Shown here: positions 1 to 64,000 of the stretch, piece after piece
How the letters are laid out: every line of letters starts with the position of its first letter
How positions within the stretch are numbered: the first letter of the stretch is position 1
From: Pseudomonadota bacterium
Lineage (GTDB): Bacteria > Pseudomonadota > Alphaproteobacteria > SHVP01
DNA: 64,000 nt
Reading direction: 5' to 3'
NCBI GenBank assembly: GCA_027622715.1
Contig: JAQBYN010000010.1
Span: 1-64,000, forward strand
Program-made: the position numbers and the translations under genes
The notes under the pieces: generated by a model
What the model saw: the letters and a program-made list of their open reading frames with translations, nothing else
Told to the model about the DNA's origin: nothing
Databases searched by the model: none

Positions 1-850
1 GGAAACCGGCTCGCACGGCACGGGCGGCCGCACCGGCTATCTCGGCTATATCGATCCTCAGGCCTGGCAGGGCCAGGTCGACGAGGCGCTGCGCCAGGCG
101 TTGGTCAATCTCGAGTCGGTCGATGCGCCAGCCGGCGAAATGACCGTGGTCCTCGGCCCAGGTTGGCCGGGCATTCTCCTCCATGAGGCAATCGGCCATG
201 GCCTTGAGGGCGATTTCAACCGCAAGAAGACCAGCGCCTTCGCGGGCCTCATGGGCCAGCGCGTCGCGTCCCCCGGCGTTACCGTGGTCGACGACGGCAC
301 CATCGCAGATCGCCGTGGGTCGCTCACCATCGACGACGAGGGCACGCCGACCAGCCGCACCGTTTTGATCGAGGACGGCATCCTCACCGGCTACCTGCAC
401 GACCGCCTCAACGCCCGCCTCATGAACATGGCGCCGACCGGCAACGGCCGGCGCCAGTCCTACGCCCACATGCCAATGCCGCGGATGACCAACACGTTGA
501 TGATGTCAGGCGACCGCGACCCGGGCGAGATTCTCCACGGCGTCAAAAAAGGTCTCTATGCCGTCAACTTCGGCGGCGGCCAGGTCGACATCACCTCGGG
601 CAAGTTCGTCTTTTCGTGCACCGAGGCCTACATGGTCGAAGACGGCAAAGTCGGCGCCCCCGTCAAAGGCGCCACCCTGATCGGCAACGGCCCCGACGTG
701 CTGACCAAGATCAGCGGCATCGGCACCGACATGGCGCTCGACCCGGGCGTCGGCACCTGCGGCAAAAACGGCCAAGGCGTCCCCGTCGGCGTCGGCCTGC
801 CGACAATCCGCATCGACGGCCTCACCGTCGGCGGCACCGCCGCGGGCTAA
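1..850 (+). CDS. tldD: TldD, subunit of the TldD/TldE metalloprotease (3' portion, cut by window edge)
   Basis: The reading frame is open from base 2, so about 282 C-terminal residues are visible of a family that usually has about 475. The zinc motif [12 protein letters not shown] is present (first His codon at 182-184), giving the HExxxH signature of the catalytic subunit, followed by the glycine-rich C-terminal half with the terminal [10 protein letters not shown] box typical of TldD/PmbA. In known systems TldD pairs with TldE to degrade unfolded peptides or mature small peptides in the cytoplasm. The partner tldE/pmbA lies about 19 kb downstream (20085-21440), so the two are not in one operon. 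The only in-frame start-like codon inside the window is a TTG at 101, which is internal to the conserved domain and not the real start. Confidence 0.95.
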
Positions 851-913
851 GGGCGCTAGGAAACCTGGCGCCGCTCGATTTTTCGCGCCGCGCCCTCCCG
901 CCCATTCGCACAC

Positions 914-1126
914 TCAATTAAGCGGCCAACGCCACCACGGCAGCCGCACCGCCGCATCGATCTCTGCCGCGGTTAAGCCGATGTCGCGCCGGGCATGCGC
1001 GTCCAGCGCCAACAAGGCGGCCCGGTCGTTGACGGCCTTGCGCCACCGCCGCCAAAGCTCAAATAGCGACGGCGCGGGGGGATGCGCCCGCCACGTCGGT
1101 TGTTCGTCGTCGAGTATCTCTTCCAT
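914..1126 (-). CDS. DUF1127 small protein
   Basis: A 70-residue basic, Trp- and Arg-rich protein. The core LWRRWRKAVNDRAALLALDAHARRDIGLT resembles the DUF1127 (YjiS-like) pattern of an amphipathic segment followed by L-x-x-L-D-x-H-x-R-R-D-I-G-L. A GAGGG element sits 7 bases before the ATG. DUF1127 proteins in other alphaproteobacteria are linked to phosphate, carbon or RNA-related regulation, but the role here is not known. The C-terminal WWRWPLN is shared with the second DUF1127 protein at 3553-3789. The gene converges on tldD with 63 bases between stops, and its start lies 46 bases beyond the terminator at 1173-1204. Confidence 0.8.
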   Translation of the reverse strand: MEEILDDEQPTWRAHPPAPSLFELWRRWRKAVNDRAALLALDAHARRDIGLTAAEIDAAVRLPWWRWPLN

Positions 1127-1172
1127 GGTTCGCCCTCATCGTTGAGGCCGGACAGCGGACGGAAACAGACAT

Positions 1173-1204
1173 AAAAAAAGCTCCGTCCGGGTTTCCGGCG
1201 GAGC
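1173..1204 (-). terminator. Rho-independent terminator
   Basis: Read on the minus strand, an 11/10-base GC-rich stem (1180-1190 pairing with 1195-1204, one bulged base, 4-base loop) is followed immediately by seven T residues (the A run at 1173-1179). It would end transcripts coming from the methyltransferase at 1361-2173 and insulate the DUF1127 gene downstream. Confidence 0.75.
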
Positions 1205-1230
1205 CTGTGATCGGTTCGGTTTGCTTGAAC

Positions 1231-1356
1231 TTAGCGCACATCAACATCCCACAGCCCGCCGGAGCGGGTCATAGCGGCTTTGTTCAGATGGCGCAGTGCA
1301 AGCATGGCGCGCAAACTAATGTTCTGGAAGAAACGCGTCAACACGCGCGAGCGCAT
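1231..1356 (-). CDS. Possible 41-residue small protein downstream of the methyltransferase
   Basis: An ATG at 1354-1356 opens 41 codons ending at 1231. It begins four bases after the stop of the methyltransferase gene and ends just before the terminator at 1173-1204, so it fits inside the same transcript. The product is basic with several hydrophobic residues and ends GGLWDVDVR. I recognise no family. The evidence is position only: no clear Shine-Dalgarno sequence is visible and the length is short enough to arise by chance. Confidence 0.3.
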   Translation of the reverse strand: MRSRVLTRFFQNISLRAMLALRHLNKAAMTRSGGLWDVDVR

Positions 1357-1360
1357 GGCG

Positions 1361-2173
1361 CTAGGCCGTAAGGGTCCTTTTGACGACCATGCCTTGGCCT
1401 GTGGGTAGCTCAAGAATGCGCTGGCCATGGGCGCCGAACCAAGCCTCATAAGCATCAAACATCCCGGCGAACTCGGTCCGCCCGTAGTCATCCAGAAGGA
1501 TGACCCCGCCGTTCGAAATTCGGTCGTAGAAGAATTCCAGGGCCGCAATCTCGGCGCCCGCGCAATTCATGTCGAGATGCAGAAAAGCAACCTGCTCGGG
1601 GGCCGTATCGTGCAAGACATCGGGCACTGTGCCGGCAATAACCTTCACGTTGGGCCACGGCGCAAAGCGTGCCCGGACCGATTCCTCGATGCCGCTTACC
1701 CCAAACGTCGGGCCCGACAAGCGAATCTCAAAATCCGTCGCGTAGCGTTCATCCAGGCCGCGGAAGGTGTCGTATAGGTAGTAATTTCGCGCCGCGCCAA
1801 TAGAGCTACCGAGGGTGCCCATGGCCGTTGCCGCATACAGTCCCTCATACACGCCACACTCGACAAGGTCGCCCGCCACACCCAGCGCCGTAGAGATGGC
1901 CCAGCAATAGGTATGCAGGCGCCATAGTTTGTGCAGGTCTTCCGGCTGCTGACAGGCGCCGCGCGCTGCGTCGAGAAACGTCCGATCTCGGGTAAAACCC
2001 AAGTTGCGGCCTACGGCGACCAAGTTGTCCGCCATATAGGTGCGCACACCGTTTTGTTTACACACCGTCTGCAGGTCGTAAACGCTTTCGCGCAATTGGC
2101 TGCGCACCGCGATCGGGATGCCGATCGCATAGATGCTCATACCCTCGTAGTCAGGCACTGATGTTTCACTCAT
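1361..2173 (-). CDS. TylF/MycF-type SAM-dependent methyltransferase
   Basis: A 270-residue protein with the class I methyltransferase glycine loop GDLVECGVYEG (101-111). A second block at 198-231 contains HLDMN and ILLDDYG, resembling the metal-binding region of TylF/macrocin O-methyltransferases. Asp201, Asp228 and Asp229 are candidate Mg ligands. Family members methylate hydroxyl groups of sugars, often in secondary metabolites or surface glycans. The usual D-x-D-L motif reads D-M-N-C here, so substrate or metal use may differ. No glycan cluster surrounds it. Its neighbours are two unknown membrane proteins upstream and a terminator downstream, so the substrate cannot be inferred. No strong ribosome binding site precedes the ATG. 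Confidence 0.75.
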   Translation of the reverse strand: MSETSVPDYEGMSIYAIGIPIAVRSQLRESVYDLQTVCKQNGVRTYMADNLVAVGRNLGFTRDRTFLDAARGACQQPEDLHKLWRLHTYCWAISTALGVAGDLVECGVYEGLYAATAMGTLGSSIGAARNYYLYDTFRGLDERYATDFEIRLSGPTFGVSGIEESVRARFAPWPNVKVIAGTVPDVLHDTAPEQVAFLHLDMNCAGAEIAALEFFYDRISNGGVILLDDYGRTEFAGMFDAYEAWFGAHGQRILELPTGQGMVVKRTLTA

Positions 2174-2221
2174 AAGCGACAGGCTAACCGGGTTTGGTTA
2201 ACACGGTCTTAACGCGGCCGG

Positions 2222-2818
2222 CTAAGCGCAGTGGACTCGCGACAGGTCCTGGATTAGCTCGTGTGAAACCTCAATACGACGGGACGCCACGGCGCGGGCG
2301 GTGAGTTCGGCCAACAATGGATTGCCGGAGCGGCACCCGCGGTACGCGGCCAAGGCTTCCGCAAATCGCCCGGCGACATGAAACGCCGCGCCCCGGATGG
2401 CGCCGCCAGATGTGTCAGTGAGCCGGGTCTCAAGGACCGCAACAAGTTCGACAGCACGACCGGTCTTGCCCCCGGCCAGAACCGACAGCGCCATGCGCCG
2501 CACCGCGCCAACATGGATTCGGGGGCGCGCCGGTTTGCGGAGCGCAATCTCGCAGAGCCGGTAGGACTCGTCATAGTGCCCGCGCTCGAAGCTGCGGCCG
2601 CACCGCAACAGGTAATCGCTGGCGGTCTCGCCGGGATCGAGAACAAACCGTTCCGTCATGCCAAAAACGAACACGCCGCCGGCGGCAACGATGATTGCAA
2701 CCACGACACCGACTACGATTAACCACCACCGCCGCGGGCTGGGCCTCCGCGCACGATGTTTATGCCGGTCGTGCGCGTGGTGCGTGCGATGATCTGGGTT
2801 ATCCAATGGCGGGCGCAT
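2222..2818 (-). CDS. Membrane-anchored hypothetical protein with TPR-like periplasmic region
   Basis: The frame is open further upstream into the preceding gene, but the ATG at 2816-2818 removes that overlap and gives 198 residues. A His/Arg-rich cytoplasmic tail (about residues 1-32) precedes one transmembrane helix (about 33-57), so the bulk should be periplasmic. The rest is helical with tetratricopeptide-like spacing (CGRSFERGHYDESYRLCEIAL). It resembles the upstream gene product (2838-3512) in plan: one helix plus a degenerate TPR. The two lie 19 bases apart and are probably cotranscribed. I do not recognise a named family. Confidence 0.55.
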   Translation of the reverse strand: MRPPLDNPDHRTHHAHDRHKHRARRPSPRRWWLIVVGVVVAIIVAAGGVFVFGMTERFVLDPGETASDYLLRCGRSFERGHYDESYRLCEIALRKPARPRIHVGAVRRMALSVLAGGKTGRAVELVAVLETRLTDTSGGAIRGAAFHVAGRFAEALAAYRGCRSGNPLLAELTARAVASRRIEVSHELIQDLSRVHCA

Positions 2819-2837
2819 GCTGCGTTCTCGGTGATCC

Positions 2838-3512
2838 CTATTGCGGCGGCGCAGCCACTTCGGCGCGCGCCAGATTGTCGAGCAATACGGGATCGTCGGG
2901 GAAACTCTTAATCGCTTCGCGGTAGTCGGCCGCCGCAAGCGCAAAATCCTCCGCCGCATGAAAGGCGAGGCCCCGGGCGAGAAAGCCGAAGTCGTCGCCG
3001 TAGCGAATCAGGCGGCCGCCTTCCTCGCCCAGGCGGGCGAAGTCGCGCAACCGCAGCAACGCGTCAACCCGGGTGCGCACGGCGACCTCGGGGATGATGC
3101 CTTCGACCACCGGCGCGTCGGCGCACCGTGTTAACGCCTCTTGCGAGAGCGCCAGCCGGCAAATGAGTTGAATTTGATTCACCGCGCGGGTCGCGACATC
3201 GACATTGTCGGGCACCCCTCGGTCATCCGCCGTGTTCGTGGCCAGACCGATACTCGCGAGACAAGCCTCAAGCGTTGTTTCATCGGCGACGTTTGCCGAC
3301 CCGCCTACGCACCCCTCAAGGGCGTCGCGCGCCGCCGACGCGTCGTTGGGGCCGAAGATGCCGATCCACCACAGCCCGCCGAAAACGATCGCAGCGTCAG
3401 CCGCCAGTCCAGCGACGATGAAGAAAACAACGTAGCGCCGCTTGATGCCGCGCAGCTTGGCGATGCTCTGCTTGAGCAGCGATGGGTCCACCGCGTCGGG
3501 TTCGTCGTTCAT
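2838..3512 (-). CDS. Membrane-anchored hypothetical protein with C-terminal TPR-like repeat
   Basis: A 224-residue protein. One transmembrane helix (about residues 26-50, VVFFIVAGLAADAAIVFGGL) follows a charged N-terminus. The C-terminal 70 residues (RGLAFHAAEDFALAAADYREAIKSFPDDPVLLDNLA) look like one TPR unit. Four cysteines lie in the outer domain and could form disulfides. It is first of a two-gene set with 2222-2818, and the methyltransferase follows. Function unknown; a protein-interaction role in the envelope is only an inference from the topology. Confidence 0.6.
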   Translation of the reverse strand: MNDEPDAVDPSLLKQSIAKLRGIKRRYVVFFIVAGLAADAAIVFGGLWWIGIFGPNDASAARDALEGCVGGSANVADETTLEACLASIGLATNTADDRGVPDNVDVATRAVNQIQLICRLALSQEALTRCADAPVVEGIIPEVAVRTRVDALLRLRDFARLGEEGGRLIRYGDDFGFLARGLAFHAAEDFALAAADYREAIKSFPDDPVLLDNLARAEVAAPPQ

Positions 3513-3552
3513 GCCCCATGATAGCTGCCCAAACAGCTGCGCGGGGAACCCC

Positions 3553-3789
3553 TTAATTCAGCGGCCAGCGCCACCACGGCATGTGGAACGCCCGCCGAAC
3601 CTCGGCGGGACCGACCCCGATATCACGCCGCGTCCGCCCGTCCATCGATGCCAGGGTGGCGCGGTCGCGACTCGCCTTGCGCCAGCGCCGGCCAAGCACC
3701 GCCAGCCGTCGCACCACGCGGCCTATAGCCATCGCGCGATGCCCATAAGTCCGATTTGCCATCCCGTCGCTCATTGCTATCTCAGCCAT
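3553..3789 (-). CDS. DUF1127 small protein, second copy
   Basis: A 78-residue basic protein with the DUF1127 core (RRWRKASRDRATLASMDGRT then RRDIGV) and the same PWWRWPLN C-terminus as the protein at 914-1126. The chosen ATG is supported by a GAGGAG element 8 bases upstream. It is divergent from the LysR gene at 3944, with about 150 bases of shared upstream DNA holding short inverted repeats, so the regulator may control it. Confidence 0.8.
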   Translation of the reverse strand: MAEIAMSDGMANRTYGHRAMAIGRVVRRLAVLGRRWRKASRDRATLASMDGRTRRDIGVGPAEVRRAFHMPWWRWPLN

Positions 3790-3889
3790 TGCTTTAACTC
3801 CTCGACCACGCGCTGACCGGCTGAAACTCGCAGTACTTGATCCGCCAACCCACCCGGTTCTTGCGTCTTAAGTAGAATTCAGACCTGCA

Positions 3890-3925
3890 TCAATCAAACG
3901 AATTGATTTGAACGAACCAATCAGA
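3890..3925. promoter_or_regulatory. Inverted repeats between DUF1127 and LysR genes, probable LysR operator
   Basis: A perfect inverted repeat AATCAA-N5-TTGATT lies at 3892-3908. A third half-site AATCA follows, about 10 bases after the second. The block ends roughly 20-50 bases before the LysR start at 3944. Alternating half-sites next to a LysR gene and between divergent genes are typical of autoregulated LysR operators. The assignment rests on position and symmetry only. Confidence 0.5.
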
Positions 3926-3943
3926 ATTGCTTATGTCTGGGGC

Positions 3944-4864
3944 ATGCAGCGCAATCTCGATATCGACCTTCTGCGCACCCTTGTTGCCATCGCAGACACG
4001 GGCTCGTTCACCGCCGCCGCCGATCAGGTCGGCCGCACCCAGTCCGCCGTCTCGATGCAAATGAAACGTCTGGAAGAGCAGATCGAACGCCCGCTGTTCG
4101 CGCGCGACGGGCGCGCCAGCGCGCTGACCTCGGCCGGCCAAGACCTGCTGATCTACGCGCGGCGAATCTTACGTTTGCAGGACGCCGCGGTGTCCTCGTT
4201 GATGCAGCCCGAGATGGAAGGGGTCGCGCGCATCGGCATCCCCGACGACTATGTCGGCGTTTTCATGCCGCCGATCCTGGCCCGCTTCGCCCAATCGCAT
4301 CCCCGCGTCCAGGTCGATTTGCGGTGCGATACATCGGACCGGCTGCGCGACAACATTTTGGCCGGTGAGATCGATCTCGCCGTCGTCACCTGTGGCGCGC
4401 TGACCGACGAAAGCCAACCGTTGAAAAAAGAGAGCGTCGTGTGGGCCGCACCGCGCGACCACCGCGTCGAAGACGAGCCGGTTTTGCCGCTCGCGCTCTT
4501 TGCCTCACCCTGTCAGGTTCGCGAAGCGACTGTCACGGCGCTCGACAAAATGGACCGGCTCCACCGCATCGCCTACGTCTCGCCGTCATTGATGGGTCTG
4601 TTCGCCGCCGTTAACGCGGGCCTCGCCATGACAACGATCGGACGCAGCGCGCTGGCGCCGGGGATGCGCACTTTGGGCGAGGAAGACGGGTTTCCCGCCC
4701 TACCCGACATTGCTCTGAGCTTGGAACGCACCCCGCGCGATCGGTCGGCCGCCGTGGAAGCGCTTGCCGAGCACATCATTGAATCGTTCCGTGACGAGAG
4801 TCACGACCCGCGCATCCAACCCAAAGATTTCCCCGAACGCTGGCGTCACACCGCCGCGGAGTAA
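3944..4864 (+). CDS. LysR-family transcriptional regulator
   Basis: A 306-residue protein. An N-terminal winged helix-turn-helix (about 1-60: LDIDLLRTLVAIADTGSFTA followed by AADQVGRTQSAVSMQ) precedes a periplasmic-binding-protein-like effector domain (about 85-290). The ATG at 3944 is preferred over the TTG at 3908, because the LysR domain starts directly after it and the TTG falls within the operator repeats. No effector can be named. It is divergent from the DUF1127 gene and converges on gshA with 4 bases between stops. Confidence 0.9.
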   Translation: MQRNLDIDLLRTLVAIADTGSFTAAADQVGRTQSAVSMQMKRLEEQIERPLFARDGRASALTSAGQDLLIYARRILRLQDAAVSSLMQPEMEGVARIGIPDDYVGVFMPPILARFAQSHPRVQVDLRCDTSDRLRDNILAGEIDLAVVTCGALTDESQPLKKESVVWAAPRDHRVEDEPVLPLALFASPCQVREATVTALDKMDRLHRIAYVSPSLMGLFAAVNAGLAMTTIGRSALAPGMRTLGEEDGFPALPDIALSLERTPRDRSAAVEALAEHIIESFRDESHDPRIQPKDFPERWRHTAAE

Positions 4865-4868
4865 GTCG

Positions 4869-6236
4869 TCAGTATGCTTGTTCGGTGAACACGGGATCGA
4901 CGCTGCCATCCCACGCCTCGGCATAACGCTGCAACAACGCCTCAGCCGGGGCTTGCCCAGCCCGCTGAATATCGAATAGCGGATCGAGAAAGCCGCTCTC
5001 GTCGCTGCCCGCGCCGTCCAGGCGCGCCCGATCGCGCAGGCCGGCCCGCGCGAGGGCGAGCACCTGTCCCGCAAGATCGCCCACCGTGCCGCCACGGAAG
5101 GGCGTTTTCAGCGCCAGCTTGGGCACGTCGTCGCGCAATTGTTGATGCTCTTCCAAGGTAAAATCCTTGACCAGATCCCACGCCGCATCGAGCGCACTTT
5201 GCGAATACAGCAGCCCGACCCAGAACGCTGGCAACGCACACAGCCGCCCCCAAGGACCCCCGTCGGCGCCGCGCATCTCGAGAAAGCGCTTCATCCGCAC
5301 TTCCGGGAACAGCGTCGTCATATGATCTTCCCAGTCGCGCAACGTCGGCTTTTCGCCCGGCAACGCCGGTAGCTTGCCGTCGAGAAAATCGCGAAAACTT
5401 TGGCCCGACGTATCGAGGTATGTCCCATCGCGGTAGATGAAATACATCGGCACATCAAGGACGTGATCGGCGTAGCGCTCGAACGACATCCCGTCTTCGA
5501 ACACGAACGGCAATATCCCGCAGCGATCCGGATCGGTGTCGGTCCAAACATGGCTGCGGTACGACATGAACCCGTTCGGTTTGCCCTCAGTGAACGGCGA
5601 GTTGGCGAACAGCGCCGTTGCGATGGGCTGCAACGCGAGACTCACCCGGAATTTCTTCACCATGTCGGCCTCGGACGCGAAGTCGAGGTTCACTTGGACG
5701 GTGCAGGTGCGCAACATCATGTCGAGGCCGAGCGACCCCATTTTGGGCATATAAGCCGACATGATGCCGTAGCGGCCCTTTGGCATCATCGGCACATCGG
5801 CCCGCCGCCACTTCGGATTGAAGCCCAATCCAAGCATGCCCGACCCGATCTCGGCGCCGACTTCTTTCACCTGTTTGAGATGATCGTTCACCTCGATACA
5901 GGTTTCGTGAATCGTCTCAAGCGGCGCGCCCGACAACTCGAACTGCCCGCCCGGCTCAAGCGTGACGCTTTGGCCGTCCATCGTCAGCGCAATTGGCTTG
6001 CCGTCTTCCAAGTGCGGCGTCCAGCCGAACCGGGTCATCCCCTCCAACAAAGCCCGAATACCCGGCGTACCGTCATAAGGCAGCGGGCGCAGCGTCTTCA
6101 GATCGAAGGCGAATTTCTCGTGCTCGGTGCCGATCCGCCACGCTTCGGGCGGTTTGCAGCCCGACGCAATGAAATCGACAAGCTGTTGCTTATTCTCAAC
6201 CGGAATACCGGGATCGTTCGCGGGGGGCGCCGACAA
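4869..6236 (-). CDS. gshA: Glutamate-cysteine ligase, GCS2 type
   Basis: A 455-residue enzyme matching the plant/alphaproteobacterial class of glutamate-cysteine ligases. It has the N-terminal [10 protein letters not shown] box, the central [16 protein letters not shown] block, [20 protein letters not shown] and the [16 protein letters not shown] region. It makes gamma-glutamylcysteine from glutamate, cysteine and ATP, the first step of glutathione synthesis in the cytoplasm. The open frame begins at a TTG (6234-6236) and there is no in-frame ATG before the conserved domain. The 149 bases up to rsmE hold its promoter. Two gamma-glutamylcyclotransferase-like genes lie a few kilobases away. Confidence 0.93.
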
Positions 6237-6385
6237 AGCTAGGCACCCGCCCGGCGGGGCGTGTTACACGCGGTCATCAATGAAACCCAAAATGGTTGCG
6301 GTTTGTTGGCCGCAGTATTGCCGCGACGGCTCGGAATGCAAAGCACCGAGTGCGCGAGGCGCTGGCCGGCACCCCAGCCATGCGT

Positions 6386-7129
6386 CTAGCGCCAATCCCC
6401 AAGATGCGCCTGCACCAGCGACAACGCCGCGATGGCCGCCGTATCGGCCCGCAATATCCGGGGCCCCAGTGCCACCGGCACCACAAACGAGCGCCCGGCA
6501 ATGGCGTCGCGTTCGGCCGGTGAGAAACCGCCTTCTGGGCCAATCAGGACCGCCCATGGCCCGGGCACTTGTCCGGCTAAGGCCGCGGCGATCGGCGCCG
6601 CGCGGCCCGATTCATCGCAAAACATCAGCCGGCGCCCGACATCCCATCCGTCCAACACGCCGGCCAGCGGTGCGACCGGATCGATGCTCGGCATGGTCAT
6701 GCGGCCACACTGTTCGGCGGCCTCGACCAGCAGCGCCTCGGCACGCGCGACATTGATATCCCGCACGCTCGAGCGTTCGGTCAGCACCGGCACCAGCCGT
6801 GACGCGCCTAGCTCGCCGGCCTTCTCGACCAACACGTCCAGCCGGGTTTTCTTGATCGGCGTGAACACCAGCCAAAGATCAGGCTCATTCACCTGGGCAC
6901 GTTCCACGGCCACCGCGCGGAGCGCACCGGCACTGCGGCCAAGATCGGCGACCTCGGCCCGCCACTCGCCCTCCCGCCCGTTGAACACCAGCAACACGTC
7001 GCCCGTTGCCAGCCGCATCACGTTCTTGAGGTAGTGCACCTGCTTGGCGTCCAACGGCAGAACCGCACCCGCGGCCAAATCGTGGGTGAGGTAGAGGCGG
7101 ATCGACGGCGCGGCGTTGGATGCGGTCAT
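6386..7129 (-). CDS. rsmE: 16S rRNA m3U1498 methyltransferase
   Basis: A 247-residue SPOUT methyltransferase. It has the N-terminal PUA-like domain (RLYLTHDLAAGAVLPL and HYLKNVMRL) and the trefoil-knot SAM site with GPEGGFS (197-203) and LGPRILRADTA (221-231). It methylates N3 of U1498 in 16S rRNA. It is divergent from ubiA with 15 bases between start codons, so the two share promoter DNA and may partly overlap at the transcript level. Confidence 0.96.
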   Translation of the reverse strand: MTASNAAPSIRLYLTHDLAAGAVLPLDAKQVHYLKNVMRLATGDVLLVFNGREGEWRAEVADLGRSAGALRAVAVERAQVNEPDLWLVFTPIKKTRLDVLVEKAGELGASRLVPVLTERSSVRDINVARAEALLVEAAEQCGRMTMPSIDPVAPLAGVLDGWDVGRRLMFCDESGRAAPIAAALAGQVPGPWAVLIGPEGGFSPAERDAIAGRSFVVPVALGPRILRADTAAIAALSLVQAHLGDWR

Positions 7130-7144
7130 GCTAGAACCATAGCA

Positions 7145-8098
7145 ATGACTTCACCCAACGACACGGTTCTTCCCGACTCAGTGCGCGGCCATTGGGTCGA
7201 CCGCAGCCCCGCCCGCTTGCGCCCCTATTTGCGCCTGTCGCGGCTCGACCGCCCGATCGGCACTTGGTTGTTGCTGTGGCCGGGCTGGTGGTCGATCGCG
7301 CTGGCGTCGGCCTTGAGCGCTGGCGCGCCCGACACCCGCGCTTGGTTCGGCCTGCCCGACCTCTTCTTATTGGCGTTGTTCGGCATCGGCGCCACCGCGA
7401 TGCGCGGCGCCGGCTGCACCTACAACGACATCGTTGACCGCAAATACGATGCGCAGGTTGAGCGCACCCGGGGGCGTCCCATCCCGTCGGGCGCCGTCAG
7501 CGTGCCGCGCGCCGTTGCCTGGCTGGTGATCCAAGCGCTGATCGGCTTTGCCGTCCTGGCCAGCTTTAATACCTTCGCGTTTTGGCTCGGCGTCGCGTCG
7601 CTCGGCCTGATCGCCGCCTACCCGTTCATGAAACGCATTACGTGGTGGCCCCAACTGTGGCTCGGGCTGACGTTCAATTACGGCGCGCTTTTGGGCTGGG
7701 CCGCGGTGATCGGCGAACTATCCGCCGCGCCCTTGCTGCTCTACGCCGCCGGCATTTTTTGGACCCTGGGCTACGATACGATCTACGCCCACCAGGACAC
7801 CGAGGACGACGCGTTGGTCGGCGTGAAGTCGAGCGCCCGCTGGCTCGGCGCCCGCACCCGGCCCTTCCTCTACGCCACCTACGCCATGACTATCGTGATC
7901 CTCGCCGCAGCCGGCGCGACCGCCGGCCTGCATTGGGCGTTCTATCCGCTGCTGGGGGTGGCCGCGCTGCATCTCGCCTGGCAGGCCCGCGCCCTCAAGA
8001 TCGACTCGCCCGAAGACTGCCTCGCCAAATTCCGCGCCAACCACCGCACCGGTTGGCTCGTCTTCATCGCCGTCGTGGTGGGGAGTGTGTTGGCCTAA
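7145..8098 (+). CDS. ubiA: 4-hydroxybenzoate octaprenyltransferase
   Basis: A 317-residue polytopic membrane prenyltransferase. The first aspartate motif NDIVDRKYD is at 94-102 and the second is YAHQDTEDD. Several hydrophobic helices follow. It attaches the polyprenyl chain to 4-hydroxybenzoate in ubiquinone synthesis. The ATG at 7145 was chosen because the longer open frame would run through the start of rsmE. The next ubiquinone-type gene, ubiD, is about 2.3 kb downstream on the same strand. Confidence 0.96.
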   Translation: MTSPNDTVLPDSVRGHWVDRSPARLRPYLRLSRLDRPIGTWLLLWPGWWSIALASALSAGAPDTRAWFGLPDLFLLALFGIGATAMRGAGCTYNDIVDRKYDAQVERTRGRPIPSGAVSVPRAVAWLVIQALIGFAVLASFNTFAFWLGVASLGLIAAYPFMKRITWWPQLWLGLTFNYGALLGWAAVIGELSAAPLLLYAAGIFWTLGYDTIYAHQDTEDDALVGVKSSARWLGARTRPFLYATYAMTIVILAAAGATAGLHWAFYPLLGVAALHLAWQARALKIDSPEDCLAKFRANHRTGWLVFIAVVVGSVLA

Positions 8099-8131
8099 AC
8101 CCGTCTCGCCGCAAGGCGATGAACCGAACGG

Positions 8132-8896
8132 CTACTGCAACGTTGGGATCAGCTGATTGTAGCCCTTCAGCTTCTTCACTTTGATGCCGTTCTTTTTCAG
8201 CTGGGCCGTATAGGCATCGCGCGCTGCCGCATCGGTCGTGGTCTTCAGGACAAAATCGTCCAGCGTCATGTCCGGCGCGATCTCTTGATGCACGGCCGCG
8301 AGCACCTGGTCGTGCGGCAACTTTTCGAGCGTGCGCTCGCGGGCAACCACTTCGGCGTAGGCACACATGGCACCCGCGTGCCCCAGCGCCGGCGCAGCAC
8401 TTTGATACATAAAGACTTCGTCGCGCATACCGACGGCGTCGATCATCGCCAGAATGCCGGTCAGCTTGCCGAAGGTGTAGGCCGAGCCATCACGCGCCGG
8501 CCCCAATTCGGTATCGTGCATGACCTCAAGCTGCGCTTCGGTCAGCCACGTCACAAACGTGGTCAGCCGCGTGCCCGGCGACGCCACCAACATTGCCGGG
8601 ATCGCGCCGTAGCTCGAAAACCGCGCCGAATAGGCCACGTCGTACCCGGTGAGCGCCGTCTTGAGCACCGGGATGCCTTCTTCTTCGCTCAAGTCGGCAT
8701 ACTTGCTCGCCAGTTGTTGCGGCGAGGCGTTCGAACCGTAGGCCAGAACCGGGATACGCTGCGCCGTGTCGTCGGGCGGGTTCATCCGTTTCAGCGGCAC
8801 CGGCGCGCCTTGGAACAGTACATAGCTCGTGCTCGGCACGTCGTAAGGATAGCTCTTCGCTCGGACGAGCCGTTCAGCGTCGGTCGGTTCAGCCAT
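8132..8896 (-). CDS. Gamma-glutamylcyclotransferase-like protein A
   Basis: A 254-residue protein. The ATG at 8894-8896 starts directly before the region shared with its paralogue at 9622-10362; the frame itself is open further upstream. Residues 51-58 read LAYGSNAS, the YGSN loop typical of the gamma-glutamylcyclotransferase/AIG2 fold. A segment like the fold's second strand set follows (YSARFSSYGAIPAMLVASPG), then an acidic residue at the usual catalytic position (Glu130 in HDTELG). The N-terminal box SYPYDVPSTSYVL and the C-terminal 80 residues are shared with the paralogue but not with classic cyclotransferases. If active it would release 5-oxoproline from a gamma-glutamyl compound; this is inference from motifs. 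It lies convergent to ubiA. Confidence 0.6.
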   Translation of the reverse strand: MAEPTDAERLVRAKSYPYDVPSTSYVLFQGAPVPLKRMNPPDDTAQRIPVLAYGSNASPQQLASKYADLSEEEGIPVLKTALTGYDVAYSARFSSYGAIPAMLVASPGTRLTTFVTWLTEAQLEVMHDTELGPARDGSAYTFGKLTGILAMIDAVGMRDEVFMYQSAAPALGHAGAMCAYAEVVARERTLEKLPHDQVLAAVHQEIAPDMTLDDFVLKTTTDAAARDAYTAQLKKNGIKVKKLKGYNQLIPTLQ

Positions 8897-8973
8897 TACT
8901 CTACTTTCTGTCGTGTCATCGCCGGGCGTTTGTACATGATTTGGCGCAACCATGCGCAGCCGTCCCAGATTGC

Positions 8974-9522
8974 TCAGGGCAGTGGCGTCGCCCCGCCCGG
9001 CACCGGTACCTCGTAACAATTCAGCACCATGCTGATCATCGTGTAATACCCCAGCAACCCGACCAGATCGACCACACCCGCCTCACCCAGCTGCGCATGC
9101 GCCTCGGCATAAACCGCGTCCTCAACGCCGTGCCGCTCATGCGTCGCCACCGCAAAGTCATAGACCGCTCTTTCGTCCGCCTGCATCAGGGCGCGCGGAT
9201 CGCCGCCGGTGCGCATGGCCTCAATGATGTCCGCGCTCAGCCCGCCTTGGGCGGCAAACGGCGCATGCATGTACCACTCGAACTGGGCCGTCCAGAATCG
9301 CGCCGTCACCAAGATTGCCAATTCCGACAGTCGCGGCGGCAACGCCGAATCGAACCGCAAGAAAGCCCCCAACGCCTGCGCGCGGGCGCATAATTCGGGA
9401 CTGCGCAACAAGACATGGAACGGCCCCTGCACTGCGCCGCGCGGGCCGGCGATCATGGCGTCGTACACCTTACGCTGGGCGGGCGTCAGCGCAGCGGGAT
9501 TCACTTCGGCAAAACGGGTCAC
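8974..9522 (-). CDS. Carboxymuconolactone decarboxylase/AhpD-like family protein
   Basis: A 182-residue all-helical protein with the family's central block LSELAILVTARFWTAQFEWY followed by MHAPFA. The E-W-x-x-H pattern is present, but the two-cysteine AhpD motif is absent, so it belongs with the carboxymuconolactone-decarboxylase side rather than peroxidase reductants. True substrate unknown. It sits between the two gamma-glutamylcyclotransferase-like paralogues on the same strand, with 77 and 99 base gaps. Confidence 0.8.
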   Translation of the reverse strand: MTRFAEVNPAALTPAQRKVYDAMIAGPRGAVQGPFHVLLRSPELCARAQALGAFLRFDSALPPRLSELAILVTARFWTAQFEWYMHAPFAAQGGLSADIIEAMRTGGDPRALMQADERAVYDFAVATHERHGVEDAVYAEAHAQLGEAGVVDLVGLLGYYTMISMVLNCYEVPVPGGATPLP

Positions 9523-9621
9523 GGCAGGCCTCCGATTGATCGATTTCGGTGATATACCATGCGCTGCCCGCCGCGCATCACCGGCGCGCCCGGCAATCGA
9601 GGGCCGTTATTTGCGGTGGCA

Positions 9622-10362
9622 CTACGTCTTGGGCAGTATCTGCGTGTAGCCAGGCAGCTCAACCGGCACCGCATTGGCGCGAAGTGCCGTGGTACATCGT
9701 GCCCGCAAGGCATCGTCCTTCACCAGAGCCACCAAGAAATCATCAAACGTCAGATCCGGCGCCTGCCGCTCGCGTACCGCTTCCAGCACCCGTGGATGGG
9801 CGAAGTCGGGGAACCGTCGATTCTTTGCCGGTAACTCGCTGTAGGCGCATATCGCGCCATCATGGCCCATCGCCGGGACGGCCGAGCGATACGTGAAGAC
9901 GCGGTCGCGCGCGCCCAGGCCCTCGATGTCGAGCGCGATGTCCTGCAACTCACCAAAGGTGAAGAACGGTCCATGGTCATCCTCGAACCCCAATTCGATA
10001 TCGGTAAGCCAGTCGCGCTGGTCGGGCGTCAGAAAGGCGACGAACACCGTGGCCACGGTCCCCGGTGATGGCGCCAGCATTGCGGGCATGGCGCCGTGGG
10101 GTTCGAAGCGCGCCATGTAAACCAGATCGAACTCGGCAAGCGTGGCGCGCAGCACCGGTGTGACCTGCCCAGGAAATGCCTGGGCGAACACCGATGGCGA
10201 AGCGTTGCCGCCCAGCGCCAGCACCAGCGTGCGCGCCTCCAAGTCCTCCGGCGGTGAGGTTTCGGCCAACGGCACCGTACGAATCCCGTCCCAGACGTAG
10301 CTCGTCGGCGATTGAGCGTAGGGGTAGTCGCGAGCCCGAGCGATGATATCATCGTCGTTCAT
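9622..10362 (-). CDS. Gamma-glutamylcyclotransferase-like protein B (paralogue of A)
   Basis: A 246-residue protein clearly related to the product of 8132-8896. Shared blocks are DYPYAQSPTSYV, the NAS-P turn, YMARFEPHGAMPAMLAPSPG, an acidic residue (Glu123 in TDIELG), RSAVPAMGHDGAICAYSE, and a C-terminus ending GYTQILPKT against GYNQLIPTLQ. Its glycine loop reads LALGGNAS (48-55) where copy A has LAYGSNAS, so the hallmark Tyr and Ser are lost while the acidic residue is kept. The ATG at 10360-10362 begins the shared region. It is divergent from ubiD with 73 bases between starts. Confidence 0.6.
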   Translation of the reverse strand: MNDDDIIARARDYPYAQSPTSYVWDGIRTVPLAETSPPEDLEARTLVLALGGNASPSVFAQAFPGQVTPVLRATLAEFDLVYMARFEPHGAMPAMLAPSPGTVATVFVAFLTPDQRDWLTDIELGFEDDHGPFFTFGELQDIALDIEGLGARDRVFTYRSAVPAMGHDGAICAYSELPAKNRRFPDFAHPRVLEAVRERQAPDLTFDDFLVALVKDDALRARCTTALRANAVPVELPGYTQILPKT

Positions 10363-10435
10363 CGGGCCATGACGCAGCACCGCTTCCACGGTGTCAAGGA
10401 ACAGCAGGCGCGGCCGCTCTGCTGTATAAGTCCCT

Positions 10436-11938
10436 ATGTCCTTCGCCTCTCTCCGCGACTTCATCCAGCACCTCGAAGCCCGGGGCGATCTTGTGCGTGT
10501 GCGCGAACCGGTCTCGACCCACCTGGAGATGACCGAAATTCAAACCCGCCTGCTGGCCGAGGGCGGCCCGGCGGTGTTGTTCGAAAATCCGGTCGACGCC
10601 GACGGCAAGCCGTGCGCGATGCCGGTCCTGGTCAATCTGTTTGGCACGGTGACCCGTGTTGCCGCCGGCATTGGCCGCGCGCCCGCGCAGCTGCGCGAGG
10701 TCGGCGAAACCCTCGCCTTCTTGCGCCAGCCCGAGCCACCCGGCGGCTGGCGCGAAGCGGTCGCCATGTTGCCGATGCTCAAGACCGTGATGGCGATGAA
10801 ACCCGCCACCGTCACCCACGCGCCCTGCCAAGACGTGGTGTGGACCGGCGCCGACATCGACCTCGGCAAGCTTCCGGTGCAAATGTGCTGGCCCGGCGAA
10901 CCCGCACCGCTGATCACCTGGCCGCTCATTGTCACCAAAGATGCCGACGAACGCTTCAACCTCGGCATCTACCGCATGCAGGTGACGGGGCCCGACACCA
11001 CGTTGATGCGCTGGCTCGCGCACCGCGGCGGCGCGCAACATTTCGCGCGTTGGAAAAAAGCCCACCCCGGCGAACACATGCCGGTCGCCGCCGTTATCAG
11101 CGCTGATCCCGGCACCGTCATTGCCGCCGTCACCCCGGTGCCGGAAAATTTATCCGAGTACCAATTCGCCGGACTGCTACGCGGCAAGAAAGTGCCGTTG
11201 ATCGACTGCGTCTCGATCCCGCTCAAGGTCCCGGCCGAAGCCGAAATCGTCATCGAAGGCCACGTGCTCCCGGATGACGAGCGCGATGAAGGCCCCTACG
11301 GCGATCACACCGGCTATTACAATGCTGTTGAGCGCTTTCCCGTCTTCAAGGTCAGCGCCATCACCATGCGGCGCGACCCGATCTATTTGTCGACCTTCAC
11401 CGGCCGTCCGCCCGACGAGCCCAGCGTGCTCGGCGAAGCGCTCAACGAAGTCTTCGTGCCGCTACTGCAACAACAATTCCCCGAGATCACCGACTTCTGG
11501 CTGCCGCCCGAAGGCTGCAGCTACCGCATCGCGGTGGTCTCGATGAAGAAAGCGTATCCCGGCCACGCCAAGCGGGTGATGATGGCGGTGTGGTCGTACT
11601 TGCGCCAATTCATGTACACCAAGTGGGTCATCGTGGTGGACGACGACATCAACGCGCGCGATTGGAAGGATGTCATGTGGGCGATCGCGACCCGCATGGA
11701 CCCGGCGCGCGACATCACCGTCATCGAAAACACGCCGATCGACTATCTCGACTTCGCCTCGCCGCAATCGGGCTTGGGCTCAAAAATCGGCCTCGACGCG
11801 ACCAACAAATGGCCGCCCGAAACCAACCGCGCTTGGGGCACCAAGATCCGCATGAGCGACGAGGTGATCGCCACCGTCACCGAGAAATGGCCCCGCCTGG
11901 GGTTGCCCGGGTCGGGCAAGTCGATCTGGCCGGATTAG
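10436..11938 (+). CDS. ubiD: UbiD-family decarboxylase (4-hydroxy-3-polyprenylbenzoate decarboxylase)
   Basis: A 500-residue protein of full family length. It has the N-terminal [20 protein letters not shown], the central cofactor and active-site stretch with [12 protein letters not shown] near residue 285, and [20 protein letters not shown]. UbiD enzymes use prenylated FMN made by UbiX to decarboxylate the polyprenyl-hydroxybenzoate in ubiquinone synthesis. No ubiX is seen in this window. The ubiA gene 2.3 kb upstream supports a ubiquinone role over a catabolic one. Confidence 0.93.
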
Positions 11939-11951
11939 ACTGAAGGAACAC

Positions 11952-13319
11952 ATGACCACAACCACAGTAAATACGCCGGTCCCGGCGCTGGCACCGGCGA
12001 CACCCGTCGCCAAACACGATCCCGTCGACACCGCCTTCGGGCGCGAAGAACTTTATGCGCGCCGGCTGTCTCTAAGGGTCCGCACCATCCTGGTGATCGC
12101 GGTGCTCGCCTTCCTGCCCTTCGTCGTCAATCCGCCCGAGGTCCTGCCCTACTTCTATGGCCTGAGCCTGTTTTTCGTCCTGTCGGCGTGGCTCCACTAT
12201 CGCATCACCAAGGCCGGCAACCGGAGCATCGCTTGGTCCTACCTGTTTGCGACATTCGACGTCGTGTTGATCACCTGGATCCTGCTGGTACCGGTGCCCT
12301 ACATCGAACCGTTCTTGCCGCCTGGCGCGCAGTTGTGGTTTGGCGGCTCGGCCTACATGTTTATCTTCATTGCCACGGCGGCGTTCACCTATGCGCCGGG
12401 CGTGGTGGTGTGGACCGGGATTGCCGCCGCCGCCGCCTGGTGGGTCGGCGTGCTGTGGATTCTCCAGAGCCCCGAGACCTTCACCTTCAATGATGTTGCG
12501 GCGATAACCGCGATGACCGTCGACCAGCGCAACGATGTGATGGCTGATTTCCGGCGCGTGGATCTGGGTATCCAAGCGCAGACATCATTTCTCTTCGTCA
12601 TCGTTGCCGCTGCGCTTGCTGCCTTCGTGTGGCGGGTCCGCAAGTTGGTCTACGACAGCGCCACGGCAGAACGGGCGCGCGGCAATTTGGCGCGCTTTTT
12701 CTCACCCAATATCGTGGCCGAATTATCTACGCACGACGAACCGCTGCGCGCCGGTCGCCGCCAGGACATCGCGATTATGTTTTCCGACATCGTTGGGTTT
12801 ACCGAATTGGCCGAGGATCGCTCGCCAGACGACGTGCTGGCGCTGCTGCGCGAGGTCCACGGCATCGCAGCGCGGCAAGTTTTCGCCCATCACGGCACGC
12901 TCGACAAATATTTGGGCGACGGCGTCATGGCGACCTTCGGCACACCGACTACGGCCGATGACGATGCCGACCGCGCGCTGGCCTGCGCCAAGGCCATTCT
13001 GCGCGACCTCGCCCAGTTCAACGCGCAACAATCCGGCCCCGCGGTGCGCCTCGGCATTGGCTTGCACTACGGCGACGTGGTGTTGGGCGACATCGGCAGC
13101 GACGAGCGGCTCGAATACACCGTCATCGGCGATACCGTGAATGTCGCCAGCCGGCTCGAACGTTTGACCCGCCAGATCGGCGCGGATCTCGTCATCAGCG
13201 ACGCCTTGTGCCAACACTTGCGCGACCCCGGCCTTGCCGACGGTTTGGTGCGGGGCGAACCGGCTCAGCTGCGCGGCCGCGAGGAACCAGTGGCGTTTTG
13301 GTCGTTCAGCACCGCGTGA
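11952..13319 (+). CDS. Membrane-bound class III adenylate cyclase
   Basis: A 455-residue protein. About six hydrophobic helices lie in residues 43-225, followed by a catalytic domain (about 240-450). Metal-binding aspartates are Asp279 (in MFSDIVGFT) and Asp323 (in LGDGVMATFG). Lys319 and Asp394 (in VIGDTVNVASRLE) fit adenine selection, so the product is probably cyclic AMP. It starts 13 bases after ubiD, with AAGGA five bases before its ATG, so cotranscription with ubiD is likely. The membrane sensor portion matches no domain I can name and the signal is unknown. Confidence 0.9.
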   Translation: MTTTTVNTPVPALAPATPVAKHDPVDTAFGREELYARRLSLRVRTILVIAVLAFLPFVVNPPEVLPYFYGLSLFFVLSAWLHYRITKAGNRSIAWSYLFATFDVVLITWILLVPVPYIEPFLPPGAQLWFGGSAYMFIFIATAAFTYAPGVVVWTGIAAAAAWWVGVLWILQSPETFTFNDVAAITAMTVDQRNDVMADFRRVDLGIQAQTSFLFVIVAAALAAFVWRVRKLVYDSATAERARGNLARFFSPNIVAELSTHDEPLRAGRRQDIAIMFSDIVGFTELAEDRSPDDVLALLREVHGIAARQVFAHHGTLDKYLGDGVMATFGTPTTADDDADRALACAKAILRDLAQFNAQQSGPAVRLGIGLHYGDVVLGDIGSDERLEYTVIGDTVNVASRLERLTRQIGADLVISDALCQHLRDPGLADGLVRGEPAQLRGREEPVAFWSFSTA

Positions 13320-13332
13320 ACGCGCCCGCGCT

Positions 13333-14526
13333 TTAGTCCGCCGCCATCCGGCGCGGCGCCAACAGCACGAACGACAGCGGCACGCCCAGCGCCAACACCG
13401 CCATCGGCAAAACCACCGACAGAACCGTGCCGTCGAACAGCAGCCCCGCGACCGCGCTCATCGCCGCCGCAAACGTGCCTTGCGAAAACCCGATCAGCGC
13501 CGAGGCCGTGCCGGCGACCTGCGGGTGCGGTTCCAGCGCGCCGGCCATCGCTAAGGCGACGACAAACCCCATGGCAAAGCCGATCGCGCCCAACAGAACA
13601 ATCAACAGTGGAATCGTCGCCGCCCCCGACCAGCCCAACACCGCCATCGCGACGTTGATGATCGCGACCGCGACGGCCGCGGCGAAAAACATCCGCCGCC
13701 GGTTGAAGCGGCGCGCCAATGAGCCCGCGAGGAACGAGCCGATCGCCAGCATCCCTGAAATCGCGGTGAACACGAACCCGAAATGCGCCGGCGCCATCCC
13801 CAAGACGTCGACAAACATGAATGCGCCTGCGGAGATGAACGTGAAGATGCTGCCGAACATGAAGCAAATGCTGGCCGTGTACGACAAGAACGTGCGGTCG
13901 GCGACAAGGCGAGCGATCCCGCGCCGCGTTACCGCGACCTGACGCGCCAACGTTTCGCGCACCGGCACGGTTTCGACAAAGCGCCGCCAGATCAGCACGA
14001 AAAAGATCAACGCCATCGCGGCATGCACCGCGAAAACAATCTCCCACCCCAACCACACGGCAAGAAAGCCACCGGCAACGGGCGTAATGGCCGATGTCAG
14101 CCCGATGACGACCATCGTAAAAGCGAGCATGCGCGCGGTGCCCACCGGATCATGGGTATCGCGAATCACCGCCCGGCCCGCCACTTGGCCGACCGAAACC
14201 GCGAGCGCTTGGACAAAGCGCGCCAAGGTCAGCGTTTCAATCGACGGCGCGACGATGCACACCGCACTCGCACCAGCCAGCAGCACCATCCCGCCCAGCA
14301 GCAAGGGTCGCCGTCCAAACACGTCAACCAACGGCCCCGAGACCAATTGGCCAATGGCAAAACCCGCCAGGTAGACGCTCACCGTCAGCTGTGTGGCACC
14401 AGGCCCAACCCCGAACGCCGCCGAGACCAGCGGCAGGGTGGGGACGTACATCTCCAGGGTCAGGGGCCCAAAGGCCAACAGGCCACCGACAAACAAAATG
14501 AACGTCAGAGAGTTGGGGCGCAGCAC
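13333..14526 (-). CDS. MFS drug exporter of the Bcr/CflA type
   Basis: A 397-residue protein with about 12 hydrophobic segments. The N-terminal GPLTLEMYVPTLPLVSAAFG and the loop GPLVDVFGRRPLLLGG match the Bcr/CflA subfamily of proton-driven multidrug exporters in the inner membrane. It converges on the adenylate cyclase (13-base gap) and is divergent from the cys operon across an AT-rich intergenic region. Confidence 0.85.
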   Translation of the reverse strand: MLRPNSLTFILFVGGLLAFGPLTLEMYVPTLPLVSAAFGVGPGATQLTVSVYLAGFAIGQLVSGPLVDVFGRRPLLLGGMVLLAGASAVCIVAPSIETLTLARFVQALAVSVGQVAGRAVIRDTHDPVGTARMLAFTMVVIGLTSAITPVAGGFLAVWLGWEIVFAVHAAMALIFFVLIWRRFVETVPVRETLARQVAVTRRGIARLVADRTFLSYTASICFMFGSIFTFISAGAFMFVDVLGMAPAHFGFVFTAISGMLAIGSFLAGSLARRFNRRRMFFAAAVAVAIINVAMAVLGWSGAATIPLLIVLLGAIGFAMGFVVALAMAGALEPHPQVAGTASALIGFSQGTFAAAMSAVAGLLFDGTVLSVVLPMAVLALGVPLSFVLLAPRRMAAD

Positions 14527-14570
14527 GGCGGCGACCCTAAGGACAACGGTTCGAGGTGGCCAGACGGCGA

Positions 14571-14678
14571 TTAAATTACAGAATAACTATGTGTATTAAA
14601 AATATTTCTATTTGAATAATGTGAATTAATTCATACATTTCGGTTGGCATGTGAATTTGCGCTTCCCGGAAGGCGAAA
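14571..14678 (+). promoter_or_regulatory. AT-rich promoter region of the sulfite reduction operon
   Basis: Bases 14571-14640 are strongly AT-rich in otherwise GC-rich DNA and carry repeated GAATAA/GAATTA words. A possible promoter has TTGAAT at 14612 and TACATT at 14634 with 16 bases between. GGAAGG lies 6 bases before the cysG ATG. AT-rich DNA with such words is usual for CysB-like LysR regulators of sulfur genes, but no specific site was proved. Confidence 0.5.
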
Positions 14679-16079
14679 ATGAAAGAATTCCCGATATTTC
14701 TCGCGTTGCAGGGTCGCCCGACGCTGGTCGTCGGGGGCACCGCGATGGCGGCGGCCAAGGCGCGCCTGCTCAGAGAGGCCGGCGCGCGGGTCACCGTCAT
14801 CGCCGAGCACGCCGCCCCGGCCATGACCGCACTCGCCGAAACCGATCCTGGTCTGCGGCTGATTGAGCGCAGCTTCCGCGCCGCCGACAGCGCCGGGCAC
14901 GCGTTGATCTATAGCGCCACCGGCGATGCCCTCGAGGACGCCCGCGTTTCCGCAGCAGCGCGCGCGGCGAACGTCCCGGTCAACGCCGTCGACCGGCCCG
15001 ACCTCTCGACCTTCATCACCCCGGCAATCGTCGACCGCGCGCCGCTGACCATCGCCATTTCCAGCGGCGGCGCCGCGCCGGTGCTGACCCGACGGCTCCG
15101 CGTCTGGCTTGAAAGCAACTTGCCCCAACGCATCGGTCGACTCGCCGCCTTCGCGGGCAGTTTCCGCGCCGCAGTCAAAGCGGCCGTCACGGACTTCCCG
15201 TCGCGCCGCCTGCTGTGGGACGGTGTGTTCGACGGTCCGATCGGCGAGGCCGTCCTTGCCGGTGATGAAACCGGTGCGCGCGAGCGGATGATCGCGTTAA
15301 TCAACCGCCCTCAAGAACCGCACCGCGGCATCATCCATATCGTCGGCGCCGGACCGGGCGACCCCGAACTCCTTACCATCAAAGCGCTCCAGGCATTGCA
15401 GCGCGCCGACATCGTCGTGCACGACCGGCTGGTCAGCGCCGAGGTGCTGGCCTTCGCGCGGCGCGATGCCGAGCGTGTTTTTGTTGGCAAGACGCCCGGC
15501 AACGCAACGCTGCCGCAGGACGACATCAACGCGCTCCTCGCCCGCCTCGCCCAAGCCGGCAAACGCGTCGTGCGGCTCAAGGGCGGCGATCCGTTCATCT
15601 TCGGCCGCGGCGGCGAAGAGGTTGAATACTTGCGGGCCCGCGGTCTCGATGTCGTCGTCGTCCCGGGCATTACCGCCGCCGCCGGGTGCGCCGCGGCGGC
15701 CCAAATCCCGCTGACCCACCGCGATCATGCGACAGCCGTTACCTTTGTCACCGGCCATGCCAGCGACGGCGAACCCGACCTCGACTGGCGCGCCCTCGCG
15801 TCCTTCGGCCAAACCCTCGCGGTCTACATGGGCATCGGTCAGGCGCCCGTGATTGCTGAACGCTTGATCGAGGCCGGCCGGGATCCGGCAACGCCGGTCG
15901 CCGTGATCGAAAACGGCACCACCGCCAAACAGCGCGTCGTGTCCGGCACGTTGCGCGGCCTCGCGCGCCTCGTCGCAGGCAACGCCATCGAAAGCCCGGC
16001 CCTCCTCATCATCGGCGCCGTCACCTTGTCGGCTGCCGATGCCGACCGCCCGCCCGAAGCCCTGCAAGCCGCCGTCTGA
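14679..16079 (+). CDS. cysG: Siroheme synthase (CysG, multifunctional)
   Basis: A 466-residue fusion. Residues 1 to about 210 form the NAD-dependent precorrin-2 dehydrogenase/sirohydrochlorin ferrochelatase half (LVVGGTAMAAAKARLLREAG). About 215-460 form the uroporphyrinogen-III C-methyltransferase half (HIVGAGPGDPELLTIKALQA, RLKGGDPFIFGRGGEE). It converts uroporphyrinogen III to siroheme, the cofactor of the sulfite reductase encoded two genes downstream. It is the first gene of the operon with DUF2849, cysI and DUF934. Confidence 0.96.
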   Translation: MKEFPIFLALQGRPTLVVGGTAMAAAKARLLREAGARVTVIAEHAAPAMTALAETDPGLRLIERSFRAADSAGHALIYSATGDALEDARVSAAARAANVPVNAVDRPDLSTFITPAIVDRAPLTIAISSGGAAPVLTRRLRVWLESNLPQRIGRLAAFAGSFRAAVKAAVTDFPSRRLLWDGVFDGPIGEAVLAGDETGARERMIALINRPQEPHRGIIHIVGAGPGDPELLTIKALQALQRADIVVHDRLVSAEVLAFARRDAERVFVGKTPGNATLPQDDINALLARLAQAGKRVVRLKGGDPFIFGRGGEEVEYLRARGLDVVVVPGITAAAGCAAAAQIPLTHRDHATAVTFVTGHASDGEPDLDWRALASFGQTLAVYMGIGQAPVIAERLIEAGRDPATPVAVIENGTTAKQRVVSGTLRGLARLVAGNAIESPALLIIGAVTLSAADADRPPEALQAAV

Positions 16080-16090
16080 AGGAGAGCACC

Positions 16091-16384
16091 ATGACCACGC
16101 AAGTCGTCTCCGCCAATCGCCTCGATAATGGCCGCGTCGTCTACCTGGCGCCGAGCGGCCAATGGATTGGCGCCCTCAGCGAGGCTGAAGTCGCCCACGA
16201 CGCCACCGCCGCCGAGTCCCTCCTGCACCGTGCCGCGACCGCCATCATCGACCGGCTGATCGTCGGCCCGTACTTGATCAGCGTCACCGCGGCGACCGGC
16301 CGTCCACAAGCGGAACGCTTGCGCGAACAGATCCGCGCGACCGGCCCGACCGTCGCACCCGCGCATCACGACCGGGCCGCGTAA
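16091..16384 (+). CDS. DUF2849 protein of the sulfite reductase operon
   Basis: A 97-residue protein matching DUF2849, which in alphaproteobacteria is typically found between cysG and cysI. It has the opening TTQVVSANRLDNGRVVYL and then GQWIGAL. A GGAG element precedes the ATG. No biochemical role is established. Its fixed position suggests help in siroheme or iron-sulfur loading of CysI, which is inference. Its stop is one base from the cysI start. Confidence 0.88.
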   Translation: MTTQVVSANRLDNGRVVYLAPSGQWIGALSEAEVAHDATAAESLLHRAATAIIDRLIVGPYLISVTAATGRPQAERLREQIRATGPTVAPAHHDRAA

Positions 16385-16385
16385 C

Positions 16386-18047
16386 ATGGTGGCGATCTAT
16401 CACTACGACGACGCCGACCGTACGCTCGTGCGCGAACGCGTTGCGCAATTCCGCGACCAAGTCGACCGTCGCCTGTCAGGCGCCCTGACCGAGGAAGAGT
16501 TTCGGCCGCTGCGGCTAATGAACGGCCTCTATCTGCAATTGCACGCCTACATGCTGCGCGTCGCCATTCCCTACGGCACCGTGTCAGCCGATCAGATGCG
16601 CGTGTTGGCCGCCATCGCGCGGCGCTACGACCGCGACTACGGCCATTTCACGACGCGCCAGAACATCCAATTCAACTGGATCAAACTGGAAGAGACACCC
16701 GATCTGTTGCATGACCTCGCCCAAGTCGACATGCACGCGATCCAGACCAGCGGCAACGTCATCCGCAATGTCACCGCCGATCACTATGCCGGGGCGGCTG
16801 CCGATGAGTTGGACGACTCGCGCATCTATGCCGAGATCATTCGCCAGTGGTCGACCCTCCACCCGGAATTTTCGTTCCTGCCGCGCAAATTCAAGATTGC
16901 CGTTACCGCCAGCGCCACCGACCGCGCCGCGCTCAAGGTTCACGACATCGGCGTGCGTTTGCATGAACGCGACGGCGCACCGGGATTCGAGGTCATGGTC
17001 GGCGGCGGCCAGGGTCGCACTCCGATGATCGCCAAGACCATTCGCGACTTCCTACCCGAACACGATTTGCTCAGCTATCTCGAAGCCATCTTGCGCGTCT
17101 ACAACCGCCAGGGCCGGCGCGACAACAAATACAAAGCGCGGATCAAGATTCTGGTTCACGATCTCGGCGCGGCCGCCTTCGCAGCCAAAGTCGAAGCCGA
17201 ATGGGCAGAGATCAAGGACGGACCGCTCGGGTTGCCGGAGGCCGAGGTCGCCCGAATCCGCCACCACTTTCAGCCGCCGGCCTTCCGTGACCTCGACGCC
17301 CCCAATTCGCTGCATGTTGCTAAGGCCCGCATCGATCCAGCTTTTGCCCGCTGGCTACGGATCAATACGCACGCCCACAAACAGCCGGGCTACGCGATCG
17401 TCGATGTCTCGCTCAAACCCGTCGGCGGCATCCCGGGCGACGCGACCGCTGACCAGATGGACGCGCTGGCCGACATCGCCGCGCAATACAGCTTCGATGA
17501 GATCCGAGTCACCCATACCCAAAACCTCGTGCTGCCGCACGTCGAAGAAGGCGCGCTCCATGCGGTGTGGCAAGCACTCGGCCGCCACGGCTTGGCCACC
17601 CCCAATGTTGGATTGGCCAGCGACATCATTTCATGCCCCGGCATGGACTACTGCTCGCTGGCAACCGCGCGCTCAATTCCCATCGCTCAAGCAATCAGCA
17701 CCCGGCTCGCCGACCTCGACGCCCAAGAAGACCTCGGCGTCCTCGGCATCAAGATTTCAGGCTGCATCAACGCCTGCGGCCATCATCACGTCGGCCACAT
17801 CGGCATTCTCGGTTTGGAAAAGAACGGCCAGGAATATTACCAACTCACTCTGGGCGGCGACCCCGGCGCCGACGCGTCCCTTGGCGAGGTTATCGGCAAA
17901 TCGTTTTCGGCCGGTGGCATTGTCGATGCCGTCGAAAAAATCACCGTTGCCTACCGCGCCCTGCGCACGCCTGGTGAAGCCTTCATCGACGCCTATCGGC
18001 GTCTCGGTCCAGCGCCGTTCAAGGAGACCCTCTATGCCGCTGCTTAA
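16386..18047 (+). CDS. cysI: Sulfite reductase, siroheme/4Fe-4S hemoprotein subunit
   Basis: A 553-residue protein of the nitrite/sulfite reductase family. The 4Fe-4S/siroheme cysteines are Cys417, Cys423 (CPGMDYC) and Cys460, Cys464 (CINAC). The substrate-binding block GHFTTRQNIQFNWIKLEE is near residue 80. The context with cysG, DUF2849 and DUF934 marks it as assimilatory sulfite reductase, reducing sulfite to sulfide for cysteine synthesis. No flavoprotein subunit (cysJ) is next to it, so it probably takes electrons from ferredoxin or another donor. Confidence 0.93.
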   Translation: MVAIYHYDDADRTLVRERVAQFRDQVDRRLSGALTEEEFRPLRLMNGLYLQLHAYMLRVAIPYGTVSADQMRVLAAIARRYDRDYGHFTTRQNIQFNWIKLEETPDLLHDLAQVDMHAIQTSGNVIRNVTADHYAGAAADELDDSRIYAEIIRQWSTLHPEFSFLPRKFKIAVTASATDRAALKVHDIGVRLHERDGAPGFEVMVGGGQGRTPMIAKTIRDFLPEHDLLSYLEAILRVYNRQGRRDNKYKARIKILVHDLGAAAFAAKVEAEWAEIKDGPLGLPEAEVARIRHHFQPPAFRDLDAPNSLHVAKARIDPAFARWLRINTHAHKQPGYAIVDVSLKPVGGIPGDATADQMDALADIAAQYSFDEIRVTHTQNLVLPHVEEGALHAVWQALGRHGLATPNVGLASDIISCPGMDYCSLATARSIPIAQAISTRLADLDAQEDLGVLGIKISGCINACGHHHVGHIGILGLEKNGQEYYQLTLGGDPGADASLGEVIGKSFSAGGIVDAVEKITVAYRALRTPGEAFIDAYRRLGPAPFKETLYAAA

Positions 18048-18504
18048 GAATGGCACCGTTACCGCCGATCCGTGGCACGACGGCACCGCCGGCCTGATCG
18101 TGACTTTGGAACAGTGGCGCGCACAACGTGACACCCTGCTTGCCCGCAATGTGCCGCTTGGCCTGCGTCTGGCGCCCAGCGACGATGTCGAAACCGTCGG
18201 TGACGACGCGCGGCGCTTCGCGCTCATTGCCATCGACTTCCCGGCCTTCACCGACGGTCGTCCCTACAGCAGCGCCCGCCTGCTGCGCGAACGCTACGGC
18301 TATGACGGCGAGCTCCGCGCCACCGGCCAAGTGTTGCGCGATCAGTTGTCCTTTATGCAGCGCTGCGGCTTCGACGCCTTCGAAATCGCCAACCCGAATG
18401 CGGCGCAAGACTTCGCCGCCGCAGTCGGCGAGATCAGCGTCGTTTATCAGCCAGCGGGCGATCGCGAACCGACGATCGCCGCGAGCGCGCATCGCGCGGC
18501 CTAG
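18034..18504 (+). CDS. DUF934 protein of the sulfite reductase operon
   Basis: A 156-residue protein whose ATG at 18034 overlaps the 3' end of cysI by 14 bases, indicating translational coupling. It carries the DUF934 signature (DARRFALIAIDFPAFTDGR then PYSSARLLRERYGYDGELRA, and later FMQRCGFDAFE). DUF934 proteins accompany cysI in alpha- and betaproteobacteria and are sometimes annotated as oxidoreductase accessory proteins; the function is not proved. The next gene in this conserved order is usually cysH, but here the following gene is on the other strand and unrelated. Confidence 0.88.
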   Translation: MPLLKNGTVTADPWHDGTAGLIVTLEQWRAQRDTLLARNVPLGLRLAPSDDVETVGDDARRFALIAIDFPAFTDGRPYSSARLLRERYGYDGELRATGQVLRDQLSFMQRCGFDAFEIANPNAAQDFAAAVGEISVVYQPAGDREPTIAASAHRAA

Positions 18505-18515
18505 GCGTTCGCGCC

Positions 18516-19247
18516 CTAGTAAACCTCGTCAGACAGGATCGTCGCGCGGTCGAGCACCCAGGACGCGGTAACGGCATAACCCGTGAGATGCGTCGCCTCG
18601 GGCAATAACGCGCACGCGCGCGATTGCGCGTGGGGCGGCAGGCGCAGCGTCGCGGTGCCGCGCCAAGCATCCTTGGCCGCGAAGTCGGGCGTCGAGAACA
18701 GCAGAACCTGACGCCGTCCACCGGTCTCGCCGGTGGGATCGGGAATGAACCGCACGCTAAGACGCGGACCGTCGCGCATCACCTCGCCGGGATCGACCGA
18801 CGCCTCAACCGCCAGGTCGAGGCCCACAACCTCTTGGCCTGAGCGTCGGACGGTCGCGTTGATCTGATTGCCGTTCCAAACATGCGGCGTGTCCTCGCAC
18901 AGCACTTTGGGCATGCCGTACACCTCGCGCCCGACGTAAATCGCTTCGTCGGCCGAGGTCCACAGATACGCCGCGTAGGTGCCGACGCGGTCACCGTAAG
19001 CTGCCGGCAACATGACGCCGCCTTCGTGAAATTTCCCGCAAGACGGCAGCTGGTGCATGTCACCAATGAAGGCGCCGGCGATGATCGGCCCCTCGGGCAA
19101 GGTCAGCGGCGGCGGCAAAAACTGCGCGGCAACGTCGCGCGGCACAGCCCACGACACCATCAACAGCCGCGCCTCCAGCATGTGATAGGGGCCGCAGCCA
19201 AAGATGGGCGAAGCATAGGGAACAGTGATCGGCGCGCCGTCGCTCAT
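18516..19247 (-). CDS. Acetoacetate decarboxylase-like protein
   Basis: A 243-residue protein of the acetoacetate decarboxylase superfamily. The Schiff-base lysine region reads GREVYGMPKVL, with Lys114 at the catalytic position. The N-terminal half has the usual LPEGPIIAGAFIGDM and the C-terminal half is a beta barrel. Classic enzymes turn acetoacetate into acetone and carbon dioxide, but many homologues act on other keto acids or serve as aldolase-dehydratases, so the substrate is open. It converges on the cys operon. Confidence 0.8.
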   Translation of the reverse strand: MSDGAPITVPYASPIFGCGPYHMLEARLLMVSWAVPRDVAAQFLPPPLTLPEGPIIAGAFIGDMHQLPSCGKFHEGGVMLPAAYGDRVGTYAAYLWTSADEAIYVGREVYGMPKVLCEDTPHVWNGNQINATVRRSGQEVVGLDLAVEASVDPGEVMRDGPRLSVRFIPDPTGETGGRRQVLLFSTPDFAAKDAWRGTATLRLPPHAQSRACALLPEATHLTGYAVTASWVLDRATILSDEVY

Positions 19248-19322
19248 GACCGCGGTCCTTTCGGGCTGGAGAGCGGGTGCCGACCATGATGCCAGTCGCC
19301 GCCCGCGCGCGCCAATCGCGGC

Positions 19323-19865
19323 TTAGTTTTGCGCCGCGGCACCCTCAGGCGGCGCCAGCTCGATAACCGGCGCGGCTTCCGTCTGCGCCCCGCCGGTGCG
19401 CACGAGATCGCCCGATATGCAGCCGCCCTTTTCGACTTCAAGCGTGTCGTAAACGATCGTGCCCGAGACGTGGCCCGAACGGCGCACCGTCAGGCAACCA
19501 CTGACCGTCAGCTGACCGTCGAACCGGCCGTCGATTTCCGCCGTCTCGACTTCGGCACTGCCCTTGACCCGTCCGGTGGCTGAAATCTCAAGGATGCGCG
19601 CGCTGATCGTCGCCTCGACATCGCCCTCGACCATCAAGCGGTCGCACGCGCTAACCTCGCCTTTCAGGCGCAGCCCGCGGCCGACATGCAAATTCGCGTC
19701 TTCGCCCGGCTTGGTCCCGGGATGGGTCGAATCCGGCCACCAACCGGGCCGCGGTTTCTCCGGCATGCCGGTAGTGTGCCGCGTGACACCCGATTCAGGT
19801 TCGCCAGTATCCTGAGGGCCGCGGCCACGGAGGGCGTTGAATCCGAAATGCGTCTTTTCTGCCAC
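19323..19865 (-). CDS. Bactofilin (DUF583 cytoskeletal protein)
   Basis: A 180-residue protein. Residues about 70-165 carry the repeating beta-helix pattern of bactofilins (RGLRLKGEVSACDRLMVEGD, ATGRVKGSAEVETAEIDGR, SGHVSGTIVYDTLEVEKGG), flanked by proline- and glycine-rich tails. Bactofilins polymerise without nucleotide and anchor envelope or cell-wall enzymes. The frame stays open upstream, but the GTG at 19863-19865 is preferred because AAAAGGGAG lies just before it. The separate M23 peptidase at 30.1-31.0 kb is a frequent partner type but is not adjacent. Confidence 0.85.
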   Translation of the reverse strand: MAEKTHFGFNALRGRGPQDTGEPESGVTRHTTGMPEKPRPGWWPDSTHPGTKPGEDANLHVGRGLRLKGEVSACDRLMVEGDVEATISARILEISATGRVKGSAEVETAEIDGRFDGQLTVSGCLTVRRSGHVSGTIVYDTLEVEKGGCISGDLVRTGGAQTEAAPVIELAPPEGAAAQN

Positions 19866-20084
19866 GCCTGTCTCCCTTTTGGGTTTGTTGATGAGGTTCC
19901 GAGAACCAATGCCGAAGCACCAGCGTGCCGCGCGAATGCGGCGCGAGTGAGATATCAAGATGGCTAAATAGTGATTGGGCGGACGTTAGACCAGAGTCCG
20001 GCAATCCAACGGTCCGGCCTAGATTGGCGTCGCGCGCACCAGACTTATATAACCGGGGCTGACGATCCCAGGAGAATCACCCCC

Positions 20085-21440
20085 ATGACCCAATCCAGCG
20101 ACGCTGAGGCGCACACGCTTGCCTTTCTGAGCGATCTCGTCGCCCGCGCGATCAAGGCCGGCGCGCATGCGGCGGACGCGATTGCCGCCGAAAGCGTCTC
20201 GCTGGCAGTCTCGCAACGGCTCGGCAAACACGAAGATTTGGAGCGTTCCGAAGCGGTCGACCTGAGTTTGCGCGTTCTTCTGGGCAAACGCCAAGCGATG
20301 GTGTCCTCGACCGACCGCAGCGATGCCGCCGTCGAGGAATTGGTGACGCGCGCCGTCGCAATGGCGCGCATTGCGCCGGAAGATCCGCATATCGGTCTCG
20401 CCGATCCCGCCTTGATCGCCAAAACTTGGCCCGAGCTTGATCTGGTCGATACCCATGAGGCCGACCCCGACGAACTCTATGCCCGCACTGCCAAGGCCGA
20501 AGACGCGGCCCGCGCGGTTGCCGGTGTCACCAACTCCGAAGGCGCCGATGCAAGCTGGGGCCGCAGCACCGTGGCGCTCGTCACGTCGGGCGGCTTTGCC
20601 GCCGCCTATAGCGGCACCTCGCATTCTGTCTCGGCCTCGGTGATCGCCGGCGAAGGCACCGGCATGGAGCGCGACTACGACTATTCTGCGGTCCGTTTCG
20701 CCAAGGATCTCGACGATCCGACGTTGGTCGGCAGGCGGGCCGGCGAGCGCGCCGTCAGGCGCCTCAATCCGCGCAAGGTCAACTCCGCCGCGGTACCGGT
20801 GATTCTCGATCCGCGCGTCTCCAACGGCCTGTTGCGCCACGTCGCCAGCGCCATCAACGGCGCAGCCGTAGCGCGCGGTACCAGTTTCTTGCGCGACAAG
20901 CTGAATGAAAAAATCTTTGCCGACGGCATCGTTATCGTCGATGACCCTCACCGCAAAACAGGCATGGCGTCGCGGCCGTTCGACGGCGAAGGCGTCGCCA
21001 ACCGGCGCATGAACATCGTCGAGGACGGCGTGCTGACGACTTGGTTGCTCGACACCGCGACCGGGCATCAGCTCGGCATGGCCACCACCGGCCATGCCAG
21101 CCGCGGTGCATCGTCGCCGCCTTCGCCCAGCACCACAAATTTGTACATGGAGCCAGGCACGATGAGCCCCAGCGAACTCATGGCCGATATCGCCGAAGGC
21201 TTCTACGTCACCGAGTTGATCGGCTTTGGCGTCAACGGGGTGACCGGCGATTACAGCCGCGGCGCCGCCGGCTATTGGATCGAGAACGGCGCCCTGACCT
21301 TTCCCGTCAGCGAATTGACCATCGCCGGTAACCTCAAGACGATGTTCCTCAACGTCACACCGGCAAACGATCTCGAATTCCGCTACGGCACCAACGCACC
21401 GACGATCCGCATCGAGGGTCTGACCGTGGCCGGCGCGTGA
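20085..21440 (+). CDS. tldE: TldE/PmbA, partner subunit of the TldD protease
   Basis: A 451-residue protein of the PmbA/TldE family. It has HTLAFLSDLVARAIKAGAHA at the N-terminus, SVSASVIAGEGTGMERDYDY in the middle and the C-terminal IRIEGLTVAGA box. It has no HExxxH, as expected for the non-catalytic subunit. The ATG at 20085 is preferred over the upstream one at 19971 because homology starts there. It overlaps the next gene by four bases (GTGA), a pairing with cysQ that is common in alphaproteobacteria. Confidence 0.94.
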   Translation: MTQSSDAEAHTLAFLSDLVARAIKAGAHAADAIAAESVSLAVSQRLGKHEDLERSEAVDLSLRVLLGKRQAMVSSTDRSDAAVEELVTRAVAMARIAPEDPHIGLADPALIAKTWPELDLVDTHEADPDELYARTAKAEDAARAVAGVTNSEGADASWGRSTVALVTSGGFAAAYSGTSHSVSASVIAGEGTGMERDYDYSAVRFAKDLDDPTLVGRRAGERAVRRLNPRKVNSAAVPVILDPRVSNGLLRHVASAINGAAVARGTSFLRDKLNEKIFADGIVIVDDPHRKTGMASRPFDGEGVANRRMNIVEDGVLTTWLLDTATGHQLGMATTGHASRGASSPPSPSTTNLYMEPGTMSPSELMADIAEGFYVTELIGFGVNGVTGDYSRGAAGYWIENGALTFPVSELTIAGNLKTMFLNVTPANDLEFRYGTNAPTIRIEGLTVAGA

Positions 21441-22252
21441 CGCGCACCCCCTCGCTCCAAGACGAACTCGGTCCCGAACATCTGCTGTTGTTGGAAGCGG
21501 TGCGCGAGGCTGGCGCGCTGGCGATGCGCTATTTCCGCACCGACGTCGAATCTTGGGACAAGTCGCCCGACAACCCGGTCAGCGAGGCTGACCTCGCGGT
21601 CGACAAGTTGCTGCGCGCGCAGTTGATGGGGGCGCGGCCCGACTTCGGCTGGCTGTCGGAAGAAACCGAAGACACCCCGGATCGGCGCACCAAAAGCCAC
21701 GTCTGGATCGTCGATCCGATCGACGGCACCAAGGCCTTCTTGCGCGGCCATCCGCAATTCGCCGTTTCGGTGGCGCTGGTGGTTGACGGCGATCCTGTGC
21801 TGGGCGCCGTCTTCAACCCGGCCAACGGCGAATTCTTCGAGGCCGTGAAAGGCGGCGGCGCGCGGCTCAACGGCACCCCGATCAAGGCGTCGCAGTGCGC
21901 CGACCCGGTTAAGGCCCGCCTGCTCGCTTCCAAACGCACCTTCCGCACCCACGATTGGCTGGCCGTCGCCGACGGCGCCGAGTTTCACTTCGTCAACTCG
22001 ATGGCCTACCGAATGGCCGTCGTCGCCGACGGCCGTTACGACGCCACCATCACCACGACCAACAAAAGCGAGTGGGACATCGCCGCGGCCCATCTCATCG
22101 TCGAAGAAGCCGGTGGCCGCGTCACCCGCGTCGACGGCACGCCCATCACCTACAACCGCGAACAGGTCCACCACGACAACGTCATCGCCGCCGGCGCCAA
22201 GCTGCACGACGTGTTGGTGGCTGGATTGAAAACTAAAGCACCCTCATCGTGA
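21437..22252 (+). CDS. cysQ: Inositol monophosphatase-family phosphatase, CysQ-like 3'(2'),5'-bisphosphate nucleotidase
   Basis: A 271-residue Mg-dependent phosphatase. The metal motifs are WLSEETED, WIVDPIDGTKAFLRG and SEWDIAAAHLIVEEAGG. CysQ removes the 3' phosphate of PAP made during sulfate assimilation; family members can also be inositol- or histidinol-phosphatases. The coupling to pmbA and the general position before the lipid A genes favour CysQ. The start is a GTG whose last bases form the tldE stop. The gene is followed by a 41-bp repeat array. Confidence 0.85.
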   Translation: MTRTPSLQDELGPEHLLLLEAVREAGALAMRYFRTDVESWDKSPDNPVSEADLAVDKLLRAQLMGARPDFGWLSEETEDTPDRRTKSHVWIVDPIDGTKAFLRGHPQFAVSVALVVDGDPVLGAVFNPANGEFFEAVKGGGARLNGTPIKASQCADPVKARLLASKRTFRTHDWLAVADGAEFHFVNSMAYRMAVVADGRYDATITTTNKSEWDIAAAHLIVEEAGGRVTRVDGTPITYNREQVHHDNVIAAGAKLHDVLVAGLKTKAPSS

Positions 22253-22420
22253 GGAACCGCCCGGCTACGGAGCCACCGGGCTAAAGAACGCTCATCCTGA
22301 GGAGCCGACCGGCTCGCCGGGCCAAAGAACGCTCATCCTCAGGAGCGGCCCGGCGCGCCGGGCCAAAGAACGCTCATCCTCAGGAGCCGACCGGCTCGCC
22401 GGGCGGCGTCCCGAAGGACG
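22253..22420. repeat. Tandem 41-bp palindromic repeats (CATCCTGAGGAG type)
   Basis: Starting with a diverged copy at about 22243-22290, regular 41-base units follow at 22291-22331 and 22332-22372, then a last copy running to 22420 that ends GCGTCCCGAAGGACG. Each unit holds CTCATCCT-(G/C)-AGGAG and a GC-rich inverted arm such as CCGGCTCGCCGGG. The same family appears at 34591-34706. Short palindromic intergenic repeats of this style are widespread in alphaproteobacteria. The final copy contains the last codons and the TGA of the lipid kinase gene. Confidence 0.8.
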
Positions 22421-23282
22421 CCACCATCAACGGCGCATCAACCACCGCAACATCCACCGGCGTCACCAGGCGGTTGTCACCGTCAAGTTGCACCGGCTTG
22501 CCCGCCGGTTCGGCGATACGCAGCGCCTGCACCGGGACAATCCGCACATCGGGCAAGGTCGGCAACACCCCGCGCATATACGCCGCGCCATAGCGGATCA
22601 AATTCCACCGCCCATGTCTGGTGCCCAGCAACACGTGCACATCGCGTCCCGTCAACGACGCATCGGGTGCGACGACCTTGTCCCCGGCATAGCGGGCGGC
22701 ATTGGTCACGATGACCGAGGAGACACGGTGGGTCTCACCGTCGATCTCAACCGTGAACACCGTATTGCCCTCGGCGATCAGCGCGCGCACCAGCGCCAAG
22801 TAATAGGCACCCTGGCCGAACCAGCGCTTCATCCCGGGCGACAGAAACCGCACCGCCGCGGCATCAACCCCAGCGCCCGCCGTCAACAGGAAATGCCGCC
22901 CGTTGGCACATCCCACGGTCACCGCGATCAGCGACCCTTGCGCGATCACCTGCGCCAACCCCGCCGCGTCGCGCGGCAGCCCGAGTTCCAGCGCCAACAC
23001 GTTGATGGTGCCCATCGGTACCGTGGCGAAGGCGGGCCGCGCGCCGTGGGAGCGCGTCATCAACCCGTGCACCACTTCGTTGATGGTGCCGTCGCCGCCC
23101 GCCGCCACCACCAAATCGGCGTCGGCGCTGCGCGCCAGATCGACGGCGTGATCGGGGCCTTGCGTCGTCACCACCTCGGGCGCGCAACCGCGCGCCGCGA
23201 GCTCGGCGCAGACCGCGTCCAACAGCCGCGCGCGCCGGCGCCCCGCGGTAGGATTACGAATGATGACAATGCGCCGTGCCAT
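22380..23282 (-). CDS. Diacylglycerol/sphingosine kinase-like lipid kinase
   Basis: A 300-residue protein with the DAGK catalytic loop GGDGTINEV at 62-70 and the downstream GTINVLALELGLP motif, as in YegS/BmrU-type lipid kinases. The substrate is probably diacylglycerol or another lipid hydroxyl. The ATG at 23280-23282 is preferred over an upstream in-frame ATG that falls inside the preceding gene. The stop and the last 10 or so residues (FGTPPGEPVGS) are encoded by a palindromic repeat unit, so the original C-terminus has been replaced or trimmed. It follows the molybdopterin oxidoreductase by 13 bases. Confidence 0.85.
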   Translation of the reverse strand: MARRIVIIRNPTAGRRRARLLDAVCAELAARGCAPEVVTTQGPDHAVDLARSADADLVVAAGGDGTINEVVHGLMTRSHGARPAFATVPMGTINVLALELGLPRDAAGLAQVIAQGSLIAVTVGCANGRHFLLTAGAGVDAAAVRFLSPGMKRWFGQGAYYLALVRALIAEGNTVFTVEIDGETHRVSSVIVTNAARYAGDKVVAPDASLTGRDVHVLLGTRHGRWNLIRYGAAYMRGVLPTLPDVRIVPVQALRIAEPAGKPVQLDGDNRLVTPVDVAVVDAPLMVASFGTPPGEPVGS

Positions 23283-23295
23283 CGCGGCCGAAGCC

Positions 23296-25341
23296 TCAGA
23301 CCGGCCGGAGCCAGACCGCGGTGTCATGGAACGCGGCCCCGCCGTTGGGCGGCGGCGAATCCGCGCCGGTCAGCGCGTTGATCCCGATCCCGCCGACGAA
23401 CGCCTTGTTGGGCCATACGCCCTCGACCACGACAACATCGGGCTGCAAACCATCGAACACCCGGGCATGAACCTGCACCTGACCGCGCGTGTTGCCCAGG
23501 GTGACCAGCGCATCCTCGACCACACCGAATGTCGCCGCCGCGTCGGGGTGGATCAGCACCCGCGGCCGGCCCTCGCGCTTGATCGAGGTCGGCGTCTCGG
23601 TGAACGAGCTGTTGAGATAGCTGCGCGCCGGCGCCGTCACTAAACGCAACGGATGCGTCGCGTCGATCTCTTCGATCACTTCTTGATGGTCGGGCAGCGG
23701 CGGCATCACCGCCGCATCGGGACCGAGTTCGTCCCAGCGCGGCGCGAAGTGAAATTTGCCGTCCGCATGGGGAAAGCCGTTCACAAAATGCGCGGTATCA
23801 AAATCGGGCACACAATCGAGCCAATTGTCGTCCCACGCATCGCTCGTGGGCCACCCCGAATCGCGCAACGTGGCATCGATCAATTCGCGCGCGCTCATCT
23901 CGAACCCCGGATGCTTCGCACCCAAGCGGCGCGCCAGCCCGCAAATCACGTCGTGGTTGGAGCGCGCTTCGGCCAGCGGCTCGATTACCTGCAAGCCAAG
24001 TTGCAAATAAGAATGCCCGCCGCCGGAATAGAGATCGTCATGCTCTAAGAACGTCGTTGCCGGTAGCACCAGATCGGCCGCTTCGGCGGTTTCGGTCATG
24101 AACTGCTCGTGCACGCACACGAACAAGTCCGCGCGCGCGAATCCCCGGCGCACCAAATTGTGGTCCGGCGCCACCACCAGCGGGTTGGTGTTTTGCACCA
24201 GCATCGCGGTGACCGGCGGCCCGTCGCCCAAATCGCGCCTGTTGCCGGTCAGCACCGCGCCGATGCGCGACATGTCGAGCACCCGCACGGACGGATCGAC
24301 CGCGTCCAGCCCCTCGATCATCGTCTGCTTCAAATGATAGGCATCCGAATTGCTGAAGAACGCCCCACCACCCTGCACCAGCCACTTGCCGGTGACGCTG
24401 GGCAGGCACGACACCGCATGCACGTTGGCCGACCCGTTGCGCGAGCGTGAAAAGCCATACCCAACACGGATGAACGCGCGCTGCGTCGCGCCGTATTCAC
24501 GGGCAAAGGCAACGATCTCTTCGGCCTTCAACCCGGTGATCCGCGCGGCCCATTCGGGCGTGCGCGTCTTCAAGTGTTCTTCCAGCTGGTCCGGCACGTC
24601 GGTATAGCGCGCCATGTAGTCGCGGTCGGCATAGCCTTCCGCAAACAGCACGTGCATCATTGCCACGGCCAACGCACCGTCGGTACCGGGCCGTAAACAA
24701 ATATGCTGATCGGCGACCTCGGCGCTGCCATTACGATAAGGGTCGATCACCACCAGCTTGGCGCCGCGTTCTTTGCGCGCCCGGGCCACCAGAGTCATCA
24801 CGTTGACCTGGGTCGCCACCGCATTGGTGCCCCACAAAATAATCATGTCGGCATCGGCCATCTCGTAAGGCGAGCCGCCCACCATACCGCCGACCCCGGC
24901 CTTCCAGCCTGGATGCACGGTGCCGGTGCAAATCGTTTTCTTCATGCCCGAATAGCGCATCACATGGCGCAACCGGTTGATCCCGTCGCGCTGCACCTTC
25001 CCCATCGTGCCCGCGTAGTAATACGGCCACACCGCTTCGGCGCCGTGCGCCTGTGTTGCTTGGACGAACTTCTCCGCGACCAGATCCAGCGCCGCGTCCC
25101 ACTCGATCGGCGCAAACCCGCCGCCCTGTTGTTTCAGCAGCGGCGTCGTCAGCCGGTCCGGGTGATGCACCCGCTCGGCATAGCGCGCGACCTTGGCGCA
25201 CACCACCCCGTCGGTATAGCGCTGCGACTTGGCCCCGCGCACCCGCCCGATGGTCCGCGCATCAAGGCGCTCAATTTCCAGCGCACACTGGCTCGGGCAA
25301 TCGTGGGGACAGGTCGAAAAAACAGTCTGGGGCATATCCAT
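23296..25341 (-). CDS. Molybdopterin oxidoreductase (DMSO reductase superfamily)
   Basis: A 681-residue protein. The N-terminal 4Fe-4S site has Cys11, Cys15, Cys19 and Cys48. The bis-MGD-binding domains follow (TGTVHPGWKAGVGGM, WGTNAVATQVNVM, VVIDPYRNGSAEVADQHICL), and the C-terminal MGD cap has TETPTSIKREGRPRVLIHPD. No twin-arginine signal is visible, so it should be cytoplasmic. No electron-transfer or membrane subunit gene is adjacent. The substrate is unknown. An alternative ATG two codons in is equally possible. It appears cotranscribed with the lipid kinase. Confidence 0.88.
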   Translation of the reverse strand: MDMPQTVFSTCPHDCPSQCALEIERLDARTIGRVRGAKSQRYTDGVVCAKVARYAERVHHPDRLTTPLLKQQGGGFAPIEWDAALDLVAEKFVQATQAHGAEAVWPYYYAGTMGKVQRDGINRLRHVMRYSGMKKTICTGTVHPGWKAGVGGMVGGSPYEMADADMIILWGTNAVATQVNVMTLVARARKERGAKLVVIDPYRNGSAEVADQHICLRPGTDGALAVAMMHVLFAEGYADRDYMARYTDVPDQLEEHLKTRTPEWAARITGLKAEEIVAFAREYGATQRAFIRVGYGFSRSRNGSANVHAVSCLPSVTGKWLVQGGGAFFSNSDAYHLKQTMIEGLDAVDPSVRVLDMSRIGAVLTGNRRDLGDGPPVTAMLVQNTNPLVVAPDHNLVRRGFARADLFVCVHEQFMTETAEAADLVLPATTFLEHDDLYSGGGHSYLQLGLQVIEPLAEARSNHDVICGLARRLGAKHPGFEMSARELIDATLRDSGWPTSDAWDDNWLDCVPDFDTAHFVNGFPHADGKFHFAPRWDELGPDAAVMPPLPDHQEVIEEIDATHPLRLVTAPARSYLNSSFTETPTSIKREGRPRVLIHPDAAATFGVVEDALVTLGNTRGQVQVHARVFDGLQPDVVVVEGVWPNKAFVGGIGINALTGADSPPPNGGAAFHDTAVWLRPV

Positions 25342-25645
25342 GCGGGCACGTTAATTGGGGCGCGCCGGGGCGGCAAGGCGATCACAACCGCCCCGTTAGA
25401 CCTCCCACTGCGCGGCCTCGTATTCCTCCCCCTCACCGAGGAGGAGGGTAGGGAGGGGGTTGATCCACACATTGCCGGCCCGCACCCTAACCTCCTCCTG
25501 GCCTCCCCCTGCAAGCAGGGGGAGGAATGTTTTGTGTGGAACGCGGTTAAGGCGATCCCAGTGCGGCCGCTGCACTCACCATCTTGAGCGGCGCCCCGGG
25601 TCACGCCAGGGCGGCATGGCAGGGTTTGGCCCGGATTCCGCCGCC
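25342..25645. other. Intergenic region between divergent oxidoreductase and msbA
   Basis: About 300 bases without a gene. The central part (25425-25525) is a composite palindromic repeat listed separately. The remaining DNA must hold promoters for both divergent genes, but I see no clear promoter pair. Confidence 0.6.
25425..25525. repeat. Composite palindromic repeat (CCTCCCCCT family)
   Basis: Two GC-rich hairpins: CCTCCCCCTCACCGAGGAGG-type at 25425-25447 and CCTCCCCCTGCAAGCAGG-type at 25502-25525, joined by about 55 bases. The same pair in the same order and spacing class is at 36097-36201, and single or variant hairpins are at 30970-30994, 33094-33117 and 33203-33226. Confidence 0.8.
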
Positions 25646-27478
25646 ATGCTAAGGTCCGCCGCAACGACAACGGGATATGCATTGACCAGCACCAGCCCCG
25701 CGGTGAAGGGCACCACCAAGGCCCTCGTGGCCCGGCTCTTCCGCGGCTATATCGGCAAGCATTGGCGCAAATTGACGGTCGCGATGATCGCGATGGCGAT
25801 TATTGCTGCCACGACCGCGGCCTATGCACGGATCATGCAGCCGCTGACCGACCTCGTATTCGTCGACCGCGACGCCGCCGGGATGATCGTGGTGCCGCTC
25901 GCCTTCCTCGCTATCGCCGTGGTCAAGGCTATCGCGACCTACGTCCAAACCTATTTGTTGGGGGTGTTCGGCCAACGCATCATCGCCGACATTCAGAACG
26001 CGCTGTTCGCCCACATCATCCGCGCCGATATCGCATTCTTTCACTCGACCGCCACCGGCGGGTTGATCTCCAATTTTCTCAACGACGCCAACTTGCTGCG
26101 CGAGGCGCTTAACAAAGCCTTGGCCGGCATCGCCAAGGATTCACTCACCCTAGTGTTTCTGGTCGGCGTGCTGTTCTGGACCGATTGGCAGCTCGCCTTC
26201 ATCGCGACCGTGATCTTCCCGCTCGCCATCCTGCCGATCCGCACGCTGGGCAAGCGCATGCGCAAGGCCTCGACGCAAAACCAAGAACGTACCGGCGTGT
26301 TCAGCGCGCTGCTAGGCGAGACCTTTGCTGGCGCGCGCCACATCAAGGCTTACGGGATGGAAGCGCACGAAACCGAGCGCGCCCGCCAATCCAACGAACA
26401 TCGGTTGGCCGCCATGTTTAAGGTGATCCGCGCCCGCGCGGCGGCCACCCCGGCCATCGAGATTTTAGGCGGGTTGGCAGCGGCGGCGGTGGTCTATTAC
26501 GCCGCCGGTTTTGGCGATGTGCAGGGTCGCATGACCCCAGGCGAATTCTTTACCTTCATCACGGCGTTGGGCTTGGCCTACCAACCGCTACGCTCCATCG
26601 CCAATCTCAACACCGCCTTGCAAGAAGGGCTGGCCGCGGCGCAACGCATCTTCGCCATGCTGGATTCAGAACCGCTGATCAAGGACGCGCCGGACGCGGC
26701 ACCTCTGAAAATCACCGGCGGCGCGGTGTGCTTCGATCACGTTATTCATTCATACAGCGAGGGCGCGCCCGCCTTACGCGGCATCAGCTTTGAGGTGCCG
26801 GCCGGCAAGACGGTCGCCATCGTCGGCCCCTCGGGCGCCGGCAAATCCACGGCGCTGAATTTGATCCCGCGCTTCTACGATGCCGAAGGTGGCAGCGTCA
26901 CCATCGACGGCCAAGACGTTAAAACCGTGACCCAGGCATCGCTGCGCGCCGCCATCGGCTTTGTCAGCCAGGAATCGACGCTGTTCAACGACACCATTCG
27001 CGCCAACATCGCCTACGGTCGGTCCGGCGCATCCGACGACGAGATCGTCGGCGCTGCCAAGGCCGCCGCCGCGCACGACTTCATTACCGACCTCGCGCAG
27101 GGCTACGACACCATGGTGGGCGAATCGGGGCTCAAACTCTCGGGCGGCCAGCGCCAACGCATCGCCATCGCCCGCGCCGTGCTCAAGGACGCGCCCATCT
27201 TGCTGCTCGACGAAGCGACCTCCGCGCTCGACAGCGATTCCGAACGGCAGGTGCAAGACGCGCTCAAACGCCTCAGCACGGACCGCACGACCGTGGTCGT
27301 CGCCCACCGGCTGTCGACCGTGATCGACGCCGACCAGATCGTCGTGCTGGACGATGGCCGCATTGTCGCCGCCGGCACCCACGGCGAACTGCTCGCCCGC
27401 GGCGGCCTCTACGCCAAGCTGTACACGCTGCAAGGTCAACCGGACGCGGACGCCGCACCGGCCCGGGCCCAGGCCTAA
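25646..27478 (+). CDS. msbA: MsbA-type lipid A/phospholipid flippase, ABC half-transporter
   Basis: A 610-residue ABC exporter with a six-helix membrane domain (about 40-340) fused to an ATPase domain. Walker A is GPSGAGKST (394-402), the signature is LSGGQ (498-502) and Walker B is ILLLDEATSALD. Its place before DUF374, lpxK and lpxL/htrB supports lipid A-core flipping as a homodimer in the inner membrane. The ATG at 25646 is given; a TTG at 25682 preceded by GGGA is an alternative. An ORF open further upstream runs through the palindromic repeat and is rejected as coding. Confidence 0.9.
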   Translation: MLRSAATTTGYALTSTSPAVKGTTKALVARLFRGYIGKHWRKLTVAMIAMAIIAATTAAYARIMQPLTDLVFVDRDAAGMIVVPLAFLAIAVVKAIATYVQTYLLGVFGQRIIADIQNALFAHIIRADIAFFHSTATGGLISNFLNDANLLREALNKALAGIAKDSLTLVFLVGVLFWTDWQLAFIATVIFPLAILPIRTLGKRMRKASTQNQERTGVFSALLGETFAGARHIKAYGMEAHETERARQSNEHRLAAMFKVIRARAAATPAIEILGGLAAAAVVYYAAGFGDVQGRMTPGEFFTFITALGLAYQPLRSIANLNTALQEGLAAAQRIFAMLDSEPLIKDAPDAAPLKITGGAVCFDHVIHSYSEGAPALRGISFEVPAGKTVAIVGPSGAGKSTALNLIPRFYDAEGGSVTIDGQDVKTVTQASLRAAIGFVSQESTLFNDTIRANIAYGRSGASDDEIVGAAKAAAAHDFITDLAQGYDTMVGESGLKLSGGQRQRIAIARAVLKDAPILLLDEATSALDSDSERQVQDALKRLSTDRTTVVVAHRLSTVIDADQIVVLDDGRIVAAGTHGELLARGGLYAKLYTLQGQPDADAAPARAQA

Positions 27479-27492
27479 GCGCGCCGCCTGAC

Positions 27493-28218
27493 GTGCTCAA
27501 ACGTCTTACTCGCAAGCCGCGCGTCCAGGCGCTGCTGGCCTGGCTCGCCGCGCAGTACATCTTGCTGGTGCGCCACACCATGCGGTGGAACACCGAAGGC
27601 ACCGATACCGCGACCACGCACTGGGCCGCGGGACAGCCGTTTATCCTCGCGTTCTGGCATGGCCGCTTGCTGGTGATGACGGTCTATTGGCGGCGCAAGG
27701 TGCCCATGAACATGCTGATTTCCTACTCCGCCGATGGTGAGCTTATCGCCCGGGCTATCGGGCGAATCGGCATCGCGGCGATCCGCGGCTCGCCCAAACG
27801 CGGCGGCGCCGCGGCAGTACGCGGCATGGTCAAGGTGGCGCGCGCCGGTCAATGCATCGGCTTCACCCCCGATGGGCCGCGCGGCCCGCGCATGCATGCC
27901 GCACAGGGTGTGATCGATGTGGCGCGCCTGTCGGGCCTGCCGATCCTACCGGTCTCATTGTCGACCCGCCGTGGCCGCATCCTGAGCACCTGGGATCGCT
28001 TTCTCGTGCCGCTGCCGTTTTCAAAAGGCGCGATCCACTGGGGCACGCCGATGACGGTCGCGCGCGACGCCGACGCGGACACCTGCGAAGCCGCCCGCGC
28101 GGCACTCGAAGCCGAACTCATCCGCCTCACCGATGCCGCCGATCACGCGTGCGGTCAGGCACAAGTGCGCCCTGCCGAGATGCCAAGCGGTGGCACCGTC
28201 AAAGCACCGGCCCAATAA
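27493..28218 (+). CDS. DUF374 lysophospholipid acyltransferase-family protein
   Basis: A 241-residue protein of the DUF374 acyltransferase family. It has ILAFWHGRLLVM near residue 55, RGSPKRGGAAAVRGM and GFTPDGPRGPRM. The family is found in the lipid A gene neighbourhood of alphaproteobacteria and probably transfers an acyl group to an envelope lipid. The start is GTG (27493), 15 bases after msbA. Its TAA overlaps the lpxK ATG by one base, so translation is coupled. Confidence 0.88.
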   Translation: MLKRLTRKPRVQALLAWLAAQYILLVRHTMRWNTEGTDTATTHWAAGQPFILAFWHGRLLVMTVYWRRKVPMNMLISYSADGELIARAIGRIGIAAIRGSPKRGGAAAVRGMVKVARAGQCIGFTPDGPRGPRMHAAQGVIDVARLSGLPILPVSLSTRRGRILSTWDRFLVPLPFSKGAIHWGTPMTVARDADADTCEAARAALEAELIRLTDAADHACGQAQVRPAEMPSGGTVKAPAQ

Positions 28219-29198
28219 TGCGCGCACCGCGATTCTGGTCTCCCGGTTATGAGTTGTTGCCCGCCCTGCTCAGCCCGCTCAGCTGGCTCTACGGACTGGC
28301 CGAACGCACCCGCCGCGCCACCGCCACCCCGGTCCGCGCGCCGGTGCCGGTGATTTGCCTAGGCAACATAACGGTGGGCGGTGCCGGCAAGACGCCTGCG
28401 ACGATCGCGGTCGCCGGGTTTCTCAAACAACGCGGCCGCAATCCACACATCCTCACGCGCGGCTACGGCGGCAGTGCAGCCGGGCCGTTACGCGTCGATC
28501 CCAACCACACCGCGACCGAGGTCGGCGACGAAGCCATCCTGCTGGCCCGCATCGCACCGACTTGGATTGGTGCGGACCGCGTTGAGACCGCGCGATTTGC
28601 CGTCGCCGCTGGCGCCGATGTCGTGGTGATGGACGACGGCTTTCAAAACCCGCACCTGAAACAAGATTTGTCGTTCCTTGTCGTCGATGGTGGGTTTGGC
28701 CTAGGCAACGGGCGCTTGATTCCGGCAGGTCCTTTGCGCGAAAGTCCGGCCCGCGCATTGGCCCGCGCCACCGCCGTCATCTACATCGTCGATCCCGGCG
28801 GCGACGCCGCAGGCCCGCCGCCGCGTGGCCTGGAGCGCGTGCCGGTGTTTCCGGCCCGCCTTGAACCGACCGCCGAGGCCGCCGTGTTCGTGGACCACCC
28901 GGTCGTCGCGTTTGCCGGCATCGGGCGGCCCGCAAAGTTTTTCAATACCCTGCGGGCGATGGGAATCCGCGTCACCGACACCTATTCGTTTCCCGATCAC
29001 CACGCTTTTCAACCCGAAGAACTCATGACCGTGATCGATGATGCGGTCGCGGCGGGCGCCAAGGTGGTCACCACCGAGAAAGACGCCGTGCGTCTGCCGC
29101 CCGAAGCGCGCGACATGGTCGAGGTATTGCGTGTCACCTTGCAGTTCGAAGACCCGCAAGCGCTCGAGACAATGCTGTCGCCGGTTTTGGATGACTGA
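28218..29198 (+). CDS. lpxK: Tetraacyldisaccharide 4'-kinase
   Basis: A 326-residue membrane-associated kinase with an N-terminal hydrophobic helix, the P-loop GNITVGGAGKTP (49-60), the ILTRGYGG motif and DVVVMDDGFQNPHLKQDLSF. It phosphorylates the 4' position of the lipid A disaccharide. The start overlaps DUF374 and the end overlaps lpxL/htrB by eight bases, giving a tightly coupled set. waaA (Kdo transferase), which in many alphaproteobacteria lies between DUF374 and lpxK, is absent here. Confidence 0.95.
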   Translation: MRAPRFWSPGYELLPALLSPLSWLYGLAERTRRATATPVRAPVPVICLGNITVGGAGKTPATIAVAGFLKQRGRNPHILTRGYGGSAAGPLRVDPNHTATEVGDEAILLARIAPTWIGADRVETARFAVAAGADVVVMDDGFQNPHLKQDLSFLVVDGGFGLGNGRLIPAGPLRESPARALARATAVIYIVDPGGDAAGPPPRGLERVPVFPARLEPTAEAAVFVDHPVVAFAGIGRPAKFFNTLRAMGIRVTDTYSFPDHHAFQPEELMTVIDDAVAAGAKVVTTEKDAVRLPPEARDMVEVLRVTLQFEDPQALETMLSPVLDD

Positions 29199-30093
29199 CG
29201 CAGTCGCACCAGGATACCGCCCGCGCAGCCCATTGCGCTACGCCATCGAAGCCGCCGGCGTTTACCTGCTCGCCGCATTGTGCCGTGCGCTCCCGGTCGG
29301 CGCCGCGTCGGCGATCGGCGGCGCGCTCGCCCGCACCATCGGGCCCCGCCTCGCCCTAACCCGCCGCGCCGCGCGCCACTACGCCCGGGCGTTCCCCGAC
29401 GCCTCCGACGCACAAATCACCACGGCGATGCGGGCCATGTGGGACAACTTGGGCCGCACCGTTTTCGAATATCCCAACCTCGCCAAGATCGATTGCTACA
29501 ACGGCACCCGCGTCACGGTCCACGGGGTCGAACACCTCGATGCCTTGCGCGACGACGGGCGCGCCGGAATTTTTTTCTCGGGGCACTTCGCCAATTGGGA
29601 AATCATGCCGCTGTCGGTAACGCAACGCGGCTGCGACATCTCGCTGGTCTACCGCGCCGCCAATAACCCCCATGTCGATCGGATGATCCTGCGCGCCCGC
29701 GGCGCCATCACCAACGCGCATGTCCCCAAGGGCGCGCAGGGCGCACGCCAGATGCTGAAGATCATCAAGGCCGGCGGCCATCTCGGTATGCTGGTCGATC
29801 AAAAACTCAACGCCGGAATCAGTGTGCCGTTTTTCGGTCACCCGGCGATGACCGCCCCGGCCATCGCCCAGCTCGCGCTCAAATACGATTTGCCGGTGGT
29901 GCCGTGCGCGGTGCGCCGCACCCACGGCGCCCATTTTGTCGTGACCTACGCCCCGCCGCTCGAATTGCCCAAATCGGGCGACCACGAGAGGGACGTCCAC
30001 GACCTGATGGTCGCGATCAATACGTTCCTCGAAGGCGCCATCCGCGCCAACCCACCGCACTGGATGTGGCTGCATCGGCGCTGGGTGGATTAG
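29191..30093 (+). CDS. Lipid A biosynthesis acyltransferase (LpxL/HtrB family)
   Basis: A 300-residue inner-membrane acyltransferase with one N-terminal hydrophobic helix and the HX4E active-site motif (His132, Glu137 in GHFANWE). It carries the family's later motifs (GGHLGMLVDQKLNAGISVPF). It adds a secondary acyl chain to lipid A. The ATG at 29191 overlaps the lpxK stop. It is the last gene of the msbA-DUF374-lpxK run. Which of the LpxL/LpxM types it is cannot be read from sequence. Confidence 0.9.
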   Translation: MTDAVAPGYRPRSPLRYAIEAAGVYLLAALCRALPVGAASAIGGALARTIGPRLALTRRAARHYARAFPDASDAQITTAMRAMWDNLGRTVFEYPNLAKIDCYNGTRVTVHGVEHLDALRDDGRAGIFFSGHFANWEIMPLSVTQRGCDISLVYRAANNPHVDRMILRARGAITNAHVPKGAQGARQMLKIIKAGGHLGMLVDQKLNAGISVPFFGHPAMTAPAIAQLALKYDLPVVPCAVRRTHGAHFVVTYAPPLELPKSGDHERDVHDLMVAINTFLEGAIRANPPHWMWLHRRWVD

Positions 30094-30098
30094 GCTGG

Positions 30099-30956
30099 CT
30101 ACTCCATTGGCCCGACAACCGTCTGTGGGTCGATCCGCACGTTGAACCAGTTGATGCGCCAATCGAGATGCGCGCCGGTCACCCGGCCCGTGGCGCCGAT
30201 GGTCCCCAATGGCGCGCCTTGCGCGACCACGTCGCCCACCCGCACCGTCACGGTGTTCATGTGCAAAAAGGCCGACGACACGCCGTGACCGTGATCCAGA
30301 ATAATGGTGCCGCCGGTGTAGTAGTGATCGGTCGCGGCAAGCGTTACGCGGCCCGCCGCGGGCGCCACCACCGGGGTGCCGACCGGCCCGGCGATATCGA
30401 CGCCAAAGTGCGGTCGCCGCGGTTCGCCGTTGAGCACGCGTTGCGAGCCGTAAACACCCGAGATCGGCCCCTGGGCGGGCCAAATGAAATCCTGCGCGAA
30501 CCAGGTCTCGGCAAAGTCGTTGGCCCGCGCCGCGCCGATTTCGCCGTTGTCCTTCCTGATGCGCGCCAGATCCTCGGCGTTCGGCGTCACCTGCCGCGGC
30601 GGTAGACCGTTGATGCGCTGCACATCGTAGGTGCGCCGCGCGATTTCCAACGTGCGCGCCTCCTCCTGGCCGTCGGCGAAGCGCACCCGCAACGCGACCG
30701 GCGCCGTATCGTCGCGGCCAAAGCCAAACACAAAGCGCCCGTCGGCCGACACCCGTAGTTCTTGGTCATTCAAAAATGCCCGCGCGCCCGGTTCGGCCAA
30801 CCCGCGCACCAACCCGCCTTGCACCGGCGCGCCGTCGAGGATGAGGGTGGCGGCGTAGGCCGGCACCGACCACAGAAACGCCCATGCGGTCGCGGCGATC
30901 AGCAGAGCACCGAGGCGCCCCTCGCCAGGTCTGCGCGCCGTTCGCCTTAGGCTCAC
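30099..30956 (-). CDS. Secreted M23-family metallopeptidase
   Basis: A 285-residue protein. A signal peptide ends at about residue 35 (LLIAATAWAFLWSVPAYA). A middle beta-rich region is followed by an M23/LytM domain with HFGVDIAGPVGTPVVAPAAG (zinc His and Asp), then LHMNTVTV and GAHLDWRI. The usual HLH zinc/catalytic pair reads HLD. The GTG at 30954-30956 is chosen: the open frame extends upstream to 31295 but passes through palindromes and a C/G homopolymer tract, and the signal peptide begins right here. M23 enzymes cut peptidoglycan peptide bridges or act as regulatory scaffolds. It converges on lpxL/htrB. Confidence 0.82.
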   Translation of the reverse strand: MSLRRTARRPGEGRLGALLIAATAWAFLWSVPAYAATLILDGAPVQGGLVRGLAEPGARAFLNDQELRVSADGRFVFGFGRDDTAPVALRVRFADGQEEARTLEIARRTYDVQRINGLPPRQVTPNAEDLARIRKDNGEIGAARANDFAETWFAQDFIWPAQGPISGVYGSQRVLNGEPRRPHFGVDIAGPVGTPVVAPAAGRVTLAATDHYYTGGTIILDHGHGVSSAFLHMNTVTVRVGDVVAQGAPLGTIGATGRVTGAHLDWRINWFNVRIDPQTVVGPME

Positions 30957-30969
30957 GGGCTCCGACCAT

Positions 30970-31080
30970 CCTCTCCCCCCGCTAGGGGGAGAGGAAATTC
31001 CCAAGCGCACCCGCGTCGCGCAATGGAAAAACCTCCCTCGCCCCCCCCCCCCCCCCCGGGGGGGGGGGGGGGGGGGGGAG
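30970..31080. repeat. Palindrome and C17-G21 homopolymer hairpin
   Basis: A CCTCTCCCCC/GGGGGAGAGG palindrome is at 30970-30994. At 31041-31078 a run of 17 C is followed directly by 21 G, bordered by CCTC and GAGG. The homopolymer could fold on itself perfectly. It resembles the CCTCCCCC repeat family extended to an extreme, or an assembly or sequencing artefact. Confidence 0.7.
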
Positions 31081-31165
31081 GTCGACGTTCGGGCGCCGCA
31101 GGCGCGCATTACGGAGACCTGGTGAGGGGGGCGCCGCCCACGCAAGCAAGCCAGGCCGCATAGCC

Positions 31166-31381
31166 CTACTTCCGCTTGTTGCGCAATTCTTCGGACCGCC
31201 GAAAGGAAATCTCGGGCGAGGCATAGGCCTCTTGCACTTCCCAGTCCCAGTAACGCAGGTCGGCTAGCGAAATTTGTTCGCCGCTCACCGCGCAAATCAC
31301 ATAGCTGCCCGGCACGATGATATCGAAACTACCCGACAGGTATTTGAGCTTGGCCTCACCGCCGCCTCTGGGTCCGTGCAT
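31166..31381 (-). CDS. DUF2093 protein
   Basis: A 71-residue protein matching DUF2093 along its length (LKYLSGSFDIIVPGSYVICA, then SLADLRYWDWEVQEAYASPE). The family is almost confined to alphaproteobacteria and is typically next to xseA and lpxK. The function is unknown. Its ATG overlaps the xseA TGA (ATGA), so it is translated after XseA. Confidence 0.88.
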   Translation of the reverse strand: MHGPRGGGEAKLKYLSGSFDIIVPGSYVICAVSGEQISLADLRYWDWEVQEAYASPEISFRRSEELRNKRK

Positions 31382-32979
31382 CAGAATAGATCTCCCTGCT
31401 CGATTTTCGGCGCTTTGCTTGCCCCCGGCGCGGCGCGCGGGGCGGGGGTCGCTTTCTTGGCCGGCGCGGTGCCGCCGATCGTGGCGCCAACCGACCCGTC
31501 GGCGAACTCTATCACGACAGCCGCGCCCGCCGCGGTTTCGGCAACGCGCTTGATCGGGTGGGCGCGCGATGCGTCGCGCACCAAGGCAAAGCCGCGCTCC
31601 AGCACGCTCTGATAGGACAGGCTATCGAGCAGACGCGCCTGCGCGTCGAGCGATTCCTCGGCCGCACCCAATCGCTGGTTTATGTCACGGTTCAGCGCCG
31701 CACCGGCGCGGACCAACCGCGCTCGTACACCGGCAACCGGATCGCGGACCAACCTGGGCTGCAAACGCCCAGCCAGATGACCAAACCGGGTGCCGTGATG
31801 GCGCACATCGCCCGCCAACGCCCGCATCAGCCCGCGCGCCGCCACCGCCGAGCGCGATTGCGCAGTACCCAAGCGATCGCGCAGCACCCCGGGGCGCAAA
31901 CCTTGCTGGGCTTCGCGCAACGCCGCCTGACGGCGCTCCAACCCGGTGCCGAGCGCGCGGTCCAGCCGCTGCGATACATCGTCCAGCCGCTGCGTCGCCA
32001 GCCCCAGCATGTCGCGCGGGTCCCTCAAGCCACGCCGTGCCGACTGCAGTTCAGCGCGCGCCTCGCGCATCCGCCGGTTCAATCCGCCCAGCAAGCGTTG
32101 CTGCAGGTTGGCCACGTCGTAGATCAGTTCGGCGCGCACCGGCACCGCCATCTCCGCCGCCGCCGTCGGTGTCGGCGCACGAATGTCGGCGGCGTAATCG
32201 ATCAGGGTCGTATCGGTTTCATGCCCCACCGCCGAGATCAGCGGAATGACACTGTCCGCGACCGCGCGCACCACGGCTTCCTCATTGAAGCACCACAGGT
32301 CTTCGATCGAGCCACCGCCGCGCGCCACGATGATCACGTCGGGTCGCGGTACCGTGCCGCTACCGTCGATGGCGTTAAAGCCACGAATGGCCGCGGCAAT
32401 TTTCTCGGCCGCCGTATCGCCTTGGACCAGCACCGGCCAGATCAATACGTGGCGCGGAAAGCGGTCGCGCAACCGGTGCAGGATGTCGCGGATCACCGCG
32501 CCGGTCGGCGACGTGACCACGCCGATGACTTGCGGCAAATAAGGGATCGGCTTTTTGCGCGCGGCGTCGAACAGGCCTTCGGCTTGCAGCTTCTTGCGCC
32601 GTTCTTCCAATAGCGCCATCAGCGCGCCAACGCCGGCCGGCGCCACCATATCGATGATGATTTGGTACTGCGATTTCTTGGCAAAGGTCGTGAGCTTGCC
32701 GGTCACAACGACCTCGAGCCCTTCGGTGGGTTGGAAGCGCAATTTCTCCCACGACGCGCGGAAGCAAATCCCTTCCAGCACCGCGTCGGCATCCTTCAAT
32801 GTGAGATAGGCATGTCCCGAGGCCGCGCGGTAGATGCGCGAAATCTCGCCCTTGACCCGAACCCGTCCAAACGAATCCTCAATCTGACGCTTGAGCGCGC
32901 CGGCGATTTCACCCACCGAATATTCGGGGATATTCGCCGTCGCGCCAGTCTCTGCCGTGCTATCGAGGAGGTCTGTCAT
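31381..32979 (-). CDS. xseA: Exodeoxyribonuclease VII large subunit
   Basis: A 532-residue protein. The N-terminal OB-fold (about 15-120) includes YSVGEIAGALKRQIEDSFGR and GHAYLTLKD. The catalytic domain has IGVVTSPTGAVIRDILHRLRDR and IIVARGGGSIEDLWCFNEE. A long coiled coil follows and the C-terminus is Ala/Pro-rich. With XseB it degrades single-stranded DNA in repair; no xseB lies within the window. The ATG at 32977-32979 lies seven codons inside the longest frame. It is divergent from purD over a 317-base region with repeats. Confidence 0.95.
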   Translation of the reverse strand: MTDLLDSTAETGATANIPEYSVGEIAGALKRQIEDSFGRVRVKGEISRIYRAASGHAYLTLKDADAVLEGICFRASWEKLRFQPTEGLEVVVTGKLTTFAKKSQYQIIIDMVAPAGVGALMALLEERRKKLQAEGLFDAARKKPIPYLPQVIGVVTSPTGAVIRDILHRLRDRFPRHVLIWPVLVQGDTAAEKIAAAIRGFNAIDGSGTVPRPDVIIVARGGGSIEDLWCFNEEAVVRAVADSVIPLISAVGHETDTTLIDYAADIRAPTPTAAAEMAVPVRAELIYDVANLQQRLLGGLNRRMREARAELQSARRGLRDPRDMLGLATQRLDDVSQRLDRALGTGLERRQAALREAQQGLRPGVLRDRLGTAQSRSAVAARGLMRALAGDVRHHGTRFGHLAGRLQPRLVRDPVAGVRARLVRAGAALNRDINQRLGAAEESLDAQARLLDSLSYQSVLERGFALVRDASRAHPIKRVAETAAGAAVVIEFADGSVGATIGGTAPAKKATPAPRAAPGASKAPKIEQGDLF

Positions 32980-33296
32980 GCTTGCCGCGCCATGGTACAA
33001 AGGTCGCCCCGATCCACCAAACGATTACCCCCTCAAACTGTTTCGCCCACGCACATGAGCAACCTCATTTTTCCGACCCGCACCAACCTTGTCCCTCCCC
33101 CTGCACGCAGGGGGAGGTCCCGCGGCGGCGCAGCCGATGTGGGGGAGGGGGTCGGACCGCGACCAACGTGCGTGCGCTCTAGGGCGGCAACCCGCTCCCT
33201 ACCCTCTCCCTGCAAGCAGTGGGAGGAACCGAGACCGCGACTGCTGCGCGGAGGGTCGGTTAATCGCCGCCGCTCGGGCGGACGGAGGGTAATGCC
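32980..33296. other. Intergenic region between xseA and purD
   Basis: 317 bases without a gene. It carries two CCTCCCCCT-type hairpins (33094-33117 and 33203-33226, listed separately) separated by a G-rich segment, and ends with GGAGGG seven bases before the purD start. I see no convincing promoter boxes. Confidence 0.6.
33094..33226. repeat. Pair of CCTCCCCCT-type palindromes upstream of purD
   Basis: Hairpin one at 33094-33117 and hairpin two at 33203-33226 both match the arms and loop (TGCACGCA, TGCAAGCA) of the repeats at 25.5 and 36.2 kb. Between them lies a GGGGGAGGGGGT stretch also seen in the other copies. Confidence 0.75.
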
Positions 33297-34565
33297 ATGA
33301 ACATCCTCGTCGTCGGCGCGGGTGGGCGCGAACATGCGCTGTGCTGGGCCATCGCCGCCTCGCCGCTGACCGACACGCTGTACTGCGCACCCGGCAATGC
33401 CGGGATCGCCCAGGTCGCGACCTGCCTCGAGATTGCGGCGGGCGACATCGAAGGGATCGTCGCCGCGTGCGACACCCAGGATATCGACTTCGTCGTGATC
33501 GGCCCCGAAGGCCCGCTGGTCGCCGGCCTTGCCGATGCGCTGATCGCCGCCGGGATCAAGGTTTTCGGGCCGACCGCGGCGGCCGCCATCCTCGAAGGCT
33601 CCAAGGGCTTCATGAAGGATCTGTGCGCCAAATACGGCATCCCGACCGCCGCCTACGGCCGTTTCACCGACGCCGCCAAGGCCAAAGCTTTCAGCGCCAA
33701 AACTGGTGCGCCGATCGTCGTCAAGGCCGACGGCTTGGCCGCCGGCAAGGGCGTCGTTATCGCGCCCACCGTCGAGGCCGCCAACACCGCCGTCGACGAT
33801 ATCCTGGGCGGCCAGTTCGGCTCGGCCGGCGCCGAACTCGTCATCGAAGAATTCTTGGAGGGCGAAGAGGCCAGCCTCTTCGCGCTGTGCGACGGCGAAC
33901 AGGTCTTGCCGCTAGCCGGCGCGCAAGACCACAAGCGTGTCGGTGACGGCGACACCGGCCCCAACACCGGCGGCATGGGCGCCTACTCCCCCGCCCCCAT
34001 CCTCGATGCGGCGATGGCCGAACGCGTGATGGCCGAGATCATCCGCCCCACCGTGGCCGCGATGGCCGCCGAAGGCCGCCGCTTCCAAGGCGTGCTCTAC
34101 GCCGGGCTGATGATCGGCGCGGACGGTCCCAAACTGATCGAATACAACGTCCGCTTCGGCGATCCCGAAACCCAGGTGCTGATGGCACGCCTGCGCTCGG
34201 ACCTGGTGCCCGCCCTACTCGCTTGCGCCGACGGCCAGCTCGCCCATGTCGATTTACGCTGGAAGGACGAGGCCGCGCTGTGCGTCGTCATGGCCGCCAA
34301 CGGCTACCCCGGCGCCTACGAAATAGGCAGCGTGATCCGCGGCCTGGCGACGGCGGATGCGCTAGACGGCGTCACCGTCTTCCACGCTGGCACCGCCACA
34401 CAGGACGCCGAAACCGTTGCCACCGGCGGTCGCGTGCTCGGCGTCACCGCGCTCGGCCAAGGCGTCGCCGACGCCCAACGGCGTGCCTATACGGCGGTCG
34501 ACGTCATCGACTGGCCCGGCGGCTTCTGCCGCCGCGACATCGGCTGGCGCGCGGTCGAGCGCTAG
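33297..34565 (+). CDS. purD: Phosphoribosylamine-glycine ligase
   Basis: A 422-residue ATP-grasp enzyme. It has the N-terminal [19 protein letters not shown], the ATP-binding stretch with [18 protein letters not shown], and [20 protein letters not shown]. It makes glycinamide ribonucleotide in purine synthesis. A GGAGGG element seven bases before the ATG sets the start. It is followed by 426 bases of non-coding DNA with repeats. Confidence 0.97.
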
Positions 34566-34991
34566 TCGCTCTCAACGCCCGCTTAACCGTCATCCTGAGC
34601 CGCACGCCGCAGGCGTGCGTGTCGAAGGGCGCACGGTGTCCGAGGAGCGCCCCTCACCCCCCAAGCTCATCCTGAGGAGCGCCCGAAGGGCGCGTCCCGA
34701 AGGACGGGGACAGAGAACGTGAATTCTCGCGCCCCGCGTATCGCGGTACAATGCGCCCGGCCATGCTTTCCCACGTCCTCACCCCACACGCGCATCACCG
34801 ACCAAATGTCCGGACCGTTGGCTTTGTTCCGGCAAAACGGTTTGCGCCCAGCGCCGGCGGCCCTGGACCGTATGCAAAGATTTGGGTTCGTTCGTTTTAT
34901 CCCCAGGTGGACCATTGATATATAAGGCTTTTTTGGCTTCGTTTGTGGACGGGGACCATGAAGCGGCGCCGACACCCGCGGCCCCCGCACG
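34566..34991. other. 426-base intergenic region after purD
   Basis: The first 140 bases hold palindromic repeats (34591-34706, listed separately). The rest is unassigned. An AT-rich stretch with GATATATAAGG followed by CTTTTTTGG at about 34916-34937 is a plausible promoter for the phosphotransferase gene at 34992. Short ORFs here (for example 34719-34925) have no recognisable features. Confidence 0.5.
34591..34706. repeat. Two CATCCTGAG-type palindromic repeats
   Basis: Copy one is 34591-34629, with arms GCACGCC/GGCGTGC and ending GTCGAAGGGC. Copy two is 34668-34706, starting CATCCTGAGGAGCGCCCG and ending CGTCCCGAAGGACG. Copy two shares its ends with the last unit of the array at 22373-22420. 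Confidence 0.8.
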
Positions 34992-36035
34992 ATGACCGTC
35001 AACCCCGATGTCCTGCCCGCCCACCGCTTCGACGAGGCGCGCCTGGCGGACTGGCTTAGCACCAACCTACCGGGCTTCGCCGGCCCGCTGACGGTGTCCG
35101 AATTCAAAGGCGGTCAGTCCAACCCGACCTACCGGCTGACGACGCCGGGCGCGTCCTACGTGCTGCGGCGCAAGCCGCCCGGCACGCTGTTGCCCTCGGC
35201 CCACGCGGTCGACCGCGAATACCGCATCATGACCGCGCTGGCCGGCACCGGCGTACCGGTGCCGCGCACCTATCTGCTGTGCGAGGACGAATCCATCGTG
35301 GGCACGATGTTCTACGTGATGGATTTTCTCGACGGGCGCATCTTTTTCGATCCGCGCCTGCCCGAGGTTGAGGATGCCGCTGAGCGTGGCGCGATGTTCG
35401 ATGCGATGAACGGGGTGATCGCGGCGCTACACACAGTGGACTACAAAGCGGTGGGCTTGGGCGATTTCGGGCGCGAGGGCGGCTACGTCGCGCGCCAAAT
35501 CGGGCGCTGGTCCAAGCAGTACAAGGCGAGCGAGACCGAGACCATCGAGGCGATGGAACGCCTGATGGCGTGGCTGCCCGATCATCTGCCCGAGAGCGAC
35601 GAAACCACCCTGGTGCACGGCGACTACCGCCTCGACAATCTGGTGTTCCACCCGACCGAGCCGCGCGTCATCGGCGTGCTCGACTGGGAAATCGCCACAT
35701 TGGGCAACCCGCTGGCCGACTTCGCCTATCACGTCATGGCCTGGCGGGTCTCGCCCGCTGAATTCCGCGGCCTGCGCGATGTCGATATCGCCGCCCTCGG
35801 CATCCCTGACGAGGCGTCTTACGTCGCCGCCTACGCCCAGCGCACCGGCCGCGACGCGTTGCCCGACTGGGAGTTCTATATCGCCTACAACCTGTTTCGC
35901 ATGGCCGCCATCCTGCAAGGCATCATGGGCCGCGTCCGCGACGGCACCGCCGCCAACCCCGAAGCGCAGCGCATGGGCGCGCTGGTGCGGCCCCTCGCCG
36001 CGTTGGCGTGGGCGCAGGCGGAGAAGATCGGATGA
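34992..36035 (+). CDS. APH-fold phosphotransferase, acyl-CoA-dehydrogenase-associated type
   Basis: A 347-residue kinase-fold protein with the Brenner motif HGDYRLDN (209-216), the metal motif LDWE (230-233) and an N-terminal GGQSNPTYRL loop. It matches the group related to the kinase part of ACAD10/ACAD11, which phosphorylates 4-hydroxyacyl-CoAs before dehydration in known cases. The facing gene at 36222-37433 encodes an acyl-CoA dehydrogenase of the same pathway type. The two are convergent, separated by a composite repeat. Confidence 0.85.
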   Translation: MTVNPDVLPAHRFDEARLADWLSTNLPGFAGPLTVSEFKGGQSNPTYRLTTPGASYVLRRKPPGTLLPSAHAVDREYRIMTALAGTGVPVPRTYLLCEDESIVGTMFYVMDFLDGRIFFDPRLPEVEDAAERGAMFDAMNGVIAALHTVDYKAVGLGDFGREGGYVARQIGRWSKQYKASETETIEAMERLMAWLPDHLPESDETTLVHGDYRLDNLVFHPTEPRVIGVLDWEIATLGNPLADFAYHVMAWRVSPAEFRGLRDVDIAALGIPDEASYVAAYAQRTGRDALPDWEFYIAYNLFRMAAILQGIMGRVRDGTAANPEAQRMGALVRPLAALAWAQAEKIG

Positions 36036-36096
36036 TCACGCCGCCACCCCATCTGCGGAAGAACCGCTACACCGGGCAAGCGGACAATACCGTCCT

Positions 36097-36201
36097 CCTC
36101 CCCCTCACCGAGGGGGAGGGCAGGGAGGGGGTCCTGTCCCAACGACATGCTGACGGCCGATCAACCCCCTCCTCTATCCTCCCCCTGCAAGCAGAGGGAG
36201 G
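36097..36201. repeat. Composite palindromic repeat between convergent genes
   Basis: Two hairpins at 36097-36119 and 36178-36201 with the same sequence order as 25425-25525: a CACCG-loop hairpin, an AGGGAGGGGGT segment, then a TGCAAGCA-loop hairpin. Placed between convergent genes it could act as a bidirectional terminator or mRNA stabiliser. Confidence 0.8.
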
Positions 36202-36221
36202 AGTCGCCAAACGAGCGGCAA

Positions 36222-37433
36222 CTAAGAGGATTGATTGCTGTACTTCCGCAATTCGCGTTTGGCGATGCCTTCGGCGTGGACCTCGTCGGGGCCGTCGGCC
36301 ATGCGCAGGGCGCGGGCCCAGGCCCAGGCGTAGGACAGCCCGTAGTCTTCCGAAAAACCCCCGGCGCCATGAACCTGCATCGCCCGGTCGAGGATATTTT
36401 GCGTCATCATCGGCACCGAGACTTTGATCATGGCGATTTCGCTGCGCGCTTCCTTGGCGCCGACCTTGTCGATCATCCAGGCGGTCTTCAGCACCAGCAG
36501 GCGCGCCTGTTCGATCTCGATCCGGCTTTGGGCGATTTGTTGGCGGATCGCGCCTTGCTCGGCCAACGGCTTGCCGAAGGCGACGCGGCTGGTGACGCGG
36601 CGGCACATGGTTTCCAACGCGCGCTCGGCGACGCCGATCTGGCGCATGCAGTGGTGGATGCGCCCCGGCCCGAGGCGGCCTTGGGCGATCTCGAAGCCGC
36701 GCCCCTCGCCCAGGATCAGGTTGGTGGCGGGCACCCGCACGTTCTCGAACAACAACTCGCAATGCCCATGCGGGGCGTCATCGAAGCCGAACAGGCTGAG
36801 TTTGCGCACGATGGTGACGCCCGGCGTGTCGCGCGGGACCAGGATTTGCGACTGCTGTTGATGGCGCGCCGCGGTCGGGTCGGTCTTGCCCATGACGATG
36901 AAGATCGTGCAGTCCGGGTGCGCCGCGTTGGTGATCCACCACTTGCGCCCGTTGATGACGTAATCGTCGCCGTCGCGGGTGATCGAGGTTTCGACATTGG
37001 TGGCATCGGACGACGCGACGTCGGGTTCGGTCATGCAAAAGGCCGAGCGAATCTCGCCCGCCAGCAGCGGCGTCAGCCATTGCTTCTTTTGCGCGTCATC
37101 GGCGTAGTGCCACAGCAATTCCATATTGCCGGTGTCGGGCGCGTTGCAGTTGAACACCTCGGGCGCGAACGGCACCCGGCCCATCACCTCACACAGCGGC
37201 GCGTATTCCAGATTGGTCAGCCCCAACGCCAGTTTGTCGTCGGGCAAAAACAAGTTCCACAGACCAGCCGCCTTGGCCTTGGCCTTCAAGGTTTCCATGA
37301 TCGGCGGCACGCGCCAGCGTTCCTCATCCAGTTGCGCCGCGTAGACGCTTTCGGCCGGATAGACATGCTCGTCCATAAAGGCGAGCAGTTTGGGCATCAG
37401 TTTCTTGGTTTTTTCCGGATGTTCGACAACCAT
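36222..37433 (-). CDS. Acyl-CoA dehydrogenase (ACAD10/11-like group)
   Basis: A 403-residue flavoprotein. It has [20 protein letters not shown] and [11 protein letters not shown] in the middle domain and [20 protein letters not shown] plus [20 protein letters not shown] in the C-terminal domain. It oxidises an acyl-CoA to enoyl-CoA with FAD. The ATG at 37431-37433 with AGAG upstream is preferred over the GTG two codons before. The neighbouring APH-family gene suggests a 4-hydroxy-acid degradation route. Confidence 0.9.
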
Positions 37434-37523
37434 GGACACTCTCTTTGCGAAACGCTGAACCCGTTTCTATCAGAATTCATCGCCATTCGGACACCGGTGG
37501 CCAGCGAGAAACCGGGCTTTCGC

Positions 37524-37979
37524 CTAGCGCCGGTCCTTAAAGAACTGCTTCAGGAGCGCGCCAGCGCGAGATTCCTCCAGCCCACCGTAAATCTCGGGCG
37601 CATGGTGGCAGGTGCTTTGGGCGAAGATGCGCGCGCCGTTCTCGACCCCGCCGCCCTTGGGGTCGGCCGCCCCATAGTAGAGCCGGCGCAGCCGGGCGAA
37701 GCTGATCGCCTGGGCGCACATCGGGCACGGCTCCAGGGTTACGTAGAGATCGCAGTCATTCAGCCGCTCGGCCCCGCGCGCCGCCGCCGCGGCGCGGATC
37801 ACCACCATCTCGGCATGCGCGGTGGGGTCGTTGTCGGTGCGGGTGCGGTTGCCGGCCGCCGCGATCACCGTGCCGGTCGCATCGACCAGGACCGCCCCCA
37901 CCGGCACCTCGCCGCAGCGCGCCGCCGCTTCGGCTTGCGCCAAAGCCTGGGCCATCGGGGATTCGCCGGGCACGTTCAT
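37524..37979 (-). CDS. tadA: tRNA-specific adenosine deaminase
   Basis: A 151-residue deaminase with zinc ligands His55, Cys85 and Cys88 and catalytic Glu57 (HAE, PCPMC). It converts A34 to inosine in tRNA-Arg. The ATG at 37977-37979 is used; the longer frame adds non-homologous residues. In many alphaproteobacteria tadA is divergent from rluB and rsmD. Here a hydrolase gene lies between them. Confidence 0.95.
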   Translation of the reverse strand: MNVPGESPMAQALAQAEAAARCGEVPVGAVLVDATGTVIAAAGNRTRTDNDPTAHAEMVVIRAAAAARGAERLNDCDLYVTLEPCPMCAQAISFARLRRLYYGAADPKGGGVENGARIFAQSTCHHAPEIYGGLEESRAGALLKQFFKDRR

Positions 37980-38065
37980 GCCCGCGACCTTGGGCCGGGC
38001 AACTGGGAGGGTCAAGCGCCAGGTCCGAATTGCGCAGCGCGAAGCCCCGCCATACAGTCCGCGCC

Positions 38066-38785
38066 ATGACGACATCGCCCCTGATCGGCATAACGGTCGA
38101 TTCCGAAGAGCCCGGCGCCTATTCCAACAAGCCGTGGTTCGCTCTGCGCCAGAACTACTGCAGCGCGGTCGCCAAAGCCGGCGGCACGGTGCTGATGCTG
38201 CCGCACGACCTTGCGGCGGCCGAGCGCTATGCCGACGTGCTGGACGGGCTGGTGGTGTCGGGCGGTAATTTCGACGTCGACCCGGCGCTGTTCGGCGCGA
38301 CCCAGCGCCACGCGACGGTCAAGACCAAGGATCAACGCACCGCGTTCGAGGCCGCCGTGACCCGCGCGATGCTGGCCCGCGACAAGGCCGTCTTAGGCAT
38401 CTGCGGCGGTCAACAGTTGCTGCACGTGATCTTGGGCGGCACGTTGGTGCAGCATATCCCGGACGCGGTCCCGGACGCGCTGGCCCACGAGCAACCCAAC
38501 TCGCGCGACGAGCCCGGCCATACGGTTGCCGTCGCGCCAGGCACCCTGTTGCACGCCATTGTCGGCACCGACGCGCTGCCGGTGAACAGCGCGCACCATC
38601 AGGCCGCCGCCCACGACGGCGACGGTATTGTCATCAACGCGACCGCGCCCGATGGCGTGGTCGAGGGCATCGAGTCGGTGGCCTACCGGTTTTGCCTGGG
38701 GGTGCAGTGGCACCCCGAATACGACATCAGCGACGGCGATGCGAAAATCTTTCGCGCCTTTGTCTCCGCAGCCGGCCCGCGATGA
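38066..38785 (+). CDS. Class I glutamine-amidotransferase-like hydrolase (peptidase C26, PuuD-like)
   Basis: A 239-residue protein. The nucleophile is Cys113 in GICGGQQ and the catalytic His216/Glu218 are in QWHPEYD. The start [16 protein letters not shown] fits gamma-glutamyl-gamma-aminobutyrate hydrolases. It probably cleaves a gamma-glutamyl amide. Its TGA overlaps the rluB ATG. Substrate specificity is not visible from sequence. Confidence 0.85.
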
Positions 38786-39522
38786 ACGCACCGGCGGAGG
38801 GCGCCCCCAGCGAACGGATCGCCAAGCGCATCGCCCGCGCCGGCCTGTGCTCGCGCCGCGAAGCCGAACGCTGGATCGCCGATGGCCGCGTCAAGGTCGA
38901 TGGTACCGTGCTGACGACCCCGGCCTTCACCGTGACCGCGGCAAGCCGCGTTGAGGTTGACGGCAAGCTTCTGCCGGCGGCGCAGGAAACCCGGCTGTGG
39001 CGCTATCACAAGCCGCCGGGCCTTGTGACAACCAACAGTGACGAGCTGGGGCGCGACACGATTTTTGACCATCTGCCCAAGAGCCTGCCGCGCGTCGTCA
39101 CTGTGGGCCGGCTCGATCTCAGCTCGGAGGGTCTGTTGTTGTTGACCAACGACGGCGACCTCGCCCGCAAGCTCGAATTGCCCGCCACCGGCTGGACCCG
39201 GCGCTACCGAGTACGGGTTTACGGCCGGATTGACCAGGCTACGCTCGAGCCATTGAAGCGCGGCGTCACCATCGAGGGCGTTGGCTATGACGCCATTATC
39301 GCGACCGTCGACAAGCAGCAAGGTGCGAACGCCTGGCTCACCGTGTCATTGCGCGAAGGCAAGAACCGCGAGATCAGACGCGTCATGGACCATCTCGGTT
39401 GGCCGGTATCGCGCCTGATCCGTCTTGCCTATGGGCCATTCCAACTTGGCAATCTCAAGCCCGGTGAGGTCGTGTCGGTACCCCACAAGGTGTTACGCGA
39501 ACAACTCGGCCAGGGCGGCTAG
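38782..39522 (+). CDS. rluB: 23S rRNA pseudouridine synthase (RluB/RsuA family)
   Basis: A 246-residue protein with an N-terminal S4 domain ([20 protein letters not shown], 12-31) and the catalytic [17 protein letters not shown], with Asp112. The [10 protein letters not shown] motif fits RluB/RluE-type enzymes. It is coupled upstream to the C26 hydrolase (ATGA) and downstream to rsmD, whose GTG shares one base with its stop. Confidence 0.9.
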
Positions 39523-40088
39523 TGCTGCGGATCATTGCGGGCCATCACCGCGGCCGCAAGATGGAAACCGCGCCGGGCGACGCCATACGCCCCACCGCGG
39601 AGCGGGCGCGCGAAGCCATCTTTAATCGGCTCACCCACGGTCTGGTCAGCACCAGCGGCGCGGCGCTTACCGGCATTCGCGTTCTCGATGTTTTTGCCGG
39701 CACCGGCGCGCTGGGTTTTGAAGCGTTGTCGCGCGGTGCCGATCACGTCACGTTCTTTGAGAACGACGCGCCAGCCGCACAGTTGATCAAACGAAACGCC
39801 GAACGCCTTGAAGCCGGGGATTCGGTCGCCGTATTGCGGCGCGACGCGACCCATCCCGGACCGGCCCGCGCAAAAGCCGGCCTCGTCTTGATGGACGCGC
39901 CCTATCGCTCCGGCCTGTCGGCCGCAACATTGAGCGTTTTACGTGAGGGCGGGTGGCTGACGGACGACGCGGTGGCCGTGGTCGAAGTCGGCCGCGACGA
40001 GGAGCTCGCCCCACCTGATGGCTTTGCGGTAATCGACGACCGGCGCTACGGCGCGGCGCGGGTCTACTTCTTGCGCTGCCAAACCTAA
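39522..40088 (+). CDS. rsmD: 16S rRNA m2G966 methyltransferase
   Basis: A 188-residue methyltransferase with the opening LRIIAGHHRGRK, the SAM loop DVFAGTGALGFEALSRGA and a DAPY (125-128) in place of the usual DPPY. Start is GTG (39522). Its stop overlaps the stop of the convergent ykvA-like gene by three bases. Confidence 0.93.
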   Translation: MLRIIAGHHRGRKMETAPGDAIRPTAERAREAIFNRLTHGLVSTSGAALTGIRVLDVFAGTGALGFEALSRGADHVTFFENDAPAAQLIKRNAERLEAGDSVAVLRRDATHPGPARAKAGLVLMDAPYRSGLSAATLSVLREGGWLTDDAVAVVEVGRDEELAPPDGFAVIDDRRYGAARVYFLRCQT

Positions 40089-40474
40089 GGCGCGGGTCGC
40101 AGCGCAGCCCACAGCCACCACGCCGCCCAACCGCCAGCAACCAGCCAGATCACCACAACAATCACCGCGGCCCAACGGCTGCTGGGCCGGTCCGCGACAC
40201 GCCGAGCCGCCTCGGCCCGAAGCTCTTGGCGTACTGCCGGTGGAATCAAGCGCAACGCGAGATAGAGCAGTAGTGGCACGATCACGAGGTCATCGACGTA
40301 ACCCAGAACCGGAATGAAATCGGGGATGAGATCGATCGGGCTAAGCGCATAACCGGCCGCCACCGCGCCCAGCACCTTGGCCAACCATGGCACCCGTGGA
40401 TCGCGCGCGCCGAGCCAAACCACCAAGACCTCGCGCCGCGCGACTGCCGCCCAGCGCCTTAGGCGGGCCAGCAC
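40085..40474 (-). CDS. YkvA family (DUF1232) membrane protein
   Basis: A 129-residue protein with the DUF1232 core VLGAVAAGYALSPIDLIPDF followed by IPVLGYVDDLVIVP and a C-terminal transmembrane helix (about 100-125). Start is a GTG directly after the mutL stop, so it is translated in the mutL transcript. The function of the family is unknown. Confidence 0.87.
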   Translation of the reverse strand: MLARLRRWAAVARREVLVVWLGARDPRVPWLAKVLGAVAAGYALSPIDLIPDFIPVLGYVDDLVIVPLLLYLALRLIPPAVRQELRAEAARRVADRPSSRWAAVIVVVIWLVAGGWAAWWLWAALRPAP

Positions 40475-42274
40475 TCAGCGGCGCCCGAACAGCCGTTCGA
40501 TGTCGGGAAGCTGCAGTTCGATGTAGGTCGGGCGGCCGTGGTTGCATTGGCCCGAGTTTGGCGTGGCCTCCATTTCGCGCAACAGGGCATTCATCTCGTC
40601 CGCCGTCATCCGCCGTCCCGCCCGCACCGAGCCGTGGCACGCCATGGTACTGCATACGTCGTTGAGACGTTCGGTCAGCGTCGTCGCATCGTCGAACTCG
40701 GCAAGGTCGTCGGCCAGATCGCGTACCAACCCCTTAAGATCAACCTCGCCCAATAATGCCGGCTGTTCGCGTACGATCACCGCGCCACCGCCGAACGGTT
40801 CGACGACAAGACCAAGCTCGGCCAGTTCCTCGGCGCGGGCCAGTACCCGCCCTACCGCGCCCTCGTCCATCTCCACCACCTCAGGGATCAGCATGCCTTG
40901 ACGCGCAACCCCGCTTAGCAGCGCCTTTTTCATGCGCTCGTAAACCAAACGTTCGTGCGCGGCATGCTGATCGACGACGATCAAGCCATCTTCAGTTTGG
41001 GCGACGATGTAGGTCTCGTGCAGTTGCCCGACCGCCGCGCCCAGCGGGTAGTGTTGAGCCGAGCCAGTTGTCGCCTCGGTGGTCCGCGACGCCGGCGCAA
41101 AGCCGTCAGGGTCGTGCTGACCCGTTTGCGCGCCGGGCGGCGCCTGATGCTGGAACGCCGCGGCTGCCTCGGCGAGGCCGCTCGAACCGTTGGCGCGGCC
41201 AGCAGGCCCATAGAACGCCCCCTGACTGCCGGTCCGGAACGCCGCACTCGCCTCTGCCGCCACGGTCGATGACGCGCGGTGACCGGCCTCCGCCAATGCA
41301 CGCCGAACCGCCGACACTATCAGGCCGCGGACGAGCTGTTCGTCGCGGAAGCGTACCTCGGCCTTTGCTGGATGGACGTTGACGTCGACCGCGTCAGGCG
41401 GGAGGTCGAGGAACAACGCCACCACCGGATGGCGATGCCGTGACATCAGGTCCTGGTAGGCGCCCCGGATCGCACCGGTGAATAGACGGTCGCGCACCGG
41501 CCGGCGGTTGACGAAAAGATACTGGGCCTGGGCGTTGCCGCGGTTCATCGTCGGCAAACCGGCAAAACCTGCAAGGCGAACCCCGTCGCGTTCGACCGCG
41601 ACCGCGACGCTGTTATCGGCGAAATCGCGGCCCATGACAGCGGCGAGGCGGTCGCGCGACGCATCCGCTCCCGACGAACTTAGATAGGCGAAAACTTCGC
41701 GCTCCCCCTCACGCAACGTGAATCCAACCAGCGGATTGGCCATCGCCAACCGCTTGACGATTTCAGCAATCGACGCCGCCTCCGAGCGATCGGTCTTGAG
41801 AAACTTGAGCCGCGCCGGCGTCGCAAAGAACAAATCGCGCACCTCAATCCGGGTGCCGCCCGGTAGCGAGGCCGGCTGTGGACCGCTCACACGACCACCC
41901 TCAACCTGGAGCTGCCACGCTGCGTCCGAACCGCGTGCGCGGCTCGACAGCGTCATCCGGCTAACCGAACCGATCGACGGCAGCGCCTCACCGCGAAACC
42001 CAAGATGCTCAATACGCACGAGGTCGTCGTCGGGAAGTTTGGATGTGGCGTGACGCTCGATTGCCAGTACCAGCTCGTCGCGGGTCATGCCGACGCCGTC
42101 GTCGGCGACGACGATTAAGTCGCGCCCGGCACCGGCCATGGAAATGTCGATACGTGTGGCGCCGGCATCAATCGCGTTTTCGACCAGTTCTTTGACGACA
42201 CTCGCGGGCCGCTCCACCACCTCGCCCGCCGCGATACGATTGACGGTACCTTCGGGCAGGCGGCGGATCGTCAT
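40475..42274 (-). CDS. mutL: DNA mismatch repair protein MutL
   Basis: A 599-residue protein. The N-terminal GHKL ATPase has [19 protein letters not shown] and [15 protein letters not shown]. The C-terminal dimerisation domain has [12 protein letters not shown] near residue 433, the endonuclease motif of organisms without MutH, plus [10 protein letters not shown] and CNHGRPT near the end. Its ATG overlaps the pgi stop. It nicks DNA in mismatch repair with MutS. Confidence 0.96.
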
Positions 42275-43566
42275 GTCTCGAACGCGACGCGGCCGTGTCG
42301 GAGATAGTCGCGCGCGCGTACCTTGCCTTCGTCAACGGCTGGTTGATCGAACGGGTCCACGCCCCACAGATCCGCCGTCAGGATGGTTTCGAGAATGAAG
42401 TGCATGAACAGCCCGCCCATGACTTCTTCGTTGAGGGTCGGCAGCGCTATTACACGAACCGGGCGCTGATGCGCCACCAGGGTTTCCACGGTAGCCCGCG
42501 CGGAGGCGCTGACGATGTCGCCAATTGTCCTGTCGCGAAGATAAGACAGCGTATCGATACCTTCGATCTGATCGGCCGCCACACGCAAGCCTTGTCCTTC
42601 GAAGTCAGTGACAAGCACCGTAAACACCTTGTCGACCGGGCCGTCCAAGTAGAGCTGCAGCTGGCTATGCTGGTCGATCGGCCCTAACGCCGTCACCGGG
42701 GTCATGCCCATGCCGGATTTGCCCAAGCTTTCCGCCCAGAGCTGTGCGTACCACCGCGAAAACCAACTCAAGCGTTCGTCATAGGGCAGCAGCACCGAGA
42801 TCGGCATACCGGCCCGATAAAATGCCGTCATCAGCGCAGCACCTTCGCTCGCGTGCGCTACCGTTCCCGTAACCTGCTCCAGGACAGTCGCGGCGCCGCG
42901 CCTAATTTCCCCAACGTCAAGACCTAGAATGAGCGCCGGCAACATACCAACCAGGGTCAAAACAGAGTAACGCCCGGCCACGGCAACGGGATGATCCAGT
43001 ACAGGGAAGCGCCAGGTCTGCGCCATACGACGCAACGCGCTGTCTCCAGGAACCGCAATCGCGATTACCCGTTTTGACACCGCGTCACGCCCGATCTTGG
43101 CCGCCAGATTTGCCAACACAATCACAAGCTGAGCCATCACTTCGACGGTCGATCCAGACTTCGAAATCGCGATCATGCCGGTGCGGGCGGGGTCAATGGC
43201 GCCGAGCAAACTTTCTAACCGGCCGGGCTGGAGATTGGCCAGAATATGGAGTCGGCAGGCGCCGGGTTTGGCAATGGCCGCTAGGGCACGCGCGCTTAGG
43301 GCGGACCCGCCGATCCCGATCAGGATGACGTCGTCAAAGCGGGCCCGGTAATCGGCCGCAATTCGTTCCAATTCTGAAAGGTCGTCACGCCACAACGCTG
43401 CCGCGACGCAATCGTATATGGAGTCCTTTCCAAGCGCGCTGCGAATGGCATCCAGCTTGGCGGTCGCCTTCTCGATATCGGGCGTGAGGCTCGACGGTGT
43501 TTGGCCCGCAGCACCGATCGAATCGGCGTAGCAATGGTGGGCACTATGTGTGAAAGGCGGGCTCAT
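42271..43566 (-). CDS. pgi: Glucose-6-phosphate isomerase
   Basis: A 431-residue isomerase, shorter than the 550-residue enterobacterial type, with the sugar-isomerase motifs [36 protein letters not shown] and [16 protein letters not shown]. It interconverts glucose-6-phosphate and fructose-6-phosphate. It lies between the M16 pair and mutL on one transcript. Confidence 0.93.
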
Positions 43567-43615
43567 GGCTCGGCGCCAAACTAGCAGAGGCGAAACGAGC
43601 GTCCAACGCCGAAGA

Positions 43616-44971
43616 CTAGGGCGCGGAGTCTACCCCTGCGGGGTCGCCAACGACGACCACGGACATGGCATCGACATCAAGCAAGCGCGCCGCCACCTGC
43701 TTGACATGGTCGAGGGTCACCTGGTTGACGAGGTCGGCGCGCCGATCGAGATAGTCGATGCCCAGATCAAGGACCTGAAGCGCTACCAAAATGTTTGCGA
43801 TCCGCGCGTTTGTGTCGAGACCGAGCGGGAACGCGCCGGTCGTATAGGTCTTGGCCGCGTCCAATTCCTCAGCGGTGATCCCCTCCCGGGCGACCTTGTC
43901 GATCTCGGCACGAATCAAGGAAAGTGACTCGCCGAGCTGGCTATTTTGGGTACCGACGCCGCCAAGAATGACGCCGGAATGTTCGTAGGGCACAACGGCG
44001 CTATAGACCGAATAGGCCAAACCCCGCTTTTCACGAATTTCTGCATACAAGCGTGACGTAAAACTGCCACCGCCCAACACGCGGTTCATCAGAACGGCTG
44101 CGAAATAATCCGGGTCACTGCGTTTGATACCCGGCATCGCCCACATCAGCACGCTTTGCGGTATGGGACGGCGGATGACCTCGACGCCACCGCCCTTTGT
44201 AGCCTGCGCTTCTGGAACATCAACGCCGTTCTGCGGATTGCTTGGCAGTCCGGCGAAGGTCTGATCGAGCAGTGCCGCTAGTTGTGCCGCCGAAATATCG
44301 CCAACCACGCCAATAACGAGGTTCTCTTTAGCAAAGCGCTGCTCAACGAAAGCCCGGAGATCTTCGACGCCGATCGCGGCAACCGATTCTGGCGTACCAC
44401 GAGCCGGACGCCCATAGGGATGATCCGGAAAGAGTTTTTTGAAGAGCGTCCGTCCAACGATCGCGCCCGGATTTTGCTCGCTCGAGCGGATACCGCTGAT
44501 TACCTGAGAGCGAATACGCTCTACCGGCTCCGCGTCGAAGCGCGCCTCCATGAGTGACAACCGAAGCAAGCGAAAAGCCTCGTCTGTATTTTCGGTCAGC
44601 GTGCGCAGGCTACCGCTAAATCCGTCGCGGCCGGCGTCGAACGAGAGAGAAATCGCGAGATCTTCGAGGTGGCCCTGGAACGCTTGAGAGTCGAACTCTC
44701 CGGCGCCCTCATCGAGCAGGCCAGACAACATGTTGGCCAAGCCTTCTTTGCCCGACGGATCCAACGATGCGCCACCGCGAAAATGGATTTCAACCGCCAG
44801 CATCGGGATCGAATGCTCTTCTACCAGCCAGGCCGTCAGCCCACCGGGAGAACGGACCTCCTGGATCTCCGCTGCAAGCAATGGCGCCGCGGACAGAACC
44901 CACAACGATAATACCAGCGCGAGCGACCGGGCGGCGCGGCGCTCCACGCTCATGATCACACCGGCCCTCAT
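43616..44971 (-). CDS. M16-family peptidase homologue, non-catalytic subunit
   Basis: A 451-residue protein with a signal peptide (about 1-33, RSLALVLSLWVLSAAPLLAA). It has M16 topology but lacks HxxEH: the corresponding region is GLANMLSGLLDEG. The C-terminal domain has REKRGLAYSVYSAVVPYEHS. It most likely pairs with the catalytic protein encoded directly upstream (44971-46350), as in two-component periplasmic M16 proteases. Its ATG overlaps that gene's stop by one base. Confidence 0.88.
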   Translation of the reverse strand: MRAGVIMSVERRAARSLALVLSLWVLSAAPLLAAEIQEVRSPGGLTAWLVEEHSIPMLAVEIHFRGGASLDPSGKEGLANMLSGLLDEGAGEFDSQAFQGHLEDLAISLSFDAGRDGFSGSLRTLTENTDEAFRLLRLSLMEARFDAEPVERIRSQVISGIRSSEQNPGAIVGRTLFKKLFPDHPYGRPARGTPESVAAIGVEDLRAFVEQRFAKENLVIGVVGDISAAQLAALLDQTFAGLPSNPQNGVDVPEAQATKGGGVEVIRRPIPQSVLMWAMPGIKRSDPDYFAAVLMNRVLGGGSFTSRLYAEIREKRGLAYSVYSAVVPYEHSGVILGGVGTQNSQLGESLSLIRAEIDKVAREGITAEELDAAKTYTTGAFPLGLDTNARIANILVALQVLDLGIDYLDRRADLVNQVTLDHVKQVAARLLDVDAMSVVVVGDPAGVDSAP

Positions 44972-46350
44972 CAACTCGCCTTTCCAGCGCGCAGGAGGCC
45001 GGTTACCGAAAGTTTCTTGTCGAAGACATGACGGGCTGCGGCATTTACCTCGTCCAATGTCACGCGCTGAATCCGGTCGGGCCAACTTTCGACGTCAACA
45101 GTCGTCCGGCCATTCGTTAGCGCCTCACCGAATATGCGCGCGGCGCCCTGCACGTTGTCACGCGCGTACACGGACTGCGCTAGCAAGAACCGTTTGGTGC
45201 GATCGAGTTCGTCTTGAGTAATGCCATTTACAAGTACATCGGCGACCAGCGCGTCCATGCGGGCCTCAATATCGTCGAGCGTGGTTTCGCCGCGGGGAAT
45301 CGCGAAGAGAAAAAACTGGCTGGGTCCAACATCGGTGGCGGAGTAGAACGCGCTCGCCTGAACCGCTATTTGCCGCTCGACGACCATGTCGCGGTAAATC
45401 CGGCTCGTCGCGCGTCCGCCGAGCACCTGAGACAGAATTTGTAGTGGAAGCGCGTGTTTTGTATCGCCCCAGTTGTAGCTTGGAGCGATGTAGGAGCGAC
45501 GCCACGTATCTTGGGTGACCTGGGCATGGAACATTTCTAGCCGTCGAGCCGCGAGCTGGGGTGGTTCCTCAGCGCGAATGCGAGGAAGCGAATCACCGCG
45601 TGGAATCACGCCATAGTATTTTTCAGCGAGCGATCGAAGTTGTTCGATCGAAACGTCGCCGGCAACCACCAGGATGGCGTTGTTCGGCGTGTAGTAGGTG
45701 CGATACCAGCTCAACGCATCCTCAAGGGTCAGCGTGCGAATCTCGCTTTCCCAACCGATCACCGGAATTCTGTACGGATAGGCGAGATACTGGGCGGCAT
45801 TCATTTGCTCGAAGAATAGACCTGTCGGCGTATTGTCGACCCGCGAACGGCGTTCTTCGAGAATGACTAACCGTTCCGAAACCACCTGCTCTTCGGTCAA
45901 CGTCAAATTCGTCATCCGATCGGCTTCCAGCCGCATCACCGTCTCTAGTCGGTCCGACGCAACGGTTTGGAAATAGCCCGTGTAGTCGTACGACGTGAAG
46001 GCGTTTTCGCGCCCGCCATTCCGGGTTACGGTTTCTGAAAATTCGCCCACGGGTACATCGCGTGTCCCCTTGAACATGAGGTGTTCGAGAAAGTGCGCAA
46101 TCCCGGATTTACCGCGCGGCTCATCGGCTGAGCCCGCCCGGTACCAAATCATTTGCGTGACGACCGGGGCGCGGTGGTCCTCGATCAAAACAACTTGCAA
46201 CCCGTTGTCCAACTCAAACGATTTCGGATTGAACAACCCGGCGGAATCGACCGACGTTGGGAGCAAGACGAGCGCCGCAATCGCCGCGACGACAAAAACG
46301 CCAAGCCCTTGGGAGGACCGCCGGCGCGACCTAAATAGATGGTATGCCAT
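44971..46350 (-). CDS. M16-family zinc peptidase, catalytic subunit
   Basis: A 459-residue protein with a signal peptide or anchor (about 16-37) and the inverted zinc motif HFLEH (His86, Glu89, His90), with Glu166 as third ligand in LVILEERRSR. The C-terminal half has VLGGRATSRIYRDMVVERQI. It should degrade peptides in the periplasm with its partner. It is in one minus-strand run with ileS, lspA and the lipoprotein gene. Confidence 0.92.
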   Translation of the reverse strand: MAYHLFRSRRRSSQGLGVFVVAAIAALVLLPTSVDSAGLFNPKSFELDNGLQVVLIEDHRAPVVTQMIWYRAGSADEPRGKSGIAHFLEHLMFKGTRDVPVGEFSETVTRNGGRENAFTSYDYTGYFQTVASDRLETVMRLEADRMTNLTLTEEQVVSERLVILEERRSRVDNTPTGLFFEQMNAAQYLAYPYRIPVIGWESEIRTLTLEDALSWYRTYYTPNNAILVVAGDVSIEQLRSLAEKYYGVIPRGDSLPRIRAEEPPQLAARRLEMFHAQVTQDTWRRSYIAPSYNWGDTKHALPLQILSQVLGGRATSRIYRDMVVERQIAVQASAFYSATDVGPSQFFLFAIPRGETTLDDIEARMDALVADVLVNGITQDELDRTKRFLLAQSVYARDNVQGAARIFGEALTNGRTTVDVESWPDRIQRVTLDEVNAAARHVFDKKLSVTGLLRAGKAS

Positions 46351-46429
46351 TATGCTAGGTAGTCACGGCAATAGGGCGGTTGCAAGAGGGTTCGGGCGGC
46401 TGCCCGGTCACATGATGGTCAGGAGATCG

Positions 46430-46999
46430 TTAGAACACGCCAGACAGAATGGACCGACTTTTCCGGCGGATCGTGGGTGCCTGCTGCTGGCCTGCACTGG
46501 TATTGGCGGATGTTTGCTGCTGCCGAATTCGGCGCTCTTCTTCGGTCGCATTGACCACGTTCGGGTCATCAGCTGGACCACGAACACGTTCAAGCAGACG
46601 GTCGACAAATCCGCCCTCGCGCTCAGCAAGCTGGGTGGTCTCTTCATTCAATACACGGCGAATATTGGGGTCGGCGTCCTCGGCGCGGGCGATCTGGAGA
46701 AAAGCTGCCTCCCCGGGGGTGGACCCCGCTGCGGCCGGTCGTTGGGCGTCACCGACCAACGCAGCCTGGGCACGGGCCGTCGGACCGAGTTCCTGCGGCC
46801 GGCGCGCGCCTGGCTCCGGCGGGCGCAAATTAAAATCAGGCGGAATGATGAGTGGCGCTTTGCTGACCACGGTGAACTCATCCGGCGGTCGAGGATCAAG
46901 GCCGAGCGTGCGGCTCGCATTGGAGCAGGCCGCAAGTAGTAGGGCCCCCGTCACAAGGACCACGACGCCAAACCTTTTACGACCACTAGGAATTGTCAT
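46430..46999 (-). CDS. DUF3035 (BamF-like) outer-membrane lipoprotein
   Basis: A 189-residue lipoprotein with a lipobox at VTGALLLAAC (mature Cys at about residue 25), followed by the DUF3035 motif LGLDPRPPDEFTVVSKAPLI and PPDFNLRPPEPGARRPQE. DUF3035 proteins include BamF of alphaproteobacterial outer-membrane assembly complexes. The chosen ATG (46997-46999) overlaps the end of lspA by 14 bases. Its lipoprotein signal would be cut by the neighbouring LspA. Confidence 0.85.
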   Translation of the reverse strand: MTIPSGRKRFGVVVLVTGALLLAACSNASRTLGLDPRPPDEFTVVSKAPLIIPPDFNLRPPEPGARRPQELGPTARAQAALVGDAQRPAAAGSTPGEAAFLQIARAEDADPNIRRVLNEETTQLAEREGGFVDRLLERVRGPADDPNVVNATEEERRIRQQQTSANTSAGQQQAPTIRRKSRSILSGVF

Positions 47000-47468
47000 C
47001 TCCATCAACCGATTTGCGACCACGGAAAACTAGGCCTTCCGTCAGGATCATAACCACGCCTGTCACGATTGCCGAGTCGGCGACGTTGAAGGCGGGCCAA
47101 TGATACCCCATCGCGTGAAAATCAAGAAAATCGACGACTGCACCGTAGACCATCCGGTCAACGGTATTGCCGAGCGCGCCACCGACAATGCCCCCGATGG
47201 CGACGCCGAGCCAAATTGAAGAGGCGCGCCGCAACCAGACAATCAGAACCGCGACAACCACAAGGGCAAGAATGCTGAATACCCATGGCCCCCATGCCTC
47301 GTTCTGAAAGAGGCTAAAACTAATACCTGGGTTGAAGGTCAGCACGATATTGAAGAAGCCGGTCACGGCATCGCGGCTGCCGGGACCAATCGCCGAGACC
47401 GCCCATAACTTGGCCAGCTGATCGGCTACAAGCACGACAAAGGCCACCGGTAGGCCAAGGCGAAGCAT
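46986..47468 (-). CDS. lspA: Lipoprotein signal peptidase
   Basis: A 160-residue protein with four transmembrane helices and the conserved boxes FNPGISFSLF, GNTVDRMVYGAVVDF and AFNVADSAI. Asp113 and Asp131 are the likely catalytic pair. It cleaves signal peptides of lipoproteins such as the one encoded next. The ATG overlaps the ileS TGA. Confidence 0.96.
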   Translation of the reverse strand: MLRLGLPVAFVVLVADQLAKLWAVSAIGPGSRDAVTGFFNIVLTFNPGISFSLFQNEAWGPWVFSILALVVVAVLIVWLRRASSIWLGVAIGGIVGGALGNTVDRMVYGAVVDFLDFHAMGYHWPAFNVADSAIVTGVVMILTEGLVFRGRKSVDGDDNS

Positions 47469-50314
47469 CAGGCGGCTTGGCCTTCCAACTGCGCGACCAC
47501 CTCGGCACAACGATGGCAGACGTCGGCACCCTCATCGGGCACGGCGGCAACCTCGGGGCGCACCTTCCAGCAGCGTTGGCATTTGCCGCCCGTCGCCATT
47601 GCGGGCACGACAGATATCCCCGGGGTCTCTTCAGCGCGGTACGCCTCTGCGGGCCCGTCACCGACGATCAAGTCGAGACCGGAGGTGATACACAGTTCAG
47701 CTAGGTCCAAGCCAGCACAAACAGCGACGGTTTCCTGGTCGGCGAAAACGCTGGGCGCGGCCTGCAACGAAGACCCGATGCGTTTTTCACGCCGTTCGAT
47801 TTCCAGCGCGCCTGTCACGACGCCGCGAAGACGGCGCACTTTGAGCCACTTTTCCTCGAGCGCGTCGTCCCGCCACGAATCGGGGACCTCGGGGAACAAC
47901 TGCAAATGGACGCTTTCTGACTCGCCCGGAAAGCGCGTCAGCCACGCCTCTTCAGCCGTGAAGCATATGAAGGGTGCAAGCCATATCGTTAGGCAACGGA
48001 ATAGCTGATCCAATACCGTGCGCGATGCCCGACGAACCAGGGCCTCCTCGCTATCGCAATAGAACGAGTCTTTGCGGATGTCGAAGTAGAACGCAGATAG
48101 ATCGCCGGTGCAGAAACTGTAGAGCTGTACATACATGTCGTGGAAATCGAAGTCGTCACAGCTTTTTCGCACATGACGATCAAGCACCCACAAGCGGTGC
48201 AGGACCCACCGCTCGAGTTCAGGCATTTCCGCCACTGGAACGCGCTCGTCTTCGGTAAATCCGGTCAGATTGCCGAGCATAAAGCGCAGCGTGTTACGCA
48301 GTTTCCGATAGGCGTCGACTTGTCGATCGACGATCTCTTTGCCGATCCGCAAATCTTCGGTGTAATCCGACCCGACGACCCAAAGTCTTAGGATGTCGGC
48401 GCCGCTCTGGTTGGCGATGTCGAGAGGACTCACGACATTGCCCAGTGACTTTGACATTTTTCGTCCATCGCCGGCCATGACGAACCCGTGCGTCAGCACG
48501 GCTTCGTACGGTGCGCGCCCACGAGTCCCGCATGACTCGAGGAGTGAAGAATGAAACCAACCGCGGTGTTGATCCGAACCTTCGAGGTAAAGCGAGGCCG
48601 GCCATTTGAGGTCGGGCCGCTGCTCCAGGACGAAGCTATGGGTCGATCCGGAGTCGAACCAGACGTCGACGATGTCGGTAACTTTCTCGTAGTCAGCCGG
48701 GTCGTAATCGTCGCCAAGGAAACTCGCACCGTCCTCGTCGACAAACCAAGCGTCCGCGCCGCGCGCCTCGAAAGCCGCGGCCACGCGTTCATTGACCCGT
48801 TCATCGCGCAGCGGTTCGCCGGTTTTTCGGTTGACGAAGACGGTGATCGGGACGCCCCAAGCCCGCTGTCTCGAGACGACCCATTCCGGGCGGTGTTCGA
48901 TCATCGAATGGATTCGATTGCGACCTTGGGAAGGAAGCCAGCGTACTTCATCGATTGCGGCCAACGCTTTGGCCCGCAAGTCGTTCACCGACATACTGAT
49001 GAACCACTGCGGCGTATTGCGGAAAATCACCGGTGCCTTCGAGCGCCACGAATGGGGGTATTGGTGAACCAGTGTGCCGGTCGCGAGGAGCCGGCCATGG
49101 GTCAGCAATGCGTCCATGACAACTTTGTTCGCATCACCCTCTTTACCGCTCGGGTGAAGCACTTTGTGACCCGCGAATAACGGCACCGTGTCGACGTAGA
49201 CGCCGGCGGCGTCGACCGTCTCGGGTATCGTAATGCCGTGTTTCTGGCCGAGCTCAAAGTCGTCGGCGCCGTGGCCCGGCGCGATATGCACAAAGCCGGT
49301 GCCCTGCTCGGTATCCACAAAGCTCCCAGCCAGGAGCGGCACGTCAAAATCATAGCCGTGGCCGGCAAACGGATGACGGGCGATCGCACCGTCGAGTTCA
49401 CGGCCCGGGAAGGCTTGGGACAGGGTCCAGTCAGCAATTCCCGCTTCGGCTTTCACGGCATCAACCAGTGTGGCTGCGATCACGACCCGCTCGCCTGGAG
49501 TGACGGTGCTGCCCTCGTCGACCGCAGTGACGTCGCCAACGACGTAATCGATGTCAGCGCCGTAGGCGATCGCGCGGTTGCCCGGCAATGTCCACGGTGT
49601 CGTGGTCCAGATCACAATGCTCGCGCCGTTCAACTCGGCCTTGCCGCTTGCGGCGAGCGGGAAACGGACCATGGCGGTGGTCGATGTATGGTCGTGATAC
49701 TCGACTTCGGCTTCGGCCAGCGCGGTCTTTTCGACGACCGACCACATGACGGGTTTCGAACCCTTGTAGAGCCCGCCGTTCATCAAGAACTTGCAGATCT
49801 CGCGGGCAATCTGCGCCTCGGCCTTGAAGGCCATCGTCGAATAATAGTTGTCCCAATCGCCGACGACGCCGAGGCGCTTGAATTCGTCCCCCTGGACGCC
49901 GATCCATTTTTCGGCAAAGTCGCGGCACTCTTGGCGGAATTGGACGACCGGCACTTCGTCCTTGTTCTTGCCCGCTTTGCGGTAATTCTGCTCGACCTGC
50001 CATTCGATCGGTAGACCGTGGCAGTCCCAACCGGGCACATAATTCGCGTCTTTGCCCATCATTTGCTGCGAGCGGTTGACGACGTCTTTCAAAATCTTGT
50101 TGAGCGCCGTGCCGATATGCAGATGGCCGTTCGCGTATGGCGGCCCGTCGTGCAGGATAAATTTCTCGCGGCCTTTGCTTTGGTCGCGCAATCGCTCGTA
50201 GAGCTTCATCTGCGCCCACCGGGCGAGAAACTCCGGTTCGCGCTTGGGTAGCCCAGCGCGCATCGGAAAATCCGTCTCGGGCAGGAAGACGGTCGATTTA
50301 TAGTCTTTGGACAT
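47468..50314 (-). CDS. ileS: Isoleucyl-tRNA synthetase
   Basis: A 948-residue class I synthetase. It has the HIGH-type motif in [11 protein letters not shown] (63-73), an editing domain in the middle, the KMSKS motif in [11 protein letters not shown], and a C-terminal zinc finger ([10 protein letters not shown] then CHRCAEVV). It starts at an ATG and is followed without gap by lspA. The 159 bases before it hold no recognisable gene. Confidence 0.97.
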
Positions 50315-50473
50315 CAGAGAAACTTAGATTCCAGTTCGGGAGAAGAAAACGGCAAACGCGGTCCGGCTTCGGTTAGAGAGCCGGGGTGATAATTCGCGAA
50401 ATCTGTTGCCGATTTTGCCTGGACATGGCCGATTTTGTATCAGGGGCTCTGCAACCTGTCGAGGCTCTCCGGC

Positions 50474-51478
50474 TTACGGCAGAGGCTCGTCGCGAGCGGG
50501 GAGCGGCGCGCCAGTGTCGAATCGCCCCGCCGCAGACTCTGGGCGGGCAAGGATTTGCCTAGAGTTGGCGCAGTCAGTCGCCATTTGGGCGATCAGCCCA
50601 TCCAAGTCGGCAAAGCGTTCTTCGGGGCGCAAGTATTCGATCAGCGCCACATCCAGCCGTTTGGCGTAGAGATCGCCCGAGAAATCGAGGAGGTGGACCT
50701 CAAGCAAGACGGTGCGGCCGTCGAAAGTCGGACGTAGCCCCAGGTTCGCGGCGCCGTCATGCCACGTTGTTGCCCCGTCTTCATCGATGGCGGCGCGTAC
50801 CGCATAGATGCCGAGAGACGGTTGTAGGTAGGCGCCGAGCTCAAGGTTAGCCGTTGGAAAACCGAGATCGCGCCCACGCGCGTCACCACGCTGCACAACG
50901 CCATCGATGCACCACCAGCGGCCCAGCGATTCCGCTGCATCGCGCGGGCGCCCGCTTTGCAGCAACTCGCGAATGGCGCGCGACGAATAGAGGGCTCCGT
51001 TCTCCGCCACATGGGCCTCGACGATGGTGAGTCCGAAACCCAGTATCGCGGCCTGCTCTTTTAAGAAGCGCGTGTTTCCACGGCGTTTGTGTCCAAACGC
51101 AAAATCGTGCCCGACCACGAGATGACCGATCTGCAGCCCGCCGACCAAACCATCGCCCACAAAGGACTCGGCGGACGTATTGGCCAGTGCCGCGTCGAAC
51201 GGCACCGCCACCATGCAATCGACGCCCCATTCCTCGAGAATGATTTCCTTGCGCGCGAATGGCGTCAGTCGAAATGGCGGATCGTCGGGGCTGAAATAAT
51301 GCCGTGGGTGCGGTTCGAACGTGATGACGCCGCACGCGCGGCCCGCGGCTTTGGCGATGTCTTTGGCGCGATCGATGACCGCCCGGTGCCCGAGGTGCAG
51401 CCCATCGAAATTGCCGACCGCATGGACCGCGCCGTGGAGGCCGGCCGGTAGCTGATCGAAGCCGCGAACAACTTTCAT
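50474..51478 (-). CDS. ribF: Bifunctional riboflavin kinase/FAD synthetase
   Basis: A 334-residue enzyme. The N-terminal FMN adenylyltransferase domain has VGNFDGLHLGHRAVI and GHDFAFGHKRRGN. The C-terminal riboflavin kinase domain has GFPTANLELGAY, LEVHLLDFSGDLYAKRL and EYLRPEERF. It makes FMN and FAD. It follows the maoC gene by 13 bases. Confidence 0.95.
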   Translation of the reverse strand: MKVVRGFDQLPAGLHGAVHAVGNFDGLHLGHRAVIDRAKDIAKAAGRACGVITFEPHPRHYFSPDDPPFRLTPFARKEIILEEWGVDCMVAVPFDAALANTSAESFVGDGLVGGLQIGHLVVGHDFAFGHKRRGNTRFLKEQAAILGFGLTIVEAHVAENGALYSSRAIRELLQSGRPRDAAESLGRWWCIDGVVQRGDARGRDLGFPTANLELGAYLQPSLGIYAVRAAIDEDGATTWHDGAANLGLRPTFDGRTVLLEVHLLDFSGDLYAKRLDVALIEYLRPEERFADLDGLIAQMATDCANSRQILARPESAAGRFDTGAPLPARDEPLP

Positions 51479-51491
51479 CGCAGCAGCGTAC

Positions 51492-51920
51492 TCAGCCCCG
51501 CGAGGGCACCATTACCAGCGCCTCCCCTTCGATCACCGTCGTATCGGCGACGCGACACACCGTCCTCAGCGTGACCCGCTTCTTTTCGGTATTGACCTCG
51601 GAAACTTCTACCCGCGTAACCACGACGTCATTGATTCGGACAGGCGCACGAAACTTGAGGCTTTGGCTCATATAGACGGCCCCCGGTCCGGGAAGGCGGG
51701 TCCCGACGACCGCAGAAATGAAACCCGCCCCGAGCATCCCATGGGCGATCCGGCCTTTGAAGATCGTTGTCGCAGCGTAGTCTTCGTCGAGGTGCAGCGG
51801 ATTATCGTCGCCCGACACCGACGCAAACTGTTCGATCATCGCCTCGGTAACAACATTGCTCACTTCGTCGGTCATACCGACGGTGAGATCTTCAATGAAG
51901 TAGCCCTCATGGCCTGTCAT
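51492..51920 (-). CDS. MaoC-type (R)-specific enoyl-CoA hydratase
   Basis: A 142-residue hot-dog protein with the hydratase-2 motif SGDDNPLHLDEDYAA followed by GRIAHGMLGAGF, giving the Asp/His dyad. It hydrates trans-2-enoyl-CoA to (R)-3-hydroxyacyl-CoA. AAGGTGG lies close before the ATG (51918-51920). It could feed storage polymer or fatty acid metabolism and heads the ribF-ileS block. Confidence 0.88.
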   Translation of the reverse strand: MTGHEGYFIEDLTVGMTDEVSNVVTEAMIEQFASVSGDDNPLHLDEDYAATTIFKGRIAHGMLGAGFISAVVGTRLPGPGAVYMSQSLKFRAPVRINDVVVTRVEVSEVNTEKKRVTLRTVCRVADTTVIEGEALVMVPSRG

Positions 51921-52014
51921 CACACCACCTTCTCTATCGTGTGGCGTGTGGCATAGCGCTGCCTGCCGCACGATGCAACCGGGCGGCAGAAACGGTATTG
52001 GCGGGGGCAACGCG

Positions 52015-52067
52015 CCGGCCTGGCGGCGTCAGGGAACAGGCCGGGCACAAAATACTGGCCAGGCCGG
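52015..52067. promoter_or_regulatory. Perfect 10-base inverted repeat upstream of maoC
   Basis: CCGGCCTGGC at 52015-52024 and its reverse complement at 52058-52067 are separated by 33 bases that include another GGCCGGG. It may be a terminator-like or regulatory stem. There is no T-run, so the role is open. Confidence 0.35.
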
Positions 52068-52211
52068 TGGTTATCGTCTGAGAGAGGCGACCTGTCCCCT
52101 GTCCAAGTACGCACTTAGTCTTAGTTACTCAGGATCGAGCGCCGGGGAGGCACAGGCGGGCTACAACAAGTCATTGATTCCGCTAAGAATCTCAAATCGA
52201 AACACATTGTT

Positions 52212-52784
52212 TTAGGGAATTACTACGCCGTTATGGCTCGCTTCCCTGGCGAAGACCCGCCTGACCATTGGCTCGAAGAACGCGACCGGCTTGCTCGCAT
52301 AGTCGGGGTCGAACGCCGGCATATCCCAGCGTTCGCAGAATTCATGGGCAGCATCGAACCAGGGTTCGCCGCGATGACGCTCGCGCATGTTCGGATCGGC
52401 GCCAACCTTGTCGAAAAAGAAGTAGCCCTGAAACTCGGGGTGATAGCGCAAGATCCTGTAGTTCTCTTCGCTGACGAAGGGCCGCATGATTTCGCTGACG
52501 AACGCCCCATGATTGTCGGGTGCAAGTTCGTCACCGATGTCGTGCAGAAGCGCGCAAACAACTTTTTCCTCGTCGGCGCCATCCGCATGCGCCCGCGTCG
52601 CCGTCTGCAAAGAATGCTCGAGGCGGTCCACCTGGAGACCAGGGGACTGACCACCTAGCCCTCGCAACAAGGCCAACACGCGATCGGCAAGCCCGGCATG
52701 TTCCACCGCCATATGGCGGTGCATGATTTTAAAGTCGTCCGCGGTCGCCTGATCGAGACGGGTAAAGCTGACATGGTCGTTCAT
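52212..52784 (-). CDS. HD-domain protein of the PhnZ/TmpB-like type
   Basis: A 190-residue all-helical HD protein. Candidate metal ligands are His57 (LEHSLQTA), His81-Asp82 (LLHDIGDEL), His92 (NHGAFVSE), His115 (LRYHPEFQGYFF) and Asp154 (RWDMPAF). This spacing and the HPEFQGY box match HD-domain mixed-valent diiron oxygenases such as PhnZ rather than plain phosphohydrolases. The PhnZ residues corresponding to Tyr24 and Glu27 are Ser47 and Leu50 here, so the substrate or reaction probably differs. It is divergent from the crotonase gene at 52882. Confidence 0.7.
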   Translation of the reverse strand: MNDHVSFTRLDQATADDFKIMHRHMAVEHAGLADRVLALLRGLGGQSPGLQVDRLEHSLQTATRAHADGADEEKVVCALLHDIGDELAPDNHGAFVSEIMRPFVSEENYRILRYHPEFQGYFFFDKVGADPNMRERHRGEPWFDAAHEFCERWDMPAFDPDYASKPVAFFEPMVRRVFAREASHNGVVIP

Positions 52785-52881
52785 AAATGCCTCCCTGAGC
52801 GGCTCAGTACACCCAATGGCGCCCGCGTTGACAAGGCGCGCGGACGCATGGGTAGATGCCGGCCACTGACAAGGAGGTACT

Positions 52882-53670
52882 ATGGGCGGCAATCCGGCAA
52901 TTTATCTAGAAAAAGACGGGCCCATTGGCTGGTTGGTCCTGAACCAGCCCGCCAAGCGCAATGCGCTTTCCGAGGCAATGTGGGACGCAATTCCGGCGCT
53001 GCTCGATCAAGCCGCCCAGGATAAAGCGATCCGCGTTGTCGTCGTTCGCGGGGTTGACCACAAGGCCTTCGCGGCCGGTGCCGACATCAGCGAATTCGAG
53101 AAAGTCCATACTTCGCCGGATTCATCACAGGCCTACAACCGTATTGTTCAACGCGCCGAGCGACAGCTGTCGCGCTTTGCCAAACCAACCATCGCGATGA
53201 TCCAGGGGCCTTGTGTCGGCGGCGGGTGCGGCATTGCCGTCGCGTGCGATTTGCGGTTCGCCGATGATACTGCCCGGTTTGGTATTCCCCCGGCCAAGCT
53301 TGGACTGGTTTACAGCCTGCACGACACCAAACTTGTCGTCGACAAGATCGGGCCGGCCCGCGCCGTGGACATGCTCTACACCGGCCGTCTCGTCGACGCG
53401 GCGGAGGCGCTGCGCATCGGACTGATCGACCGCCTGTTGTCGCCGGCGGCGATCGAGGCCGAAACCCGGTCCTATTGCGAGATGATCGCCCAATCGAGTC
53501 AGTTCTCGGTCAGGGCAACCAAGCAGATCGTGCGCATGATTCTGGACGGCGATGCGGAAGATACGGATGAAACGCTCAAGCTGTTCGACGACGCTTTCCG
53601 CGGCGAGGACTTTGTCGAGGGCCGCACAGCGTTTATGGAAAAACGCAAGCCAGCCTTCAAATACTCCTAG
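52882..53670 (+). CDS. Crotonase-fold protein lacking the usual hydratase glutamates
   Basis: A 262-residue crotonase. The oxyanion-hole segments AAGADISEF and GPCVGGGCGIAVACD are present. Gly117 and Pro137 stand where enoyl-CoA hydratase has its two catalytic glutamates. KLGLVYS with Tyr144, and the ending EDFVEGRTAFMEKRKPAF, look like methylmalonyl-CoA decarboxylase and related crotonases. AAGGAGGT precedes the ATG. It may be a decarboxylase, isomerase or other non-hydratase. Confidence 0.85.
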   Translation: MGGNPAIYLEKDGPIGWLVLNQPAKRNALSEAMWDAIPALLDQAAQDKAIRVVVVRGVDHKAFAAGADISEFEKVHTSPDSSQAYNRIVQRAERQLSRFAKPTIAMIQGPCVGGGCGIAVACDLRFADDTARFGIPPAKLGLVYSLHDTKLVVDKIGPARAVDMLYTGRLVDAAEALRIGLIDRLLSPAAIEAETRSYCEMIAQSSQFSVRATKQIVRMILDGDAEDTDETLKLFDDAFRGEDFVEGRTAFMEKRKPAFKYS

Positions 53671-53679
53671 CGCGCTGGC

Positions 53680-55074
53680 CTAGCTCAAGTGTAACGGCCG
53701 CATATCATGATCGGCGGCCAACTCGTAGGCGCGGGCGATTCGTAGGATCGCGGCTTCGCCGAAGGCGCGCCCCAAAACCTGCAAGCCCATCGGCAGGCCG
53801 TTCGAGGCGAATCCCATTGGGACCGAGACGGCCGGTCGGTCGGTGAGATTGGCGATCGCCGTCAGGTCTGCTTGGTTGACCGGGACAGGGTCCGAAAAGT
53901 CGAACGCGGTCTGTGGCGTTGTCGGCATAACAATGGCGTCAAGATCGGCAAACGTGGCCATGATCCGCTCACGCGCAGCGGCAATGTCGCGCTGTGCACG
54001 CACCAGACGCACGGCGGGTAACGCCGCGCCATAGCCCAGCATCGCCTGTAATTCGTCGGAAAGTTGTTCGGGCCGCTCAGCCAGATCAGCGGCGTGGACC
54101 ACGGCGCCCTCAACCTCCGAGATGATCAGGCCGGCGCGGCGTAGTCGGCCAAAATCGTAGCCGTCAAAAGTGACCGGCACGATTTCCGCGCCCAATCCGG
54201 CAATGATTTCGGCTGCCCTGTTGAAGCCGACGACGACTTCCAAATCAACCACGGCTTCGGCCAGACCGTCCAGACGGCCCAATCGGATACCGGCGAGGCT
54301 GGCGGGCGCGCCGGGATCATAGGGTTCGGCGCTCGGTGCGGCGGTCGATTCTGCGCAGGCTGGATCAAACCCCGCGAGCACGTCGAGCAGAAGTCCGAGG
54401 TCGCGCGTGGATCGCGCGAGTGGGCCGACATGATCGAACGTCCATGACAAGGGCACCACGCCGCGCGGCGATATTAGGCCGCGAGTCCCCTTGATTCCCG
54501 CTACACCGCAATAGGCGGCTGGGACGCGCACTGAGCCCAAAGTGTCGGTACCCAGCGCGGCGAGACAAAAGCCCGCCGCCACGGCCGCGCCCGATCCGCC
54601 GCTGGACCCCCCCGGCGTATGACTGGCGCGGTGGGGATTGTAGGTGCGCCCGTACAGCGGATTTTCGTTGGTCGCGCCGAGCGCCGCTTCGTGCATGTTG
54701 ACCTTGCCCAAGATCACCGCGCCGGCGGCGCGCAGCCGCGCGGTCACGACCGCATCATCGGTGGACACGATGTGGGCGCGCGAGGCCATGCCCGCGCTCG
54801 CAGGCGTTCCGGCAAGATCGATATTGTCTTTGAGGGCGACGGGGATGCCGTCCAGAGGGCCTAGTGTCTCCCCCTTTGTCCGACGCCGGTCGGCGTCCGA
54901 TGCAGCGACACGTGCCGCATCAGCCGTCAACGTCGTGAAAACGTGGAGCGTCCCGTCGTGACGCGCAATTCGTTCGAGGCAGGTCTCGGTTAAGTCGCTC
55001 GCACGTACATCGCCCGCCGCGAGCGCCCGCGCCCAGCCCGCGAGATCGTGCGCGAAAATATCGAGACTGGCCAC
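53680..55074 (-). CDS. Amidase signature-family hydrolase
   Basis: A 464-residue amidase with the Lys-Ser-Ser site: Lys82 in VALKDNID, a Ser of PGGSSGGSGAAVAAG (157/158) and nucleophile Ser181 in GTDTLGSVRVPAAYCG. It hydrolyses a C-N amide bond; substrate unknown. It is the last gene of a minus-strand run that begins with two MmgE/PrpD genes and a CoA ligase, which suggests it releases an acid to be activated. Confidence 0.9.
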   Translation of the reverse strand: MASLDIFAHDLAGWARALAAGDVRASDLTETCLERIARHDGTLHVFTTLTADAARVAASDADRRRTKGETLGPLDGIPVALKDNIDLAGTPASAGMASRAHIVSTDDAVVTARLRAAGAVILGKVNMHEAALGATNENPLYGRTYNPHRASHTPGGSSGGSGAAVAAGFCLAALGTDTLGSVRVPAAYCGVAGIKGTRGLISPRGVVPLSWTFDHVGPLARSTRDLGLLLDVLAGFDPACAESTAAPSAEPYDPGAPASLAGIRLGRLDGLAEAVVDLEVVVGFNRAAEIIAGLGAEIVPVTFDGYDFGRLRRAGLIISEVEGAVVHAADLAERPEQLSDELQAMLGYGAALPAVRLVRAQRDIAAARERIMATFADLDAIVMPTTPQTAFDFSDPVPVNQADLTAIANLTDRPAVSVPMGFASNGLPMGLQVLGRAFGEAAILRIARAYELAADHDMRPLHLS

Positions 55075-55090
55075 GCTGGGTGCCGCGGCC

Positions 55091-56485
55091 CTACTTGAAC
55101 CGGTTGTCGATCAGACGCACCGCCTTTTGTCGTTTTTCAACTTGGGTCAATTCGGCGGTGGCACCGCCAGCGGCCAATTCGACATTGATCGCGATTCCCA
55201 ATCGGGACTTGAGCTCGGCCGCAATCTCGTCGCGCACGGTTGCATCGCTCGGGTCTTTGACTTCGACGGTGATCGTCATTTCGTCACGGCCGTCGGCGTC
55301 ACGTTCGGCTCGACAAATGTACTCGCCGGTCGTTGCCGGATGCTCGTTGGTAATCGCACCAAGGGCGATCGGATAAAGATTGATGCCGCGCAGCTTCACC
55401 ATATTGTCGCTGCGCCCGAGGAATCCGCGGATCCGGCGAAAGCTGTAGCCAAGGGGCGACGGCTTGGTTTCGAACGCGGTGACGTCTTTGGTGTCAAAGC
55501 GGATCACCGGATAAATGTCATCTTTGAACAAGACGGTAATCACCATGTTGCCCTCGCGTCCCTCCGGGACGATGGCGCCGGTGTCCGGATCGGTCAGATC
55601 GAGCAAGTAAGCGTCTTCGTGGACATACATGCCTTCGCGGTCGCCCGCTTCAAACGCGACGATCCCGGTATCCCCCACACCGTACAGGTCATAGATTTCG
55701 GCGCCGCCCCAGGCCTCTGAAATCGACTCGCGGCTTTCGCGGCCCATGTGACCCACGATCATGCGTACTGGAATATCTTTGCCGGGTATTAGGCCCTCTT
55801 CGCGGGCGACCTGTGCCAATTTGACGATGTAGTCGGCGAAACCAACGATAACGGTCACGCCAAAGCGCGCCATGTTCTGTACTTGTTGGGCCGATCGCGT
55901 CTCGTTCCCGGTGCCGGCCGACAAATAGAGCGCCGGGCTGTAGTGCACGAACGTTTCGCGCACGTAGTGACCGCCGTTGATCATCCCGTGGCCATAGACC
56001 GAATGAACGACATCGTCGGGGCCGATTCCTTGGACGTGATAAGCGCGGGCTAGCATCACGTTTTGCAGCTCGCGCGACCACGGCCCGAAAAACAAATTTT
56101 GCGGCGTGCCCGTCGTTCCTGACGTCGTGTGAAAGACAACCGGCGGCCGCTTGTCTTTGGCGAATCTTTCCATACCGTGGAAATCGCCGAACGGTGGATA
56201 TTCCTCGATACTTTTCATCAAGTCGGCTTTGGAATACGTCGGAATCTTGGCGCTATCCTCTAGCTTCTTGATATCAACGGGCGCCATCCCAGCCGCAGAC
56301 CACAGCCGTCTGTAAAATGGAATCTGCCAGCCCCGGTCGATCAGCTTCAGCAGCCGCTTTTCTTGCAACGCGTTCAATTCATCCCGACTGATTGTCTTCA
56401 TCAGGTGGGCAAATTCGTCGCCGATCGGGTATTCGCGGACCATGCGCTCGTAGTCGAGCGCCTCAAAATAGGTGGGATTCGTCAT
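55091..56485 (-). CDS. Phenylacetate-CoA ligase-like acyl-CoA synthetase
   Basis: A 464-residue adenylate-forming enzyme of the PaaK family with the P-loop TSGTTGTPQN (121-130), YGVGDTGIVAFEAG and the C-terminal RSDNMVKLRGINLYPIAL. It makes an acyl-CoA with AMP release, but the aryl acid is not predictable. Its ATG overlaps the stop of the MmgE/PrpD gene upstream, so both are translated together. Confidence 0.88.
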   Translation of the reverse strand: MTNPTYFEALDYERMVREYPIGDEFAHLMKTISRDELNALQEKRLLKLIDRGWQIPFYRRLWSAAGMAPVDIKKLEDSAKIPTYSKADLMKSIEEYPPFGDFHGMERFAKDKRPPVVFHTTSGTTGTPQNLFFGPWSRELQNVMLARAYHVQGIGPDDVVHSVYGHGMINGGHYVRETFVHYSPALYLSAGTGNETRSAQQVQNMARFGVTVIVGFADYIVKLAQVAREEGLIPGKDIPVRMIVGHMGRESRESISEAWGGAEIYDLYGVGDTGIVAFEAGDREGMYVHEDAYLLDLTDPDTGAIVPEGREGNMVITVLFKDDIYPVIRFDTKDVTAFETKPSPLGYSFRRIRGFLGRSDNMVKLRGINLYPIALGAITNEHPATTGEYICRAERDADGRDEMTITVEVKDPSDATVRDEIAAELKSRLGIAINVELAAGGATAELTQVEKRQKAVRLIDNRFK

Positions 56486-57885
56486 CGTTTATTCGGCCCC
56501 GCCATTGTCAGGTCGATTAGGGAGCGCACGTCATCGACATTTTCAAGGTTGTCGACGGCGTCGATCATGCGATCAGCCTGCGCGGCGCTTAGAGGTCGCG
56601 CAGCGGACGCCCAAGCATTCTTGAATTTTTCGACATTCTGTTCGTAGGACAGCGGGTTATCTGGATGGCCAAAAATCTGCGGCATGTCGACCGCCAGCAT
56701 CCGCCCGTCCTTGAGATAGACCTCGAGCCTTTGCGGCGCGACCGCGTTGGTGTTGGGATTGTTGTCCTCAATCGGTTCGACGCGGGCTGCGATCTCATGC
56801 ACCGCCGGATTGCGCAACCAATCACCCTTGAAATGCCGGACATCAACGGTGCCCTCGAGCAGCGCCGTCGCCGCAACGAACGGGATGCACAATTTGGCAT
56901 AGTTCGGTTCGGGGTTGGGGATGTCGGGCCGGCCGGTCAGGCGGTGCGCCAGCGGCGGCACCAGCGCCACCATCCGATCCACATCTTCGGGCTTCAACCC
57001 CTCGCGCTTTTGCAGCTGTTGAATACCGTCGACCACGCCATGGGTTAGCCGCCCGGAGGGAAATGGTTTGTGCGAAACACGCATGATTTGCCAAGCCTTA
57101 CCTAGCGAGGCGAATGCCGCGACGTGGTCGTAATCGCCTTCATACATCGGCAAATAGCCATACATGCCGGTTATCACCTCGTGCGGACCAACCAGGCCCG
57201 CCTGTGCCAGATCGCAGGCCGCGATGGCGCCGCGGGCACAAAATCCGATCTGCATGCCGAGCACCGGCGAGCCCTCGCGGTGCGGCGCGAGGGTGCCCGA
57301 AATCTGCCCATAGACGGCGCCGAAGGCGTTGATCAGCGTTGCTTCGTCGAGACCCCGTAACTTGGCGATCGCAGCCGTTGCGCCAAATGCGCCGGCGGTC
57401 GACGGCCTGAAAAACCGCATCGGCGCGCGCGATGAAATACCCAGCACGCACGAGGCGTCAACACCCAGTACGACCGCTAAAATCAGGTCTTTACCGCTGT
57501 ATCCGCCGGCGCGATCAGCCTCGGCAGACACTGCACCGAGGATCGTCGCCATCGGGTGAATGACGGCATCCTCGTTGACGCAATCATATTCGAGACAGTG
57601 AATTTGGTAGGCGTTGACGATGGCGGCTGACGAAGCCGGCAGGCGCGTGCCGTGTACCAGAACGCGCGCTTCGTCGCCGGTACCCCAGATTTTGACTGTT
57701 TCGATCAGTTCCCGAATCCACGGGCCGTCTGAGCCGGCAACGCCGACACCGATCGAATCGAGGATGAACGTTTTGGCCGCTTTGACAGCCGCCGGTGGCA
57801 GATCCTCAAACCTGGTTCTGACGACATGCGCCGCCAACGTTTCAACCGGATTGACCTCGTCGCCAATGTCGTGTGCGGCAGACAT
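56482..57885 (-). CDS. MmgE/PrpD-family protein 1
   Basis: A 467-residue protein of the MmgE/PrpD superfamily (2-methylcitrate dehydratase, cis-aconitate decarboxylase and relatives). It has LDSIGVGVAGSDGP, NAYQIHCLEYDCVNEDAVIH and SHKPFPSGRLTHGVVDGIQQ. GGGAGGAAGG sits five to ten bases before the ATG, a strong binding site. The two paralogues here are only distantly alike, so they may have different substrates. Confidence 0.88.
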   Translation of the reverse strand: MSAAHDIGDEVNPVETLAAHVVRTRFEDLPPAAVKAAKTFILDSIGVGVAGSDGPWIRELIETVKIWGTGDEARVLVHGTRLPASSAAIVNAYQIHCLEYDCVNEDAVIHPMATILGAVSAEADRAGGYSGKDLILAVVLGVDASCVLGISSRAPMRFFRPSTAGAFGATAAIAKLRGLDEATLINAFGAVYGQISGTLAPHREGSPVLGMQIGFCARGAIAACDLAQAGLVGPHEVITGMYGYLPMYEGDYDHVAAFASLGKAWQIMRVSHKPFPSGRLTHGVVDGIQQLQKREGLKPEDVDRMVALVPPLAHRLTGRPDIPNPEPNYAKLCIPFVAATALLEGTVDVRHFKGDWLRNPAVHEIAARVEPIEDNNPNTNAVAPQRLEVYLKDGRMLAVDMPQIFGHPDNPLSYEQNVEKFKNAWASAARPLSAAQADRMIDAVDNLENVDDVRSLIDLTMAGPNKR

Positions 57886-57917
57886 ATTGCCTTCCTCCCA
57901 TTCTTTTCGTGTGGCGC

Positions 57918-59258
57918 CTAGGGCAACAGTTCGGTGACGTCATCAATCGTGCCACCACGGCCCAGGGCAAGCGTTTTTTGCACTATGGCCGCTACCTTGG
58001 CATCGGGCAATCCAGCGGCGGCCATCAATTCGCGGGCTTTGGTGATGACCGTGTCGTCGCCCACCGGGTTGCCCGGATCGCCCAGCGCATCGGCGACGGT
58101 GGCCTTTTCGTGAAGACCGTTGCGCCCCCATATTTCGACCTCGGCGCCATAATGTTGAGGGAACGCGGCACTGAACGTTTCACCCGCCTCGACGGAGATC
58201 TTTTCCCGGATGGCTGTCATATCCGCCCGGCGAAAATTCTTGGGGTCAAACGAGCCGAGAACGGGCTTACCGTCGCGCAGGACGACGGCGACGACGTGCT
58301 GCAGACTAAACTTCGCATCGATCACATTTTGCGGATCAGGTCGGTCGCAGAAGGCGACGGCGTCGGCGTAAGTCCGCACGACAATGCGCTCGATGTCGTC
58401 GGGCGATCCAACACGGTCACGCAACAGCAGTGTAGCGTCGATCGTGGGGTGGGCGTGGCGGCACGCCGGCCACGGCTTGAAACTGGTGTCATAGATCATC
58501 CACGGTGCATCGGGGTCAGCCGTGAGCACCTCGGGCGTCGCATCGGGGCACATGGCCGCGTAGAAACCCTGCGGGCCCTCAAGGATCCGTTTGGGGCCGG
58601 TCAGACCGCGCTGAGCAAGGGTCGCGGCAACCAAACCGCTTCGCGCGGCATGCGCATTGTGGAGCTGCTTGGACATGACATCTTCATTGCGCAACTGCCA
58701 CAAGCCGCCGGCCAGCGATCCGGCATTGCCGAGTGCGTCGGCCATTTGCGCATCGTTCAGCCCGAGCACGCTGCCCGCCGCTGCCGCCGCACCAAAGGGG
58801 CCGCATGTCGCCGTATTGTGAAAATACTTGTAGTGACCGAGCCCGACCGACGCGCCGATGCGGATCACAACTTCGTAGCCACGAATGAGCGCATCAAGAA
58901 AGGCTGTCGTTTCTGCGCCAGTGGCCTGTGCGATGGCGAGCGCCGCCGGGATAACAACCGGCCCGGGATGCAGCACCGAAGTGCGGTGAATGTCATCCAT
59001 TTCAAGAACGTTGCCGAACGCGCCGTTGACGAACGCCGCCGTCTCGGCCCGCACGTCACCGACGCCAATCGCCTTGCTCGACCCACCCGGCTCATAGCGC
59101 CCGTAATCCTTCATCACCTCGCCCGGCACGGTGGTGGCGCCGATAACGGCGCAACCAATCCAGTCGAGCACGTGCAACGCCGCACGGGTGCGGTCGTCCT
59201 GCGTGATGGGTCGATGGAGCAACGCAATCAGTTGCTCGGTCAAACTTTGATCGCTCAT
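57918..59258 (-). CDS. MmgE/PrpD-family protein 2
   Basis: A 446-residue MmgE/PrpD homologue with LDWIGCAVIGATTVPG, NVLEMDDIHRTSVLHPGPVV and SFKPWPACRHAHPTIDATLL. It is the first gene of the minus-strand run (this gene, MmgE/PrpD 1, CoA ligase, amidase). It is divergent from the CoA-transferase at 59343 with 84 bases between starts, a likely shared control region. Confidence 0.88.
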   Translation of the reverse strand: MSDQSLTEQLIALLHRPITQDDRTRAALHVLDWIGCAVIGATTVPGEVMKDYGRYEPGGSSKAIGVGDVRAETAAFVNGAFGNVLEMDDIHRTSVLHPGPVVIPAALAIAQATGAETTAFLDALIRGYEVVIRIGASVGLGHYKYFHNTATCGPFGAAAAAGSVLGLNDAQMADALGNAGSLAGGLWQLRNEDVMSKQLHNAHAARSGLVAATLAQRGLTGPKRILEGPQGFYAAMCPDATPEVLTADPDAPWMIYDTSFKPWPACRHAHPTIDATLLLRDRVGSPDDIERIVVRTYADAVAFCDRPDPQNVIDAKFSLQHVVAVVLRDGKPVLGSFDPKNFRRADMTAIREKISVEAGETFSAAFPQHYGAEVEIWGRNGLHEKATVADALGDPGNPVGDDTVITKARELMAAAGLPDAKVAAIVQKTLALGRGGTIDDVTELLP

Positions 59259-59342
59259 GAAAAAGGCCGGGATGCGGAATCGACGCGGGGCGGCACAATG
59301 GTAACATAGGCGCCCGCAAAGACAATCTGGCCGAAGGACTGT

Positions 59343-60614
59343 ATGCCCAAAACACTTGCGCCCGACGATTTACCCACACTGCTCCGCCCCGGGCTGTCGG
59401 TGTTCATGCCTGATTGCGCCGGTGAATCGATGTTGTTTGCCAAGGTCCTTCAGGAAAATAGCGCGGCCTGTGCCGGTGTCCGGTTCGTGGGCGTTTGGAT
59501 TCCGGGGGTCAATCAAATTGACTACGCGGCGTTGCACGAGGACGCCCGCGCCACATCGTTTTTTGTCACGCCGGCGCTGCGCAAATCGTTTGCGGCGGGC
59601 AAGGTTGATTTCTTGCCGATGCACTATTCGGCCATTACGCCGTACCTGCAAAGTATCGACCTCGATATCGCCCTGATCCAAGTCGCGCCCCCCGACAAGG
59701 ACGGGCAGTGCAGCTTTGGCATTGCGGCGGACTTTCCACCGTCGATCGTCGGACACGCCAAGACCTTGATCGCACACGTTAATCCGCGCATGCCCTCGCC
59801 CCCGGGGGCGCCCAAAATCGCCTACGATAAACTGGATTACGTGGTCGAAGAATCGTTCGAGTTGTTGGAATACGATCTCGGCGCCGAGAACGATGCGCTG
59901 CGCGCCGTCGGCGCCAATGTGGCGAGTTTGATTCGCGATGGCGATACGATCCAGATTGGTATCGGCAAAATTCAAGCAACCGTGCTGGAGCCGCTGACCG
60001 ACCGGAAGAACCTGCGTATGCACGGCGGTATGGTGTGTGATCCGCTGATGGCTTTGGCGGCATCGGGCGCGATGGCGCGCGGCGGCGCACGGCCCATGGT
60101 CCAGACCGGCGTCGCCGTCGGCAGTCGCGCGCTCTACGACTTTGTCGGCAGCGACCCCGATATCGCATTCCACCCAGCGACGTTTACCCATGATATCGAA
60201 GTACTCGGCGGGATCGACAATCTGGTCGCCATAAACTCGTCAATTGAACTCGATATTTTGGGGCAGGCGAATGCCGAGATGATCAAAGGCAATCAGGTCA
60301 GCGCCGCCGGCGGTCTTGTCGATTTCCTGCGCGGGGCGCGCCGCTCGAAGGGTGGTCGCGCCATTGTCGCGCTGGTCTCGACGACGTCGGACGGCAAGAC
60401 CTCGCGCATTGTACCGTCGTTGGCGCCGGGAACGTCGGTATCGGTAGCGCGTACCGATATCGAATATGTCATTACCGAGAACGGCATCGCCGATTTGCGT
60501 AACAAGACGCTCCCCGAACGGGCCGAGCTGTTGATCGAAGTTGCCGCAGCGCCGCAGTTTCGTGACGAACTGCGGGCGGCCCGCAACGACGTCCCCGCAC
60601 TCAGGAGGCACTGA
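59343..60614 (+). CDS. Acetyl-CoA hydrolase/4-hydroxybutyrate CoA-transferase family protein
   Basis: A 423-residue protein with the family hallmarks INSSIELDILGQANAEMIKG and SAAGGLVDFLRGARRSKGGR, the Glu being the probable acyl anchor. It moves CoA between acids or hydrolyses acyl-CoA. GAAGGA precedes the ATG. Its TGA overlaps the ATG of the VOC gene. Confidence 0.88.
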   Translation: MPKTLAPDDLPTLLRPGLSVFMPDCAGESMLFAKVLQENSAACAGVRFVGVWIPGVNQIDYAALHEDARATSFFVTPALRKSFAAGKVDFLPMHYSAITPYLQSIDLDIALIQVAPPDKDGQCSFGIAADFPPSIVGHAKTLIAHVNPRMPSPPGAPKIAYDKLDYVVEESFELLEYDLGAENDALRAVGANVASLIRDGDTIQIGIGKIQATVLEPLTDRKNLRMHGGMVCDPLMALAASGAMARGGARPMVQTGVAVGSRALYDFVGSDPDIAFHPATFTHDIEVLGGIDNLVAINSSIELDILGQANAEMIKGNQVSAAGGLVDFLRGARRSKGGRAIVALVSTTSDGKTSRIVPSLAPGTSVSVARTDIEYVITENGIADLRNKTLPERAELLIEVAAAPQFRDELRAARNDVPALRRH

Positions 60615-61120
60615 TGGCCAAGGCAAATCATCCAATTGCGACCAACCGGATCGACCATGTGGTCTTACTGGTATCGAACCTCGATCGCGCGAAGCGTTTC
60701 TATGCCGACGTGCTCGGCATGTGGGAGGAACGCTTCGTCGAGAGTATCAATCTGCTGCAGATGCGCGCAGGCCGCAGCATGGTCGACCTACAACTGGCGC
60801 CCGGGCGCAGGGCCGTCAAGGCGGCGACCTCCATGAAGAAAGCCCGCGAAGCGGCGCTCAAGGGACGCAACATGCATCACTTTGCGCTGAACTTGGAGAC
60901 GTTTAACGAAAAGCGTATCCGAGCGCACCTGCGCAAACACAAAGTAAAGTCCAGTGAAGTCCGCCGCCTGTACGGCGCCGACGGCAGCGGCAAGGCGATG
61001 GACGTCATCGACCCGGACGGCAATATCGTCGAACTGAAAGGCCCGATCACGATTGCCAAGGACAAGCGGGAAGCATCGAAGATGCGTAGCGCGGCCAAAC
61101 GCAAGGCGGTGGCGACTTAG
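60614..61120 (+). CDS. Basic VOC-superfamily (glyoxalase fold) protein
   Basis: A 168-residue protein with the first metal His in RIDHVVLLVSNLDRAKRFYA, HHFALNLE and a C-terminal DPDGNIVELKGP carrying the Glu. Such proteins include lactoylglutathione lyases, methylmalonyl-CoA epimerases and dioxygenases. Residues 60-90 and the last 25 are rich in Lys and Arg, which is unusual for the fold. It is coupled to the CoA-transferase gene and converges on the MFS gene with no gap. Confidence 0.8.
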   Translation: MAKANHPIATNRIDHVVLLVSNLDRAKRFYADVLGMWEERFVESINLLQMRAGRSMVDLQLAPGRRAVKAATSMKKAREAALKGRNMHHFALNLETFNEKRIRAHLRKHKVKSSEVRRLYGADGSGKAMDVIDPDGNIVELKGPITIAKDKREASKMRSAAKRKAVAT

Positions 61121-62305
61121 CTAAACGGGCGATCGCCGCCGCACCGCGTTGATCGAAAAGATGATGCCGATAACGCCGAGCAGCCCAACGCCAAAGATGT
61201 AGACCGCGGACAAACCCCACGTTGCGGCAATCGGTTGGCTGATCAACGGCGAGCAGAAGTGGCCGAGCATCATCGCTGCGGTCAGGCCGCCGATCATCCG
61301 CCCGCGGATCGGCGCCGGCGTCCCTTCCATCGACCACACGATCGCGTTGACATTGATCACACCAAAGCCGGACCCTGCGAGCAACAGACCCGGCATCACC
61401 AGCCACAGCGAGTCTGCCGAAGCGACCAGCGAAAAACCGGCAACGACGAGGAAGGCCGCCGGCACGAAGGTGCTCCCCGCTTGGCGGACGCGCGAGCGAA
61501 CGGGGTGGTAGAGCAACGAGCCGAGCGCGATACCAAGTGAGGAAGACGCCAGCGCGAACCCGGCGATTTGCGCGCCTTCGTACCCCAACGTTCGGACATA
61601 GAACGGGATTTGAGTCGGTACGAAGAAAAAGGCGACGTTGACGAGGAATACCATCACATAGACAAGCGCGATAAACGCCAGCGGCCACTCGCAAAACCGC
61701 AAGCGCGGCGCTGCCTTGGCCTCGGCGCTAACAATCGGCTCGGGCAGCGAGCGCGCGCCCATCGGCAGCAGAATCAACGCGGCGAGAAACACTAGGAACG
61801 GCACCCGCCAGTCGATTGCGGCCAAAAAGCCGCCGCTGATATTGATGGCAATCGCGCTGAAATTGACGAAGGCAGTGCGTTGGCCAAGGAATTTCTGACG
61901 CTCGGGACCATCGAAATAATCGCCCATCAGGGTCACCGTCGCAGTCATCACCCCACCCGCAGCGAAGCCAAGGAAAAGGCGCGTGACCAAAAGGACTTCG
62001 AGATTATCGACAAGCCCGCCCGAGGCACCGAGCAGCGCGTAAGCCAAGATCGCCCAAAGGAGAAACCGTCGGCGGCCGAACCGGTCGATGACCGCGCCGG
62101 CAAGGGGTGCGGAGATCGCGATGCCGATCGACGGCATGACCAACACCAGCCGCGCGAGGTAGGCGGCATTGGGGTGGTCGGCGAAATGAGCGAGTAATTC
62201 AGGGATCGCCGGGGAAATGGACGCGGCCTGGAAGGGCGCCAGAACGGCCGCGAAAAGCAGCGTGGTCTTACCGAGGGTGCCGACCGCGGGCGGGCGGGCG
62301 GACAT
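61121..62305 (-). CDS. MFS transporter
   Basis: A 394-residue carrier with 12 predicted helices and the loop APLAGAVIDRFGRRRFLLWA between helices 2 and 3. Substrate unknown; the neighbouring CoA genes suggest uptake or export of an organic acid. The ATG at 62303-62305 is given; a GTG three codons earlier, closer to GGAGG, is also possible. Confidence 0.85.
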   Translation of the reverse strand: MSARPPAVGTLGKTTLLFAAVLAPFQAASISPAIPELLAHFADHPNAAYLARLVLVMPSIGIAISAPLAGAVIDRFGRRRFLLWAILAYALLGASGGLVDNLEVLLVTRLFLGFAAGGVMTATVTLMGDYFDGPERQKFLGQRTAFVNFSAIAINISGGFLAAIDWRVPFLVFLAALILLPMGARSLPEPIVSAEAKAAPRLRFCEWPLAFIALVYVMVFLVNVAFFFVPTQIPFYVRTLGYEGAQIAGFALASSSLGIALGSLLYHPVRSRVRQAGSTFVPAAFLVVAGFSLVASADSLWLVMPGLLLAGSGFGVINVNAIVWSMEGTPAPIRGRMIGGLTAAMMLGHFCSPLISQPIAATWGLSAVYIFGVGLLGVIGIIFSINAVRRRSPV

Positions 62306-62324
62306 GGGTCCCACCGACCTCCGG

Positions 62325-63500
62325 CTAGACGGCGCCGGCGGTCTTCAGCGCCGTGACTTCTTTTTCGCTATAGCCCAGGTCTCTGAGAATTTCGGCGGTA
62401 TGACCACCGTGGCTCGGCAGATCGAAGTTAACCCGGCCGGGCTCGTTCTTGAACTTAATCGGTATGCCGATGTGATCGTTGCCTTGCGGATCTTTGATCC
62501 GCATTTCGCGTGCCCAAACCTGCGGTGTGTCCCAGGCCTCCTCGAGATCCATGACCGGCATCCAACAAATATCGCGACCCTCAAACCACACTTCCCACTC
62601 GGCGCGCGATTTTGTGCGGAACTCTTCGCGCAAGAATGCGACCGCCGGCCAGTGGCCTTCGCCGGCCGGGCCGGTGACGGGTTCAATGAATTCAGGGCGG
62701 CCCAACCCGTTGAATAGTTCTTCGACGAACTTGTGCTCGCCGCCGCCTAACGCAATGTGGCTGCCGTCCTTCACCTGATAGATGTTCAGCATGGCGTTGC
62801 CGCCGTGGGTGCGTTCCTTCAGGGCCTCGGGCGCCTGCCCCCCGGCGAATACCGGGCCGACAATATTGGGCGACGCATTGAGCACCGATTCGAACATGCT
62901 GATATCGACGTAGTCGCCTTCGCCGGTCTGCTGCCGACGGTACAACGCCATCATGATGCCGCCGAACGCGAGGTGCGACGACAGCATGTCGGAAATTGCT
63001 ACCCCGATGATGGCAGGCCCTGAGTCGCCGTCGGGCGACTTGCTTAGGCTAAGAACGCCTGCGGCGGCAACGGCGGCCGTATCGTGGGCCGGGCGGTCGC
63101 GCCAGGGACCGTCCTGGCCGAAGGCCGACATCGAGCAATATACGATGCCAGGATTGACCGCGCGCAGCGTGTCGTAATCGATGCCCAAACGCTTCATGAC
63201 GCCGGGCCGGAAGGATTCGATAAAGACGTCGGCTTCTTTCACAAGCTTGAGCAAGATTTCCTTGGCGGCGGGATCCTTGAGATTGAGGGTGAGCCCCTTC
63301 TTGCCGCGCTGCGTCGTGCGGAACATCACTGTCCAGTCGCCCTGCACCCAGGGGAAAAACTGCTTGAAGCGCGTGGGCTCCGGCGCCTTGGGGTTTTCAA
63401 TCTTGATCACTTCGGCGCCGTGGTCAGCCATCATCAAAGAGACCGCCGGTCCCGGCAGAAACAGCGATAGATCGAGAACTTTGAGGCCGTCGAGTTTCAT
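62325..63500 (-). CDS. CaiB/BaiF (class III) CoA-transferase 1
   Basis: A 391-residue family III CoA-transferase with the opening LDGLKVLDLSLFLPGPAVSL, the FIESFRPGVMKRLGIDY motif and the catalytic Asp140 in RPAHDTAA. It moves CoA between dicarboxylic or other acids. GGGGAG lies before the ATG (63498-63500), so the longer frame up to 63572 is not used. It follows a second homologue by 34 bases. Confidence 0.9.
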   Translation of the reverse strand: MKLDGLKVLDLSLFLPGPAVSLMMADHGAEVIKIENPKAPEPTRFKQFFPWVQGDWTVMFRTTQRGKKGLTLNLKDPAAKEILLKLVKEADVFIESFRPGVMKRLGIDYDTLRAVNPGIVYCSMSAFGQDGPWRDRPAHDTAAVAAAGVLSLSKSPDGDSGPAIIGVAISDMLSSHLAFGGIMMALYRRQQTGEGDYVDISMFESVLNASPNIVGPVFAGGQAPEALKERTHGGNAMLNIYQVKDGSHIALGGGEHKFVEELFNGLGRPEFIEPVTGPAGEGHWPAVAFLREEFRTKSRAEWEVWFEGRDICWMPVMDLEEAWDTPQVWAREMRIKDPQGNDHIGIPIKFKNEPGRVNFDLPSHGGHTAEILRDLGYSEKEVTALKTAGAV

Positions 63501-63534
63501 AGTGCTCCCCTGGATCGCCTGTTGGCGCGTTTGA

Positions 63535-64000
63535 TTAGACGACGCCCTTGTCGTGAAGGGCGGCGATGTCATCGTCGGCGTAGCCGATTTCCCGCAAGAT
63601 CTCGTTTGTGTTCTCGCCGAGCCCCGGTGCCTTCGTCGTCGGCAGCCGTTTGCCGTCTATTTTGATCGGATTAGCGATGACACGGAATTTGCCTTTTTCC
63701 GGATGATCGAAGGTATGGATCATCTCGCGCTCTTTGACGAAATCGTTTTCAAGTGCGGCCGCAAGATCGTAGACCGGGCCGATCGGGACGAGGCCGGCAA
63801 AGATCTCAACCCATTCGCCGACGTCTTTTTCGGCGAAGACCGTGTCGAGGATCGGATTGAGCTTTGCGGCATTTTTTTTGCGTGCGGGAAAATCAACAAA
63901 ATCGGCATGATCGAACAAATCCATGCGGCCGGTCTTTTCGCAAATGATTTTCCAAAACTTAGGTGTCAGACCCATCAAGAAAATCCAACCGTCTTTTGCC
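63535..64000 (-). CDS. CaiB/BaiF CoA-transferase 2, C-terminal part (cut by window edge)
   Basis: The frame continues to the window edge, so only about 155 C-terminal residues are seen. DGWIFLMGLTPKFW, then FAGLVPIGPVYDLA and TKAPGLGENTNEILREIGY, are the family's C-terminal blocks. The catalytic Asp lies beyond the window. The two adjacent homologues may form a heteromeric enzyme, as in succinyl-CoA-dependent transferases, or act separately. Confidence 0.9.
   Translation of the reverse strand, partial: AKDGWIFLMGLTPKFWKIICEKTGRMDLFDHADFVDFPARKKNAAKLNPILDTVFAEKDVGEWVEIFAGLVPIGPVYDLAAALENDFVKEREMIHTFDHPEKGKFRVIANPIKIDGKRLPTTKAPGLGENTNEILREIGYADDDIAALHDKGVV

Follow-up and report, generated by a model that had tools for sequence, protein, structure and literature searches.

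The window, i.e. the whole 64,000-nucleotide stretch of DNA that we analysed, harbours two related genes on the minus strand, which encode proteins of 254 residues (copy A, positions 8132-8896) and 246 residues (copy B, positions 9622-10362). Copy A is a widespread, usually single-copy member of a family predicted to adopt the GGCT fold, and copy B is a diverged paralogue seen in the window's genome only. An earlier note had proposed the paralogy of the two products. Its coordinates proved correct, and the proteins indeed align end to end, with 43% identity over 248 columns (189 bits, E=9e-65). The GC contents at the three codon positions are gene-like in both frames (.63/.45/.78 for A,.68/.47/.76 for B), those of the neighbouring genes are similar, and those of shadow ORFs differ. 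Both products share an N-terminal YPY box and a C-terminal part of approximately 75-80 residues. Copy A harbours a YGSN loop (residues 53-56, codons at 8729-8740, minus strand), replaced by LGGN in copy B, and both have a Glu residue at equivalent positions, E130 in A (codon at 8507-8509, minus strand) and E123 in B (codon at 9994-9996, minus strand). These motifs had all been described before, but the D-x-E-L-G context suggested for the Glu residue is not a family motif, as only the E is invariant.

A gene for a CMD-type protein of 182 residues is found between the two copies, on the same strand (8974-9522), as previously described. Its best Pfam model is PF02627 (E 1.7e-4), with a score of 21.9 bits that is just under the cut-off of 23. 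Copy A is convergent with ubiA, coding for 4-hydroxybenzoate octaprenyltransferase (7145-8098, plus strand), which forms a block with rsmE (6386-7129) and gshA, coding for glutamate-cysteine ligase (4869-6236), both on the minus strand. On the other side, copy B is divergent from ubiD, coding for a UbiD family decarboxylase (10436-11938, plus strand). The gene that follows ubiD on the same strand (11952-13319) codes for a protein in which one domain resembles class III nucleotide cyclases, and related proteins are also encoded next to ubiD in some relatives (L024 and L029).

Fold, sequence relationships and predicted active site

AlphaFold2 yielded confident models of both proteins, with pLDDT values of 91.5 for A (11 sequences) and 93 for B (22 sequences) and a pTM of 0.88. 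All matches in the PDB at E<0.001 in Foldseek searches, seven for A and three for B, are GGCT/AIG2-type proteins. Human GGCT (3cry) is the best match for A, with an E-value of 1.7e-4 and a TM score of 0.54 by target, and it was also retrieved with B (E 8.6e-4). Profile-profile comparison of 114 family members with ordinary alphaproteobacterial YGSN proteins of the AIG2_2 type gave a probability of 91% (P 9.7e-7), with GSN aligned on GSN and E130 on the conserved Glu of the latter proteins. Five column-shuffled controls each remained below 0.5%, and a slightly larger AIG2_2-type set gave the same result. Comparisons with GGACT-only and ChaC sets were negative, although these sets of three or four sequences were perhaps too small; the nearest sequence relatives would therefore be AIG2_2-like proteins.

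Curated models did not recognize the family. Scans of A, B and individual members of two family alignments against Pfam and NCBIfam identified no GGCT-type model, with no match to PF06094 (GGACT) or PF13772 (AIG2_2) at E<=10 and none to PF04752 (ChaC) for A, B or the scanned relatives. Searches of PDB sequences with one single protein and two profiles returned nothing useful, and our literature search found no paper on the family. The GGCT core corresponds to about residues 48-173 of A, of which residues ~50-173 are matched by the profile. Outside this core, the A/B family has additions of its own, the N-terminal YPY segment and the C-terminal helical part, but some of its C-terminal helices could correspond to GGCT helices. 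By predicted fold and profile similarity, the A/B family is part of the GGCT-fold superfamily and lies outside the curated GGACT, AIG2_2 and ChaC models, and as judged against the Pfam and NCBIfam collections it is undescribed. The earlier idea of a new cyclotransferase subfamily is partly supported, by the fold of both copies, the profile homology and the lack of a matching Pfam or NCBIfam model; its cyclotransferase function is a prediction from sequences and models.

We then assessed residue conservation in 114 sequences, consisting of 112 relatives plus A and B, and scored the changes in B against the 112 relatives. Eight positions are fully invariant in the latter, namely G54, N56, P59, K65, Y96, E130, Y140 and Y164 (A numbering), and E130 is present in all 114 proteins. 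At the loop that reads YG[ST][LN] in the GGCT-fold superfamily, G and N are invariant in the A/B family and S is found in 111 of the 114 sequences. In contrast, the first position is variable, with H in 27 proteins, V in 26, C in 19, Y in 16 and other residues in the remainder. According to work on human ChaC2, GGCT enzymes rely on a Glu as the acid/base residue and also have conserved Tyr residues; Tyr6 of ChaC2 is the loop Tyr conserved in characterised enzymes (PMC7022552). E130 and the Tyr that follows it are in line with this catalytic layout, whereas the variability of the loop Tyr in the A/B family implies that binding must differ.

Copy B retains G54, N56, P59, E130 and Y164 but carries substitutions at three otherwise fully invariant positions, K65A, Y96H and Y140F, and at three nearly invariant ones, H127T, T129I and M126L, in addition to S55G in the loop (A numbering throughout). 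These changes are direct evidence, at the level of the sequence, that copy B has been rebuilt. It had been proposed that LGGN marks this alteration. We did not retain LGGN as the telling change because the Tyr of YGSN is found in only 16 of the 114 proteins and is no family feature; the unusual event in this loop is the replacement of Ser by Gly. The notion of an altered copy B stands on the three invariant positions instead. Copy B is most likely changed in its substrate or devoid of catalysis.

Distribution of the family and origin of copy B

We identified the family in 79 of 385 sampled genomes of Alphaproteobacteria, nearly always as one copy, and approximately 80% of the genomes lack it. 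In a broader draw over the phylum, matches were confined to Alphaproteobacteria. Contig searches with a single-protein query yielded no relatives, and these were recovered with an alignment as the query. Carriers include Kiloniella, Pelagibius, Skermanella, Sneathiella, Rhodovibrio and Magnetovibrio. All ten genomes of the window's order possess the gene, with two copies in the window's genome alone.

Copy B was found in no other of these ten genomes. In G001, which belongs to the same genus and is nearly complete, ubiD, the CMD-type gene, the A gene and ubiA follow one another in this order without B; the contig of a second genome (G002) stops at A, so the absence of B there cannot be read from it. 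In phylogenetic trees, B joined the A proteins of the same genus with supports of 99/95, and of 98/97 in a second analysis. It shares 44-46% identity with these proteins, and its branch length is 1.15, compared with 0.05-0.12 for them. One tree set B outside the same-genus A clade, but grouping A and B together was not rejected (p-AU 0.27), and the long branch of B could mislead its placement. This long branch, the loss of invariant residues and the absence of B from the near-complete genome would also be expected of a decaying gene or of one acquired from elsewhere, rather than of a functional duplicate. We regard this explanation as unlikely, since the frame is intact and full-length, its codon-position GC is gene-like and its predicted fold is confident, and since the closest relatives of B are the A proteins of the same genus, which argues against a distant transfer.

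Genetic environment

We examined whether the organization of the locus is conserved. The joint conservation of A, B and the CMD-type gene, raised as a question in the earlier note, was not found. In addition to the restriction of B to one genome, the CMD-type gene is also present in G001 but not near the family gene in other genera, and the trio is therefore no conserved unit. The vicinity of gshA had been mentioned as a possible hint at glutathione. Although gshA is indeed present, it is part of the same old ubiA-rsmE-gshA block as rsmE, and this block surrounds many family members, with rsmE and gshA close to the family gene in 52 and 45 of 80 loci, respectively. We consequently rejected gshA as specific evidence for glutathione.

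The location between ubiD and ubiA, on the strand opposite both, is shared by the relatives in the order and by most of the 80 named loci. In the class, 40 genomes have the family gene and ubiD on one contig, and in 36 of them the two genes are divergent and no more than 6 kb apart. In a survey of 61 carriers that were chosen rather than randomly sampled, 44 had the family gene and ubiA on one contig, and the two genes are within 7 kb in 37 of them (36 convergent), including 13 of the 14 genomes without a ubiD of this type. In one genome of the same family (G009, contig C5:37509-39201), the gene adjoins ubiA and no close ubiD was found. Furthermore, ubiD is present in 58 of 79 carriers and 106 of 306 non-carriers (Fisher p 7e-10, shared ancestry ignored).

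These associations would be explained if the family acted in ubiquinone synthesis or its control, enzymatically or not. However, a distance of at most 10 kb between ubiD and ubiA is likewise seen in 31 of 37 genomes that lack the family, and the position of the family gene may thus reflect inherited gene order; the ubiD-ubiA frame is older than the family gene or independent of it. A role in the ubiquinone pathway must also be reconciled with the large proportion of sampled alphaproteobacteria devoid of the family, with the orientation of the gene opposite to ubiA and ubiD, which precludes a shared operon, with its location elsewhere in some lineages (G049, G167, G175 and G204) and with the non-random choice of genomes for the ubiA survey. 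On balance, we consider such a role quite improbable. A more specific variant, likewise improbable, is the most speculative reading that we envisage: the family enzymes might use a dedicated substrate tied to quinone or aromatic metabolism, which would account for the long-standing location of their genes between those for UbiD and UbiA. Copy B might then be a neofunctionalised duplicate with the same fold and a rebuilt pocket.

Other neighbours are limited to certain lineages. In 20 of the 80 loci, a gene for a protein of ~594 residues, whose start is GAF-like and whose C-terminal half resembles HD-GYP proteins, is located directly upstream of the family gene, co-directional with it and sometimes overlapping (L064, L066, L072, L073, L078, L081, L083-L085, L089, L091, L092, L094, L095, L106, L111, L135, L136 and others), which suggests that the two genes form an operon in that lineage. 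In three Sneathiella-type loci, away from ubiD and ubiA, a gene for a CheY-like receiver precedes the family gene by a few bases (L103:6552-6962, L121:6546-6959 and L127:2762-3175). In Kiloniella-type genomes, a downstream gene pair resembles those for S-adenosylmethionine decarboxylase and spermidine synthase, as assigned by eye (L102, L110, L123, L126, L129, L133, L134, L139 and L140). These polyamine-related neighbours deserve mention, as the substrates of GGACT are gamma-glutamyl amines.

Proposed function and comparison with known proteins

Taken together, the sequence and model data make it reasonably probable that copy A is a GGCT-type enzyme of an undescribed alphaproteobacterial family and that copy B is an altered duplicate. 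In copy A, the G-S-N loop would hold a glutamyl-like group and E130 would serve as the acid/base residue. The alpha-amino group of the substrate, which need not be glutathione, would then attack the amide of the side chain, which would yield an amine together with 5-oxoproline or an analogous cyclic product. Copy B would have arisen by duplication of the same-genus gene, and it has kept the predicted fold and the Glu residue and lost three otherwise invariant side chains. Counted against this reading are the variable loop Tyr, the lack of a direct Pfam or NCBIfam match to GGCT, the presence of B in one genome only and the occurrence of the fold in domains that are not cyclotransferases, such as that of allophanate hydrolase (4iss), which is among the Foldseek matches.

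Alternatively, the family might consist of GGCT-fold binding or regulatory proteins, or of enzymes that catalyse another reaction, with no cyclotransferase activity and with B as a more relaxed version. The free variation of the first loop position, the upstream co-directional signalling genes of the GAF/HD-GYP-like and CheY-like types and the presence of other GGCT-fold domains in non-GGCT proteins are compatible with this idea. We nevertheless consider it a minority possibility, as E130, K65, Y96, Y140 and Y164 are invariant in 112 relatives that often share only ~35% identity, a pattern usually seen in active sites, and as the Glu and the following Tyr match the GGCT catalytic layout (PMC7022552). 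Approximately one-fifth of the sampled alphaproteobacterial genomes thus carry a family that has an active-site-like invariant set and is absent from Pfam and NCBIfam. It would form a separate branch of the GGCT-fold superfamily, only a few members of which have, to our knowledge, known substrates. With the A/B pair, an intact and a rebuilt predicted pocket can be compared in a natural setting on one scaffold, and the adjacency to ubiA and ubiD represents a testable, though unproven, lead.

Human GGCT (3cry, 2i5t, 2rbh) shares with the A/B family the core fold, the G-S-N loop and the Glu closing the helix that comes next to the second long strand in the sequence, with a Tyr after this Glu. It differs by its low identity (~13%) and by a match limited to ~127 columns at the TM score of 0.54, which leaves out the YPY segment and the C-terminal helices of the family, and the loop Tyr is not conserved in the latter. 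The AIG2_2/GGACT-type proteins of Alphaproteobacteria (PF13772, PF06094) align over residues ~50-173 with the GSN and the Glu in register, but they are only ~140-160 residues long, they lack the YPY segment, and their Pfam models match none of the scanned family members. ChaC proteins (PF04752) have the same fold, with 6ky1 and 6ky0 among the Foldseek matches, and the conserved Glu, but the profile probability was 0.1% (with three ChaC sequences only), the Pfam model gave no match, and their loop is GSL rather than GSN. Finally, the C-terminal domain of allophanate hydrolase (4iss) displays weak similarity of fold (E 0.05 with A and 0.03 with B), whereas A and B are stand-alone proteins with no amidase domain.
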